From Tricholomella constricta (Eukaryota; Basidiomycota; Agaricomycetes; Agaricales; Lyophyllaceae), in contig JAACJP010000028.1 of the NCBI GenBank assembly GCA_013368375.1, positions 124,001 to 188,000 on the forward strand: a stretch of DNA of 64,000 nucleotides, written 5' to 3'. The translations under genes and the position numbers were made by a program. Below, one piece after another: positions 1-64,000 of the stretch; position 1 is the first letter of the stretch; each line of letters starts with the position of its first letter. Below the pieces are notes generated by a model that had not been told where the DNA came from, did not search any database, and saw only the letters and a program-made list of their open reading frames with translations.

Positions 1-1599
1 AATCAAGATGTCGTCGAGGTACACGCAAACAACACCTTCGGCGATCAGATCGCGGAAAATATCATTCATCATGGTCTGAAATGTGGCGGGGCTGTTCGTG
101 AGGCCGAAGAACATGACGAGCGGCTCAAAGAGACCGCGGTTCGTCCGAAACGCTGCCTTCCACTCGTCGCCTTCCTTGATCCGAACATTGTTGTACCCCC
201 ATCGGACGTCCAGCTTGGTGAAGTACCGCGCGCCGCGAAGGTTATTCACCAGTTCGCTAATGAGGGGCAGCGGGTATCGGTTCTTCACCGTGAGCGCATT
301 GAGCGTCCGATAGTCCTGTACCAGGCGGAGCGACCCGTCCTTCTTCTTGATGAAGAAGACCGGTGATGCCATGGGCGACTTGGACGGTCGGATACGACCC
401 GTCTCGAGATTCTCTTTGAGGAACGCGTCGAGTTCAACCTGTTCCGCCGGTGACAGCGGGTAGACCTTCGTGCCGGTCGGCGACGCGCCCGGCTCCAGTT
501 CGATGGCATGGTCCCATTGCTTGCGCTCAGGGAGCTCATCGAACGCAACTTTGGAGAAGACATCTTCAAAGTCGTGGAGGTGGGTGGGTACGGCGTCGCG
601 GAACGTTTTGGGCACGGAGTTAGCAGCGTGCGCTTCCGCAAGTCGCTGCGATGTCGTTTGGCTGGCCCGAATATGTTCGGCGGTCGGGGTCGGATGGATC
701 GCGGTCGCGAAGATGCGATCGCCATTCAGGAAGGTCTCCGTCAGGAAGTCGTCGGATTCTGGGTCAGGTTCCTCCAGGATCGGAGTGTAGGGGAGGAACT
801 CGTCGTCATCAGAGTCGTCCTCCACGTACGGATTGGTCGGGGCCCGCAGGTCAGGCTCAATCGTTGGGATGCCATCGGCTCGACAGGCACGGATTGCTGC
901 GCGCACTTTGGTACGTGCGCGTCGATCGGCTTTGACCTCATCCTTGCAGGTGTCGCACTGCATCGGACAGCGACTCATCTTTACCTCTTTGGTCTCCCAG
1001 TCGATCTCAGGGTTGTGGTTTTTAAGCCAGTTGAACCCGAGGATCATGTCGTGCTTGCCTAACTGGGTGACCCCGAAGACGGCTCGTTCGGTATGACCAT
1101 TGTATCGCAAGACAGCTTCTACGATGCAAGAGACCGAACCGCCTTCGTTGAGGGTGCCGTCTACGTTGTAAACTGGGGATGGCCGACTAAGCACCTTGGT
1201 CGTGAGTTTGTGTTTCTCGACGAAAGCGATATTGAGAAAGCTGCCGGTCGCTCCGCTGTCCACTAGCGCAGTGACGGCGTGCGACTCCTGGGTGTCGGTG
1301 GTCTCCAGTTCAACGTTGAGCCACAGGGATCTGGGGCAGGGGGAGGCAGCGGCGATGAAGCGACTAGGAAGTCGCTTTTCCCAGCGGGGTAGGCCACGAC
1401 GCGACGGAGCGATCGGCTTTGCGACTGCGATCGGTGTCGTCGGGTCGGAGGGGTTTTGTACGTCTTTGTCGGTCGGTTCACTCGTAGGAATAGCAGCAAT
1501 AATAGGTGTATTGGCATATTCTATGGACAGTGGAGCGAACCGATTACGACTAGACAACGGGGGCGTACGTTCCACCCGTTGTGCGATTAAAAACCCTCC
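1..1599 (-). CDS. pol: Pol polyprotein of A1 (aspartic protease, reverse transcriptase), partial
   Basis: This frame is open from an upstream stop at 1600-1602 to the window start and has no early methionine, as expected for a frameshifted pol. The protease motif LVDSGATGSFLN is at about 1230-1266. A spacer with the typical VFSKVAFDELPERKQWDHAI block follows. Reverse transcriptase then reads SPMASPVFFIKKKDGSLRLV (around 372) through to YLDDIL at the window edge (catalytic Asp pair near 10-18). Pol is in the -1 frame relative to gag and overlaps it by 13 nt. RNase H, integrase and probably a chromodomain would follow outside the window, as in A2. No nonsense mutation is seen. Confidence 0.93.
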
Positions 1600-2831
1600 T
1601 CAGCATCGGAGGTGCCCGCGTCGGGCGACGATGGAGTCTGGTCGGCGGGAACTGCGTCTTTGCGGGCTAGACGCTCCATGATGAGCGCCTCCAGCTCGTC
1701 GTCTAGCATGTGGCGCACGTCCCAGCGCAAGGGACAGTCACGCGAGTAGTGACCCTTCTTCTTGCACCGGAAGCAGTGGTCGTCGGCAGGTGCAACCCGG
1801 TCGCGCATCCGATCTACATCCATCGGGACGCCCTGGGGGAGCGGCCTAGGGGCCGGTGCAATGGGAGCGCGAGGGGCGGGGGGAGCAGAAGCGGGAGTGG
1901 GAATGGGAGTGGGGGCCGTAGCGAACGCCCATCGTGCGGCTACGGCGGTGGTTGGGCGGCCGTCCGGCGCCTTCGTCGGGACCATCCGACGGTGGAAGTC
2001 GTCCTCCGACCTCATGATAAAGTCTTGAGAACGGGCGATCCTCAGCCACTCCTCAATCTTCTCGTCGTGCGGGCGACCCGTGGTGATGCTTCCAAGTCGC
2101 CTCGAAAGCTTTGGGTCCATTCCCCGACGGAATTTGAGGACCAGGTGGCGCCCATCGGGGTAGCCTGCCTTGACCCACAGGGATCGGAACGAGTCGATGT
2201 ACTCATCGATCGACCGACCGTTCTGGAAGTACGCCGTCGACTCCAAGATGAGCGCGGCGTCAGCGACTTCGTCGAAGAGGAAGAACTCGCCGCGGAAGGT
2301 GTCTTCGAAGTCCTTCCAGGCGGGAAAGACGTCCTTGGCGGTTCCGAACTGGAACACCCGACTGACGAAGTCGGCGGCTCGTCCGTGCTGCATGTACGAC
2401 AGCACCCATACGATTCGGGCGTGGTCGTCAGCGAAACTTCCCCCGCACAAGGAGAAGTAGAGGTTGCAGGCGTTCCAGAACGCGCGACCGCCTGACCGGG
2501 CGCCGTCGTAAATGGGAGGGGGCGACGGTCGGAGGTGGTGCGATCCTGATTGCGGAGCGCCTGGCAGCAGAGGGGTCGTCGCAGGCGACGGAGGGATCGT
2601 CTCAGGCGGCGGAGGGGTCGTGTCTGCTTCGGGAGCAGCGGGGGTGGGATTGGGGGGTGTCCCCGACATGAGTTTTTCGAAAAGAGCGGAGAGGCGGTCC
2701 ATAGAGGCCGAGTTGGATGTGTTGGAGGCGGAGAGAGCCGAAATCGTGGCTTCCATATTCGCCAACCGCTCCTCCGTCGTGAGGAAGGGAGAGAACGGTC
2801 GTTCGAGCGGCATGTCACCAAATTCGGACAT
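1587..2831 (-). CDS. gag: Gag polyprotein of A1
   Basis: A 414-residue Gag. The N-terminal part has a helical, Ser/Thr-rich stretch (residues 20-60) and a proline-rich linker. The capsid region follows (about residues 110-270), with the RAFWNACNLYFSLCGGSF, HGRAADFVSRVF and FLFDEVADAA blocks typical of fungal Ty3/gypsy Gag. A CCHC zinc knuckle (CFRCKKKGHYSRDC) lies near residue 355. The frame ends GAG GGT TTT TAA, and that ending forms the frameshift site into pol. A2 carries the same protein split in two by a foldback insertion. Confidence 0.93.
   Translation of the reverse strand: MSEFGDMPLERPFSPFLTTEERLANMEATISALSASNTSNSASMDRLSALFEKLMSGTPPNPTPAAPEADTTPPPPETIPPSPATTPLLPGAPQSGSHHLRPSPPPIYDGARSGGRAFWNACNLYFSLCGGSFADDHARIVWVLSYMQHGRAADFVSRVFQFGTAKDVFPAWKDFEDTFRGEFFLFDEVADAALILESTAYFQNGRSIDEYIDSFRSLWVKAGYPDGRHLVLKFRRGMDPKLSRRLGSITTGRPHDEKIEEWLRIARSQDFIMRSEDDFHRRMVPTKAPDGRPTTAVAARWAFATAPTPIPTPASAPPAPRAPIAPAPRPLPQGVPMDVDRMRDRVAPADDHCFRCKKKGHYSRDCPLRWDVRHMLDDELEALIMERLARKDAVPADQTPSSPDAGTSDAEEGF
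1590..1596 (-). promoter_or_regulatory. -1 ribosomal frameshift heptamer GGGTTTT (gag to pol)
   Basis: Read on the minus strand, the last gag codons are GAG GGT TTT TAA. This places a canonical X XXY YYZ slippery heptamer (G GGT TTT) in the correct phase directly before the gag stop. A -1 slip enters the pol frame, which is open across this point. The A2 copy has GGATTTT at the same place (44215-44221), also in phase. No pseudoknot was assessed. Confidence 0.75.
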
Positions 2832-2945
2832 CTCGAAACGGGACTGGGCGGGCGATCAGAGCGAGCGCGCGTTGGACGGTCGCGTGTAGCAGACGCGTGT
2901 TTCGGCGCGGAAGCTGGTCGGTCGGCTTCGTCGGGTTTCTAAGAG

Positions 2946-2955
2946 ACACTATTCT
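2946..2955 (-). promoter_or_regulatory. Putative self-priming primer-binding site of A1
   Basis: Two bases after the 5' LTR, the minus strand reads AGAATAGTGT. This is the exact complement of ACACTATTCT inside the same LTR (3073-3082), about 32 bp downstream of a TATATAG box (3111-3117), where the RNA should start. It does not begin with TGG as tRNA-type sites do. The arrangement matches Tf1/sushi-type self-priming. In the A2 copy 12 of 13 bases match at the same location. Confidence 0.6.
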
Positions 2956-2957
2956 GC

Positions 2958-3431
2958 TGTTAGGGCGACCTTTAGAGCAGAGCTTAGTCGTACTGGCAAA
3001 GGGGAATCCAAAGTTATATTGATGTACAGTAACGAGGTAAATAAGGCTTACCTGGCAAAGGGGAATCCAAAGAGAATAGTGTAAAGGATTCCCAGATGCC
3101 AGGGGGCCGGCTATATACAAGTGTGATACATGAGGGCAGGCTCTCCATAGTGTACTGTGCATGTGATAATAACGACATGTGATAACCATGACAGGTGATA
3201 ATGATGAGCGGGTTCCGGATGCTGTCTGATGGTAACCGTCGTCGGGATGTCAGGTGATCGGGAATATGAACAGGGACACGAGGGAAATGACAGGAAGTGA
3301 GTAAGGTAAATATGTACACCGACGCTTGGGTCAGAGCGTCGGGGTCGGGATCGCGATCGGTCAGGAGTGAGCGCACGTGTCGGGGAACAGTTGGTGAGCG
3401 TCGGAGGGCGCGAACGGGTGTTCCCCTAACA
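2958..3431 (-). repeat. 5' LTR of A1 (474 bp)
   Basis: The ends are TGTTAGGG...CCCCTAACA, an inverted terminal repeat. The minus strand carries a TATATAG box (3111-3117) followed by the predicted RNA start. Two copies of a GGCAAAGGGGAATCCAAAG motif lie about 50 bp apart. Related LTRs occur at 8187-8682, 8683-9105 and 49878-50379, and older fragments at 7108-8186. Confidence 0.92.
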
Positions 3432-6400
3432 CCTATATTGAGACTGGTGATCCACTTGCCAACCTTGGAAGACTTCTCTCTGAGGAGCATAATGCAGCAG
3501 GCCCTGGTGAATCACTTGAGAAGCTCTATACTCATGTCTTGGAAAACAGTCTTCCAGGAAAGGCTAAATCTATTGATGAATTGAACTGGCGTTATGTGGT
3601 TGGAGCAATTGTGTGTTATAAAAAACCACTATCTATAGAAGTCATGGATGAATTCTTGGGTCTTTCAAAGGCAAATAAAAAGTCAAAAGCAAGGAGGAAG
3701 ACCCTTATAAATGGCCAGGAAGTTGACGTATCTTCAACAAAGTATATAACATCTAAAATGTTGCCACTTTTGAGAGATCAAGATGGAACAATACAACTTC
3801 TTCACAAATCTGTCTTTGACTTTTTGACAACAAATGTCAATGATTGGTTTGGAATTAAGCTGCCATTACACAACACTATTCTTGCTGTTCAATGCTTTGA
3901 GCTAATGACTGAGCATTTGATATACAACATTTGTCAAATTGAAAACACTACTCTTTTAAATTCAGAGGTGCCTGATATTGCAGTCAAAATTGAAAAACAC
4001 ATACCTGACTCTTTGCAATATGCATGCCAATACTTTGCAGTTCATATTCTAGACATTGATAACAAATACACGGCAATCATAGAAGAACACTTGTCAAACT
4101 TTTTTGCAAAAAAAGTGCTCTATTGGATTGAGGTTATGAGCTGGCTTGGGAAAGTCTATGAGGCACAGGAGGCTGTGAAAGATGTTTTAACATTTCTAAA
4201 GGTAATGAATAAACTAAATAATTCTGATGAGAAAAACTAAATCTTTGTTTATTAGAAGAGCAACAGTCAAAATAGCCTTACAGAACAAGTAAATGATTGT
4301 ATTGCACTGTTGCAAAACTTTAGGACTCCAATTGATCTAGGGGCCCTTCAAGTATATCATACAGGGCTAGCCCTGTGCCCTAGATCTAGTGCCTTGGGAA
4401 AACAGTGGTTCCATCAAATTGATCACAAGGAAGTTATGTATACCTTTGCAGCATCTGTAAGGGCATCACAGGTACTTGAATACCATACCAGCGCAGTGAC
4501 ATCTCTGGTATTTTCTCCAGATGGCACTATGCTGGCCTCTGGATCTGAGGACAAAACAGTATGCATTTGGGATGTTCAGAAAGGAGGTCTTATTGGCTCT
4601 GCACTGAAGGGTCATACTAGTGTAGTGACATCTGTAGTGTTTTCTCCAGATGGCACTATGCTGGCCTCTGGATCTTGGGACAAAACAGTGTGCCTCTGGG
4701 ATGTTCAGAAAGGAGCCCGTATTGGCTCTGCACTGAAGGGTCATACTGGTGAAGTGACATCTGTAGTGTTTTCTCCAGATGGCACTATGCTGGCCTCTAG
4801 GTCTTGGGATACCACAGTGTGCCTTTGGGATGTTCAGAAAGGAGCCCTTATTGGCTCTGCACTGAAGGGTCATAGTGAGGAAGTGACATCTGTGGTGTTT
4901 TCTCCAGATGGCACTATGCTAGCCTCTGGATCTTGGGACAAAACAGTGTGCCTCTGGGATGTTCAGAATGGAGCCCTTGTTGGCTCTGCACTAAAGGGTC
5001 ATACTGGTGAAGTGACATCTGTAGTGTTTTCTCCAGATGGCACTATGCTGGCCTCTAGGTCTTGGGATACCACAGTGTGCCTTTGGGATGTTCAGAAAGG
5101 AGCCCTTATTGGCTCTGCACTGAAGGGTCATAGTGAGGAAGTGACATCTGTGGTGTTTTCTCCAGATGGCACTATGCTAGCCTCTGGATCTTGGGACAAA
5201 ACAGTGTGCCTCTGGGATGTTCAGAATGGAGCCCTTGTTGGCTCTGCACTAAAGGGTCATACTCGTGAAGTGACATCTGTAGTGTTTTCTCCAAATGGCA
5301 CCATGCTTGCGTCTGGATCTTGGGACACAACTGTGTGCCTCTGGGATGTTCGAAAAGGAGCCCTTATTGGCTCTGCACTAAGGGGTCATACTGAGGAAGT
5401 GACATCTGTGGTGTTTTCTCCAGATGGCACTATGTTGGCCTCTGGATCCTGGGACAGAACAGTGTGCCTCTGGGATGTTCAAAAAGGAGCCCTTATTAGC
5501 TCTGCACTGCAAGGTCATAGTGAGGAAGTAACATCTGTGGTGTTTTCTCCAGATGGAACTATGCTTGCATCTGGATCCTGGGACAGAACAGTGTGCCTCT
5601 GGGATGTTCAGAAACGAGCCTGTATTGGCTCTGCACTGAAGGGTCATACTCGTGAAGTAACATCTGTGGTGTTTTCTCCAGATGGGAGTATGCTTGCATC
5701 TGGATCTGGAGACAGAACAGTGTGTCTCTGGGATGTTCAAAAAGAAGCCCTTATTGGCTCTGCATTGCAGGGTCATACTCGTAAAGTGACATTTGTGGTG
5801 TTTTCTCCAGATGGCACTATGCTTGCATCTGGATCTGGAGACAGAACAGTATGCCTCTGGGATGTTCAAAAAGGAGCTCTTATTGGTTCTGCACTGCAGG
5901 GCCATACTCATAAAGTGACATCCGCGGTGTTTTCTCCAGATGGGACTATGCTTGCGTCTGGATCTGGAGACAGAACAGTGTGCCTCTGGGATGTTCAAAA
6001 AGGAGCTCTTATTGGCTCTGCACTGCGGGGGCATGCTCGTGAAGTGACATCTGTGGTGTTTTCTTCAGATGGCACTATGCTGGCCTCTGGATCGTGGGAT
6101 GAAACAGTGTGCCTCTGGGATGTTCAGAAAGGAGCCCTTATTGGCTCTGCACTGCAGGGTCATATTCGTGAAGTGACATGTGTGATATTTTCTCTAGATG
6201 GCACTTTGCTGGCCTCTGGATCTGGGGATGGAATAGTGTGTCTCTGGGATATTCAAAAAGAAGCCCTTATTGGCTCTGCACTAAAGGGTCATGCTGAGGA
6301 AGTGACATCTGTTATGTTTTCTCCCGATGGCACTCTGCTGGCCTCTGGATCTCGGGACAAAACAGTGTGCCTCTGGGATGTTCAGAAAGGAGCCCTTATT

Positions 6401-6721
6401 GGCTCTCCACTGAAGGGTCATACACGGGCAGTGACATCTGTGGTATTTTCTCCAGATGGCACTATGGTTGCCTCTATTTCAGCAGGTGGTACCATGTGCT
6501 CTTGGAATGTCCAAACTCATTCTCTTTGTACTTTTCCACTATCTGAAAACGAACTTTGTACTTTCATGCATTTCATTGATACGTCTCATTTTTTATCTTC
6601 TCAACAGGGCAACCGGGTTTTTTGGATACCGTTTGACCTCCGTGGAGAGGTAATAACTGGACCAAATGGAATTGTAATAATTTATGGATATTTAGGATCT
6701 ATGATGTTTGTTAAACTTTAA
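3432..6721 (+). pseudogene. NACHT-WD40 (NLR-type) gene, 5' part removed by retrotransposon A1
   Basis: The reading frame is open from the LTR junction: exon 3434-4201, a 54-nt GT-AG intron (4202-4255), then exon 4256-6721. The first exon encodes the helical region that follows NACHT in fungal NLRs (LLHKSVFDFL near 3800). The second exon starts with the linker block ALQVYHTGLALCP and then carries 16 WD40 repeats of 43 residues (about 4470-6520), most ending TVCLWDVQKGA. The N-terminal effector and the nucleotide-binding P-loop are absent. They would lie beyond A1, outside the window. Repeats are nearly identical except at a few positions just after the GH dipeptide and before TVCLWD, as in the rapidly evolving HET-E/HET-D repeat arrays. 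The A+T-rich composition contrasts with its neighbours. A truncated product could still be made, but nothing shows a promoter. Confidence 0.88.
4741..5256 (+). repeat. Tandem duplication of a two-WD40-repeat block
   Basis: WD40 repeats 3-4 and 5-6 are copies of the same roughly 258-bp block (about 4741-4998 and 4999-5256). They share the rare RSWDTTVCLWD and VQNGALVG variants and the same synonymous bases. This is a recent unequal exchange within the array. Confidence 0.85.
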
Positions 6722-7107
6722 ATTTTTGACTTTGCTGAACATTGTAACTAAGTTTATTATCAAACTATTATTTCTCAATATTAGATATCTACATCTTGCA
6801 CAGTATTGGACCAAGGCCTTTTTTTGATATGCTGGAGCAAGACTTAAAAATAATGTAGTGAGGAACTTGTAAAACAGCCAAAGTCACACATCTCTATAAT
6901 AAAAACCAAGTCCCACGCACCATATAAAGTGAAATAGCCATATATAGTGATGCACTTCCAAATCTGAATGGCACACCATCATTGCTATGGCTCTCTGGGC
7001 CTGGTGTTCTCCTCTAAGCCTTGACACTGCTGAGCTCCATCACAACAACACTTAGACCTGTGCATTAGCATGGGTGAGCAGCTAGTAAGATATAAGTTAG
7101 GAAAACC
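6722..7107. other. A+T-rich 3' flank of the NLR remnant, nothing recognised
   Basis: This holds no open frame of note and no repeat shared with the rest of the window. It probably contains the 3' untranslated region of the NLR gene. Confidence 0.5.
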
Positions 7108-7379
7108 TTTTAGGGCAACCCTAATAGTAGAGTGAGTCACACTACCAAAGGGAAAATCCAAAGTTATATTGTGCAGAGTAACAAGTGTAAGTAGTGCTTA
7201 TATAATCCTGGCCACAGGAGGAAGCGGCGTGTGACAGGTGACAAGTGGCAGGCCCCTCTCAAACTTTTCAAGGAGCAGTGCCATAAGGAAGTAGTGAGTT
7301 GTCACTTTTTGCTATTTCGGTTGTCACATTCAGACTCATTTGTTTTGCAAGTGCGATCACTAGCATTTACTGTATCCAG

Positions 7380-7798
7380 AAGCCCGAGGTCGGCACTTGT
7401 GCGTTATGCAAGGTCCATGCGAAGAAGTGCAAGATGACTTGCGGGGCCCAGTCGATCGCAACCCTCAAGGCATAAGGTTCAGAATTACGACATTGGGTTG
7501 TGTTGTGCCCCACGGTCGAGGACACCAACAAGGAGAAACCAACATCAAGCAACCTCTAACAATGCATCAGTCACTTCAAGTGCCTGCTGCTGGTGACCAG
7601 GAATGCGAGCTGGCAGCAACTGCCCATCGCCTTGCGATGCTCCACGTTGCTGGTTCTGGGGGTATGGGTGCCAGTTTCTTGTCTCAGGGAGTGCTGCCTG
7701 ACGCGCACGGTGATACGCACCCTTCCTGGCTGGTCATCGACAGCCATTCCGACTACAATAAACAGTTCAGAGGTGCATGCGACTACATTGCTGAATAG
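7380..7798 (+). pseudogene. Decayed copy of the Zn2Cys6-like antisense gene carried by element B
   Basis: Translations in two frames match the third exon of the genes at 11186 and 12856. KPEVGTCALCKVHAKKCK at about 7380-7435 corresponds to the second half of the cysteine cluster. ECELAATAHRLAMLHVAGS at about 7605-7665 corresponds to the conserved HRLAMFQAAGS block, followed by MGASFLSQGVLP. Frameshifts and stops separate the blocks, and the first three cysteines are missing. It lies in an insert between two halves of an old LTR, so it probably came from another copy of a B-type element. Confidence 0.7.
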
Positions 7799-7959
7799 GG
7801 AACAATTGTTGTTTGTACATATTTTATTTGGAAGATGCTGGCTAGATACTTAGCCAGTGTCACGTAATATAATTAAAGTAAACTATAGCTTACCCATAAA
7901 CTACACACAATCCTATTTGCGTAGTTTGGTGTGATTTATTAAGTCTACCCCAACTCTTA
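7793..7959 (+). repeat. Degenerate LTR of the element-C family
   Basis: This aligns with the 192-bp LTR of element C. It has a GCTGGC...TTAGCCAG inverted repeat around an A+T-rich loop, then ACACACAATCC, TTTGGTGTGA and TTAAGTCTA, ending in CTCTTACA. It is strongly diverged, so element-C relatives have been in this genome for much longer than the near-pristine copy at 28430. Confidence 0.65.
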
Positions 7960-8186
7960 CAGGGGGATCCAAAGAGAATAGACTAGGATCCCCGATGCCA
8001 GAGGGCCAATTATATATGAGGGACTGTACATGTAATAACAACAAATGGTCAGCGGCGCATGTATGGACATGTTCCGAACATTGTTAGATCCTCGTGGCTC
8101 AGGGTGTGGGCATAAGGTCAGGAGTCAACATTGTGATGTCAGGTTGTCAGAGGCGGTGTCGGGTGCACAACAGGAGGGAGGGCTGT

Positions 8187-8682
8187 TGTTAGGGGAACTC
8201 CCTTTCGCACCCTCCGACGCTCACCGATCGTCCCCTGACTCATGTAATCGCTCCTGTCTAATTGCAAACCTGACCCCGACGCTCTGACCCAAGTGTCGGT
8301 GTACATACTTACATCTTCCTGTTGTTACCGCCCCCTTCCAGCACATGCCAAGATCCTGACCCTGACACCCCAACATCTCGATGTTGGCTGTCCCACCTCA
8401 TGCCCGTACCCTGAGTCACAAGGATTGGACAGTGTTGGGAACATGTCCATACATGCGCTACTCACCATACGTTATTATTACATCCACAGTACACCATGAG
8501 AGCTGGCCTTCATGCTCTACACTTGTATATAGTCGGCCCTCTGGCATCGGGAAATCCTTTACACTATTCTCTTCGGATTCCCCTTTGCCAGGTAAGCCTT
8601 ACCTACATTCGTTACTGTACATCAATATAACTTTGAATTCCCCTTTGCCAGTGCAACTCAGCTCCGCTCCGAAGGTCGCCCT
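8187..8682 (+). repeat. Family-A solo LTR (A3), plus orientation, cut by A2 four bases before its end
   Basis: It starts TGTTAGGGGAAC and runs to AAGGTCGCCCT at 8682. After element A2 and the TSD duplicate GCCCT, the last bases AACA follow at 50385-50388. The orientation is opposite to the other A LTRs. The flanks are GCTGT (8182-8186) and GGTGT (50389-50393), a 4/5 match consistent with a slightly decayed TSD. No internal region is attached, so it is a solo LTR. Confidence 0.82.
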
Positions 8683-9105
8683 TGTTAGGGCAACCTTACA
8701 GTGGAGCGCTATCACACTGGCAAGGGAGAATCCGAAGTTATATTCGATGTAAAGTAAACAAAGGTAAGTGAGGCATACCTGGCAAGGGGGAATCCGAAGA
8801 GAATAGTGTAAAGGATTCCCAAATGCCAGGGGGCCGACTATATACGAGTGTAGGACGTGAGGGCCGGTCCTCCAGAGTGTACTGTACATGTAATAATAAC
8901 GAATAGTGTGTGGCGCGTGTATGGACACGTCCCCGACGCTGTCCGATCCTCGTGGCTCGGGGTACGGGCACGAGGCGGGACAGCCGACATCGGGATGTGG
9001 GTCAGAGTGTCGGGTCAGGATCGCGATTGGTCGGTCGGGGGTGATCGCATGAGTCGGGGAATAATCTGTGAGCGTCGGAGAGCGCGAACAGGAGTTCCCC
9101 TGACA
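8683..9105 (-). repeat. 3' LTR of A2 (423 bp)
   Basis: The boundaries are TGTTAGGG and CCCCTGACA. It is preceded on the minus strand by a polypurine tract (AAAAGGGGGGG, 9109-9119). It matches the 5' LTR at 49878 except for an internal deletion of about 80 bp near 9000 and scattered substitutions. Confidence 0.9.
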
Positions 9106-9198
9106 TCACCCCCCCTTTTGAATTGCAACGGCTCGGTGCGGGGTGACGGTGGCGAAGACGGCGGGGGATAGAGTGAAGATGCCACGGATGTGGCGCGC
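9106..9198 (-). other. Terminal pol codons and polypurine tract of A2, separated from the rest by element B
   Basis: On the minus strand this reads PHPWHLHSIPRR in the same region as the pol C-terminus. The purine run at 9109-9119 then sits next to the 3' LTR. It joins 40954 once element B and one copy of GCGC are removed. Confidence 0.7.
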
Positions 9199-10294
9199 TG
9201 ATAGAGCTAGAAGGCCTGTAGGTGCTATGCACAACAACAAAACAACTAACAACTATGGGGGCGAGAAGTGTTAAAAGTTCCCAAACACGCGAGTGTGCAG
9301 GGTTTGTAAGGGTTGTTTGACGAAGGTAAAAGACAATCCAACTCGTAGTTAGTCGAACCGACAGCAATGCGACGGGGGCTATGGAATGCGACGTTCCCAG
9401 GTGGAATGGGTCGGCGACGCGACTTTTGGTGTCGGTCGTGCGACAACGAGGCGAACGAGGTTAATACGGGAATGATAGAGCTAGAAGGCCTGTAGGTGCT
9501 GTGCACAACAACAAAACAACTAACAACTATGGGGGCGAGAAGTGTTAAAAGTTCCCAAACACGCGAGTGTGCAGGGTTTGTAAGGGTTGTTTGACGAAGG
9601 TAAAAGACGATCCAACTCGTAGTTAGTCGAACCGACAGCAATGCGACGGGGGCTATGGAATGCGACGTTCCCAGGTGGAACGGGTCGGCGATGCGACTTT
9701 TGGTGTCGGTCGTGCGACAACAAGGCGAACGAGGTTAATACGGGAATGATAGAGCTAGAAGGCCTGTAGGTGCTGTGCACAACAACAAAACAACTAACAA
9801 CTATGGGGGCGAGAAGTGTTAAAAGTTCCCAAACACGCGAGTGTGCAGGGTTTGTAAGGGTTGTTTGACGAAGGTAAAAGACAATCCAACTCGTAGTTAG
9901 TCGAACCGACAGCAATGCGACGGGGGCTATGGAATGCGACGTTCCTAGGTGGAACGGGTCGGCGATGCGACTTTTGGTGTCGGTCGTGCGACAACAAGGC
10001 GAACGAGGTTAATACGGGAATGATAGAGCTAGAAGGCCTGTAGGTGCTGTGCACAACAACAAAACAACTAACAACTATGGGGGCGAGAAGTGTTAAAAGT
10101 TCCCAAACACGCGAGTGTGCAGGGTTTGTAAGGGTTGTTTGATGAAGGTAAAAGACGATCCAACTCGTAGTTAGTCGAACCGACAGCAATGCGACGGGGG
10201 CGATGGAATGCGACGTTCCCAGGTGGAACGGGTCAGCGACGCGACTTTTGGTGTCGGTCGTGCGACAACAAGGCGAACGAGGTTAATACGGAGA
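9199..10294. repeat. Four tandem 274-bp units inside the B 3' LTR
   Basis: Units start at 9199, 9473, 9747 and 10021, each with TGATAGAGCTAG. They are almost identical. The other LTR has two units (39655, 39929). The open frames they create are not genes: they are the same repeat read four times. Copy-number difference between the LTRs of one element shows expansion or contraction after insertion, or during reverse transcription. Confidence 0.93.
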
Positions 10295-11025
10295 ACTCAC
10301 GGGTTCGGGCGACGAGTACGAGCGGACAGAGGCGGCGGGCGACGGTGGTGACGAGCTTATACGATACGAGCAGTGCAGAGACGACAGGGACGATGATTTT
10401 GAGCTATTAACTCTGAGAGTGAGGGAAAATACGGGCTGTAATTCACTGGGGAAAGTAGGTACTACATGGGTGTGTTTTTTACTATGCGACCGACTCGTCT
10501 TTTGCGAGCTGGCGAGGCAGGTGTTTTACTGGTTTATTGGGAGAAGCGCCGCCAAGCTTGGTACCGCGTGACTCTTTTTAGGGAGTGTGGCGCTCTTTGG
10601 CTTGGCAAAGGGGTTTTTGATCGGCTCGAGGCGTCAGGTCGGATTTGTGATCGGTATAGGAATTGTGATCGGTATTGGCTCTTGGAGGCGGAACTCCGTG
10701 GTACGGCCGGATCCTTTCTGCGAATGGCTGGGTAAGGCATTTCGTAGGGTAATTTCAAATCGGATGGGGTTGTCGCCGGGTTGAGGCCTTGGCATACCAA
10801 CGTGCGTGGTTGTCGACAGCTTATTCGGCGTTCCGTGCTCTGTGCGCCCAGACAAAGGAGGACTGGTGCTCCTAGTTGCTTCGTCTCCTGGTCGGTGCAT
10901 CGGGTGGTTGGTCGGTCGGTCGGTTCGTGCTTCGGTCGCACTTGGGACCGTGTTTTGCTGTGGCGCAGTGGTCGATATCCGTAGAATGGGTTGGTTCGGT
11001 GTACAGCGCTGGTCGGTGCTCATCA
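9199..11025 (-). repeat. 3' LTR of element B (about 1.83 kb)
   Basis: This is nearly identical to 39655-40953 except that it has four rather than two copies of a 274-bp internal repeat and lacks a GTCGGTCG-type expansion near 40823. On the minus strand it starts TGATGAGCACC directly after the polypurine tract. It ends CTAGCTCTATCA. Confidence 0.85.
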
Positions 11026-11044
11026 TCTCCTCCTTACTTGAAAT
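11026..11044 (-). promoter_or_regulatory. 3' polypurine tract of element B
   Basis: The minus strand reads TCAAGTAAGGAGGAGA immediately before the LTR start TGATGAG. Position and purine content fit the plus-strand primer. Two further copies lie at 12669-12686 (between the antisense genes) and 16588-16606 (inside pol). Confidence 0.75.
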
Positions 11045-11185
11045 ACTGACTGTCCTCAGTCGGCCCCGCGCATCGGTCAGGGGGCGTTCTTCTTGAAAGA
11101 AAGGGGTAGAAATAGGAGCGAGTGGCGGTGCCGGCACGCTGGCGACATATATATATCCAGGATCTGGTTTGTTTTACCCATCGTT

Positions 11186-12454
11186 ATGTCGGGACCTCCT
11201 GTCGATTTTCGTCGTATTCTCCGCAATTTGGAACGAGACTGGGAAGAATGGCAATCGCTGTCGGACGACTCGCCTCGTTACGAGCGTACTCGCGTGCTGC
11301 AATATTTGTTAAACGGCGTTGAAGTGCTTAGGTCGCCAGCAGCTGGTCCCTGGCGTTGGGCGTGGCATGACGAGGAATATGCTTTGCTCGGTGTCTGGTC
11401 TACGATCGCGTCCGACCCCGAGTGGTCCAGGCGGTTCGCGGGTCTACAGCCGAGTGTACGTTCGCTCTTTGGCGGTTGATTGTTTCCGAGGACTAACACG
11501 CTAGCTGGTAGTCTGATTACCCCCACCGACATTACCCCCACCGACGGGCAGAGGCAGAGTCTGTCGTTCGGGAGTGTACCTGCGCTTCCTCTGTCGGAGA
11601 AGGGGACGAGGAAGGTTCTGTAGTCGAGATCTCCGGAGAGTCGGTATTGGCGGCGCAGAGGAGGCGACACGATTTGTGGCTGGAGCGTCTTGAGGAATTT
11701 AAGGCAGAGTACCTTGAGCATTACACTCGCAGCGAATCGGTAAGTCGTCGGTTCTCGTGCGGCCTTGTTCTTCCTCTCATTTGTTGGCTAGTGCGACCGT
11801 TGCGTGAGCTACGCTTTGGACTGCGTTCAGCGCAACGGGATTGACGCTTGTGCAGTTTGCGAGATTCAGTCGAAGCAATGCGAGACGAGCGAGGTGGGGT
11901 CGTCTCCGCTGGCTCCGCACCAGTTTGTGCCGTGCTCAGCAGAGGGACGCTCTTGCGACGCGTGCGCACCACCGCCGCTGTTCGCCGAGGTCCGTTCGCC
12001 TGACCTGGCAAGAACTGCTCAGCGCTTTGTTGTGACTCATTCTGCGGGTTCGGCGGCCCGAGGTGCGGGTCTCCTTTATCAGGGTCCGGTGCTTCGCGAC
12101 CTCCCTTATAACGAGGATTTGCGCGGTTTGGGCTTCACTCAGCCGTTGTCGGTTATTTCGCAGTTCGGTCTTGTGGATGTAGATCGGGCGCTATCGACGC
12201 GCACCGTTTTCCTGCGTACTTTGGTCCAGGAAATTCAAGTCCTCGAATCGTGCCAAGAGATTATGAGTTCATCGGTCCGTCAGCTTTACCAGCAGGTCGT
12301 GTCTACGTCGACAGCCCTTGACTTGCTTCGGGCCCGGCGCGCAGAGGTCGTTGATGTGTTTGTGGTAGATAACGCGGGCGGCGGTGGCAGCGGCAGTGTG
12401 ATTGGTTTCAGTGGTGGGGTAGGCGACGATGGTGGTGGGGGTTCGTCGTCTTAA
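11186..12454 (+). CDS. Zn2Cys6-like cysteine-cluster protein, antisense gene 1 of element B
   Basis: Model: exons 11186-11455, 11512-11739 and 11792-12454 (386 residues), with introns of 56 and 52 nt. A TATA-like ATATATATATC lies about 30 bp upstream of the start region. The N-terminal domain begins MSGPPVDFRRILRNLERDW. Exon 3 opens exactly on the first cysteine of a C-X2-C-X6-C-X8-C-X2-C-X6-C array, the spacing of fungal binuclear zinc clusters. A conserved helical domain follows (YNEDLRGLGF, FGLVDVDRAL, FLRTLVQEIQVLE), then a Gly/Ser-rich tail. The gene lies between the polypurine tract and integrase of element B, on its antisense strand. It is paralogous to the gene at 12856. DNA binding is only suggested by the cysteine spacing, and function is unknown. 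The exon 1-2 junction is the least certain part. Confidence 0.65.
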
Positions 12455-12668
12455 CTCTGGGTTTGGCATGTTGTGCGGTCGGATTATGCTCGTTATCGGT
12501 CACGTATTCTTTATATACCTGTTTTGTCGTACGAGCCCTCAGGTTGGGTCGTTCTTTATAATCCGAACTTTCCGTTTTGGGTGGCGCATGTCCGTTCGCC
12601 GTGTTGGTTGGTTTCATCATTGGCGATGTCGGTTGTTGGTGTCGGCCGCCGCTCAATCTATCGGTCAT

Positions 12669-12686
12669 GTCTCCTCCTTACTTGAA
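12669..12686 (-). repeat. Second copy of the B polypurine tract, between the two antisense genes
   Basis: The minus strand reads TCAAGTAAGGAGGAGA, identical to the functional tract at 11026, and the neighbouring CTGACTGTCCTCAGTCGG segment is shared too. This indicates that the unit (tract plus gene) was duplicated in tandem: 11026-12668 and 12669 to about 14700. Confidence 0.75.
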
Positions 12687-12855
12687 ATGCTGACTGTCCT
12701 CAGTCGGTCCGGGGTCCGGTCGAGAAAATTCTAGAATTCGGCGCGTGTGTGGCGTGAGACGGCGGTGGCGGTGCAACCGAATTTGACGGCGCGTCCTGGC
12801 TTTGTTTTAAGTGACGGCTCGCTCCCTGCTCGGTTCCTGTCTCTTTTCAACCACC

Positions 12856-14643
12856 ATGGCTGCCCCGTCACTGACTTCAAGCGCGTCCTTCGGTACCTGA
12901 CAACCGACTACGTCCGGTGGTGCCAACTTCCTACCGACACCACATGCGAAGAGCGCTTCGAGGCGCTCGAGGACATCCGGGACGGCCTGGCCGTGCTGCG
13001 CAAACAAGGGGCGGGCCCTGGACGGTTGGAATGGCGGGAGGAACAGGAGGCGCTGACCCTGATCTGGTCGCGCATAAAGGACGACGGGGAGTGGAAGCAA
13101 ATTTTTGCGGATCTGGAGCCTGAGGTATGTCCGCCTTGGTCTGCTGGCGTGCTGGTACTGACTTGGCTTGTTCTCCTCGCAGGACGAGTATACCCGCCGG
13201 CGTCGCGAGCGTTGTCTGCTTGCTGAGACTTCGCGAGGCGCTGGAACTGCGCCACCGGCTGTTCCTGAGGGGTTTGGAGGAGGACCGCCAGTCGAGACGG
13301 TTCTTGCGGCGGCATTGGGGGCGGAGCAGGCGCGCGGTAGTGGGGAAGCGACCGTACCGCTGGTCATGGGGGAGGCGTCGTCGAGCGTCCCTGCGGCGCC
13401 GTCGTCGAAAGGGAAAGGCAAGTCTCAGCGTCCCTTTGTTTATGTGCCTCGCATGTCCGTCGGCGGAGGGTCTCGTGCCACGGGCGGCGCTGAGGCTGCC
13501 CGTCCAACTCCACGACCTCGGCGCGAGCGTGAGTCCGCTCTCCGTTCGGGGCTTGTTTTTAGTCCGGTTAGTGGCCTGCCACTAACTAACTTGGTAGGTA
13601 CGGCGCCTGTTGTTAACGAACCGGCCGCAGCGACGCCTTCGGGTCGCAAGCACAAACGCGATGTCGCTGACGACGGGGAAGGGTCGGTAGCGGAGGTCCT
13701 GGAGGAGGAATCGGGAAAGGGCAAGAGGAAGCGGCGTGCGGCTGGCAACTTGTGGCTCGGGTGTCTCGAAGATTTCAAGAAGAAATGCCCCGAGCACGTA
13801 GTACGCGATGTGGCGGTAAGTCGTCGGTTCCGGTTCTGGTGATCGCCGGGCGTTTTGTTTAATTCTTACCAGTGCGACCATTGCGTGGACTCCGGAGTCG
13901 ACTGCCTCCAGAAGCCTGGCGTCAGTCCCTGCGCCCTCTGCAAGATCCACGCTAAGAAGTGTGAGACGACGCGCGACGGCGTCCCCATCGACGTTCCCAG
14001 GGCCTCTGATTCACGATTGCAGCGCCGAAATATCTCGCGCCCTATTGTCGAGGATGCCGAGGACGAGAAGCCCACCATTGCGCCTACGTTCCCGGTGCAC
14101 CCCCGTTCCCAGCCCTTCATGGCGGATCCCCTGGAGCGCGAGCGCGAACTGGTGGCGGTCGCACACCGCCTTGCGATGTTCCAGGCTGCTGGCTCTGCTA
14201 GGATGGGTGCGGGCTTCTTGATGCAGGGAGCGCTACCTCAAGCGGAGGCCTTGCTTCGGAACGAAGATCTGGAGGGCCTAGGCTACATGGCGTCGACCTC
14301 GATGATCGACAACTTCGGCCTTGCCGATGTGGACCGCGCCCTGTTCTCGCGCAACGCTTTTCTTCGGACTCTGGTGCAGGAAGTGCAGATCCTGCAGTTG
14401 CAGCAAGAGATAATGCGGTGGTCGCTGCGACAAATTTACCTGCAAGTCGAAGGTACAGTAGACGTGCTGAGGAGGCTGAGGGAGCGGCGCTCCGAGGTGG
14501 TGGATGAGATGGCGGCCGAGTCCGACTCCAGTGAGGGGAGCGCCGTGAGCACCGGTGATGAGGATGCCGAGGGTGAAGGCGAGGGCGACGAGGCAGAGGA
14601 AGGCGGCGACGGTGTTGAGGGAGGCGACGTTGTGATGGGTTGA
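12856..14643 (+). CDS. Zn2Cys6-like cysteine-cluster protein, antisense gene 2 of element B (frame disrupted near start)
   Basis: Exons 12856-13124, 13183-13815 and 13873-14643, with 58- and 57-nt introns. The best start, in the context ACCACCATGG at 12856, is one base out of frame with the rest. A 1-nt loss in the following CCCC run explains this, because MAAPVTDFKRVLRY would then align with MSGPPVDFRRILRN of gene 1. Exon 2 is Pro/Ser/Arg-rich with basic KGKRKRR, probably a nuclear localisation signal. Exon 3 opens on the first Cys of C-X2-C-X6-C-X8-C-X2-C-X6-C. A block RERELVAVAHRLAMFQAAGS and a long helical segment (FLRTLVQEVQILQLQQEIM) follow, with a Glu/Asp/Gly-rich tail. Intron positions match gene 1. 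No function can be assigned. It could be a regulator encoded by the transposon or captured host DNA. Confidence 0.65.
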
Positions 14644-15023
14644 ACGAGCGTCGGGGGGTGTTGGTCGGTCGGAGCGCGCTTGGGGTCTTAATCGCGCGCT
14701 CGGCCCTTGTTTATATTAATTTTTGGTGCGGTCTGCATCTGGGCAGTTCCTAAATGGGACCGCCATATAATATATACTCGCGTTCTGTTTTCGCTTTCTT
14801 TCGTCGTGTTGAGTCGCGACAGAGTCGGAGAAAGTGATTGAGTGGAGTGTTGTTAAGGCCGAACATAAGGAATTGAGAACCTGATGGATGGTTGGTAATA
14901 TGTCGGAACTGAGACGAAAAAAAGAGGGGCATAGGTCGTCGGTATATTCTATCGGTCGGACGGTGTGTGTCGGTGAGAAAGGTGCTGATTAAAAGAAGGG
15001 TATACGGTTTCGCAGGATGGCGA
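14644..15023. other. Spacer of element B between the antisense gene 2 end and the pol end
   Basis: This probably contains the 3' untranslated region of antisense gene 2 on one strand and the region after the pol stop on the other. No repeat or motif beyond simple A+T-rich patches was recognised. Confidence 0.5.
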
Positions 15024-18000
15024 TTAGTTCTGTTCTTCTTCCGACTCCGAGTCGTCGCCTACGACTTCGGGTCGATCTTCGTCGTCGGTAATCGTCGTCG
15101 CCTCTAGTTCTCTGAGTCGTTTGGTATCTATGTCCAGAGCGCCATCGGGTAGGAGGATATTGTTTCGCGCGAAGTAGGGGGCGAGTCGGAACACTGCTAC
15201 AGGTTGGTGTAAGACGGTGCCATCCAGTTCGCAGAGAATGTAGGCGCCTCCGCGGTTGCGTGAGATCACGACAAGCGGACCTAGGTATCTAGATCGCATT
15301 TTGCGGTTGAGCGACTTCTCGATTTTCGTGTTGCGCATGAGGATGAGATCTCCGCATTTAAAGTTATAGTCGCATAAGGTTCTGGCGTGTTTAAGTTCAA
15401 AGCGAATCGCCGCTTGTCGTCGCGCCGCGTATACATCTGAATGCAGTCGCTCTAGGTCGGTCGCTCGTTTTTGTAGGGTGATCGCGCGACGTGTCAAAAG
15501 GTCGCTGGAGGACAGGATAGAGTCGGGTGGCGGTTGGAGGTATGTGGCTTCGGCGATATCGAGCGGCAGGAGGGGTTGAGTACCTGTCGCGGCGTAGTAG
15601 GGGGAACATCCCATTCGTTTGCGGATTGTGACGTGTTCGGCCCAGAAAACCGAATAAGCGGATTGCGACCATTTGCTTTCGTTTCCGTCAGCGGCTTTGA
15701 AAAGAGACTGTCGAATGTCGAAATGGGACCGCTCGACGAGTCCGTTGGCTCTGGAGTTATAGCCTGAGATCCGAATGTTGTGTATGTGGTATTTCTTTGT
15801 GAGGTGTTCGGCGGCTTTGATGAAGGCTGGGCCATTGTCGGTTACGATCTCGCGCAGCCCGCCCCACCGGCAGATGATGTCTTTGTACATCCAATCGCCG
15901 AGTGTGCGACTGTTCTCTTTTCGGAGCGCGCGCCATTCGGGAAAGTGAATTAAGGAGCATCGTCCTTGGACGATGTATTCAAAACCATTTGATGTCGGCA
16001 GGTGCATAGTGTCGATGTACATTTTTGCGAACAGTGGCGCAGGTGTCACAACGACCGGAGGGATCAGGACCTTCGTCGTTTGCTGGATCTGGCATATATG
16101 GCATGTCTGAACGAACCACACGACGTCGGCCCGAACGTTAGGCCACCAAAAGCGCTCGAGTAAGGTCGCGCGTGTCGCGTAGAAGCGCTTGTGTCCAAGA
16201 TTGTCGTGGACCGATTGCAGAATCTCTAATCACGCGCTGGGGCGGGCGACTAGTTTATGTGCTCCTTGCCTGTCTCTTCTCCATAGTCGTGCTCCATCTA
16301 GGAAAAACCCTGTGGCGTAGCGAATAAAAGTGGCGTACTGGTCGTCGGACATGCCTTCCGGTCGTTCTAGGTCGGTCAGCCATTGTCTAACGGTATTTAT
16401 GCGTTGGTCTTGGGCTTTAGCGGCTTCGGTTCTGGGCACGTCGTCGTACGACATGTCGGTCAAGTTCGCATTTGGGTCGGCTATTCCTGTATTGTCGTCG
16501 GTATGGATTCTGGGTTGTCTTGGGAAGTCGGTTGCGAGTTCGTGAGTCGTTGAGTCTGGTGGCACCGCGTTGGTGTAAACTGCCACCATCTCCTCCCTAC
16601 TTGAGATCTGAGCCATAGCGAAGATCTGGCACACATGCAATGGCGACGGCGGCTGTGGCAGCGGTTGAATAATGTGCATGAGTCCTTGCATCCGGTTGAC
16701 CCAATCTGCGAAGTCGGCTTCTTCTGCGTCGTAGTTGTCGGCCGGATCGTCGGGCTGTCGCGGGCGACAGGACAAGCCGTCGGGCCCGTGGAACGTGCCT
16801 TTAACGTGGACGAGCTCGAAATGGAACATGAGGACAGATACGATCCACCTGTTTATGGAAGCCGACAGTTGGATATTGGGGTTTGAGAGCATGCCCTTAA
16901 TGTAGCGCGCGTCAACTTCGACTACCAGGTTGCGGACGCCTATGACGTACAGTCGTAAAGCGCCAAGCACCCGAAATAGACCGTAAAATTCGAGTTTTGG
17001 TTGGGAGAATCGTGATTCGCGGTCATTCAGTGTGATGGAACCGAACCGATTGTATCTGCGTCGTTTCTGATCGACAGGGTCGGCTTGACAGAGGTAGAAT
17101 CCGACCGCTATGTGGGAAGTGTCGATGGCCAGGATGACTGGATCGTCCGAGGCGTAGTCGATGGGGACAAGGGGTTTAGCTTCTGCAATTGCTTCGATGA
17201 TGTCGTGTTGTGCTGCGATCTGGTCGGGGCCGAACTCGAAGACTGCATCCTTGCGGGTCAGTTTCACGAGGTGGTGCGCGCGATGAGCAAAGTTTTTGAC
17301 GAAAATTCTTAATACTCCGACCGTTCCTAAGAACGCGCGTAATTCCGATAGGGTGGCGCATGACTTCCAATTACGCAGTAAGGCGAGTCGGTCCGCGTCG
17401 GGTACACGACCGTTGGGCGTGCAGACGTGTCCGAGGACTTTAAATTTTGGTGCGCATAGAACCAGTTTCTTGCCTGAAAAGGTTCCGCCACAGTACTTCA
17501 TGCACTGGAGGATTTGGTTGACGTCATTGAAGAAATCCCAGATCGCGAATCGCACGTCGGCATTGTCGGGGTGTGTCTTCGGTAATCCTGTGTCTGGGTC
17601 GGGATACCAAGTCGCTGGGCCCTTTATAGCAGCGTCATCGATATAAGGCAGCATATAGTCCGGGATCTCCGGTTGCAGGATGTGAGTGACATCATCGTGG
17701 AAGATTGGGACGGAGTTGGTCCAACCCATCGGTAAGGTGAGTAGGCGTAACACGCCGAAAGGTGTTTGGAAAGTGGTAAGATCGCGCGACGAGGGTGCGA
17801 TTAGCCGTTCGTCGTAACTGACAAACAGGTCTAACATTGCGCCACAAATGCGGCCGGTGAATTGTTCAGCAACATGGTCTGGTATCGGAGTGACACCCGA
17901 GTGTCGGATTGTTACGCGGTTGAGCGGTTCGAGGCTGTGGACGAGGCGGAACTTGCCGTTCTTCTTCAGAGTGCAAAACCAACGCGATTGGTAACTGGAG

Positions 18001-18721
18001 TTGGATGGTTCGTAAACACTGGCAGCGAGCTTAGTTTTGATAATGTCGCAAACTTCATCGTAGATGCCAGGCGGTATGGGGATATTACATTCGATCCAAG
18101 GTGTGTGTGCGACGACCAGGATATCAATGGGAGGAAAGAAATCCGACCGAAAGCTACCGCGCTCGGAATCATCCCACGCGAATGCGAGGTTTTGTTTACA
18201 CATCAGGTCGTGCATAATGGCGCGTTCAGCGGGCGTTAGGAAGTTCGGGTGGTCGCGGTCCAGGTCTTCCTTTCGCTCTAGTGTGTAGCGACCTGTGGGC
18301 ATAAATGGTGGCGGTGCGGGAAGCAGGATTGGCATGTCGGCGAGAGGATCGCCCAAGATTTTGCGTTCGATTCGGAAGTGGTCGGGGCAGCTTGCCACAA
18401 TCGATCGCACCTTCTGTGCCACTGGTTTGTACTTCTTCTTGGTTTGTACGCCCTTGATTTTTACAGCAAAGGTGTCGGTTGCGGTGTTGGTCAGAATTTG
18501 GGTGTGGCGTCCAATGCGGCGCTCGTCGTCCGGTAAGATAGAGCAGGGGGTTGTTCGTTCAGGAGTGGTAGAGTTGATATTAAATAACTGGTTGGTGATT
18601 GCTAGTGGAGTTAGTTCGGATGCCGTGACATAGAGTGAGGCTAGTTGCGCGTCGTAGGTGGCGTCGCTATTAAGTTCGGTTGGTAGTTCGCAGAAGGAAA
18701 TGACGGTCGGGGTATAGCTTA
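15024..18721 (-). pseudogene. pol: Pol of element B: reverse transcriptase, RNase H, integrase (one nonsense codon)
   Basis: The frame is open from the transposon junction (18721) down to 16233, then stops once (TGA at 16230-16232) and continues in the same frame to 15024. The reverse transcriptase has the variant catalytic box YIDDAAIKGP (near 17640) and the MGWTNSVPIFHDDV block. RNase H includes LAIDTSHIAVGFYL. After the stop come the integrase zinc region (HDNLGHKR..., TCHICQ), a catalytic core with MYIDTMHLP, VTDNGPAFIKAAEHL and LVERSH, and a C-terminal SH3-like part. The TGA falls where relatives have an arginine, so CGA to TGA is the simplest explanation. The integrase part retains its DDE residues. 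Removing the Plavaka-like insert joins this frame to the frameshift product of the protease ORF. Confidence 0.87.
16588..16606 (-). promoter_or_regulatory. Internal (central) polypurine-tract-like sequence in B pol
   Basis: The minus strand reads TCAAGTAGGGAGGAGATGGT. This matches 18 of 20 bases with the 3' tract plus the first LTR bases (TCAAGTAAGGAGGAGATGAT). It is also coding (SSREEMV). It resembles the central polypurine tracts of Ty1 and lentiviruses, which prime a second plus strand. Confidence 0.5.
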
Positions 18722-18834
18722 CACAAGGGGCAAAAGGCGAGGCGGTTTGATATCGACCGCCCCTAAGGCGGTTGACTTATGGTTGATTTGTGGTTGACTC
18801 GCAGTCCACGTAATTATGTAATTGATGTGACTGA

Positions 18835-18895
18835 TGTGTGACTGATGTGACTGATGTGACTGATGTGACTGATGTGACTGATGTGACTGACGCGA
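18835..18895. repeat. Short tandem repeat (GTGACTGAT)n
   Basis: About six copies of a 9-10-bp unit TGTGACTGAT lie 115 bp inside the left end of the Plavaka-like transposon. Subterminal repeats of this kind often bind the transposase in CACTA elements. Here that is inference. Confidence 0.7.
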
Positions 18896-19023
18896 TTGTG
18901 GCTGGAATTTCTTTGTTTCAACGCGTCTGAATTTCTTTGTAGGCAGAACACGCTGCAACGTACACATGTTCTAGGTACATATATCTAATGCAAGTTATTT
19001 GACCTCTACCTTCATCCTTCGTA

Positions 19024-20689
19024 ATGTCTGAACCTGAAGACTCTGATATGTTAACCCCTCCTCCTACTGGGGAAGCATTCACGTCCAGCCCTTCTAGCCG
19101 TAAGAAGGGAAAGCGCAAACGGTCACCCACTCCTCAAGCAAGTGGCTCAGGGACTGCTGGAGGATCAAAGGATCCAGCTGTCCCTTCCACTCCTTCACGT
19201 TCAGCAAAGAAGCCTCGAACTTTAGGGTCACCCAGGACACCCAAGAAACCAAAGAAACCCAGTGACTGGCATATTAGAAAGGGAGAGCTACCAAAGGAAA
19301 CGGAGAGAACAAAGGTAAGTACTTATCCATTGCCTTTCTAATGAATACGCTCGCTAATGCCTTTCCATCAGCTGGCTTTGGAGCTCCATATTCGCATTCT
19401 CTGGGGGCTACCAGAACAACACTCAGTTCCGCCTACCCTCACTGATCTTGATAAGGAGCCATTCAACCGACGCTTCAAATCTGAAGAGCAGGTAAAGGCC
19501 TCTGTCACTGCCAGCCTGGATCAGAACGCGAATACTATACAACTCGCGCGTTCGAAGGTCCAGCAACTCAGGGAATCCCTTCCAACGGGCGGGATTATCT
19601 CTAACAATATCAAGCGGATGTCAGAAACACATCTTCTGCTCATCTACACAACTGTCGCCTGCCTGGGACTTCGCCGCTGGGCTCCTGATATCTTGGGTGG
19701 AGACGCCGAATCGATGTATAACCTCCTTCATGAATACATCGCATTCAATACTTTCGAGCAGGTCGCGTCTTCCTATGGCTACTCTCATATGGGAGTCAAT
19801 TTATCACTCATTCACAACTTCACCCTCATGCGCAAGATTTATCGCAATTTCATTTATTCCTACATGCATGGTATTGCAAAATCGGAGGCCAAGAGTCCTG
19901 GCAGTATGGTGAAGACTGCGCGGATGGACGGCGTTTACAAACGCCGCACCAAGGTATAGTCTTATATATTATTTCAGTCTTCCTTCAATTCTCACTACGC
20001 CACACTACACTCTTCTTAGCTTGCTGACGACAGAGTTGGAGTCTTCAAAGCACACGGATTCAATAATAGGGTTATCTCGCTGGCTTCTCCTACTGAAGCC
20101 CATTCTGACGATGAATTGGACGAACCTCTACCCGCTGGACCTCCTTCAACTACGTACTACATCAAGACAAAGGATGGTCGGTCACAGAAGGTTCAAGACT
20201 TCTTCAGAATGGCTGATCTAGAGCACCGCCGAATGTCTAAGAGGTCTCGAGGCCAAAAGTTCGTCTCTTCATTATTGTATACCACTTCCTTACTCTTTCT
20301 AATTTATTCATTTCAGATCAGACCGTCAGCGTGAAGACCCTCAGATGCCAAGGGTCTCTGAGCTCAACACACTCCCACAAAGCATTCCAGTAGACTGGTT
20401 TAAACCTGACTATTGGAACAGTCTGACTGTTCGCGAGCGACTGACGTACACGGACAAGGGAATTTCCATTGCCCTTCCTCACTCACAATTTTGTAGGACT
20501 TGGGCAGATTGCGCGAAGTGGAAGAACTTATCAGAGGTGGAATTCATGGCGAAGTACGGTAATGAAGTGCTACGGGACTACAATATGCCAACCAAAGAGG
20601 AGATAAACCAACTGAAGGAGTGGCAGGATGAGGAAGACGTAGCGGCACTTGTAGCAGAGGAAGAATGGGAAGAAGAGGGAGACGAGTAA
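19024..20689 (+). CDS. Accessory protein of the Plavaka-like transposon
   Basis: Exons 19024-19314, 19372-19953, 20020-20258 and 20317-20689 give an uninterrupted 494-residue frame. Introns are 57, 66 and 58 nt. The N-terminus (residues 1-90) is disordered, Ser/Pro/Lys-rich and basic (KKGKRKRSP, KKPKKP), probably nuclear. The central region (100-290) is helical and Leu-rich, with a conserved-looking block (TTVACLGLRRWAPDILGG, NTFEQVASSYGYSHMGVNLS). The C-terminus is acidic. It is transcribed towards the transposase gene and lies wholly within the terminal repeats, so it is transposon cargo or a second transposition factor. No known domain was recognised. Confidence 0.78.
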
Positions 20690-21190
20690 CTGTTTCAAAC
20701 AATTTGTATTTAATAGTGCAGCGCGCTTCAAACAGATTTGTTATGTATCGAAAGAGCTAATCAATGAGTCCGTTCTAATGCCTCATTTAAAGAGTCAAGA
20801 AATCGGTTCTAACGTAGAAGGGCAAATGTATGTAAATATATACATCTATAATACAACTCGATACAACGGTTGACTTCAAAATGTAAACAAGTGTAGTTTG
20901 AAGGTCAATAAAATGTAAGCGTACTTTGAAGGTCTAAGTGAAACAGGTTTTCTTATATATCGAAAGCTAATGAATGAATGAATGAATGAATACAACTGTC
21001 GAACTTGAAAATGTAACTGACTGTACCTTGGTTTTGAAAGGAAGAGATTTCTTATTGACCTGGAGCTAATGAAAAAATGAATCAATACAGAAGACGACTT
21101 CAAATTATAAACAACTATACCTTTTTACAAGTAAGGATTTGGATGTTGTTTGGTCACGTTGTGTCAAGAATCGCACAAGGCGTGAAAACT
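20690..21190. other. A+T-rich spacer downstream of the accessory gene
   Basis: This holds short GAATGAATGAAT simple repeats (about 20970) and several imperfect repeats of a GTATATCGAAAGCTAATGA-like segment (20735, 20945, 21055). No coding potential was seen. Confidence 0.5.
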
Positions 21191-21239
21191 AGTGTCCACT
21201 ATATCGCGTTTCGACTTGTCCACAGCGGCCCACAGTCGC

Positions 21240-23040
21240 GAGCTGTGGACAAGTGGTCTCCTCTACCCACCACCACCCTCCACCACCTCCCCGCCACCAC
21301 CAACACCTTCCCTGGACCCCTCCCCACCAACAACAAGACCGAGCACGCTGCCAAACGGCGTGCTCGTTGTCTCGGATGTCGTCGAGCGCCCCTCCGCCTC
21401 TCAACCCGCTCCCCGTCCCTCCACCACCACCCACCACCACCCACCACCACCCACCACCTCCAAACAACGAGTGCGAGCGCGTTACGACCGCCCCGCCGCC
21501 TTGCGACCCGCTCCCCGGCCTTCCACCACCTCCCACCACCTCCCACCACCTCCCACCACCTCCCACCACCTCCCACCGCCTCCCCACCACCGCCTCCACC
21601 CCCCCTGGACCCCTCCCCACCGAAATCAAGACCGAGCACGCTGCCAAGCGGCGTGCTCGTCGACTCCGGCGTCGTCGACCGCCCCACCGCCTCTCGACCC
21701 GCTCCCCGGCCCTCCACCACCTCCCACCACCTCCCACCGCCTCCCCACCACCACCTCCACCCCCCCTGGACCCCTCCCCACCGAAATCAAGACCGAGCAC
21801 GCTGCCAAGCGGCGTGCTCGTCGACTCCGGCGTCGTCGACCGCCCCGCCGCCTCTCGACCCGCTCCCGGCCCTCCACCACCTCCCACCACCTCCCCACCA
21901 CCACCTCCACCCCCCCTGGACCCCTCCCCACCGACAACGAGTGCGAGCACGCTGCCAAGCGGCGTGCTCGTCGACTCCGGCGTCGTCGACCGCCCCACCG
22001 CCTCTCGACCCGCTCCCCGGCCCTCCACCACCTCCCACCACCTCCCACCGACTCCCCACCACCACCCCCACCTCCCCCAGGCACCTCCTCACCCACTCCA
22101 ATGACGAGCACGCTGTTTGGCAGCGTGCTCGTCGTCTCGGATGTCGTCGACCGCCCCGCCGCAAGTTGATGCGCCCCCCTGGTCCCCACCAACCCCCACC
22201 ACCCTCACCCACTCCGATGATGAGCACGCTGTTTAGCAGCGTGCTCGTCGTCCCCGGTGTCGTTGACCGCCCCGTCGCGACTCAACATGCCCCTCTGGGC
22301 CCCGCCGCAGGTCGACGCGCTCCCCGCCGCAGGTCGACGCCCCCCCGCTGCAGGTCGACGTGCCCCCCGCTGCAGGTTGACGCGCCCCCTGCCGCAGGTC
22401 GACGCGCCCTCCCCCCCCCCTCCCCCCCCACCACAATGCCGCCCCTCGACCCCTCCCCACACTTGGCAGCGTGCTCGTCGACTCCGGCGTCGTCGACTGC
22501 CCCGCCGCCTCTCGACCCGCTCCCGGCCCTCCACCACCTCCCACCACCTCCCACCGACTCCCCACCACCACCCCCACCTCCCCCAGGCACCTCCTCACCC
22601 ACTCCGATGACGAGCACGCTGTTTGGCAGCATGCTCGTCGTCTCGGATGTCGTCGACCGCCCCGCCGCAAGTTGATGCGCCCCCCTGGTCCCCACCAACC
22701 CCCACCACCCTCACCCACTCCGATGATGAGCACGCTGTTTAGCAGCGTGCTCGTCGTCCCCGGTGTCGTTGACCGCCCCGTCGCGACTCAACATGCCCCT
22801 CTGGGCCCCGCCGCAGGTCGACGCGCTCCCCGCCGCAGGTCGACGCCCCCCCGCTGCAGGTCGACGTGCCCCCCGCTGCAGGTTGACGCGCCCCCTGCCG
22901 CAGGTCGACGCGCCCTCCCCCCCCCCTCCCCCCCCCTCGACCCCTCCCCACATTGCCCAAGCCCAGCACGCCATGCAAATGGCATGCTCGTCGTCCCCGG
23001 CATTGTCGACCGCCCCGTCGCGACTCGACACGTTTCACAG
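21240..23040. repeat. GC-rich tandem repeat block with regularly spaced hairpins
   Basis: The plus strand is C-rich (CCACCACCTCCCACC runs). It is built from units containing GTCGTCGACCGCCCCGCCGC and a palindrome GAGCACGC...GCGTGCTC. Hairpins occur near 21341, 21634, 21794, 21944, 22106, 22222, 22612, 22728 and 22964. The best have perfect 10-bp stems with 5-nt loops (22106-22130, 22222-22246). A segment of about 300 bp is repeated with a 506-bp offset (from 22131 and 22637). The long proline-rich frames on both strands are products of composition and are not annotated as genes. Confidence 0.85.
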
Positions 23041-23245
23041 ACCTCTCGCCTAAGCTCAGACACTCCACCTCACCACCCCTGACTGCTTATAGCCTTTGTA
23101 CAGCGCTTGCTATATAATCTTTCGTATACCTACCAATAAAATTTATTGCTGAAAAAAATTCAACTGATGGCAGAACCAATTTCATTTTACTATTCAACAA
23201 CAACATTTTACATAAACAATTGTAATTTGTGATTTTGAAAAGCAG

Positions 23246-26200
23246 TCAATGGCGACCTCGATTTAGAGCCCAGCAAACTACCAGAGTATCTTTAGCAATA
23301 CCGTATGTACCTGCCTTCCGATGGAGAGTGGTTAGATGACATATAATGTGGTTGGGCTCAACAATGACCAGCTGATTGGAAGGCATGGCATCCACAAGGC
23401 GCACCAAGAATCCAGGATAATGAGTAAATGGAGCTTGTCTCTCTTCTTCAGGGGAAAGCAAACGATGTGGGCGTATAATTATGAATGTGCGCAGCATTGA
23501 CTCCAGCGGCATCTTCCAAATTCTCTGGATGTAGCCAGTGCTGTGAGATTGTGTCAAGGGGTTATAATACCGTACAGCACTATTTCCTACGTGAGACTGG
23601 ATGCAGCTAAAGGTGCATCCGTCACGGTTCACATGCGAAGCTTGCTGGACATGGGGAGGTAGAATTCTAGAGTTGGGAGGATGTGGAAAGTTATCGAAAG
23701 CACGGTATGGTTGGCCAGTTTGCTGAAGATAGGAAAGCAACGCAGTGTACTCCAGGTCTACAAGTGATGTTGCACGTGCCAAAACTTCTGCAGCCTCCAG
23801 TGGTGTAAGGATTGTTGAAGAATCATTTGCAGCCTCTGGCTCCAAAATATGCACCAGTTCCTTGTTATTTGCATCATCATAAAGTATAGCTTGGATGTGT
23901 GCCCGTCGACTCATTTGACGGAGCATTGTAAAATCCAAGTCTCCTATAAATGACAATCAGATATTGGCCACGTAAAAGTAAATTCAGAGACTTACGAAGC
24001 CGATGGTTTGTATTGATGCCTTGCAACATTCCATTCATGCGTTCACCAGGAAATTCACTGAAAGAAGCAAGAGGCCCCCAGTACTTTAGTAGAGCTCCAT
24101 TGTGCATAGCATAGTGGTGATTAGGTTTAGATTGAATATGGGGGAAAAGCCGTTGGATAGCACCACGGTATTCAATATAATGCTGTGTGTATGCATCAGC
24201 ATCAGCATTGGAGGTCTTGAATGAAGAGATGATATTTGTTGCTGCAGTCAAGTGATAAAAGCAGTGAAAGTGCTCTCGATCAGTCTCTGTGGCAGCAGGG
24301 AGGAACCAGAATTCAGGAACAATCAGTGGAAAAATACAGGTGAAGAGTGTGAGGTATTCACGAGCTTTTAGCTTTCCGTGACTTGGTTCTCCAAGATTAC
24401 TTGGGGGCCGTTGCACCCATGTTGGAAGTGTGATTTCTGCAATACAGTGTCTGATAGCCTGAAGTTGAGTATCAGTGAATTGAAAAGCTATGACAGTATC
24501 CACTGGGATATATTCATCATCGCTATCATCGTCGTCACTGAAAACGTAAGGTGTAGCTTTTGGTGTGGGTGTTGATGATGCTGAAGAGTCAGAGTCAAAT
24601 TCAGATGATTCTGAAGCAGGAGAAGGAGACATTGGAGGTACAGTATGTTGCCTTGGTACAAAATTAACAGTCTCTTGGGTCTCTTGAAAAAGTTCATCTA
24701 GTTCATCAATAGAGCTCATCGAGTCAGCCTCAGACCACTCCTCGTCCATTTCCTTTTCCTTGTTTTTCTTGACTTCATCCATGCTACGGCCAATTCCCCA
24801 AAGTGTTCGGAGATGATGCTGCAAGATACCTTCAAGCCAGTTGTGCATGAAGCCCAACACAACATGTTTGACTGGGTCCCAGTACTGCAGTGAATGCAGA
24901 GGAGTCCACCGAACACCAGTTGCCTTTGCTTGTGCATTTCGAGCAACTTTTGTTATTTGCTGGTGCCATATCTCTGCTTGTGCTCGCACTTCTGTACCAT
25001 TTCGTAACCGCCAAGAATGCAGATTAAGATCTTCAATCTGAGCATTTTCCAATAAACAATAAGAGCAGAATTTGGTAGCGCCATGGTGCATAAAGCCAGA
25101 TGCTTTTTTGCTAGCCTCAAGGTCTGCAATAAGAGGAGCAGTCCTTACTTTTACACGGACACCCTCTTGATGTCGACATGTGGGCACTAGTTGGCCAGGC
25201 GCCATGGCATACTTGTTAACAGATGTCACTACAGGCTCCAAAAGGTGGCAGATCGTTGTTGCATCTGGCATATTGGGTGGAGGCATAAGACCAATAATGA
25301 ATGTGTTCTCAGGCTTATATCTGAGATGTGGAGCCAGATTCAAGCAATAGAGGACAATTGCACCACAAGATACATGCTTTCCAGCAATTTTGTTGGTGAA
25401 CGGGTTGAACCAGTCAATATAGATCCCAAAAACAAGATTATAAGGTGATTGTGCAATGCCATTTAGATCAATCCATGCAGGACTATCCTGAATATCATTC
25501 ATATCAGCACCAAAAGCTGCCAGTGGTCGGTTTATCTGATTTTTAAATGTTGTCTCCAGGCTATCCACAATGATCTCACGCGAGAGAAAAAATTGCAGCC
25601 AAGAATCAAAGGATTGTGTTGAGTAGAGCCGGTGAGGAACCCACTTGGGCCCTTTTTGAGTATTTTGACTTTTCCAAAGCTTAGTATTGCAAGGACGTGA
25701 TCTGGGAGAGGCTCTCCATTGACAAGTCCAAGGAATCGGACGAGGAATCAGAGAAAAGCACTTAGGGCAGCAGGCTGTACGAATAATATCTGGTTCTGTG
25801 CAATGCAGCCGATAAGCTGTGCGCACATCAAGAGGAATCCCCAGAGTCGAGAGCTTAACATGTAACCCAGATGAAACAAGTGCAGCAGTCACAAGATAGA
25901 GAACAGTAGTAACAATCAGCCGGATAGCTCTCAGAATTTTGTTGGTGATCACACGGCTAACACCAGCTCTCACGTGAATCCAGATAACCAAAGTGCATAC
26001 CATCTTAATGATCTGAGCAGCAGGCCAGACAATGTCTATGTTTATCCTCAGTGTCACTTAGTAAACTCAAAATGTTGCTAGCACTCACCTTTTGGTGGAC
26101 TGACTTGACTTTCAGTTGGTGCTGATTTCCGTGGTCGGTTTCGGTCCACAGATGGCTGGTCATCTCGCTTTTCATGCCTAGCACGTGTGGATGCATCAAC

Positions 26201-26281
26201 CTTTTGCCCTGGTTGTTGAACTCCATGCAGCACCATAGTCTTCTTGCTACAGACACTGCACTTGCAGATTACCTTGGGCAT
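23246..26281 (-). CDS. Tnp2-type transposase of the Plavaka-like transposon
   Basis: Exons 26281-26089, 26035-23996 and 23943-23246 (976 residues), with introns of 53 and 52 nt. The N-terminus MPKVICKCSVCSKK carries a CXCXXC zinc-binding motif usual in Plavaka transposases. The core contains the family blocks YIDWFNPFTNKIAGKHVSCG, LYCLNLAPHLRYKPENTF and HVVLGFMHNWLEGILQHHLR, followed by an acidic insert (residues about 515-600) and the conserved SEFPGERMNGMLQGINTNHR segment just before the last intron. It cuts and pastes the element by recognising the CACAAGGGG ends. A short hydrophobic stretch near residues 75-110 is normal for this family. The spliced frame has no stops. Confidence 0.88.
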
Positions 26282-26535
26282 AGTGAAGGACAGAGGGAGG
26301 GATGGAAATCACTTGTTATCTTTTCAGACACTGATGATCAACCGCGCAATGGCGTGATTAATTCGGAGTGCATTGCCAGATGCCGGTTTACTATTTTGGA
26401 ACATTATATAAGCCTTTCCTATTTAAGTCTATTACATAAGCGTCACGCTACCCACAGGCCACCCACAACTCAACCGAGTCACCAACCGCGTTAGGGGCGG
26501 TTGAATTTCAACTGCCCCGTGATTTGCCCCTTGTG

Positions 26536-28429
26536 TTATCTCGAGGAGGAGTGCAAGATCGCCGTGATCTTGACCTATTTCCTCGAGAGTATACGAAAAT
26601 TTACATCGGTTTTGGGGCGGCGACGTTGTCCTTGTGCGAAGGTTGGGATTGCGATGACCTCCCGAGTGTTCAGGTCGGTAATGGTTATGATCGTATCGTT
26701 GGCGGATCTCGTTTTCACGTTAGAGCAAGTAAGTACGTTGAATGGCCAGCCGAGGAGTATATTGTATGCAGGGTTGCGAATGACGTGCATCTGTAGATAG
26801 AGCGTGATGTCGCCTATCGTACAGGGTACGTTTCGTGCTAGACCGAGCGACGGGTCGGTTGTTCCATTCGCTGATTGCATCTGTAGCACGATAGTTGGGT
26901 TGTATTTGACCCCTAGTCCATGGCAGACTTCTTCCGACATGGCGATGATCTGGCACCCGCTATCGACGATGCTTTCTATCTGTTCCTTTGCGTCGACCAT
27001 TATCATGATCGATCTGAGTGCATGCGATTCCATTGCGACGATCAGTCGGTCCAGGTGTTTGCCAGGTAGTAGTGTCTGGTAATACGTGTCGTAGATGTCG
27101 CCGGTGACTAGCACTCCGGGCGGTGGCGTCGCGTTGTCGCTGTTGGATTCGCAAGGGAGTGCGTCGAGTTCCTCAATGAATGCCGACGTGGGGACTTCTT
27201 GGTACACCGTTGTGAGGTTGCCGGCGACGATGCGCTTCGGTGTATTAGCTTCCCTAAACTTTCCGCGAACCTCTGGTGCTACTCCGCAGAGTTCCCGAAC
27301 CGTGACTGGTATGGTGGCGTCGAGCGCGCGTTCGAACAGGGCTGTTGATTTGGCCGGGTCTGTGATGGGCGCTTGTGTGCAGTACGCACTGTCGGCTTTC
27401 GCCTTCTCTGTAGCAGCTAAGTTTCGCATGGTCGGAGGGAGGTAACGGTTCTCAGGGATGTTAGAGAAAGGGTGTACCGGCGTCTGGTCGCTTGCATTGA
27501 CGTGGCGTCGGTCCTGGTACTAGGGATTAGAGGGATGTTGGACGGTAGCGGGGGAGCCTTGGCTTGGCCTTTCGTCGAGTCTTGGGCGGTTTGCGATATG
27601 GGCGCCGATTTGTTGGTCGGTGCGGTCCTTGGTCGGTCGGCGTCTGGGACGGTTTCGACTGTGACAGGTCGCTTTTGAGGTGCACAGCTAATAAGTTCTA
27701 CACCGTCGAATACCTCTTTCCTTGCACGCAGGGTGTTGAGTTCTCGTTCTAACACAATCATGCGACCTTCGATTTTTAGGTCATGATCGGTGACATCGTT
27801 AAATTGTAGAATTTCCAGCATCATGCTTTCGGTCGGGTTCGCGTTCGCTGATAGCTGTCCTGTCACCATTTGACCGGGGTTGCGCCTGTGCCATTCGTCC
27901 AGTTTGTCTTTTATGTATCGACCTGGAGTTCCCGCTGGTATGCGCGCACCACTTGGTAGGCCTATCTTGTTGTCGTCGGTTCTGCGGCAGCGTCCTTCGG
28001 TCGCGTATGCTTGATGTATGGGACAGTTGGGGATATAATGTCCTTCGCCACCGCAAAAGTGGCAGTTGTCATTAGGTGACTGGTTCGGTCGGCCGGCGTT
28101 GCCTCCTTTGTCTTGTCCCATACGTTGTATATGTTGCTCCAAGAGGTGGATTCTTTCATAGAGCTCTTCCAACTTGAGGGGCTGTCCCGTGCTAGGCGAC
28201 TTGGCCGCGCCTGTTAACGACCCGCTTGGCACGATCGTAACTTGTGTGGGCGCGCCCGTTGGCGCTTCCTGTCATTGGACGGTGTTTGTCCCGTGGAGGA
28301 TATGTTCAGCCGCAGCACGAACGGTTTCAGTGGCGTAGGGGTCATCGGGATGGTGGTTCAGGTTTAGGATCTCGAGCCTGTGATAGATCTTTGACCATAG
28401 ATCGGACTGGAACACGCGACGGAATCGGC
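26536..28429 (-). pseudogene. gag-PR: Gag C-terminal part and protease of element B
   Basis: The upper part (28429 to about 27480) encodes the end of the capsid region (DLWSKIYHRLEILNLN) and a coiled segment. A zinc knuckle CHFCGGEGHYIPNC follows at about 28050. The lower part, in another frame (27429-26575 and a little upstream), encodes VHPFSNIPENRYLPPTMRNL and the protease with SIVDSGCQIIAMSEEV and NILLGWPF. Two lesions are visible: an in-frame TGA near 28273 where the frame otherwise continues, and a frame change between about 27480 and 27530. The protease frame ends in TAG at 26575, just after a slippery site. This copy cannot make full Gag. Confidence 0.8.
26596..26602 (-). promoter_or_regulatory. 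-1 ribosomal frameshift heptamer AAATTTT (protease to RT in element B)
   Basis: The minus strand reads GTA AAT TTT CGT ... TAG, so A AAT TTT is in phase, eight codons before the protease stop. After a -1 slip the frame reads SYTLEEIGQDHG... and runs, once the Plavaka insert and one TTA are removed, straight into the RT frame (EISYTPTVISF). Confidence 0.75.
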
Positions 28430-28621
28430 TGTAACGGGCGTTACCGAATATGGTAGCGATCGTTGTTTGTCTTTGTTTATTTCTAAAGGTGCTGGCCATA
28501 TATAGCCAGCACCTCTGTATTATATAATCTTTAGACTTATACATACCTACATCTACACACAATCCAATCAGTGGTCGTGTTTAGTTTGGTGTGAACTCTT
28601 AAGTCTAACCACACCCTTACA
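28430..28621 (+). repeat. 5' LTR of element C (192 bp)
   Basis: The ends are TGTAACGG...CCCTTACA. A 10-bp perfect inverted repeat (AGGTGCTGGC, 28487-28496; GCCAGCACCT, 28505-28514) encloses the TATA-like loop CATATATA. Confidence 0.96.
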
Positions 28622-28677
28622 GTTTTTTAAACACCCTTACTTCAAGGGAACACCCCTAAAACATTTCAATTCCAAAA

Positions 28678-29199
28678 ATGTCCAACAAAAAGAAGACTTC
28701 GAAACCGAAGCCTTCTGACCAAAACCGGTCGGGATCCGTGGCGCCGGACAATCCGAAGCCGCGAGAAGAGAATCCACCGGGAAGTGGAGTCGCCGGGAGC
28801 GGCGACAGAGTGGAGCCTACGCGTGACGTGGCAAAGTCACACCCAGATGATAGAAACTATCATCTAGAGGACGAGCGCAGCAGCGCTCGACCTCAGAGCG
28901 CTATCTTGACAAGGCCTGTCAGTATCCGAGAAGGAGGCCCCCAGGGGGGACCCGGTTGGAGCGACCGGAAACCCAAAGAGGAACCCGTATCGGGCACCTC
29001 GCAGGAACGCCAGGGCGTGTTTCCTGCGCCCTTCGATAATATATCGAGGAGCTCAGTAAAGATGCGGGATGACGAACATGGTCACCCAGCAATATTTGGC
29101 ACCAGTGAACTCACTGATGTGCCCGCATCGCGTTCGTCAAAGATGATGTCGACCGCAGCCCGACGAAATCGCCGGGCTGAGAAGAAACCAGCGAAATGA
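28678..29199 (+). CDS. ORF0 of element C, basic disordered leader protein (173 residues)
   Basis: It starts at the first ATG after the LTR (context AAAAATGTCC) and ends KKPAK-TGA. It is rich in Lys, Pro, Ser, Asp and Arg, with no recognisable domain. It has basic ends (KKKTSKPKP; RRNRRAEKKPAK) and looks disordered. It is in the same reading phase as the downstream gag frame. The frame continues past TGA without another stop, and gag homology begins before the first downstream ATG. ORF0 may therefore be the N-terminus of a readthrough Gag rather than a separate protein. The alternative is that the TGA is a recent CGA-to-TGA mutation. Confidence 0.75.
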   Translation: MSNKKKTSKPKPSDQNRSGSVAPDNPKPREENPPGSGVAGSGDRVEPTRDVAKSHPDDRNYHLEDERSSARPQSAILTRPVSIREGGPQGGPGWSDRKPKEEPVSGTSQERQGVFPAPFDNISRSSVKMRDDEHGHPAIFGTSELTDVPASRSSKMMSTAARRNRRAEKKPAK

Positions 29200-32088
29200 G
29201 AAAGCAGCGGAACGCTGCCTTCGTCATCTGTGGTGGATGACCGTGATTTATTAGTGGAAAGCATAGTATTAAACATACGGATGTTTAGCAGGGACGGCAT
29301 TATGCCTCCCCGAGATGTGCTAGTTAATCTAGTAAATGACGCGTTTGAAAAATGCGTCGAAGCGACCGGGGGACAATCGGCCCTCCGAAAAGACCAGGAG
29401 ATAGTAGTAGAATCCATCGTTCTACAACTAAGATCGGGAAGCCGGAAGGGAGTAACTCCCTCCCGGGCACAGCTCAGCTCTCTTGTGGAAGAGGGGCTGA
29501 GGACGTATGATGAAGTGTTCGAGCAGGTGGAATCACCACTCGTACAGCAGGAACGCGAAGAACCATACCGCCAGGTGGTAACCCAGCGGGATGTAGCCTT
29601 ACCATCGTTAGATACGATGGAAGCCGTAAACCAAAGTTTGCGGCAGCCTCGCCAGCAAGACGAGACAAGCTCGCAGGCGCGCGGGAGACACGCGGCCTGC
29701 GAACGGGCGATGAACCCACCCAAGGCGGAACCAGCAGCGACTTCATACAGTCGGACCTGGGATTTATCAGGAGAAGGCCCGACGTCATATAAACGAGGGC
29801 CCTCGTGCGACGACGAAATCATTACGCACTGCGCAGAACTGCCTAGTGGGCGGGTTACCGAGGCGGTGAGAGGTAGCGGACGCAACAGTGTTGCGACCAC
29901 AAGGCCGCATCCAGACCCACAACTGGAGGCGGCGCACCCAGGCGGATACGGTGGAGAGGAGGACAACTCGGAAGCCGAGGAGAACTCGGAAAGCGAGTTC
30001 GAAGGAGGGCACACTAATGCGCCGCCTGCACCAGTGAGACCGGAACATGGGTCCGGTGGGCGAGGAACGACGACGCCACGCCCGACTCACGCTAGCCACC
30101 CAACGGGCGGCTGGGATGGACGGAGTAATCCTCCGAACAACCCACAGTACTACGGGGGAATACGACTACCTAGTCGTACTCCGGGGGTACACTATGGAGG
30201 AGGCCAGCAGCACTTGGTAAATCCACAACGGCCGGTAAGGTCGTTCGGGGCGAGCGGACTGCAGCGCCAAGGAGAGTATCTCCTGAAAGTGCATGGTCGA
30301 TACCATGCAACGATTGATGAAAAGTTGGATAGCATTATAGCTATGCAACAGGGAGGAGCGAGGCCTGGAGCACTGCGAGTGCCCATGCCCGAGGAATATA
30401 ACGGGGCGCCAAGTATGGAAGAATTCGATACATGGCTATATAGTGTACTCCGCTGGATGGAGATCAACCAGCTTGGGGGACAGGACCGGGAGCGAGAGCG
30501 AATCTCGTACGCAGGGATGTACCTCAAGGGTGCCGCCGCTGTGTGGTTTACGGACAACGTCGACGGTATTCACCGGCGACGTCGAGACTGGACGTTCAAG
30601 GACGTCATTACCGGATTATATGACCGGTTTATTCATGAAGCATCATTGCAGGATGCTTATGTAGGGTTCGAACGCGCTGTGTATAGCGCAGATGGCGGAA
30701 TAAATGAATTCTTCCATCAATTAAAGAGATATGCGGAACGGATGGTGATGCCACCCGACCCGTATACATTCAAACGGCGGTTTATGACCGGTATCCCAAG
30801 ATACCTGCGCAAGGAAATCTTGAACAGGGGATTCACGGCGGAGACGTCGCGAATGCGAGAAATACTCGAAGCCGGGCTCAAAATTGAGCAGGCAAACCGA
30901 GTACTTCGCGGATACGATGATTATGAGGCAGTAGCCCGAAAATCATCGGAAAAGAAGGATACCGCTGTAGCGCGGGCTCCAACGAGAACGTATGAGGGTG
31001 GAAGCCGACCACCCTACAAGCCGACAGGTCCGGGAGGACAACGGTCAGAACCGAAATCGGACGGTAAGAAACCGCCAGCGACACCTGTGAAGGGCGTAGA
31101 CGGAGGGACGAAGCCCTCAGGCGAGAAGCGGCTAGCCTGCTTCGATTGCGGCAGCCTGGAGCATTTTGCGAGAAGCCGCAAGTGCCCCAAGAACAAGAGC
31201 AGCACTGCGCGACTGAACGCGGTGCGGGATATCGTGGACGATACGTCGGACACGGAAGTGGCTGGACGCAGCCACGATGTACGATGCGGCGGCGAACGAC
31301 CAGCAGAAACGGCGCCCGTAGAACCAGAAGAGAGCGAGACGCCCCTTCTGGGGGAGCAATATGAGTCCGAAGGGGAGGACTATGCGTTGGAACAGTACGA
31401 GGAGTACGGTTCCGACGACGACAGAGACACAGTCGAACGACTGTGTTTCGGGAGGACCCTCGAGGATGACTCGGGGGATGAGGGACTTCCACTATTAGTG
31501 GAAGTCAGCGATAGTGAGTCGGAAGACGAGGGAGAGGCCGCACAGATGTTCGCGGCGAATACAGCGGCTGGGACGGGGACGGGAACCCGACCCATTGTGG
31601 TTAAGAAGTCTACACGACTTCTTAAACGTCCAACGCGCAAAGCGCAGGAGCGCCAATGCTTTACGGCATTGGTAGAAATTAATGGGCTGAAGGCTTTCAC
31701 CCTATTTGACTCGGGATGCACGGCGGAGGCTGTGTCCCCCGAATTTGCCAAAGTGGCGAAAATGAAAGTGCACCAATTGGAGGAAGTGGTGCCACTACAG
31801 TTGGGAACGAAGGGTAGTCGATCAGTGATCAACTACGGAACGACAGTCCCAATGAAGTATGAGGCGATAGACGCGCAAGTTTACTTTGATATAGTAAACT
31901 TGGATAAATACGACGCCATTATTGGCGTCGCATTGATGAGGCAGCTGGAAATCGAACTGGATTTCCGGCATAACTGTGTTCGGATAAGCGGGAGTCCTGC
32001 TCCGACGTTTACGGTCGAGGAGGAGACCCGAGAAATGGCGCAACGAAGCGCATTGAGGCGCAGCGACGCAGGGTATGGTCAGGAATGA
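29200..32088 (+). CDS. gag-PR: Gag-protease of element C
   Basis: The frame is open from the ORF0 stop to TGA at 32086-32088. The first ATG is at 29281, but a duplicated motif (VESIVLNIRMFSRDG / VESIVLQLRSGSRKG) already starts near 29254. Domains, with residues counted from 29230: a disordered charged region to about 365; retrotransposon Gag (about 368-590, with RVPMPEEYNGAPSMEEFDTW, YLKGAAAVWF and MTGIPRYLRKEIL); a variant zinc knuckle CFDCGSLEHFARSRKC near 636; an acidic segment; and an aspartic protease with TLFDSGCTAEAVSPEF near 826 and DAIIGVALMRQLEIELDF. It supplies the capsid and processes the polyprotein. Pol follows in the same phase after TGA CTA. Confidence 0.88.
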   Translation, partial: ESSGTLPSSSVVDDRDLLVESIVLNIRMFSRDGIMPPRDVLVNLVNDAFEKCVEATGGQSALRKDQEIVVESIVLQLRSGSRKGVTPSRAQLSSLVEEGLRTYDEVFEQVESPLVQQEREEPYRQVVTQRDVALPSLDTMEAVNQSLRQPRQQDETSSQARGRHAACERAMNPPKAEPAATSYSRTWDLSGEGPTSYKRGPSCDDEIITHCAELPSGRVTEAVRGSGRNSVATTRPHPDPQLEAAHPGGYGGEEDNSEAEENSESEFEGGHTNAPPAPVRPEHGSGGRGTTTPRPTHASHPTGGWDGRSNPPNNPQYYGGIRLPSRTPGVHYGGGQQHLVNPQRPVRSFGASGLQRQGEYLLKVHGRYHATIDEKLDSIIAMQQGGARPGALRVPMPEEYNGAPSMEEFDTWLYSVLRWMEINQLGGQDRERERISYAGMYLKGAAAVWFTDNVDGIHRRRRDWTFKDVITGLYDRFIHEASLQDAYVGFERAVYSADGGINEFFHQLKRYAERMVMPPDPYTFKRRFMTGIPRYLRKEILNRGFTAETSRMREILEAGLKIEQANRVLRGYDDYEAVARKSSEKKDTAVARAPTRTYEGGSRPPYKPTGPGGQRSEPKSDGKKPPATPVKGVDGGTKPSGEKRLACFDCGSLEHFARSRKCPKNKSSTARLNAVRDIVDDTSDTEVAGRSHDVRCGGERPAETAPVEPEESETPLLGEQYESEGEDYALEQYEEYGSDDDRDTVERLCFGRTLEDDSGDEGLPLLVEVSDSESEDEGEAAQMFAANTAAGTGTGTRPIVVKKSTRLLKRPTRKAQERQCFTALVEINGLKAFTLFDSGCTAEAVSPEFAKVAKMKVHQLEEVVPLQLGTKGSRSVINYGTTVPMKYEAIDAQVYFDIVNLDKYDAIIGVALMRQLEIELDFRHNCVRISGSPAPTFTVEEETREMAQRSALRRSDAGYGQE

Positions 32089-32141
32089 CTACCGCGGGAA
32101 GGCAGAGTGCGCGTGGTCGACGATGTAGACGAGCGACCACG
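32086..32141 (+). promoter_or_regulatory. Putative stop-codon readthrough element (UGA-CUA plus stem-loop)
   Basis: The gag-protease stop is GAA TGA CTA. UGA followed by CUA is one of the best-known leaky contexts in eukaryotic recoding. The downstream frame is the same and is open through pol, with no ATG near its start. A perfect 8-bp stem (CGTGGTCG 32112-32119; CGACCACG 32134-32141) with a 14-nt loop begins 23 nt after the stop. The alternative is a simple CGA-to-TGA mutation in a formerly single gag-pol frame. Confidence 0.6.
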
Positions 32142-35100
32142 GTATCGGGGACTGGCAACGAGCGAGCCTCTGATAGTGTGTAACGACGAACGGTCGGACA
32201 CAGACGGGAGGGGGTTGGGCATAACCCCAGAAGAGAAGCCGAGCGAAGGCACGCGGACGTCGGAAGGGCGACGGCGAGTGAGGATCGAGGAGGAGGAGGA
32301 CGTGGATGCGCCCACTCCGGGAACGGGATTACCGAGGTCATTCCCGGTAATCATGGAGGACGACGATGTGTTGTCGACCGAAGACATTGAAAGAATGGTG
32401 GACGAAGCACCCGACATTCTTAGAAGCGGACGAAGCCGCTACCACACACTGAAGGATCTGCGCGAACTTGAGGAGATCGTACAGGAATTTACAAGGACGC
32501 GGTACCCGGAACGGGTACCACGGGAAGCAATACGTGCGGTATTCCCGGTAATACCGGAAGTGGATGATCCGTTTACGGATGAGCACATCAGCGAGTCGCT
32601 GCGTGCGGTGACGGAGAGACACCAAAAGCGGGTAGCTCAGATGGGCGCCCTTACTGAGGAGGATATCCCGAGATTGCGGGACGCATGGATGGAGTCCTGT
32701 AAGGACATCATGAATGGGGTACCGGAGGAACTACCTCTGGTACGAGGGGTTAATCACCACATTAATCTCGTCGACGATGACAAGCAGTACCATTACCACT
32801 TGCCACGGTGCCCGGATTCACTTTGGACACAACTGATGGAGAAGATCGCGCGGTACACACGCGCGGGATGGTGGGAGTCGGTGCAGACGTCACAAGCTGC
32901 ACCAATGCTTTGTATACCAAAGAAAGACGGCCGACTGCGAACAGCAGTCGACGGTCGGAAAAGGAATGCGAACACGATTAAGGACGTGACGCCGTTCCCG
33001 GACCAGGACCAGATCCGATTGGATGTGGCACGAGCAAAAATTCGATCAAAAATCGATTTTTCGGATGCATACGAGCAAGTACGCGTCCATCCGCCGGACG
33101 TGCGCAAAAGCGCGTTCGCAACTGTGTTTGGCACATTCGTGAGCCACACAATGCAGATAGGGGACTGTAACGCGCCAGCGACGTTTCAGAGAGTCATGAC
33201 GATGATATTTCGAGACTTTATCGGAATATTTCTACATGTATACTTGGACGACTTGTTCGTATACAGCGCTACGGTAGACGAGCACGAGAAGCATCTCAAG
33301 CTCGTTTTTGACAAGATAAGGGAGAACAAGTTCTACCTTAAGAAGGAAAAGTGTGAACTTTACTCCGATAAAGTCGATTGCCTAGGGCATGTAATCGACG
33401 ACAAGGGATTGCACGCGACAGCGGACAAGATGGCGCGTATCCGCGAATGGCGGAGACCGCGAAACTACGGCGATATCCAGAGATTTCTGGGTCTTGTACA
33501 GTATCTGGCGCACTTTCTGCCAGATATATCGTCGTATACGACACCACTGTCAGCAATGACACAGAATGGACAGGCCTTCGCATGGAGGCCCATCCACGAG
33601 TCATGCTTTCAAGCAATTAAGGACGTGTGTTGTAAAACGCCTGTCCTGGTGCCATTGGACCATAGCAAGGATGAACCCATATGGGTTATCTGCGACGCGT
33701 CGGTATCCGGCGTGGGCGCAATGTACGGACAGGGACCGACATGGCAGACATGCAGGCCGGCGGGATTTATGTCCCGCAAATTTACGGATGCTCAAAGACA
33801 CTATCGTGTGTTCGAGCAAGAGACGATAGCGATACTAGAAGCCCTCCTTAAGTGGGAGGATAAGCTTATAGGGTACCGTATACATGTGGTAACCGACCAC
33901 AAGGCACTGGAGTTCTTCCAGACGCAGAGGCGGCTATCTAGCCGCCAGACGAGATGGATGGAATATCTATCTCGCTTTGACTTTGACATTCGTTATGTCA
34001 AAGGATCACTAAATAAAGTAGCGGATGCGCTGTCCAGATATCACGAGAGTGATGTCTGGGATGATAGATTTATGATGAACGACTACGTTAACGCAGACGT
34101 TCGACTCGACCCAAGACACGACGACTTGCCGTGGGATAGGGTACGAGAAGTGGTGGATAAGGTCGTGGAACGACAGATCCAGCAAAAAGCGTTCACGCAG
34201 GAGCACAGCAGAATAGCGGTGCTCCGGGATTTGGTGCAAGAGCGAGATGTGAGGGCGGCAGAGCTAGCGGCCGCCGCCGAGAACGGCGACGCGGGGGAGT
34301 CGGTCGCGAACAGTGCGGACGACCCCACCGTATTTCAGTCTCGGGAACGCGGAGCGGACCTGAGAGCGACAGTCGAGAACGGGGAGGGGAATGAGATATT
34401 CCTCTCCGCGGTGAAAGCGGGGTACGAGACGGACCCGCTGTTTAAAAAGATAGTGAGCGCACCCGCTCAGCATCCATCCTTTCGGGTAAAGGAAGGACTG
34501 GTGTGGGGGAAGAATAGAGGCGGAGAGGAGGTGCTATGCATCCCCTCCGCAAAGAACGGGGCACAATCACTGCACGGGCAAGTAATTGAACGTGCGCACC
34601 GAGTAGTGGGCCACTTCGGTCCACAACGTACCGCCGACTATGTGCGACGGTGGTACTGGTGGCCACGACTTCAGCGTGAAGTCGAGGCGTTTTGCGCGTC
34701 CTGCCAGACGTGTATAACGACGAAAGGAGAGTACCGAGCACCGGCGGGGCTGGTGCACTCGTTACCGATACCCACGAAGCCATGGGAGTCGATCGGGATG
34801 GACTTTGTAGGTCCGTTCCCGGAAGTGGATGGATACAACTACTTGTGGGTAGTGGTATGCCGGATGACGTCCCAGGTGCACCTAGTACCACTAAATACGA
34901 GAACGACGGCGTCACAGCTGTCGTGGATTTACATGAGGGAGGTAGTGCGACTGCACGGTCTCCCGAGCTCGATCGTATGCGACCGGGACCCCAAGTTCAC
35001 ATCCAAGTGGTGGAAGGAACTACACCGACTGATGGGGTCGACGCTATTGATGTCTACAGCGTTCCATCCTCAGACGGATGGTGCCACAGAGAGGGCGAAT

Positions 35101-35913
35101 CGGTCGATCGCGCAGATCATCCGATCGTGTATACGACCAGACCAGAGGGACTGGGTCGTAGCGCTGCCGATGGTCGAATTCACAATTAATTCGAGTATTA
35201 GCGCGGCAACGGGGTTCGCCCCGTTTGAGGTTAACCACGGTTATATGCCAACGGTGATGACGAAGATCGACCCGGGGACGAAAGCGCCACCGGGGGTTCA
35301 GGAGTTCGCAGCGAATGCGCTGCGAAACATGGCAGCGGCGCACGACGCGATTATCGCGGCACGCACATTTCAGCGACACCACGCGAACATGCGGAGGAGA
35401 CCTGATCCAGTGATAGGTAAGGACGACCTTGTCTATCTATCAACGGATAACCTGTCCCTACCGTCCGGGAGGGCGGGTAAACTACTACCTAAATACGTGG
35501 GCCCGTACAGGGTCCTCGAGGTGTTTCCGGAGACGTCCAACTATGTGTTGGAGTTACCAGAAGCTCTTAGGAAGCGCAGGATACACCCGCGTTTCCATAT
35601 ATCGAGGATTCGCCCACATCAGGCGAATGACGACGCTCTGTTTCCTAACAGAGCGACGCCGGAGGCCTATGATTTTGGGGCCCCCGACGAAACCAAATAC
35701 TATGTCGACAAAATTGTCGGGCATCAGTGGACCGGGAAGGAGGTGTCCTTCCTGGTCAAGTGGACAATGGGCGACTCTACATGGGAGCCGCTCAAGACAT
35801 GTGAGGAGCTCGAAGCGCTGGACAGCTACCTCGAACTCATTGGGGTGAAGGACTGGACAGCCCTTCCCCGGCGGGCGACGGTGATGACGCGCGCTAAGAC
35901 GGGGGCGCGATGA
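32089..35913 (+). CDS. pol: Pol of element C: reverse transcriptase, RNase H, integrase, chromodomain
   Basis: About 1,270 residues, in phase with gag-protease through TGA. After an acidic linker come the reverse transcriptase (APMLCIPKKDGRLRTAVDGR, then VYLDDLFVYS near residue 380 counted from 32107) and RNase H (VICDASVSGVGAMYGQG, VVTDHKALEFF, DALSRY). The integrase has an HHCC finger (HRVVGHFGPQ..., CASCQTC; about 830-870) and a catalytic core (GMDFVGPF, CDRDPKFTSKWW near 957, QTDGATERANRSI). A C-terminal chromodomain lies around residues 1196-1248 (VDKIVGHQWTGKEVSFLVKW, DSTWEPLKTCEELE), predicting targeting to methylated histone H3 chromatin. The frame is intact. Its TGA (35911-35913) overlaps the ATG of the third ORF. 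Confidence 0.93.
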   Translation, partial: LPREGRVRVVDDVDERPRYRGLATSEPLIVCNDERSDTDGRGLGITPEEKPSEGTRTSEGRRRVRIEEEEDVDAPTPGTGLPRSFPVIMEDDDVLSTEDIERMVDEAPDILRSGRSRYHTLKDLRELEEIVQEFTRTRYPERVPREAIRAVFPVIPEVDDPFTDEHISESLRAVTERHQKRVAQMGALTEEDIPRLRDAWMESCKDIMNGVPEELPLVRGVNHHINLVDDDKQYHYHLPRCPDSLWTQLMEKIARYTRAGWWESVQTSQAAPMLCIPKKDGRLRTAVDGRKRNANTIKDVTPFPDQDQIRLDVARAKIRSKIDFSDAYEQVRVHPPDVRKSAFATVFGTFVSHTMQIGDCNAPATFQRVMTMIFRDFIGIFLHVYLDDLFVYSATVDEHEKHLKLVFDKIRENKFYLKKEKCELYSDKVDCLGHVIDDKGLHATADKMARIREWRRPRNYGDIQRFLGLVQYLAHFLPDISSYTTPLSAMTQNGQAFAWRPIHESCFQAIKDVCCKTPVLVPLDHSKDEPIWVICDASVSGVGAMYGQGPTWQTCRPAGFMSRKFTDAQRHYRVFEQETIAILEALLKWEDKLIGYRIHVVTDHKALEFFQTQRRLSSRQTRWMEYLSRFDFDIRYVKGSLNKVADALSRYHESDVWDDRFMMNDYVNADVRLDPRHDDLPWDRVREVVDKVVERQIQQKAFTQEHSRIAVLRDLVQERDVRAAELAAAAENGDAGESVANSADDPTVFQSRERGADLRATVENGEGNEIFLSAVKAGYETDPLFKKIVSAPAQHPSFRVKEGLVWGKNRGGEEVLCIPSAKNGAQSLHGQVIERAHRVVGHFGPQRTADYVRRWYWWPRLQREVEAFCASCQTCITTKGEYRAPAGLVHSLPIPTKPWESIGMDFVGPFPEVDGYNYLWVVVCRMTSQVHLVPLNTRTTASQLSWIYMREVVRLHGLPSSIVCDRDPKFTSKWWKELHRLMGSTLLMSTAFHPQTDGATERANRSIAQIIRSCIRPDQRDWVVALPMVEFTINSSISAATGFAPFEVNHGYMPTVMTKIDPGTKAPPGVQEFAANALRNMAAAHDAIIAARTFQRHHANMRRRPDPVIGKDDLVYLSTDNLSLPSGRAGKLLPKYVGPYRVLEVFPETSNYVLELPEALRKRRIHPRFHISRIRPHQANDDALFPNRATPEAYDFGAPDETKYYVDKIVGHQWTGKEVSFLVKWTMGDSTWEPLKTCEELEALDSYLELIGVKDWTALPRRATVMTRAKTGAR

Positions 35914-38351
35914 ATGGCGTCGAGACATACGGCCCGCGAGGGCGCAGTCACGGGACCGAACAGGTCTCAGAGTGGGAAGAAAAAACCGGCATAAGCCGAG
36001 CGTCACAAACACGACAGTGTGACGTGTTGAGATTTTTTCTTCAGCACCATCAACCGATGGAGCGACCACCGCGCGATGACCGACCAGACAGGCCGGACCA
36101 CCCAATGGGTGGTCCCGATAACAACGACAACGCGAGGGGCGGAAGAGAATTCCGTCCCAGAGACAGCCGAAGGGATGGGGAGCGTGACCGAAAGCGGTCG
36201 CGATCCCCAACGAGAGGACGTGAACGGTCCCGAGAGAGGGATAGCGGTGGCAGATACCTGTCGCCGCAACGAGAGAGTGGGAGTGGCCGCGCGCGAGAGC
36301 GCTCACGGTCAGTGGAACAAGCAGCGAGCGCAAGCGAGCTGAGGTGGACCTACAATGAGCAGGTCAACCTGATCAGTCACCCGAGAGGGTGTACGACGTG
36401 CACAGCGTATGCAGCGCACATGCTGATGGATTCCATCACGGAAGCGGAGGGCTTACAGAGAGCCCACCGCAAGCAGAAGGAACATATTAAGAGCGCCGAC
36501 TTGGCAGCTCTTAAGGTTGAGAGGGAGGACTTGCGCAACAAGTTGCGGTCCTTCGATACGGATTATCGACGCTTGTGCGCCGATTATGATGAGCTTCGCG
36601 AGCAGTTCTATGCTCGCGAAAACGAGTGTAGGGAGCTGCGCGGGCAGTTGGAGGCTCGCGACAAGGAAGATGGAGGCGGGAAGCGAAAGCGCTCCCGCAC
36701 CGACGACGGTGAAACCATCGCGTCGTACGAGGCAGGACCGACATCGTCGAGACTGTCTCCAGCGAGTCAGCTGCCGGTCAGACTACCGGCAGAACATGAG
36801 GATACAGACGCCAGTCATGGCGACTATATGGATATCGACGTGGGGACGTACCCGACCCCTGTCGAGGCGTACGGGGTATCCGCGCCCGTCGGGGCGCAGA
36901 ATACGACGCCGGCCATTCGTAGGCCGGCGCCAGTCAACCTGGTGGCGCCGTTGGGGTCTACGGACCACATCAGGCTACCCGGCGGGGCTCATCTGAGCGC
37001 CGTCGATCATACGCTCCGATTCGGGAAGCGAGCGCAACGCGCCGCCGAGAACGAGCGAATGGGGCTGCCTCCCCCGCGGATGGGGATGCCTGCAGGAGGA
37101 ACCGGGATGCCCGCGTCAGCGGGAGAGCTGGAGGCTTGGATAGCCGCAGCCAATATCCCAGGCAACGAGTTTGCGTTGCAGCGAATGAAAGCATTCGTTG
37201 CAGTCTGCCAGCAGATTGCAGACGCCAACCGCACGGAGGTGATGCGGTCGGCAATGACACAATGGCGACTCCCTACATGGGCGAAGGCAAAGCAGGCTGC
37301 CGTGACGGCGAAGTACGCCGTGGGCAAGGGGCCGAAACCTGTGAAGGTTCCGAACCCGAACTATGGTGACCCAGCGGAGACCTGGGCAGCATGGTTGTAC
37401 CGGAATCGGGCAACCATCATTAACAATGGCCGACCCCAGTATCCGGGGACGGTAGTAGGACCTGGGGGAGTGTCCTTGACGCACATTCGCGGCATGAACA
37501 TCATCATGCCACGCGCACCGAGGCGTGTCGCCGACCTGGCGGCAATGAGGAATCGAACTCGATTCCTCCAAATGGCCTGTGAGTTGATGGGTACAGTGAA
37601 TCTGTACCGCAACACGCTGCAATTGCTCGGAAGGAGTGTTGCAGAAGTCGAGACAGTCGAGCGGTTCGCACAGCCGCTCGACAATGTGACGATGGAAGAC
37701 ATCGCCGCATTTTTCGCTCAACAAGGAGTAAGCGTCGAACGTTTCGTCGACGCTCAGCCTTTCGGGATGGAGTGGCTCCGGGATTACCAGGGCGGCCACA
37801 CCGAGGATCCCGAGGCCAGTGCCGTGTTTTCACGGATGGCCAACTATGCCTTGACCCAGCATGACTGGACTCAAGACACGTTGCCGGGGGAAGCGACGTG
37901 GTGGTATCCACCATCGCGACGAACTAACGTGCCAGTAGCTGGCGCGAGTGGAGTATCGACGATGTCGATGTCCAGTATAGCAGGGTCATCGGCCGTAGGG
38001 TCGGTGACCGCGTCAAGAACGCCGTTGACGGTGGCACACCAGTTGACGGCGGGAGTCCGGGCGGCCCTGAACTATGGGTCATCCGAGGCCGGACGCTCGG
38101 GGTCAGGCGCGGGGCCGTCGGGAAGTGCGACGACCTCAGGAGTAGCAACAGCGGCGGCGGTATCGGCGCCCACACCAGGTCTCGGGGCTGGGGTGGGCAG
38201 TGTAAGCGAAGGGCCACCCGCAAACGCGGGGGGGCCCAGTGACCAGATGCAGGGGACTGGCGGAGAGGTGCCAGACGACCCCATGGACGGCTCGGTCTCA
38301 GGGCGAGCACCGTCGGGGTTGGAGGACGGCGAGGTGGAGGGCGCGGCGTGA
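35910..38351 (+). CDS. Third ORF of element C in env position (813 residues), unknown function
   Basis: Its ATG overlaps the pol stop as ATGA, the arrangement used for stop-restart coupling. Residues about 75-135 are Arg/Ser/Asp-rich (RDRKRSRSPTRGRERSRER), like an SR-protein RS region. Residues about 175-250 form a charged coiled coil (EREDLRNKLRSFDTDY, ENECRELRGQLEARDKED). A basic patch GGGKRKRSR follows. Residues about 400-640 look globular (ELEAWIAAANIPGNEFALQR, MTQWRLPTWAKAKQAAVTAK, HIRGMNIIMPRAPRRVADLA). The C-terminus is Gly/Ser/Ala-rich and acidic. There is no signal peptide or membrane segment, so it is not an envelope protein. It could bind RNA, chromatin or the splicing machinery. 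The frame is intact over 2.4 kb, which argues for selection. Confidence 0.85.
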   Translation: MNGVETYGPRGRSHGTEQVSEWEEKTGISRASQTRQCDVLRFFLQHHQPMERPPRDDRPDRPDHPMGGPDNNDNARGGREFRPRDSRRDGERDRKRSRSPTRGRERSRERDSGGRYLSPQRESGSGRARERSRSVEQAASASELRWTYNEQVNLISHPRGCTTCTAYAAHMLMDSITEAEGLQRAHRKQKEHIKSADLAALKVEREDLRNKLRSFDTDYRRLCADYDELREQFYARENECRELRGQLEARDKEDGGGKRKRSRTDDGETIASYEAGPTSSRLSPASQLPVRLPAEHEDTDASHGDYMDIDVGTYPTPVEAYGVSAPVGAQNTTPAIRRPAPVNLVAPLGSTDHIRLPGGAHLSAVDHTLRFGKRAQRAAENERMGLPPPRMGMPAGGTGMPASAGELEAWIAAANIPGNEFALQRMKAFVAVCQQIADANRTEVMRSAMTQWRLPTWAKAKQAAVTAKYAVGKGPKPVKVPNPNYGDPAETWAAWLYRNRATIINNGRPQYPGTVVGPGGVSLTHIRGMNIIMPRAPRRVADLAAMRNRTRFLQMACELMGTVNLYRNTLQLLGRSVAEVETVERFAQPLDNVTMEDIAAFFAQQGVSVERFVDAQPFGMEWLRDYQGGHTEDPEASAVFSRMANYALTQHDWTQDTLPGEATWWYPPSRRTNVPVAGASGVSTMSMSSIAGSSAVGSVTASRTPLTVAHQLTAGVRAALNYGSSEAGRSGSGAGPSGSATTSGVATAAAVSAPTPGLGAGVGSVSEGPPANAGGPSDQMQGTGGEVPDDPMDGSVSGRAPSGLEDGEVEGAA

Positions 38352-38523
38352 GGGGCGGGACGACAGTACCGCCCGCGAAAAAAAAAAAAAAAAAAAATTT
38401 CAGACATATAAAAGTATATGTCTATAGCCATAGAGAACACGATGGTGGACTTACACAAGTCTACTATCCAAACAACGGAATTGGGGATAGATCGAGCCGG
38501 GGGCTCGATCTAGAGGGGGAGAG
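38352..38523 (+). promoter_or_regulatory. 3' untranslated region of element C: A-run, two hairpins, polypurine tract
   Basis: An uninterrupted run of about 20 A lies at 38378-38397. A 9-bp hairpin follows (AGACATATA/TATATGTCT, 38402-38423), then an 11-bp hairpin (TAGATCGAGCC/GGCTCGATCTA, 38488-38512). The purine tract AGAGGGGGAGAG (38512-38523) abuts the 3' LTR and is the expected plus-strand primer. Confidence 0.75.
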
Positions 38524-38715
38524 TGTAACGGGCGTTACCGAATATGGTAGTGATCGTTGTTTGTCTTTGTTTATTTCTAAAGGTGCTGGCCATATATAGC
38601 CAGCACCTCTGTATTATATAATCTTTAGACTTATACATACCTACATCTACACACAATCCAATCAGTGGTCGTGTTTAGTTTGGTGTGAACTCTTAAGTCT
38701 AACCACACCCTTACA
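38524..38715 (+). repeat. 3' LTR of element C (192 bp)
   Basis: Identical to the 5' LTR except for one C-to-T difference (38551). It includes the 10-bp TATA-enclosing inverted repeat at 38581-38608. TCGGC follows directly. Confidence 0.96.
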
Positions 38716-39396
38716 TCGGCGGTCGCGTTCATTTATCGAAAGTCGGTTTTTGCTGACAAGGAATTGGGTAACAGAAAGGAACTGTCGGTAATATTCCCCG
38801 AGATCGCTATTCGACTGGATCCCGAGTCGGTGTCGTTCTCTGATCAGGTGGTCGAGGTCGGCCATTGAATACTTTCTTTCCTCGCTTGCGCCTGGGTAAA
38901 GCGCCATTATCGCTTTTCGCCAATCGTCGTGTGTGGTACTGACTGCGAACTCGTCAAGTTGCTCCCATAGGTCAGCGGTATTGATGTCGGTGTATCGCGT
39001 AGTGTGCATTTTCTTCTCCTGTTCGTCTACGACGTTACACTCGATGAAGAGATGATTTAAGTCCGAGAAATATCGGCGCAGTTCGCGCACGCGTTCGTGC
39101 ACGAACATCAGCGCCGAGCTTTGTCCGCGTGCGGGCATCGGTTTTACAATGATCGGTGGTTGTGCCATGATAGATGTTGTTGGTTTCGGAAGAGGGGACG
39201 GTGAGGGGGAATACAATGGCGAGGGGGAATCTGAGGTGTCTGGGGTCGTGGGCGATAGAGGCGGGAGTCTAAATCCTACTCCTTGATCGGTAGTAGGAGG
39301 TTCCGATGTAAAGGGGTCGGAAGCTGGGTTGGTTTGAACGGTCGGTTCGGGGAACGGTGTTTGATCGGTCGGGGTAGGCGACGGTGGTGTCGACAA
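38716..39396 (-). CDS. gag: Gag N-terminal part of element B (continues at 28429 beyond element C)
   Basis: It starts with ATG at 39396. Residues 1-80 are Pro/Ser/Thr-rich. The capsid-type region follows (SSALMFVHERVRELRRYFSD, TRYTDINTADLWEQLDEFAV, KAIMALYPGASEERKYSMAD, YRQFLSVTQFLV). The frame runs to the TSD. After removal of element C and one TCGGC it continues ERDRRFRRVFQSDLWSKIY, so the insertion point is confirmed at codon level. Confidence 0.85.
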
Positions 39397-39654
39397 GGGG
39401 CTATAGAATAGCGGGCTGAGGTTGTTATGGGTTGCGCGGTGTGGGGTTACTGAGCGGAAGAACGGAGAGAGCGATTCTGAGTCGGTGTCGGCTTGTCCTA
39501 AGGCAGCACGGATTTCGGCACGGAGGGTTCGGGTTTTAGCTTCCTGTCAGGTTGCGGGCGGAATGGTCGACGAGTCGTAGGTTTTTATGAATAAGAGGAG
39601 TGAGGCTGCATGTTCGGCGGTGGCTTTTAAAAACCCTCCCAGTGGGCTCCAGAA
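39397..39654 (-). promoter_or_regulatory. Leader of element B with tRNA-type primer-binding site
   Basis: On the minus strand, after the LTR end CTATCA, three bases (TTC) precede TGGAGCCCACTGGGA. The TGG start fits pairing with a tRNA 3' CCA, and the matching tRNA was not identified. Otherwise this is untranslated leader before the gag ATG at 39396. Confidence 0.55.
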
Positions 39655-40953
39655 TGATAGAGCTAGAAGGCCTGTAGGTGCTGTGCACAACAACAAAACA
39701 ACTAACAACTATGGGGGCGAGAAGTGTTAAAAGTTCCCAAACACGCGAGTGTGCAGGGTTTGTAAGGGTTGTTTGACGAAGGTAAAAGACGATCCAACTC
39801 GTAGTTAGTCGAACCGACAGCAATGCGACGGGGGCTATGGAATGCGACGTTCCCAGGTGGAACGGGTCGGCGACGCGACTTTTGGTGTCAGTCGTGCGAC
39901 AACGAGGCGAACGAGGTTAATATGGGAATGATAGAGCTAGAAGGCCTGTAGGTGCTGTGCACAACAACAAAACAACTAACAACTATGGGGGCGAGAAGTG
40001 TTAAAAGTTCCCAAACACGCGAGTGTGCAGGGTTTGTAAGGGTTGTTTGACGAAGGTAAAAGACGATCCAACTCGTAGTTAGTCGAACCGACAGCAATGC
40101 GACGGGGGTGATGGAATGCGACGTTCCCAGGTGGAACGGGTCGGCGACGCGACTTTTGGTGTCGGTCGTGCAACAACGAGGCGAACGAGGTTAATACGGA
40201 GAACTCACGGGTTTGGGCGACGAGTACGAGCGGACAGAGGCGGCGGGCGACGGTGGCGACGAATTTATACGATACGAGCAGTGCAGAGACGACAGGGACG
40301 ATGATTTTGAGCTATTAACTCTGAGAGTGAGGGAAAATACGGGCTGTAATTCACTGGGGAAAGTAGGTACTACATGGGTGTGTTTTATACTATGCGACCG
40401 ACTCGTCTTTTGCGAGCCGGCGAGGCAGGTGTTTTACTGGTTTATTGGGAGAAGCGCCGCCAAGCTTGGTACCGCGTGACTCTTTTTAGGGAGTGTGGCG
40501 CTCTTTGGCTCGGCAAAGGGGTTTTTGATCGGCTCGAGGCGTCAGGTCGGATTTGTGATCGGTATAGGAATTGTGATCGGTATTGGCTCTTGGAGGCGGA
40601 ACTCCGTGGTACGGCCGGATCCTTTCTGTGAATGGCTGGGTAAGGCGTTTCGTAGGGTAATTTCAAATTGGGTGGGGTTGTCGCCGGGTTGAGGCCTTGG
40701 CATACCAACGTGCGTGGTCGTCGACAGCTTATTCAGTGTTCCGTGCTCCGTGCGCCCAGACAAAGGAGGGCTGGTGCTCCTAGTTGCTTCGTCTCCTGGT
40801 CGGTGCATCAGGTGGTTGGTTGGTCGGTCGGTCGCATCGTCGGTCGGTCGGTTCGTGCTTCGGTCGCACTTGGAACCGCGTTTTGCTGTGGCGCAGTGGT
40901 CGATATCCGTAGAATGGGTTGGTTCGGTGTACAGCGCTGGTCGGTGCTCATCA
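39655..40953 (-). repeat. 5' LTR of element B (about 1.3 kb, two 274-bp units)
   Basis: TGATAGAG...CTCATCA on the plus strand. It is nearly identical to 9199-11025 outside the tandem units (start points 39655 and 39929). It is flanked outside by GCGC (40954-40957) and pol codons of A2. Confidence 0.85.
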
Positions 40954-43900
40954 GCGCGGCATCAGGATTGTCGTGGTGGAACTTGCGAACCAGGTCGGGT
41001 GCGGCGACGTTCTCCCGGGGCTCCCACGAAGTGTCTTCATAGCCGTAGCCTTCCCACAAGATTTTGTACTGAAGTTTCTTGCGGAAGATGCGACTGTTGA
41101 GGATTTTGTGGACTTCGTAGTGGGGTTTGTCATGGATGATGTCTGGTGGCAGCAGAGGATCGGATTGCCGACCTTCGATCGGGGCAGCGACGGCGGGGAC
41201 AAGCTTTATGACGTGAAAGACTGGGTGGATGCGCTTCATGGACTGAGGCAACAGGAGGCGGTATGCAAGCGGGCCGACTCGCCTTTGCACGACGAAAGGG
41301 CCAAGGTAGCGATGCGATAATTTCTTACATGGTCGGGTCGTAGAAATGTCGGTCGCATCCAAGTACACCTTGTCGCCAGGCTGGTAGTCGGGCATTGAGG
41401 CGTGTCGCTGATTGTAATACCGCTCCATGTCGTCTTTGGCCTTTGAAAGTGCCGCCTTGGCTTCCTCCTGTGCTTCCTTCATGCGCTCCATGAACTCGTT
41501 GGCCAACTCGTTCTTGGAAGTGCCCCGACGAGGCTCGAAGCCCATGCGCGGATGCCGACCAGTGTCGAGCAAGAAGGGGGTCTGCTGCGTCGCTGAATGT
41601 ATATGGTTGTTGTAACTGAATTCAGCGTCGGGCAGAAGGTCCTCCCAGTCGTTCTGGCACTCGTTGCAGAAGACCCGCAAGAACTGTTCCAGCTCCTGGT
41701 TGATGCGCTCAGTCTGTCCGTTGGTCTAAGGGTGGTCGGCCGTCGAGGCCGACAGCTTGATACCCAGGAGTCGGTACAGTTCACGTGTGAACTTGGCGAC
41801 GAACTGTGGACCTCGATCGGAGACGAACACGTCCGGGAGACCGTGCAGCTTCCAGACGTGGCGACGGTAGAGATTCGCAGCTCCCAAGGCCGAACAAGTC
41901 ATGTGCGATGTGATGAAATGCGCGCGCTTTCCGACTGAATCCACGACATTCATGATGGCGGCATGGCCGTTGGACTCTGGGAGTTCAGTGATGAAGTCGA
42001 CGGATACGACATTCCATTGGCCTTCAGGAATTGGGAGCGGCTGCAGCTGTCCGACGGGGAGTTGGCGGCGGGGTTTTGTGCACAAGCACATGTCGCAGGT
42101 GCTGGTGTATGAACCAATGAAGCGCGACATCTGGGGCCACCAGTAGTTGCGCAACACCAGCTCTAACGTCTTCCAGCCACCCGGGTGACCAGCGACCTTG
42201 GAGTCGTGGTGCTGCTCCACAATATGTCGGCGAAGGTCAGGAACGTTCGGGACATAGATCCGTCCACGGAACATGAGCAGACCGCCTTCCTCCCCCCACT
42301 CGCCGAAGCGTAGGGAGCGGCCGGCGACCTTGGAAGCCTTGACCAGTTGAGCCGCCTTAGCGACTGCATCTTCTTGTGCGCTGTCACGATTGCCCTTGCG
42401 AATCGCTTTTACCACATTGTCCTCCTCTCCAACCAGTACAAGACCCTCGGTCGCGCGAATTGCGAGGAACTCGGGCTTGAGGAGCACGATGTCAGCATTG
42501 TTGCCGCTTCCATCCCCATGTTCAGCGTGTTGTGATAGCGCGTCGGGTTTGCCCATGCTGCGTCCAGGACAGTGGTGGAGGGCAAAGTCGAAGTTGGCGA
42601 GGTAGAGCGACCATTGGGCTTGCCGCCGATTGAGTTTCTTCGTGGTGAGGAAGTACTCAAGGTTCTTGTGGTCGGTCCAGATCTCCACCTTGTGCTTTGC
42701 ACCTTCTACGAAGTGTCGCCACTCCTCCAGAGACCGGATGATCGCCAGCATCTCCTAGTCATGGATCTCGTAGTTCCGCTCGACTGCGTTCAAGCTCTTC
42801 GAGTAGAACGCGACCGGGTGCCACTTGCCATCGGTCAGCAACTCTTGCGACAGGACCGCGCCCTTTGTGAAGTCGGACGAGTCGGCTTCGATGCGGTACT
42901 GTCGGTCGTCGTTGGGGAACATGAGCACTGGTCGCGATGTGATTGCAGACTTCAGGAGGCCAAAAGCTGACTGCTCCGACTCTCCCCACTGGCAGGCGAC
43001 GTCCTTGCCTGTCAGATCAAACAGGGGTCGGGCGTGGTGCGAGAAGTCCTGGATGAACTGTCGGTAGAAATTGGTGAAGCCCAAGAACGCTTGCACCTCC
43101 TTCTTGTTCCTCGGCGCTGGCCATTCTGACACTCCAGCGACCTTAGCTGGATCCATTTCTGCTTGCCCGTGCGAGATGATCAGCCCAAGATACTCGATCT
43201 TGGTCTGCTCAAACTCGCATCTCTCGGGTTTTAAGAACAACTGATGTTCGCGGAGTCGGTCCAATACGAGTCGCGCGACCCGACGGTGCTCCTCGAGAGT
43301 CTTGGTGTAAATCAAGATGTCGTCGAGGTACACGCAAACAACACCTTCAGCGATCAGATCGCAAAAGATATCGTTCATCATGGTCTGAAATGTTGCTGGG
43401 CTGTTCGTGAGGCCGAAGAACATGACGAGCGGCTCGAAGAGACCGCAGTTCGTCCGAAACGCTGTCTTCCACTCGTCGCCTTCCTTGATCCAAATGTTGT
43501 TGTACCCCCATCGGACGTCCAACTTGGTGAAGTACCGCGCGCCACGAAGGTTATTCACCAATTCGCTAATGAGGGGCAGCGGGTACCGATTCTTCACCGT
43601 AAGCGCGTTGAGCATCCAATAGTCCTGCACCAGTCGGAGCGCCCCATCCTTCTTCTTGATGAAGAACACCGGCGACGCCATAGGTGACTTTGACGGTCGG
43701 ATCTGACCCGACTCGAGGTTCTCCTTGAGGAACGTGTCGGGTCTTCAGCTTGTGCTTCTCAACAAAGGCGGTGTTGATGAAGCATCCTGAGGCTCCCCTG
43801 TCAACGAGGGCGACGAGCGAAAGTGTCTCCTGGGTGTCGGTGGTCTCGAGCTCGACCTTCAGGGACAGAGACAAAGAGTCGGAGGAGGCAGCGATCACGA

Positions 43901-44211
43901 AGCGATGGGGCAGTCGCTTTTCCCAGCGCGAGAGTCTGCGACGCGAAGGCGCGTTCGGCTTGGTCGGACGATCACGAAGCGATGGGGCAGTCGCTTTTCC
44001 CAGCGCGAGAGTCCGCGACGCGAAGGCGCGTTCAGCTTGGTCGGAGCGACCAGCGACGAGGGCGACTGGTCGGGAGAGGATCATACGGCTTTGTTGATGG
44101 GTTCACCCGTAGAAGTAGCAGCAATATTAAGTATATTGGGGTACTCTACAGATAGGGGGGCGAACCGATTACAACTAGACAATGGGGGCGTACTTTTCAC
44201 CCGTTGTGCGA
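40954..44211 (-). pseudogene. pol: Pol of A2: protease remnant, reverse transcriptase, RNase H, integrase, chromodomain (disabled)
   Basis: Read downward: a protease with LVDRGASGCFIN (near 43800), where the catalytic DSG has become DRG. A deletion of roughly 770 bp relative to A1 joins protease to RT. RT follows (SPMASPVFFIKKKDGALRLV, VYLDDILIY), then RNase H up to a TAG at 42755 where relatives have a lysine (HDKEML). RNase H to integrase ends at TAG 41726 (DHP-stop-TNGQTERI, where Q is expected). The integrase end and a chromodomain (HYEVHKILNSRIFRKKLQYK, YEDTSWEPRENV) lie near 40960-41150. A 77-bp direct duplication at about 43893-44046 shifts the frame. Element B cuts off the last codons. 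Confidence 0.88.
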
Positions 44212-44797
44212 CTAAAAATCCTCTTCTGTGTCCAATGCGGTCGGGTCGGCCGACACAGGGGTCGGGTCAGCCAGAATCGCGTCCTTGCGCGCCATCAGCT
44301 GCATGACCAGCTCGTCCAGCTCCTCTGGCATGATGTGGCACACGTCGAAGCGCGATGGGCAGTCATGCCAGAAGTGCCCCAGTTGTTGGCACCGGCGGCA
44401 GTTGTTGTCTCGGGCAGAGCGGCCGCAAAACCGATCGACATCCATAGGGACACCGGGAGGGAGAGTCGGCCCCCTGGGGGTGTGTGCGACATGCGTCGGA
44501 GCCGACGCACGAGTGGGGGCAATTGGTGGTGCAGCGGGTCGCCAGTGGGGGGCGGGCGCTATTGCGGGCACCGGAATGGGAGCAGTCGGGCGAGTAGCCG
44601 TCGGGATGGACGGAGGCGCCCGATGGTGGAAGTCCTCCTCAGTCCTCATGATGAAGTCCTGCGAGCGAGCGATTGCTAACCAGTCCTCGATCTTGGAGTC
44701 ATCGGACCGACCCGCGTTCTGGAAGTACGCCGTCGACTCGAGAGTGAGTGCGGCGTGGGCGACCTCATCGAACAGGAAGAACTCCTTCTCAAGTTCG
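44212..44797 (-). pseudogene. gag: Gag C-terminal part of A2 (right of the foldback insertion in transcript order)
   Basis: It encodes KEFFLFDEVAHAALTLESTA, then a deletion relative to A1, then a proline-rich linker and a zinc knuckle CRRCQQLGHFWHDC. It ends EEDF-TAG. A slippery GGATTTT lies in phase at the end (44215-44221). It joins the N-terminal part at 49249 after removal of the foldback element. Confidence 0.85.
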
Positions 44798-44807
44798 CAG
44801 GGCAGGG

Positions 44808-46690
44808 CACTACAATGTAATGTGACCAACGCTCTAGCGGGCCTATACAGTGTATCGTAGTTGACGCATCCAGCGGGTCCTCTGTGCTGTAGCGGACCTC
44901 TGTACAGTGTGTGGTTGTTAACGAAGTAGCGGACGCAATACACTGTATTGTGGTTTACTGCAGCAGCGGGCTCTCTCTCTATACCCACAGAGAGCCATGG
45001 GGCCTGTAGCCAAACCGTCCAGGTATATTGTACGGAATTCACGGCCGGATTCCGGGTCGGATAGTGCACGGAAACTCTGGCTGAATGTGCACGGAAACTA
45101 CGGCTGAACGTGTACGGAAACCACGTTCAGAACCCGGATTGAGTACTGGACGGAAACCACAGCAGCGGGTGCACGGAAATTGCGGCCGATATCCGGATCG
45201 GATAGTGCACGCATTGTACAGCAACAATCCGGATCTGGATAGTGCAGGGGAACTGCACGGGAATGGCACGAGCAGTTCCGAAATCACGCCCGAAACCCGG
45301 AATAAGTACTGCACGGAAAGTAAAGCAGCAGGTGCACGGAAATTCTGGCCGATATCTGGATCGGATTGTGGATGGGTAGTACAGCAACAATCCGGATCCG
45401 GATAGTGCAGGGGAACTGCACTGGAACAGCACGAGCAGTTCTGAAATCACGCCCGAAACCCGGATTGAGTGCTGCACGGAAAGGAAAGCAGCGGGTGCAC
45501 AGAAATTCCGGCCGATATCCGGACCGGATTGTGCACGGGTAGTACAGCAACAATCCGGATCCGGATAGTGCAGGGGAACTGCACGGGAATGGCACGAGCA
45601 GTTCCGAAATCTCGCCCGAAACCCGGAGGAGTACTACACAGAACCTAGAGCAGCGGGTGCATGGAAAATCTGGCTGAAGTCCGGATCGGATAGTGCACGG
45701 ATAGTACGGAAACAATCCGGATCCGGATAGTGCAGGGGAACTGCACGGGAATGACACGAGCAGTTCCGAAAATCACGCCTGAAACCCGGATTGAGTACTG
45801 GACAGAAAGTAAAGCAGCGGGTGCATGGAAATTGCGACCAATACCCGGACCGGATTGTGCATGGGTAGCTCAGCAACAGTCCGGATCTGTATAGTGCAGG
45901 GGACCTGCACTGAAACTGTTGCATGAGCAGTTTCGAAGTCATGCCCGAAACCCAGATTGAGTACTGCACGGAAAGTAAAGCAGCGGGTGCACAAAAATTC
46001 CGGCTGATATCTGGACCGGACTGTGCACGGGTAGTTCAGCAACAATCCGGATCCGGATAGTGCACGGAAACTCTGGCAGGATGTGCACAGAAACTACAGC
46101 TGAATGTGCACGGAAACTACGTTCAAAACCCGGATTGAGTACTGGACGGAAACCACAGCAGCGGGTGCACGAAAATTCCAGCTGAAGTCCGGATCGGATA
46201 GTGCACAGATAGTACGGAAACAATCCGGATTGGATAGTGCAGCGGAACTGCACGCAAATTGAGGCACAAGGTATGCAGAAATTGTGCCCAAAACCTGGAT
46301 TGAGTACTGCACAGAAAGTAAAGCAGCGGGTGCGCGGAAATTCCGGCTGAAGTCCGGATCGGATAGTGCACGGATAGTACGGAAGCAATCCGGATTGGAT
46401 ATTGCAGGGGAACTGCATGGAAACTGTTGCACGAGCAGTTCCGAAATCATGCCAGAAACCCGGATTGAGTGCTGCATGGAAAGTGAAGCAGTGTGTGCAC
46501 AGCGATTCTGGCCAATATCCGGACCAGATAGTGTGCGGATAGTGCAGCAACAATCCGGATTGAATAGTGCAATAGAACTGCATGGAAAAGAGATACAGAA
46601 ATCATGCCCAGAACTTAGATTGTGTACCGCACAGCAACTACAGCAGCAGTTGCATAGATACTCAAGCTGATATCCAGATTGGATAGTATA
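44808..46690 (+). repeat. Left arm of the foldback element
   Basis: The core AATCCGGAT recurs at about 45228, 45390, 45552, 45715, 45888, 46045, 46220, 46386 and 46552. Units share GTGCACGGAAA, GAGCAGTTCCGAAATC and AGCAGCGGGTGCACGG motifs. The many short frames here are repeat shadows. Confidence 0.85.
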
Positions 46691-47340
46691 TAGATGGTAC
46701 AGCAACAACCTGACCAAGGCATCCAACAGTAGGTGCTCTGAAATTACAGTCAACATTAATGTCCATGGCTTCTATTCACTTTCCACTGTAAGTCTCAGCT
46801 TCTGTGCATTGTCTGTGCATGCCTGTCCTGCTTTTGTTGACCCATTGCATGTTGGTACCATTACTTCCATGCGACTTCTGCATTCTATTTGCCATGATTC
46901 TTGGGAACTTCCATGCATTTAATGCTGCAGCTTTCAATACTTTTGTCCTGTGGGTTTGTGCTGTGCCATCCAGTTCCAATCCACTTTCTACTTCAGAACA
47001 TTGTTTCTCTCAATTACAATAGAAAATAACTGTGCAAACTTGGCAGGGATTGAGAGACGTTGCAGTAGAAGTGATCAGATAATGTTTCTGCAGTTTACCT
47101 ACTGATCAGGCAGACTTAGCCAGTGTGCACAATTCATTATTGTGCATCACAATTGTGTGCAGAAACACCACACATTGAGGGCCTGAGATGGAAACCCACA
47201 TTGGAAAGTAAAGTGAGTATGGGAAGGGCAGCAAAAGCCCCCCTGCTGTAGGTTCTTTGTGCACTCTGTGCAAGAGATTCCGTGCACAATCCGAGTCAGC
47301 TCCCAGCTATTGTTTCTATGCACCTTCTGTAGGTTCTGTG
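46691..47340. other. Central spacer of the foldback element
   Basis: A unique A+T-richer stretch of about 0.65 kb that would form the loop. Short frames (about 70 residues) have no recognisable similarity. Nothing else was seen. Confidence 0.55.
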
Positions 47341-49238
47341 TGCTATCCAATCTGTGGTGTTGCTGTATTATTTGTGCACTATTCAATCCGGATATCAGTC
47401 AGAATTTCCATGCACCTGCTGCTTTACTTTCCGTGCAGTACTCAATCCAGGATTTGAACGTAGCTTCCATGCACGTTCAGCCGTAGTTTCTGTGCACATC
47501 CTGGCAGAGTTTCCGTGCACTATCCGGTCCGGATATTGGCCAGAATCGCTGTGCACCTGCTGCTTTACTTTCCGTGCAGCACTCAATCCTGGTTTCCAGC
47601 GTGATTTCGGAACTGCTTGTGCAACAGTTTCCGTGCAGTTCCCCTGCAATATCCAATCTGGATTGTTTCCGAAGTATCCGCGCACTATCCGATCCGGACT
47701 TCGGCTGGAATGTCTGTGCACCTGCTGCTTTACTTTCTGTGAAGTACTCAATCCGGGTTTCGGGCGTGATTTCAGAACTGCTCATGGAACAGTTTCCGTG
47801 CAGTTCCCCTGCACTATCCGGATCCGGATTGTTGCTGAGCTACCCGTGCTCAATCCGATCCGGATATAGGCCGGAATTTCCATGCACCCGCTGCTCTAGT
47901 TTCCGTGTAGTACTCAATCCGGGTTTTGGGCGTGATTTCGGAACTGCTCGTGCAACAGTTTCCATGAAGTCCTACTGCACTATCCAATCCGGATTGTTGC
48001 TGTACTACCCTTGCACAATCCGGTCCGGACATCGGCCGGAATTTCCATGCACCCGCTGCTTTCCTTCCGTGCAGCACTCAATCCGGGTTTTGGGCAAGAT
48101 TTCAGAACTGCTTGTGCAACAGTTTCTGTGCAGTTTCCCTGCACTATCCAGATCCGGACTGTTGCTGAGCTGCCCGTCCATAATCCAATCCGGATATAGG
48201 CTGGAATTTCCATGCACCCGCTGCTGTGGTTTCTGTCCAGTACTCAATCCGGGTTTTGAACGTAGTTTCCATGCACGTTCAGCCGTAGTTTCTGTGCACA
48301 TCCTGCCAGAGATTCCGTGCACTATCCGGATCCGGATTGTTGCTGAACTACCTGTGCACAGTCCGGTCCAGATATCAGCTGGAATTTCTGTGCACCCGCT
48401 GCTTTACTTTCCGTCCAGTACTCAATCCGGGTTTCAGGCGTGATTTTTGGAACTGCTCGTGCCATTCCCGTGCAGTTCCCCTGCACTATCCGGATCCGGA
48501 TTGTTTCCGTACTATCCGTGCACTATCCGATCCGGACTTCAGCCAGATTTTTCATGCACCCGCTGCTCTAGTTCCTGTGTAGTACTCATCCGGGTTTCGG
48601 GCAAGATTTCGGAACTGCTCGTGCCATTCCCGTGCAGTTCCCCTGCACTATCCGGATCTGGATTGTTGCTGTACTACCCGTCCACAATCCGATCCGGATA
48701 TCGGCCAGAATTTCCGTGCACCTGCTGCTTTACTTTCCGTGCAGTACTCATTCCGGGTTTCGGGCGTGATTTTGGAACTGCTCGTGCCATTCCCGTGCAG
48801 TTCCCCTGCACTATCCGGATCCGGATTGTTGCTGTACAATGCGTGCACTATCCGATCTGGATATCGGCCGCAATTTCTGTGCACCCGCTGCTGTGGTTTC
48901 CGTCCAGTACTCAATCCGGGTTCTGAACGTGGTTTCCGTACACGTTCAGCCGTAGTTCCCGTGCACATCCTGTCAGAGTTTCCATGCACTACCCAACCCG
49001 GAATCCGGCCGTGAATTCCGTACAATATACCCGGACGGTTTGGCTACAGGTCCCATGGCTGTCTGTGGGTGTAGAGAGCCCGCTGCAGTAAATCACGTTA
49101 CAGTGTATTGAGTCCGCTACTTCGTTAATAACCACACACTGTAAAGACGTCCGCTACAGCACAGAGGACCCGCTGCATGCGTCAACTACGGTACACTGTA
49201 TAGGCCCGCTAGAGCGTTGGTCACATTACAGTGTAGTG
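47341..49238 (-). repeat. Right arm of the foldback element
   Basis: Mirror image of the left arm. Cores ATCCGGATT recur at about 47665, 47825, 47985, 48150, 48330, 48495, 48660 and 48822, ending in the inverted copy of the left terminal segment (48990-49238). Confidence 0.85.
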
Positions 49239-49248
49239 TCTGTATGTG

Positions 49249-49751
49249 AAGTTCGATGCGAAGTCATTCCAGGTCGGGAATGCGCGCTCCACCGACCCGT
49301 ACTGAAAGACGTGACCGACGAAGTCGGCGGCACGACCGTGTTGCATGAACGACAACACCCAGCTAATTCGGGCGTGGTCATCGATGAACTGCCCGGTGGT
49401 CAGCGAGAAGTAGAGCTGGCACGCGTTCCAGAAGGCGTGTCAGCCCGACCAATCGCCATCGTAGATAGGAGGGGGCGACAGCTGAATGTGCGATCCCGAT
49501 CGCGGAGGGGGAGGCGGCGTCGGCTGGGGTGGCGTCGGCATCGCGGGGGTTGTAGGTGCTGCTGGGGAGGCAGCGGAGGGGGTCCCCAAAACGATGGTAT
49601 CTAAAAGAGCGGTGATGTGGTCCATGGTGGCCGAGTTGGTGGTGTTGGAATGGGAGAGAGCCAACATTGCGGTTTCAAGGCTTGCCAATTGTTCCTCTGG
49701 CATGAGCGCAGCGGGAGACGGAGGCGTGTCAAATTCACCGAAGTCGGACAT
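49249..49751 (-). pseudogene. gag: Gag N-terminal part of A2
   Basis: It starts with ATG at 49751 (MSDFGEFDTPPSPAALMPEE) and matches A1 Gag. A TGA at 49440 interrupts DWSG-stop-HAFWNACQLYFSL where A1 has GGRAFWNACNLYFSL, consistent with CGA to TGA. After it the frame runs on to DFASNF at the foldback junction. Confidence 0.85.
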
Positions 49752-49862
49752 CTCGAGACGGGGCTGGGCGACGATCAGCGTGAGTGCGCGTTGGACAGCT
49801 TGCGTGTAGCGGACACGTGTTTCGATGCGGAGGCTGATCGGTCGACTTCGCCGGGTCTCAGG

Positions 49863-49875
49863 TTTACGCTATTCT
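49863..49875 (-). promoter_or_regulatory. Putative self-priming primer-binding site of A2
   Basis: The minus strand reads AGAATAGCGTAAA next to the LTR. The 5' LTR contains its complement with one mismatch (plus-strand AGAATAGTGTAAA at 49992-50004), where the RNA should start. This supports the same finding in A1 and extends the pairing to 12 of 13. Confidence 0.65.
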
Positions 49876-49877
49876 GC

Positions 49878-50379
49878 TGTTAGGGCAACCTTACAGTGGA
49901 GCGCTATCACACTGGCAAGGGGGAATCTGAAGTTATATTCGATGTACAGTAAGCTAAGGTAAGTAAGGCTTACCTGGCAAGGGGGAATCCGAGAATAGTG
50001 TAAAGGATTCCCAAATGCCAGGGGGCCGACTATATACGAGTGTAGAATGTGAGGGCCGGTCCTCCAGAGTGTACTGTACATGTAATAATAACGAATGGTG
50101 TGCGGCGCGTGTATGGACACGTTCCTGACGCTGTCTGATCCTCGTGGCTCGGGGTACGGGCACAAGGCGGGACAGCCGACGTCAGGATGTCGGGTGGTCG
50201 GGATCGGCGTCGGGCGCGCGCAGGGAGTGAGGGTAAACGACAGGAAGTGAGTAAGTATGTACACCGATGCTTGGGTCGGAGCGTCGGGTCGGGATCGCGA
50301 TCGGTCGGTCGGGGGTGATCACATGAGTCGGGGAACAATCTGTGAGCGTCGGAGAGCGCGAACAGGAGTTCCCCTGACA
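49878..50379 (-). repeat. 5' LTR of A2 (502 bp)
   Basis: TGTTAGGG...CCCCTGACA, followed by the TSD GCCCT. It matches 8683-9105, with about 80 bp more. A CTATATA box on the plus strand (about 50030) marks the minus-strand promoter. Confidence 0.92.
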
Positions 50380-50490
50380 GCCCTAACAGGTGTGAAGTGT
50401 ATGAATAGGTACACCGATACTTGGGTCAGAGTGTTGGAGTTGGGACTGCGATCATCGGGAGCAATCGTGGGTGCACATGTGATCATTGGG

Positions 50491-51460
50491 TGAGTCGAAG
50501 GTTGGGGGCCAGCACAAAAGTCTGGGCTGTTGTCGAGTGGATATAGGAGTTGAATTATATGTACAGGTCAGCTGTGGGCATGCTACCACATTCTTGTTTG
50601 TTGGAGCCTGTCTAGGCCCTGCCTCCTCAAGTTCACCATTTAACGTCAGTAACATATCTCAAATCATGGCAAACATCTTGGCACAAATATCTATAAATTT
50701 GGCCTCAGGGGAATATCCATTGAATATCCAGGAAATTATGTCCAATGTTCAGTGGATGTTTGAACGATATTCGGGACTATCCGGCCATGTCTGTCAGGCA
50801 ATCTAATGTCAAAGAGTACAAGGAATTGCCATGTCGCGCTCAATGAAAAGACCGATAAGCAGATACGGCGGTTTACCTGGAGTTAGTGAGCAAGCGGCGA
50901 ACGACTCGCCCGTTCGGCCGGGGACTAACTTTTGACTCCGGCCTATGTATTTTTTTTTCTGGAGGGGCGTATCAATATGAATCTGGCTGTAACTCTAGCC
51001 TAGTCTTCATCTACTTTCGCGACTTGAAGCGCTTTTGAAAGCCAACAAAGCTGTCGGAAAAGACCATGCCATTTTGCGGGTGCAGTCATACGGCTTTTTT
51101 CATTAGTGGGCATGGCGCCATATTATCATGATGTTCTCTAAGCCGCGGTTCCATGCAGGATAACGACTGACTTGAAATCATCGCAGCTCGAAGCAGAACT
51201 TTAGTGTCGAATTCAGGATTGACTTGCCCGGTATTGATTCTTCGCTGGACACGGTCCCGACAGTATTATCAATGGCCCTGCCCGTACTGTATGCACCCAG
51301 TCAAACCCGATGGCCTTGTATGGAATTGATGGCATAGAATCCTACTCTCTTCGGTGAACTAGGAGCTCGAATTTAGGTTGGCTTCACTCACGCAGCTTGA
51401 TGTCAAGCCAATCGATGCGATGGCTTTCATGATACGCCGTAGATATACAACAGACCTGGT
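50491..51460. other. Intergenic region between the transposon nest and PMS1
   Basis: A frame at 50486-50806 (plus) encodes SQIMANILAQISINLASGEY and similar low-complexity-free sequence that I do not recognise. It may be a remnant exon. The rest (50810-51460) is unique, without coding signal. It includes the 3' flank of PMS1, whose stop is at 51461. Confidence 0.4.
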
Positions 51461-54400
51461 TCAATCGCGCAAGGCGGACCAATCAATCTGCGTTGACCGA
51501 CGCGGACTAGGACCCATCTTCGGATCAGCGAGGTCAAGAAGATGGCGCATAGTGGGTCGTCCATGCGGACAGTTCCACGGTTGGTCCATCGTGCCCATGT
51601 GTCGCACCACCTAAGAACAGAGCGGCATGTCAACGACTAAATCGTAACGAGGGCGCGATGCGAAGCACTACCCACCAAAGACATCTGCTGTCTGTTCAAT
51701 GGCATGCCCACCATGACACTCTTCCTGCATGCCCTCATCGCGAACATCGCACGCGCCTTGGAGCAGCGAACCATCTGCCCTGTCGGACGATCCCTCATTA
51801 GATGTATCAGCTCCTCCAAATCTAAGCATCTGGTCAGCTGAGCTCGCACCATCTCAAGGCGATGAAACTGACCTTTGATATCAAAGACAGTGCTTTTACT
51901 AACTGGCTGTGCGGTCAACCGCAGCCTTGCACCCTGCCTGGACTCGTCCTCGTCCAGCTCCTCCACCTCAAAGCCATTCTGTCGGAGAACATCCATATTT
52001 TCAATGGCGAGTAGCTCATCGGAGGCAATCAACTCCATTGCTTGAGGCCTTCATAATATCACCATTAAGAACGTACGTCGAATAACGCCAGTGTTCCCGG
52101 GACTTACCTGAAGAGCCTCTGCGACTTGATGCTCGTCGTCTGCTGCAGCGTCTCAAAGTTATACTTCTCGTCCGCAGCATGTTGGTCGACAATGAACAAA
52201 TCATCCATCGTGGCCGCAGCCTGGCCATCATCTTCGCTTGAAACCGTTTTGCGCCTGCGCGTCACGATGAACCCGAGGTTGAACTGTCCGATGATATCCA
52301 TGTTCGCAAAGTCTTTCTTATCAATGACGCGCGCAAGGGCATCAACAGCTCTCTGGTCGTTTTCCGTATTCGACACTCCAGCGTCCGAGGGCACCCTGGG
52401 CAGGGAGGTCGTCTTGATGTCGAACGTCGAGGTGATTTCGCCAGAGAGACGACGCCAGGTATCGGTTATTCGGGAGAGATCGAAATGAAGAGTGACATCG
52501 CCCGAACCTTGGTCAGAGGTACGGATGACCTCTGGGTTGGGAACGGGTTCCTCCTGCTGCAGCGTTGATGAATTATCTTCGAATATGGAGGTAATGTGTG
52601 AATCATCCAGGTCATCGTCCGAAGTGAGGTCGATGGCTTTGGTTGACGACTGTCCAGCATCGTCCTCGATCTCGGCCGGTGTAGAAGACATCATCAAGCG
52701 GCGCTGGATATGGTCAACGTGTTCGACAGATTCCTCCGCACACTGAAGATGATCAGAGGAATCCAGCTGATCCTCCTCTTCCTTGTCAGTGGTATCGTCT
52801 TTTCCTACATCCTCTTCTTCTTCTTCTGCCTCCTCCTCCACGCTCTGCGTTGGGGGAAGCTGACTTCCAAACCTAGCGAAGCCCACGAGTCTGGTGCGCA
52901 GGTTATCCTGTGACGCCTTCGAAGAGGCGGCATTGGCCTTGGTCCGTTTCTTGTCACCTTCTCTGGACAGAACATTGACCGGTGGTCCAGACGTCCCGTT
53001 CATTCCCAACGAGCCTTTCCCCTTATCATCATCCGACATTTTGACCTTTTTAGGGTGGACGGCACGGTTCCACACCGCATTAGTAGTATCCAGCACGACA
53101 GCTGTGGCTTTAGCGCTGGGGCGTACTCCCGGGCTCGGAGGGCCATCAGAAATATCGCGATCCTCATCGATGTCCATCGCATCCTCACGATGAGCATTTA
53201 CAATCTGGGATACGGTTGGCGAGATATTGGGCAAATGATGAAGGGATGGAGCTGGAGACGAGGGCGAGGAAAGCTCCTTTGTAGGGCTACGATCAAATTT
53301 CGTTGCATGGGCACCAACCATCTGTGAGACAGTGGGAGGCCTAGCAAGTTGCGGTGGTAAACCCTGCGATGCGGGCAGGGATGCGGATGGTGTAACAGGA
53401 CGATGAACGTCCGAATTCATGCTATCCAAGGGGGCCAACGTTTCCAAGGCGGGCAGGGAGTCGTCTCCCTGGACATCGCGCAGCCCAGGATGCAGCGGTG
53501 AGGAAGAAAATGGAATTGCACGCTTCTTGCTAGGCCCTGGTCGATCCTCCTCTGACTCTCCGACCTCTTCCGGTTCGGGTCGCGTTCGTTTGTACGCTGA
53601 GGGTCGGCTGGTGGAAGTGAGGAGGGTGCTCTGCGTCATACGCTGGGTCTGGGAACTTCCGACATCATAGGTAGCGCGCGACGGGGCGAAAGTCTCTTCT
53701 AGGGCGGCCTTAAGATATGTTCAATCAGTGCAAGGCATAGTGTTAATCGAGGAATTACTGTACCTTCAGTTTAGTTATTAGGGTCTTCTCACTGTGTAGA
53801 AATATTGTCCGTTTATCAGGGCTGACGTTAATATCGCAAGTATCTAAAAAGTACGATCAGCCTCGCCAAAAGGAACGCTCGACAGGCACGTACCAGTGGG
53901 AAGAATGATATCAGCAAGGATAAACGGCGCTTGGTTAGCATTAAAAGATCGATATACTTCGTTGAACGCCTTTTGGATCTACGTGATTAGATCAGAACAG
54001 CTTCTGAGGTGATCGTCATTCGGCATCATACCTTCGGGAGATTGCATGGCCGACCATTGACATAAAAAAATTGTCGATCAGCACCAGTCCGTCCGCCGGC
54101 AACAGTAAACTTTGAGATGAGGCCTCTAACGGTCACCATGATGGGATCCATGTCTCCGGCATCGGTGTCTGCATGGCTGAAGTAGAAAATGAATCAGAAG
54201 CGACACTTATTATAACCCCATCCAAAATGTTTCACCCTTGAAGCCTCCGCAACGAGGTTTTATCCCTGTCCACTTCAAACGTTAAGTCAAGGTCAACCAT
54301 GTTGTCCAGAGCTTTGGGTCCCCATAGCGCAGAGACTGAAGCACGAGTAGAGGAAGCGCCCGAAGTACGCAATTGCACGGTCTTCTGGCTTGCAATGCGG

Positions 54401-55224
54401 TCAGGTGAAGTTTGTTATACCATGCAAGGCGTAACACACACCCTTTATCGACCTGATTAGAGACCGTAAGCCGAACGCCTGCCCCACCCGTGCAGCAAGG
54501 TCCAAGGGCATACGCGTTCAAGAGGGCTAGGGCTTTGCCAAACTCGCGCTTCGAGTTCCGCTCAAGCTCTTTCCTTCGCACGGGGAGAGGCGCAAAGAGG
54601 TTGGTCAATGCAACTGTGGTTCCCCGCTACATAAACTAAGCTTCATTAGCCCAACAAAGCAAGTGCGAATCGACGTACCTGCCTCGCGACTTTCGTCCTC
54701 TTGCGAATCTTTCCACTCGCTTCCATCTCCAGTGAGACGCCCATAGGCGGTTCAGTCGCTGTGGTGACAACAAGAGACTCTGAAAGTGCACATAACGATG
54801 AAAGTGCCTCGCCTCGGAAACCGAATGTCCGTACTGTCGAAAGGTCCGAAAATGACGATAGTTTCGACGTGTGGTGCTTTAAAGCTACAATGGGGTGTCT
54901 TAAACACGTATGAACGCGCGAGATATCGCTATGAACATACCGATACTATCATGGTATTGTTCTGGAATCCCGCTTCCATTGTCGATAACCTCGATACTTG
55001 TTAGCCCGTGTTGTTTGAAACGAACCTCTAGCCACGCGTCAGACGACAGATTCTTTCAAAGAAGTAAGACCTTGATATTACGCACCGATATTAGTTGCAC
55101 CAGCATCCAGACTGTTCTCGACAAGTTCCTTGACCGCAGTTTGAAGATCGATAACCACCTGACCAGACGTGATTCTGTGAATGGAAGTCTTGTCAATGGG
55201 CTTTATTGCGCCATTGTCCGTCAT
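51461..55224 (-). CDS. PMS1: DNA mismatch repair protein PMS1 (MutL homologue, endonuclease subunit)
   Basis: Eleven exons: 55224-55086, 55027-54941, 54884-54679, 54626-54442, 54388-54236, 54176-54032, 53978-53894, 53843-53764, 53708-52108, 52048-51676 and 51610-51461 (1,067 residues). All introns are 50-65 nt. The N-terminal GHKL ATPase motifs are [24 protein letters not shown] and [12 protein letters not shown]. The transducer domain follows, to [18 protein letters not shown] long acidic linker is in exon 9. The C-terminal domain has [12 protein letters not shown], the endonuclease motif [36 protein letters not shown] and [12 protein letters not shown]. The product pairs with MLH1 in MutL-alpha and nicks the new strand in mismatch repair. 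The whole frame is intact. It is longer than yeast Pms1 mainly because of the linker. It is the first normal gene right of the transposon nest. Confidence 0.93.
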
Positions 55225-55859
55225 TGAAATCCCCTTGAAGCGTAGAGGATTGGAAACAAGTGTCGAGGCGTGATGTACTTGCCGACGCGTGCACTTGCTT
55301 AGTCATCACAAAGTCGTCAAGTCCGAGTCCCGACGATGCCAATTATGTTCACCCCGGGCTAGCCTACGTAGGAACCAAAAAGACCACAGCTCGCCCGCTG
55401 GATTGCCATAGGTCCAAATTGGAACAATCAAGGCGATTAGACCGGCGGGATCCACATGGCTGAACAATAGTGGGCAGTGCTTCGTAGGTCCAGCCTCCCA
55501 CGAGGATGGACCACGAGGACATGGCCTGTGCGAAGCCGCTGATTCTCATTGACATCTCCATGATATCTCTCACAGCTTTTGTTGTAAAGAAGCCCTTGTT
55601 TTTCTGTTTGGGCATCCCGTTGAAGAATCGATGCCATCGATGATGCGCCACACTACTCCTTGTTCCCCAAACGGCAGGCTTCGCTGATATGACAACCCAC
55701 ACCCCGGCCACGCCTTTATCGTATGTACGTCCCGCTTTGGCCTCAATGATATATATATTAGCCTTGTTGCTCTAGATAACTAATCCTCGACGCTCATTCT
55801 CCATCCTCGCACCCCTTCGCACAAATTCGACATCAAGTCCCAGCGCCTCTTATACCCGG
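55225..55859. other. Divergent promoter region between PMS1 and the 169-residue gene
   Basis: A TATA-like stretch TATATATATTA lies near 55747, about 110 bp before the ATG of the right-hand gene. No other element was recognised. The PMS1 promoter must lie at the left end. Confidence 0.5.
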
Positions 55860-56488
55860 ATGGCTTCAACACCTTTTCCCAATGCCGAAATCTTTGCCTC
55901 TTGTGAAGATGCGATGAACGCGTTGGTCTCGAGCATCGCTGACAAGGAATTTGTCGAGCTCTTGCAAGTTCCTGGATTTCATGATCTTCGCGCCTCACAC
56001 TAATCGCGTTTTCCCACACAGCGGGCCATATATCTCAGACCAGGCGTCTCCCACTGACTTCGACATCAGCGCGTTTTTCGCAGACCAGCAGTTCGTATTG
56101 TTCATTCACGTTTTACCTTTCGACCGTGTTCTTGTTTTCTGACTGCCCTTATTCTCGTAGGTTAGCGCCTGAAGTAGCATCGAAGTCTCTATCCACATTT
56201 TCAGATGAGGATCTGTTCACCTCTATGGAGTCTTTTACCGAGCCAAACTCCGAATGGTTTCTGCCACCGGACATGTCGCCTGTCGAATTCGTTTCTTTCT
56301 GTGGTTATGACCCCACCGAATTCAAGAGCCTGAATGGTCAGCATCCGGAGGACGTCGATATCTGGAGCCTTGTACTTGGCGAGGTTGTGGACAGGCTGCA
56401 GCAGCTATCTATGGATACTGGGGCAATGGACAATGGTGTCTTCCTTGACGAGATGAACATCAATAGCACCTCGGTCGAGAACCATTAA
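55860..56488 (+). CDS. Small acidic protein of unknown function (169 residues)
   Basis: Model: exons 55860-55963, 56022-56099 and 56161-56488. The first intron appears to use a GC-AG donor (GCAAGT), with a CTAAT branch site 18 nt before the acceptor. Only this choice keeps the frame from ELLQ into GPYISDQASPTDFDISAFFA. The second intron donor (GTTCAT) is weak but keeps the frame. The protein is acidic and has no signal peptide or membrane segment. The C-terminal part reads EWFLPPDMSPVEFVSFCGYD and VDIWSLVLGEVVDRLQQLSM. No family was recognised. RNA evidence is needed for the two introns. Confidence 0.6.
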
Positions 56489-58115
56489 TCTTGGAAGGCT
56501 CCGGAGTGGTCTGGTTACCACATATTGTATGGATAAGCACCATATATTATTGTATTATAGACGTGTGCTTAATAGGTGAAAGGAGTCGTATGTTAAATAG
56601 ATAGTGGCGGATTTTGATGATCTCAGTACTTATGTAGAACGGTAATTGATCTGTGTTCAGTCCTTTGCCACTTGAGCAATTCTGATTCAGCCAACACGCG
56701 AGGATCGTAAATGCATAACCTTTCACCCTGACAATCACATCCCGTAGCATTCGTTCAATGACGTTAGCATATCGCAGGTCGTGTACTGGTAAAAGCCGCG
56801 CCTGTTCCCCAGGACGCCATTCCGGTCATCCCTCACTGGCTTCACCTTCCACTGACCTTTGACCGAAACATACCTACGCCTCCGCACCCTGTTCCGCCTC
56901 CTCTGTCTAGCCTGCCTCGTGCCACCCTGGGAGGCACACGCCAATCACTTTTCTGCTGCAATTTCGCACCATTCCTCCACGCCATCCTCGCTCCGAACTA
57001 ACGCAGCACTCACGTTTTCTCGATACCGCCTCCCGTGCACCACCACTTGCCTCCCCTACATCTCTCAGTCTGCTATCACATCTTCACACCGGTGTACCGG
57101 GACGCCACACCTACCCCCGGGCCTCCTCTCCATCGTCACGCTCTGCCAGATCTGGCGGCTAAACGCAGCCTTTAATCGTTGGAATCGCTTGCATCGGCTG
57201 GGTAACCACAGATTTCACGGGCAGCAAGAAATTCGCCGGATAGAGCGATACCAATCACTGGCAGCGCCTTCGTCGTAATAATCCGTGCGCAACCGTTCGC
57301 TTCGCCCTATAAAACGTTTACGCCGTCAGATCACAGGAATTCTAGTCCAGCTGCCGTCCGGGCTCGGGAACAGGGGGCTCCTAAATAATGCATCTCGCCA
57401 TACTCCAGGAGATGCCTCGTCCTATCTTTCTGAATTCAAGACGGCGCTCTAACTCATTTTTGTCGCCTTCGGGACTGTCGCTTGTGGCTTTGATGCATCG
57501 CGTTCAGAGCAAGCGCCCCACGGGCGGGATCTTCAGTCTGCGATGCAGGGCACTGGTCAAGTGCGGGTGGGAACACCGAGTAGTAAGTACTGTTAGGTAT
57601 GTAATAATTGCAAGGCAGTAAAGACTTGCCATAAATTCTATGCCATGCTCCATGTGTCATTTTCTACTCACTGCGTCTCCAACGCCCATGCCGAGTACTC
57701 GCTTGCGCAAGTCCAATTTACTTCAACACACCTTCTCTTGCCCCTTTAACCCCACAGGCACATGTTACAAGGACATATGACCTCTCTTTGCACATGCGTT
57801 TGTTGTGCGTGCTCCTGCGAGCCTGTCGCGCGTGGAACCAGTCGGCTCTCATTTGGATGCATTGCAGACCTCGTTATCAGCCCCAAGAGCCTCTGACGCG
57901 TCTCCCCAGTGCTGCACTCTTGTGCTCCGCGATTCGAATTCTCCCACCTGCAGGTCTTCCCTCCTCAAATGAGTCCAGGAAGCAACAATGCTGCGACGCA
58001 GATCCGGCAGTGCCATATGGTCGGTCACCATCTCGTTATGTATATCCCGGCCTGTGCCATATAATATACAAGTCGCTGTGTAGAGGCATAGGCCGCTACG
58101 CCTCTGAACTCCACA
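56489..58115. other. Intergenic region with one gene fragment
   Basis: No supported gene. Frames at 56859-57278, 57388-57621 and 57788-58189 have no motif or codon pattern I trust. A 45-bp segment is described separately. The right end is the promoter of the M28 peptidase gene. Confidence 0.45.
57527..57575 (+). pseudogene. Fragment of the Ser/Pro-rich protein gene at 61398-64000
   Basis: The plus strand encodes FSLRCRALVKCGWEH. This matches LSLRCRALVECGWVW encoded on the minus strand at about 63595-63640, with high nucleotide identity. The flanks do not match, so this is a small duplicated, inverted fragment. Confidence 0.6.
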
Positions 58116-59671
58116 ATGCTCAAAATACGCCAGGTCCTGTTCGCCTGTCTGGTGTTCACCCAGCAAGGTTCGGCACGAATTACACTTGAGCTGCTGTCCT
58201 GGAACTAACCCCCCCCCTCTCTCCCACCTCAGCATCAGCATCAGCATCAGCATCCGCATCCATCCATTCGTTCGCCCCGCCAGGCCTCTGCACTCTCGCA
58301 GACATCTGGCCCCAAGGCCCAGGGCACACACTCGTGCCCCAGCGGCCCGACGCCGAGCTGACCAAGATCCTAGCCCAAATCGACCCCGCGCGGATAAAAG
58401 CGACCATCACCAAGCTCGTCTCCTTCGGCACGCGGCACACGCTCTCCAACCAGACCGACCCCATGCGCGGCGTCGGTGCCGCGCGCGACTGGATCGCCGC
58501 CGAGCTCCGGAGCTACGCCACCGCTTCCAACGGGCGCATGACGGTCAGCGTCCCGAGCTACGTGCAGCCGCCCGCGACGCGCATCCCGACGGACACGGTG
58601 ATCAGCAACGTCGTGGCGACGCTCCGGGGGTCGGAGGAGAGCAACAGGGCGTATGTGATCTCGGGGCACTACGACACGCGCGTGAGCGACCCGTTGAACT
58701 TTATGGATGACGGGCCGGGGGCGAACGACGATGCGTCGGGCGTGGCGGTGTCGATGGAGCTGGCGAGGGTGTTTGCGGGCCACGTGCCCAAGGCTACGAT
58801 GATGTTTGCAGCGGTGGCGGGTGAGGAGCAGGGATTGTTTGGTTCCAACTTTTTGGCGACGAGTTTGAAGGAGGCGGGCGTGGATGTGCAGGGGATGTTG
58901 AATAATGACATCGTCGGAAGCTCGACGGGGGACGATGGGACCAGGGCGCCGTTTGATATCCGCATGTTTGCGCAGGGGATCCCTACGACGGAGACGGCGG
59001 CAGAGACTGCCAAGCGTGTGTCGATTGGGGGCGAGAACGACTCGCCGGCACGGCAGCTCGGTCGTTTCGTCGCAGAGGTGTCGCAGAACCCCTCCACCAA
59101 GATGGGCGGTGCGTAGATACCTCTCCCTCTTTGAAGAGAGGCTGCTAATCACTCAAGGATTCCTCCAGTACACATTATGTACAGGCCCGACCGGTACCTG
59201 CGGGGAGGCGACCACCTCTCCTTCCTGAAACAGGGATTCCCCGCGGTGCGCTTCACCGAGCCGCACGAGAACTTTGCGCACCAGCACCAAGACATCCGCG
59301 TCGTGGACGGGGTGCAGTTCGGAGACCTTATCGAGTTCGTCGACTTTGACTTTGTCGCACGCGTCGCGCGCGTGAATGGCGCCGCGCTCTGGTCCCTCGC
59401 ACAGGCGCCCGGCACCCCCAAGGACGTGGTGATCGCCAACAAGGTTCTGGGGAACAACTCGACGCTCAGCTGGACGGCGGACACGGGTGCGGATGGAGGG
59501 TACGAGATCGTGTGGCGTGCGACGGACGAGCCGTTCTGGAGCCATGTTATCCCTGTGGGCCAGACGAACACGGCGACAGTGCAGATGTCGAAAGATAATG
59601 TGCATTTTGGTGTCCGTTCGGTCGGGAAGAATGGGTTCCGGAGTCCGGCGACGTTCCCGTTCCCGGGGTAG
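58116..59671 (+). CDS. Secreted M28-family zinc aminopeptidase
   Basis: Exons 58116-58167, 58233-59108 and 59169-59671 (476 residues, frame intact). Exon 1 encodes a signal peptide (MLKIRQVLFACLVFTQQ). The first intron has a CTAAC branch site at 58205. A short Ser-Ala repeat follows, then the M28 fold. Metal-ligand motifs in order: GHYDTR (His), GANDDASG (bridging Asp), AGEEQGLFGS (catalytic Glu and ligand Glu), NNDIVG (Asp) and EPHENFAHQHQD (His). The C-terminal segment (GTPKDVVIANKVLGNNSTLS... to VRSVGKNGFRSPATFPF) looks like a fibronectin-type beta domain appended after the catalytic domain. It probably removes N-terminal residues from extracellular peptides for nutrition. No regulation is visible. 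Confidence 0.9.
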
Positions 59672-59921
59672 AGTCAATCGCTATGATATTTTGTCGCTTT
59701 GAATGATGTATTAGTATGACTTGATCAGTCTCCCCCACCCCCCAGCAGGGCGGAGGAAGATCGGACTTGGAAACGGTCAACAAAGGAAACGGGAGTAAGA
59801 TAGAAGTACGAATAGCGGTGATACATTCTTGTTGATTATGTACAAACTGCGAGCAAGAAACGATGAAATAGAATGAGACGGACACGAACTAAGGCGTAGA
59901 TAGACAAAGTCGCGTCTCGCG

Positions 59922-60644
59922 TCATGCTGAGCCTCCAACCTCTGCCAAAAAAAACAGAAAGATCAGCGAATCATGGTATAGCCACAGAAGGCGCGACGTA
60001 CGTTCCACCATGACATCGATTGTATCTAGAATGACGACGGGAGATGAGGATCAGGACATGATCAGCGCCAGGGTGAGCGGATGGGATGGGATGGGACGTA
60101 CCGTTATCCTCCATGTCAAGGGACGTCGGTGTGTCATCATCGTTTATCCGGGCGCCATCGTACAGGAATCTACGCGAAACCAACCAACCAAGCGAACAAT
60201 CAGCATCTCACTCTGAGCGAGGTGGACCACGATAGAAAAGAAAAAGACGAAATCAAATCCAACAACCATACACGATACACGGGCAATGGGAAAACGAAAC
60301 GACCGAGGAAGAGAGAGAATAAGCACGTACCGAATGCTGCCTACGTCCTTGCCAACCTTGTTCGCATACGCCCCCTGGAGCTTGCTCAGCTTCGTGCTGC
60401 GCTTGATCTTGAAAAACACCTCCTCGCCCGTCGAGCTCACGACCTGTTCGCACCGAGCATTAAAAAAATCAGCACTGAGCCACGCCACCAAAGAGGCCAA
60501 AAAAACGGCAAAAGCAAAAGAAAAGGAAAAAGAAAGGCAAGAGGACCGCCCACGCACTTTGATGTTGATGGTCGCGTTGGCGTCCTCACTCTTCACTTCC
60601 TCCTGCGCCGGGTTCTGCTGCTGCTGCTGCTCATCGTCCGACAT
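59922..60644 (-). CDS. SMT3: SUMO (small ubiquitin-like modifier)
   Basis: Five exons: 60644-60558, 60443-60331, 60169-60102, 60025-60002 and 59941-59922 (103 residues), the usual length for the family. The N-terminus is flexible and Gln-rich, with a VKSE consensus at Lys18, a likely site for poly-SUMO chains. The beta-grasp core reads INIKVVSSTGEEVFFKIKRS, KLSKLQGAYANKVGKDVGSI, FLYDGARINDDDTPTSLDME and DTIDVMVE. It ends QVGGSA, so a SUMO protease must remove the last two residues to expose the di-glycine used for conjugation. Exon 4 is only 24 nt. The gene is convergent with the M28 peptidase gene, 250 bp apart. Confidence 0.95.
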
Positions 60645-61397
60645 CGTGCGCTTGTGTATCTATCTAATCTGTAGTTGGGGGAGGGTCCGTGCGGGCGTGT
60701 AGAGATTTTTCACTTCGACGCCAAAAGAAAGAGGGGCGGTTCTTTGGGTCTCGTGGATATGCTGTGAGCGGTGCTGAAGAGGCCCTTTTGGATGAACACC
60801 GAGTGCAAAAGAATGCTGAGATGCAGGTGGCCCCAAAAATCACGCTGTGAGCGGGAAGCTTATGTAAGCGACGTCTAAAACATTCACCCCTCCGCCACCC
60901 CACATGAATGGTCCTGGAGATGGCCACTATAGATCAGCAGAACGACACGTCTTGTAGGCTATCCATCACGGCAGCCCAGAAGTTTGCCAAACAGATCTTC
61001 ATGCCCATGCTTTACCTTGTGAGCGGCCAAAAAGTTGTCGCGCAGGTTCAGCCACAACCGTCGTTTCAATAAGGTCAACTCGTTTACAATCCTTTTATCT
61101 CAACCACAATTCCCTACATATTAGCTGACGAGGTGTATATTTTGTATACCTGAGTTACTTATGTAAGGTAGTCAGTTGTAATTAATTCCAATTCCAATTC
61201 ATTACCGCGGACGGAAATGCACTGGATTGATGACTATTTACAATAAACTAGAGTGCAAGCTCACAGGCTGCTTACGGTGGCGTATAGTACAATGAGTAGG
61301 TACAGTAGCGTAGCGTAAGAGAAACATCTAAAACACCCAACGAAGAAGGCAATGAAATAAAGGAAGTGAACGTACTGAACTACTTGCAACCGCCGCA
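60645..61397. other. SUMO promoter region and 3' flank of the next gene
   Basis: About 750 bp between the SUMO start (minus strand) and the stop of the Ser/Pro-rich gene. No open frame with support and no repeats were seen. Confidence 0.5.
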
Positions 61398-64000
61398 TCA
61401 CCTCGCCGCGCCCGCCCCAGCACGGCTCCTTCCCTCCTTCATCCCTAAGCGGCTCAACAAGCTCCTTGCCCTTGTATACTCCACATCCTCCTCGCTCGAG
61501 TCCTCCCACATATCTGCCACCTCCCCCGCCCGCCCTTTCCCCTTCCCCTTTCCTTTCCCCCACACCGGCGCTTCCCCCGCGCCCAAGCGCCTCCCCGCTG
61601 GCGCTGGCACTGGCGCCGCCCACGGGTCATCTTCCTCAATGTCATACTCAATCGCAGGCGGAGTCGGGCTGAACGTCGGCTGCAGCGACACGCGCACACT
61701 CTTCCTTCTCCTTGGCGCATCCGGCGGCGGCGGCGACGACTCTTTCTGTGGGACACCAGGCGGCGCCTGGAACGCCTCGCTCGTGGGCGCGTGGGCGGCA
61801 TGTCCATTCGGCAGGGGGGCAGTCGTGCCGGCACTGGGAGACGTGACCCGCGCATGAGGAGGCAGTCCCGAGCCCGAGCTGACTTCTACGACGGCGAAGA
61901 ACATCTCGTGTGTCGTCTCGTACGACGACACCGAGGCGTCGTCGTCGTCGTCGTCATCATCTTCCCTTGCGTCGTCCCCATTCAGTCCGCCCGTCGCCTG
62001 TCCTGGCACCTGCAACTGCGCCTGTGGAAGTGGTGGCACTGGCGGCACCTGCTCCTGCCCCCGCAAATTCGGCGGCGGCAACGGCGACGGCGTCCTGCTC
62101 GGGTTCCGCAATGCACTCCTCAGCGGCGACTTGGCCGGGCGCCTCTCCGCCGATTCCGCGTGCCCATTCGCAGCAGGCATGTCGAACACGGACCCAGGCG
62201 CACGCGGAATCGGAATGGCGGGCTCTTGTCGCCCTCCCCGCTCCGCACTGCGCCCTCTCACCACCGCCTCCACCTCCCGCCTTCCCACAGGCCCTGGCGC
62301 CTTTACCTCCTCCATCCCCAAGCGACGCACGCTCCCCCCCGCACTCGGCGCCCTGTTATGAACTGGATCAGGGCTGGAACTCACACCCGCATCGTGCACG
62401 ATCCTCAGCAATGACGGCATCGGCTTCCCCGGCTCCAGCACCGATCTCCTCTCTCCGCGCTTGCTCGTCGCACTGTCGGCGCTGACTTTCCTCCGCCCAA
62501 CTCCTGTGGAGGCATCAGGACGGGGAGATGCTGCACGCCCGACAACGGTGACTGTCAGCCCCTCTCGTACACCCTGCTCAGCATGCCGCTTGGTGGCACC
62601 GGGATGCGCCTTGTCCTTGGCATCGGCATCGGGGCTCGTGCCAACAAGCGGCACGCTCGCACTGCGCTTCGACTTTTTCAGTTTTCTGGCGGTGCTAGCA
62701 TTGCTGCTGCTTGGGGACACCGTCGTCGGCGCACCCGTAACCGCACCCGCCCCGGCGTCGCTAACAACCCGCCCACGCCTCTCCCTCTCAAGCCAAGGCG
62801 TGTCCCTCTCCAGCTCCCTCAAATTCTTCTCCGTCCGCGTCTCCCACTTCCCACCGCCCCGCTTCTTCTCTGGGGCTGGGCCCGGGGCGTCGTAGAATGC
62901 AGGCGACGTCGTAGGTAGCTGGGACATGCTCGGGCTCGGGTGATGGCCGAACATCCCGCGTAAGCTGCCAAAGAAGCCCGTGCTCGGGGCGCTGCTGACA
63001 CTCGCTGCGCGCGTGCGGGTAATATGCTGCGGGTGCGTGCTGCGTATGGAGAAGCGCTTGCCCAGCCGCCCGAGCTTCGAGGGCGAGGGCGAGGGCAAAG
63101 TGGCGTCCCTCGTGGAGGACATCGTGCTCGTTTCCTTTTTCGATGGCGACGGCGTCGCGAACCGCGGGTTCTCGATGACCTGCACATCCTGGGGTGTAGC
63201 CTCGTCTGCGCTCGATCCGCCCTCCTCTTCCGCCTGTCGTTGCTGCAGCTCCTCCTCCGTGATCCGGCGGGAGAGTACGTGTCTTTTGGGAGATGGGAAG
63301 GGGTCGTTGTCGGAGATGGCATGGGCAGGGGGGATGTACATTGCGTCCTGGGACGCGGACGAGGAGAGGTCGGAGGGGATGCGTCTGTGCTGTGGCTGAG
63401 GAAGCGGCTTGTGTGAGTGGTGGAAGGGGCCTGTGGAGCGTTAGTTATTATAATGATCAAACTGCCAGCCACTTACCATTTCGAACCATGTCGCCGTTCA
63501 CTTCTATTCAACTCGTTAGCACACTGAATCTGCATCAAAGCGATCAACGCACCCGCCAGTCCATCCAGCACACGCAGCGCCTCGTTGCCCATCTCACTCC
63601 ATACCCACCCGCACTCGACCAGGGCCCTGCATCGCAGACTCAGGCCCTCCCTGAGTGCATTCGTGCGGCCTACTGCAAGATCGCGTTCCTTGGCTGCGAG
63701 ATGGGTTTCGCACGCTTGCAGCTCTGCTTGTGCAGCGGAAAGCTTGGGAGAATTAAGAAGGGAGGCAGTCAAGGACGGCGATGAGAAGACGGAGGCCGAG
63801 GAAAGCGACAGCGAAGACGAAGACGAGGAGGGCTGTGGGAGCAACTCGCGGTGTGGTTTTGGTTTGCTTGATTTTGAAGCCTTGATTAGGCGGGTGACGC
63901 TGGGTGGGGGTTAGAAAAGATCAAATGAGACAGACACGCTGGCGCACAGTATTTCACGGTCACGGACGATGTTGGCCACGTCATCCTCGAGGGCCTTGAT
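61398..64000 (-). CDS. Long Ser/Pro-rich protein, 5' part outside the window, unknown function
   Basis: Visible exons: 64000-63938 (IKALEDDVANIVRDREILCAS), 63899-63553, a 27-nt exon 63503-63477 (EVNGDMVRN), and 63430-61398. Introns are about 38, 49 and 46 nt. The first visible part looks like a coiled coil with a second helical block (QAELQACETHLAAKERDLAV, LSLRCRALVECGWVW, ALRVLDGLAG). The long last exon is disordered: Ser/Pro/Arg-rich, with KRFSIRS- and SPSPSK-type phosphorylation-like sites, an acidic run of eight Asp, a YDIEEDDPWAA motif and a basic GKGKGKGKGRAG tail. No catalytic domain was recognised. It may be a basidiomycete-specific scaffold or cell-polarity protein, but that is a guess. 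Confidence 0.75.

What the first reader, a model, noticed from the sequence alone, without database searches (positions are those of the whole stretch)
28430..38715. A complete retrotransposon whose coding sequence is saturated with short perfect hairpins
Element C carries perfect inverted repeats with tiny loops all along its length. They run through LTR, gag, protease, RT, integrase, third ORF and 3' UTR without breaking any frame. Stems of 9 bp or more with loops of 9 nt or less, found by eye: 28487 (10 bp), 28845 (9), 31427 (9), 31484 (10), 31601 (10), 31876 (10), 33981 (9), 35305 (9), 36095 (10), 36595 (10), 37548 (10), 37656 (9), 38402 (9) and 38488 (11). Seven- and eight-bp stems are commoner still (30162, 30291, 30638, 31258, 31911, 31947, 32501, 32537, 32932, 33929, 34666, 36771, 36907, 37591, 37731). 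A uniform-base model expects about 0.35 stems of 9 bp or more with such loops in 10.3 kb (10,286 x 9 / 4^9). Neighbouring elements A and B show no such pattern to the eye. Possible causes (inference): selection for genome-wide RNA structure affecting packaging or silencing, or template switching by its reverse transcriptase that turns near-palindromes into perfect ones.
Basis: partly seen in the sequence, partly recalled or inferred. Interest (0 to 1): 0.93.

Follow-up and report, generated by a model that had tools for sequence, protein, structure and literature searches.

The report
Retrotransposon RNA packed with hairpins
A fungal jumping element and its relatives carry protein-coding sequence whose RNA is predicted to fold into small hairpins along its whole length, about as strongly as the most structured RNA viruses known, probably because the folding helps the RNA survive or be packaged.

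Summary
Element C (28430-38715) is a Ty3-type retrotransposon with 56 perfect hairpins of 7 bp or more and 16 of 9 bp or more (loops 0-10); dinucleotide shuffles give 5.1 and 0.24, and codon-preserving shuffles do not explain it. All four families sampled of its clade in this 44-Mb fungal genome (C, E, D, F) are highly structured; two control Ty3 families are far less so. On the virologists' MFED metric they score 21.6-26.1%; SARS-CoV-2 has 15%, the published vertebrate-virus record is 23.4%. Of 63 hairpin sites, 46 are confined to one family. Of 48 double changes in stems 27 keep pairing, against 3-12 of 43-60 in slid controls. In C lineages fixed changes gain hairpins 2.0-fold and lose them 0.57-fold relative to chance; young shared changes look random. 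Best reading: weak, pervasive selection for sense-RNA structure (GORS-like), for RNA shielding or packaging. Against: C and E show equal excess on both strands; D branches show no gain excess; clear sense bias is shown only in F. Template switching is less likely, not excluded.

The parts
28430..28621 (+). 5' LTR, 192 bp, TGTAAC...CTTACA; includes a 10-bp hairpin at 28487
   Evidence: direct repeat; 1 difference from the 3' LTR and flanking TCGGC duplication
28678..29199 (+). first open stretch of the gag frame (173 aa), ended by an in-frame stop; same frame as 29230-32088
   Evidence: one longer open frame lies there in family E (L040:134-3673)
29230..32088 (+). gag (Ty3 capsid-like, CCHC zinc knuckle) and aspartic protease frame
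   Evidence: Ty3_capsid and zf-CCHC_6 are below their curated cut-offs, RVP_2 above
32107..35913 (+). pol: RT, RNase H, integrase (H2C2, rve, SH3_Tf2-1)
   Evidence: rve is below its curated cut-off, the others named are above
35910..38351 (+). third ORF, 813 aa, arginine/serine-rich N-terminal part, no database relative found
38524..38715 (+). 3' LTR
31427..31446 (+). hairpin, 9 bp, loop 2
31484..31506 (+). hairpin, 11 bp, loop 1; in E copies one stem pair and the innermost pair are not Watson-Crick
31601..31625 (+). hairpin, 10 bp, loop 5; in 8 of 10 copies of subfamily C
31876..31902 (+). hairpin, 10 bp, loop 7; three pairs made on the C branches by changes in both arms
33929..33946 (+). 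hairpin, 8 bp, loop 2; a G-C pair of C is A-T in E copies (compensatory)
33981..34003 (+). hairpin, 9 bp, loop 5; a stem of 8 bp or more is kept in 9 of 10 C, 2 of 2 C93, C90, C86 and 6 of 6 E copies
36595..36620 (+). hairpin, 10 bp, loop 6; a G-C pair of C is T-A in C93 (L020) and E (L024)
38488..38512 (+). hairpin, 11 bp, loop 3, between ORF3 and the 3' LTR
28430..38715 (+). whole element: 49 hairpins of 7 bp or more with loops 3-10 up to 38523, mean spacing 208 nt; 29 of 29 windows of 350 nt have MFED above 5%

Best explanation
The sense RNA of this Ty3-type lineage is under weak but pervasive selection to fold into many short, local stem-loops (genome-scale ordered RNA structure, GORS-like). 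No single hairpin matters much. Each gained hairpin is slightly favoured and each lost one slightly disfavoured, so hairpins turn over between families while total structure stays near or above that of the most structured RNA viruses. Shown: the excess, its restriction to small loops, its presence in all four families sampled of this clade, its near absence from two control Ty3 families, compensatory change, and raised gains with reduced losses in the C lineages. Inferred: that the sense RNA is what is selected, and the benefit. The likeliest benefit is hiding the 10-kb RNA from host RNA silencing or decay (the genome holds Argonaute/Piwi-, RdRP- and Dicer-type sequences); compacting it for packaging is second.
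For: Codon-preserving nulls: stems of 7 bp or more are 6-16 times expectation in the C, D and E ORFs tested, and 2.5 (pol, within the range of the shuffles) and 5.4 times (ORF3) in F. Sense-strand folding-energy excess 16.6-22.4% in ten ORFs of C, D, E and F against -0.4 to 5.7% in ten control loci, which are seven near-copies of one family and three close loci of another. GORS metric (350-nt windows, dinucleotide shuffle): C 23.6, D 26.1, E 22.0, F 21.6; L003 1.9, L070 8.0 +- 3.0 (7 windows), window 40-60 kb 4.6. Sense over antisense in F by 6.8 +- 1.4 points, in D by 3.2 +- 1.7, same direction under codon shuffles. Excess only at loops up to about 15-20 nt; inner pairing 0.31-0.33 at loops 3-5 against 0.45-0.71 at loops 6-10, as for physical hairpins with a minimum loop. 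27 of 48 unique double changes keep Watson-Crick pairing against 4/44, 12/43, 3/60 and 3/52 when slid. Fixed C-lineage changes, n=1038: gains 35 against 17.4 expected, losses 35 against 61.7; young shared polymorphisms, n=88: 2 against 1.3 and 6 against 6.9. Shared and fixed changes fall on unpaired sites more often than matched random changes (0.43-0.54 against 0.37-0.40). RNAi-type sequences in the genome.
Against: In C and E the folding excess is equal on both strands (differences -1.4 +- 1.5 and 0.7 +- 1.1 points). Fixed transitions in stems show no significant tolerance of G-U over A-C (odds ratio 1.12, p 0.42), although stems carrying G-U are somewhat more enriched than those carrying A-C (91 against 19 expected, 85 against 27; summed). 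The D2/D3 branches (n=259) show no excess of gains (5 against 4.3 at 7 bp, 5 against 8.4 at 6 bp) and no clear loss depletion at 7 bp (21 against 23.0; at 6 bp 23 against 35.6). Singletons of C copies, thought to be post-insertion mutations, show both fewer gains (1 against 3.0) and fewer losses (6 against 11.2) than matched random changes, so the control is not perfectly neutral. No RNA probing data were seen for these elements, and no function was tested.
Confidence: 0.62

Rival explanations
1. Mutational: the reverse transcriptase (or another polymerase) switches template within nearly palindromic stretches and copies one arm from the other, so near-palindromes become perfect; purifying selection only filters what breaks proteins. 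No benefit is needed.
For: Strand symmetry in C and E; residual mismatch types near random, GT 20, AC 13, other 62; the process is documented in yeast genes (PMC8604942, passages) and proposed for Nematomorpha (PMC6649704, passages). Singletons are mostly transitions (158 of 178), so post-insertion mutations do not test RT errors. One of 5 multi-change gains lies in one arm, and one of 6 recent clusters is a compensatory pair change in a 5-bp stem of one copy, L011.
Against: Of 17 hairpins with newly made pairs on the C branches, 12 need one change and 4 of the other 5 changed in both arms. None of 6 recent same-carrier clusters makes a stem of 7 bp or more, and one destroys a 7-bp stem. One-mismatch stems are in great excess, 65 against 2.1, where conversion should leave few. 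Hairpin losses are depleted to 0.57, which needs efficient repair as well. Family F has a sense-strand bias.
Confidence: 0.2
2. Selection acts on single-stranded cDNA or on DNA hairpins rather than on the sense RNA.
For: Equal excess on both strands in C and E; no significant G-U tolerance.
Against: Family F, and marginally D, favour the sense strand; no precedent known to me (recalled, not searched).
Confidence: 0.08
3. The hairpins are discrete, repeated recognition sites (for example dispersed packaging signals for Gag or the ORF3 protein).
For: Spread over the whole element, mean spacing 131-266 nt.
Against: No dominant loop motif, closing pair or tetraloop in 196 hairpins of 4 sequences; 46 of 63 hairpin sites confined to one family.
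Confidence: 0.07
4. Chance, base composition, codon usage or tandem repeats.
For: None found for element C.
Confidence: 0.01

Closest known systems
Genome-scale ordered RNA structure (GORS) of positive-strand RNA viruses (HCV, pegivirus, coronaviruses)
   Same: Excess folding energy throughout coding sequence, consecutive short stem-loops, positions poorly conserved between relatives, paired sites less variable (PMC7642675, abstract and passages)
   Different: Here the carrier is an LTR retrotransposon in a fungus; MFED of 21.6-26.1% is near or above the published vertebrate-virus record of 23.4%; C, D and E are rich in perfect Watson-Crick stems of 7-12 bp; no strand bias in C and E
Coding palindromes of Nematomorpha mitochondrial genes
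   Same: Perfect inverted repeats embedded in protein-coding sequence with dynamic gain and loss (PMC6649704, abstract and passages)
   Different: There arms reach 284 bp and imperfect repeats are not in excess, which the authors read as conversion; here arms are about 7-12 bp and imperfect stems are in great excess
Template-switch homogenisation of short inverted repeats in yeast genes
   Same: Short arms and spacers in coding DNA (PMC8604942, passages)
   Different: There clustered multi-nucleotide changes on the arms; here mostly single changes, in either arm, and 6 recent clusters none of which makes a stem of 7 bp or more
RNA structure of yeast Ty3
   Same: Ty3-type genomic RNA with local folds; a well-folded core covers about 19.4% of it (PMC11381356, passages)
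   Different: No comparison with shuffled sequence was seen in the passages read, and MFED of yeast Ty3 was not computed here, so how Ty3 compares is open

Membership tests
GORS | Folding energy clearly below composition-matched shuffles across the genome | tested here: met
   MFED 23.6 / 26.1 / 22.0 / 21.6% in C / D / E / F; 107 of 107 windows above 5%; also under codon-preserving shuffles
GORS | Many consecutive, locally paired stem-loops | tested here: met
   9.7 hairpin loops per 350 nt against 7.0 in shuffles, mean pair span 48 against 79 nt in C; weaker in F: 7.5 against 7.3 loops, span 53 against 72
GORS | Positions and pairs poorly conserved between relatives | tested here: met
   46 of 63 sites with stems of 8 bp or more are in one family only; C and E share 2 of 17 each; D shares 4 of 24 with any other
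GORS | Paired sites less variable than unpaired sites | tested here: met
   Fixed changes in stems of 5 bp or more: 0.17-0.18 in the C, L022 and E lineages against 0.22-0.28 of sites in C; only 0.23 against 0.25 in D; more unpaired hits than random
GORS | Structure specific to the sense RNA | tested here: inconclusive
   Seen in F (6.8 +- 1.4), marginal in D (3.2 +- 1.7), not in C or E
GORS | Genome of a positive-strand RNA virus, linked to persistence | tested here: not met
   The element is an LTR retrotransposon; it looks and perhaps works like GORS but lies outside the group in which GORS was defined
Template-switch (quasi-palindrome) correction | Changes confined to one arm and arising together | tested here: not met
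   4 of 5 multi-change gains involve both arms; 0 of 6 recent clusters makes a stem of 7 bp or more; small samples
Nematomorpha-type coding palindromes | Long perfect arms without excess of imperfect ones | tested here: not met
   Stems up to 12 bp; one-mismatch stems 65 against 2.1
Ty3-type (Metaviridae) retrotransposon | LTRs, gag-PR, RT-RNase H-integrase order, target duplication | tested here: met
   priming site not identified
Rfam RNA families | Match to a known structured RNA | tested here: not met
   0 matches at gathering score in window 28000-39000

The most novel reading that the evidence does not exclude
Ordered structure along the whole sense RNA is an ancient adaptation of an agaricomycete Ty3 clade: retrotransposons, not only RNA viruses, evolve GORS, here at a level near or above the known viral record, as protection of their RNA against host silencing or decay.
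Probability: 0.35. Interest if true: 0.9.

Novelty: new variant of a known kind. Interest (0 to 1): 0.8.

Why it matters
GORS was described for persistent RNA viruses and its purpose is still open. A retrotransposon lineage with the same trait, in a fungus whose genome holds RNA-silencing genes and also unstructured Ty3 families, gives a natural contrast for testing what pervasive RNA structure is for. If the mutational rival is right instead, this would be a reverse transcriptase that rewrites near-palindromes across a whole element, which would also be new to me.

Tried and rejected
Composition and codon usage: rejected by dinucleotide and codon-preserving nulls, on stem counts and on folding energy. 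Loop motifs or regular spacing as dispersed signals: loops are A-rich (0.35 against 0.27) but without a dominant motif; spacing CV 0.79-1.04. Codon phase of C hairpins: 18 / 12 / 11, weak. Strand test by residual mismatch types: near random. Strand test by fixed transitions in stems: no significant G-U tolerance. Unpolarised one-sided changes gave G-U 279 against A-C 185, with slid controls at 1.0-1.2 to 1, but those counts repeat the same events and I do not lean on them. An upper limit on stem length (one stem of 12 bp and none longer, loops 3-12, in C, D, E and C93) is only suggestive; predicted helices reach 13 bp in E. DNA from other species: no relatives confirmed in viral contigs or genome contigs; the protein search (848 relatives at E 1e-3 or better, 120 listed, candidates capped) brings no DNA. 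ORF3: no relatives at E 1e-3 (candidates capped), no Pfam family above its cut-off. Literature: no report of GORS in a retrotransposon among the 5, 3 and 0 papers returned (listings and abstract starts only; 32 papers, 20 listed; 21, 20 listed; 29, 20 listed) likewise gave none by listing. One search is an earlier version on the middle segment only; its E singletons (n=26) gave 0 gains and 3 losses. One search is the redundant version of the covariation count.
Full report
WHAT IS THERE. The window lies in a 44.1-Mb genome of 118 contigs. The named relatives among the 120 listed for the pol protein are agaricomycetes (Mycena chlorophos, Phanerochaete sordida, Phlebia brevispora, Trametes species; the class is recalled), so the host is taken to be one. 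Element C, 28430-38715, has 192-bp LTRs that differ at one position and is flanked by a TCGGC duplication. It has a gag-protease frame, a pol frame with RT, RNase H and integrase, and an 813-aa third ORF without a relative found. The gag frame of this copy carries an in-frame stop at 29197-29199.

THE OBSERVATION. There are 56 stems of 7 bp or more and 16 of 9 bp or more with loops of 0-10 nt, against means of 5.1 and 0.24 and maxima of 11 and 2 in 200 dinucleotide shuffles. With loops of 3-10 and shuffles that keep each protein and its codon usage, 15, 15 and 11 stems of 7 bp or more in the three ORFs stand against 1.4, 1.6 and 1.8. Pooled over C and six related loci, the enrichment is confined to loops up to about 15-20 nt and is gone beyond 30. 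Pairing one step further in is 0.31-0.33 at loops 3-5 and 0.45-0.71 at loops 6-10, so the stems behave like physical hairpins with a minimum loop.

RELATIVES IN THE SAME GENOME. A DNA search with a 1.2-kb piece of pol found ten copies at 99-100% including the window's own, four longer ones at 86-93% (L019-L022), a family E at about 84% and a family D at 68%, besides fragments (only the best candidates are scored). A family F was found by protein search (59%). 10-kb stretches of D, E and C93 hold 70, 41 and 37 stems of 7 bp or more against 4.2, 3.7 and 3.4; F holds 17 against 3.6. In F pol the count, 4, lies within the codon shuffles (maximum 5), in F ORF3 it is 8 against 1.5. Of 63 hairpin sites of 8 bp or more in the middle segment, 46 occur in one family only; C and E share 2.

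CONTROLS. L001-L008 are copies of one other Ty3 family (95-100% alike) and hold 2 stems of 7 bp or more in all against 9.9 expected. L070-L072 are close loci of a third family (87-98%): 6, 2 and 6 stems against 1.6, 1.5 and 1.2, but little sense-strand folding excess (3.0, 2.0 and 2.9%). So there are two control families, not many. In one FastTree tree of 597 columns with 11 of the listed relatives, C/E and D/F fall on two branches of one clade that also holds the Mycena, Phanerochaete, Phlebia and Trametes relatives, and both control families lie far outside. The trait is therefore old in this clade or arose twice (inference).

FOLDING ENERGY. In 350-nt windows with dinucleotide shuffles, the kind of metric used for GORS, C scores 23.6%, D 26.1%, E 22.0% and F 21.6%; all 107 windows exceed 5%. 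L003 scores 1.9%, L070 8.0 +- 3.0% (7 windows) and 20 kb of the window outside C 4.6%. Published values are 7-9% (abstract) or 7.5-10.7% (text) for HCV, 15% for SARS-CoV-2 and 23.4% for the most structured vertebrate virus (PMC7642675, abstract and passages). That the NDR shuffle used there is comparable with the dinucleotide shuffle here is recalled, not checked. With codon-preserving shuffles and 150-nt windows, excess expressed as a share of the native energy, the ten C, D, E and F ORFs give 16.6-22.4% and the ten control loci -0.4 to 5.7%.

STRAND. F shows a clear sense-strand bias (21.6 against 14.7, difference 6.8 +- 1.4), D a marginal one (3.2 +- 1.7), C and E none. Residual mismatches in near-perfect stems are close to random types. 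Fixed transitions in stems do not significantly favour those that leave a G-U pair (odds ratio 1.12, p 0.42). This is the main evidence against a purely RNA-level reading.

EVOLUTION. Changes were polarised on three separate alignments of C copies with C93, L021 and E as outgroups and a local-identity filter; truncated copies count only where they align. Stems of 7 bp or more, observed against expected from matched random changes (all): fixed changes in C lineages (n=1038) 35 gains against 17.4 and 35 losses against 61.7; private changes of L022 and E (n=553, E unpolarised) 13 against 8.4 and 18 against 32.2; D2/D3 (n=259) 5 against 4.3 and 21 against 23.0, so no effect there; young changes shared by several C copies (n=88) 2 against 1.3 and 6 against 6.9; singletons (n=177) 1 against 3.0 and 6 against 11.2, fewer of both. 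By folding energy singletons are close to random (+1.09 against +1.21 kcal/mol), fixed changes on the C99 branch are not (+0.09 against +0.69). P values (1e-4 and 2e-4 for the first class) treat changes as independent. Gains and losses are equal in number in the C lineages, as at equilibrium, and the ratios would fit weak selection with a scaled strength near 1 (inference). Counting each event once, 27 of 48 double changes at stem pairs keep Watson-Crick pairing, against 4/44, 12/43, 3/60 and 3/52 in slid controls.

MUTATION OR SELECTION. Template switching would copy one arm onto the other in one event. Of 53 hairpins of copy L014, 17 have pairs made on the C branches; 12 needed one change, and 4 of the other 5 changed in both arms. 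Of 6 recent clusters of changes none makes a stem of 7 bp or more; one destroys a 7-bp stem and one, in L011, is a compensatory pair change in a 5-bp stem. Imperfect stems are in great excess (65 against 2.1), whereas the Nematomorpha authors took the lack of imperfect repeats as the sign of conversion (PMC6649704, passages). Gains raised and losses depleted together among older changes fit selection; a repair-like conversion at each reverse transcription could imitate this, and the shared class is small.

FUNCTION. Nothing here tests it. The genome holds Argonaute/Piwi-, RdRP- and Dicer-type sequences, so silencing is a plausible pressure. Short stems that hide the RNA without forming long duplexes would make sense; packaging of a 10-kb RNA is the main alternative. 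Discrete signals are unlikely because no loop motif stands out.

NOVELTY. Searches for GORS or folding energy with retrotransposons listed no such report in the library held. I file it as a new variant of a known kind: GORS-like structure in an LTR retrotransposon.

Noticed in passing
window 35910-38351: Third ORF (813 aa) with an arginine/serine-rich N-terminal part and no database relative found; by eye the ORF3s of families D and F share blocks with each other, and F shares a C-terminal block with C.
   Followed up: partly
window 29197-29199: In-frame stop in the gag frame of this copy; one long open frame lies there in family E (L040:134-3673).
   Followed up: no
window 21387-22915: Tandem arrays with periods of about 161, 116 and 22 bp; units hold an inverted repeat (GAGCACGCTG...-type), which accounts for the cluster of 9-13 bp stems there.
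   Followed up: partly
L016 and L018 (near alignment columns 271 and 1396): Small deletions that remove part of a hairpin in single copies, perhaps skipping by the reverse transcriptase.
   Followed up: no
L070, L072: A distant Ty3 family shows a mild excess of stems of 7 bp or more (6 against 1.6 and 6 against 1.2; its third locus L071 2 against 1.5) but little folding excess.
   Followed up: partly
L011, alignment segment 'five' columns 1298 and 1303: Two changes in one copy that replace a G-C by an A-T pair in a 5-bp stem, a possible single compensatory event.
   Followed up: partly
window 28622-28660: No stretch of 8 nt or more just after the 5' LTR is complementary to the LTR, so self-priming of the Tf1 type (recalled) is not evident; the primer was not identified.
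   Followed up: partly
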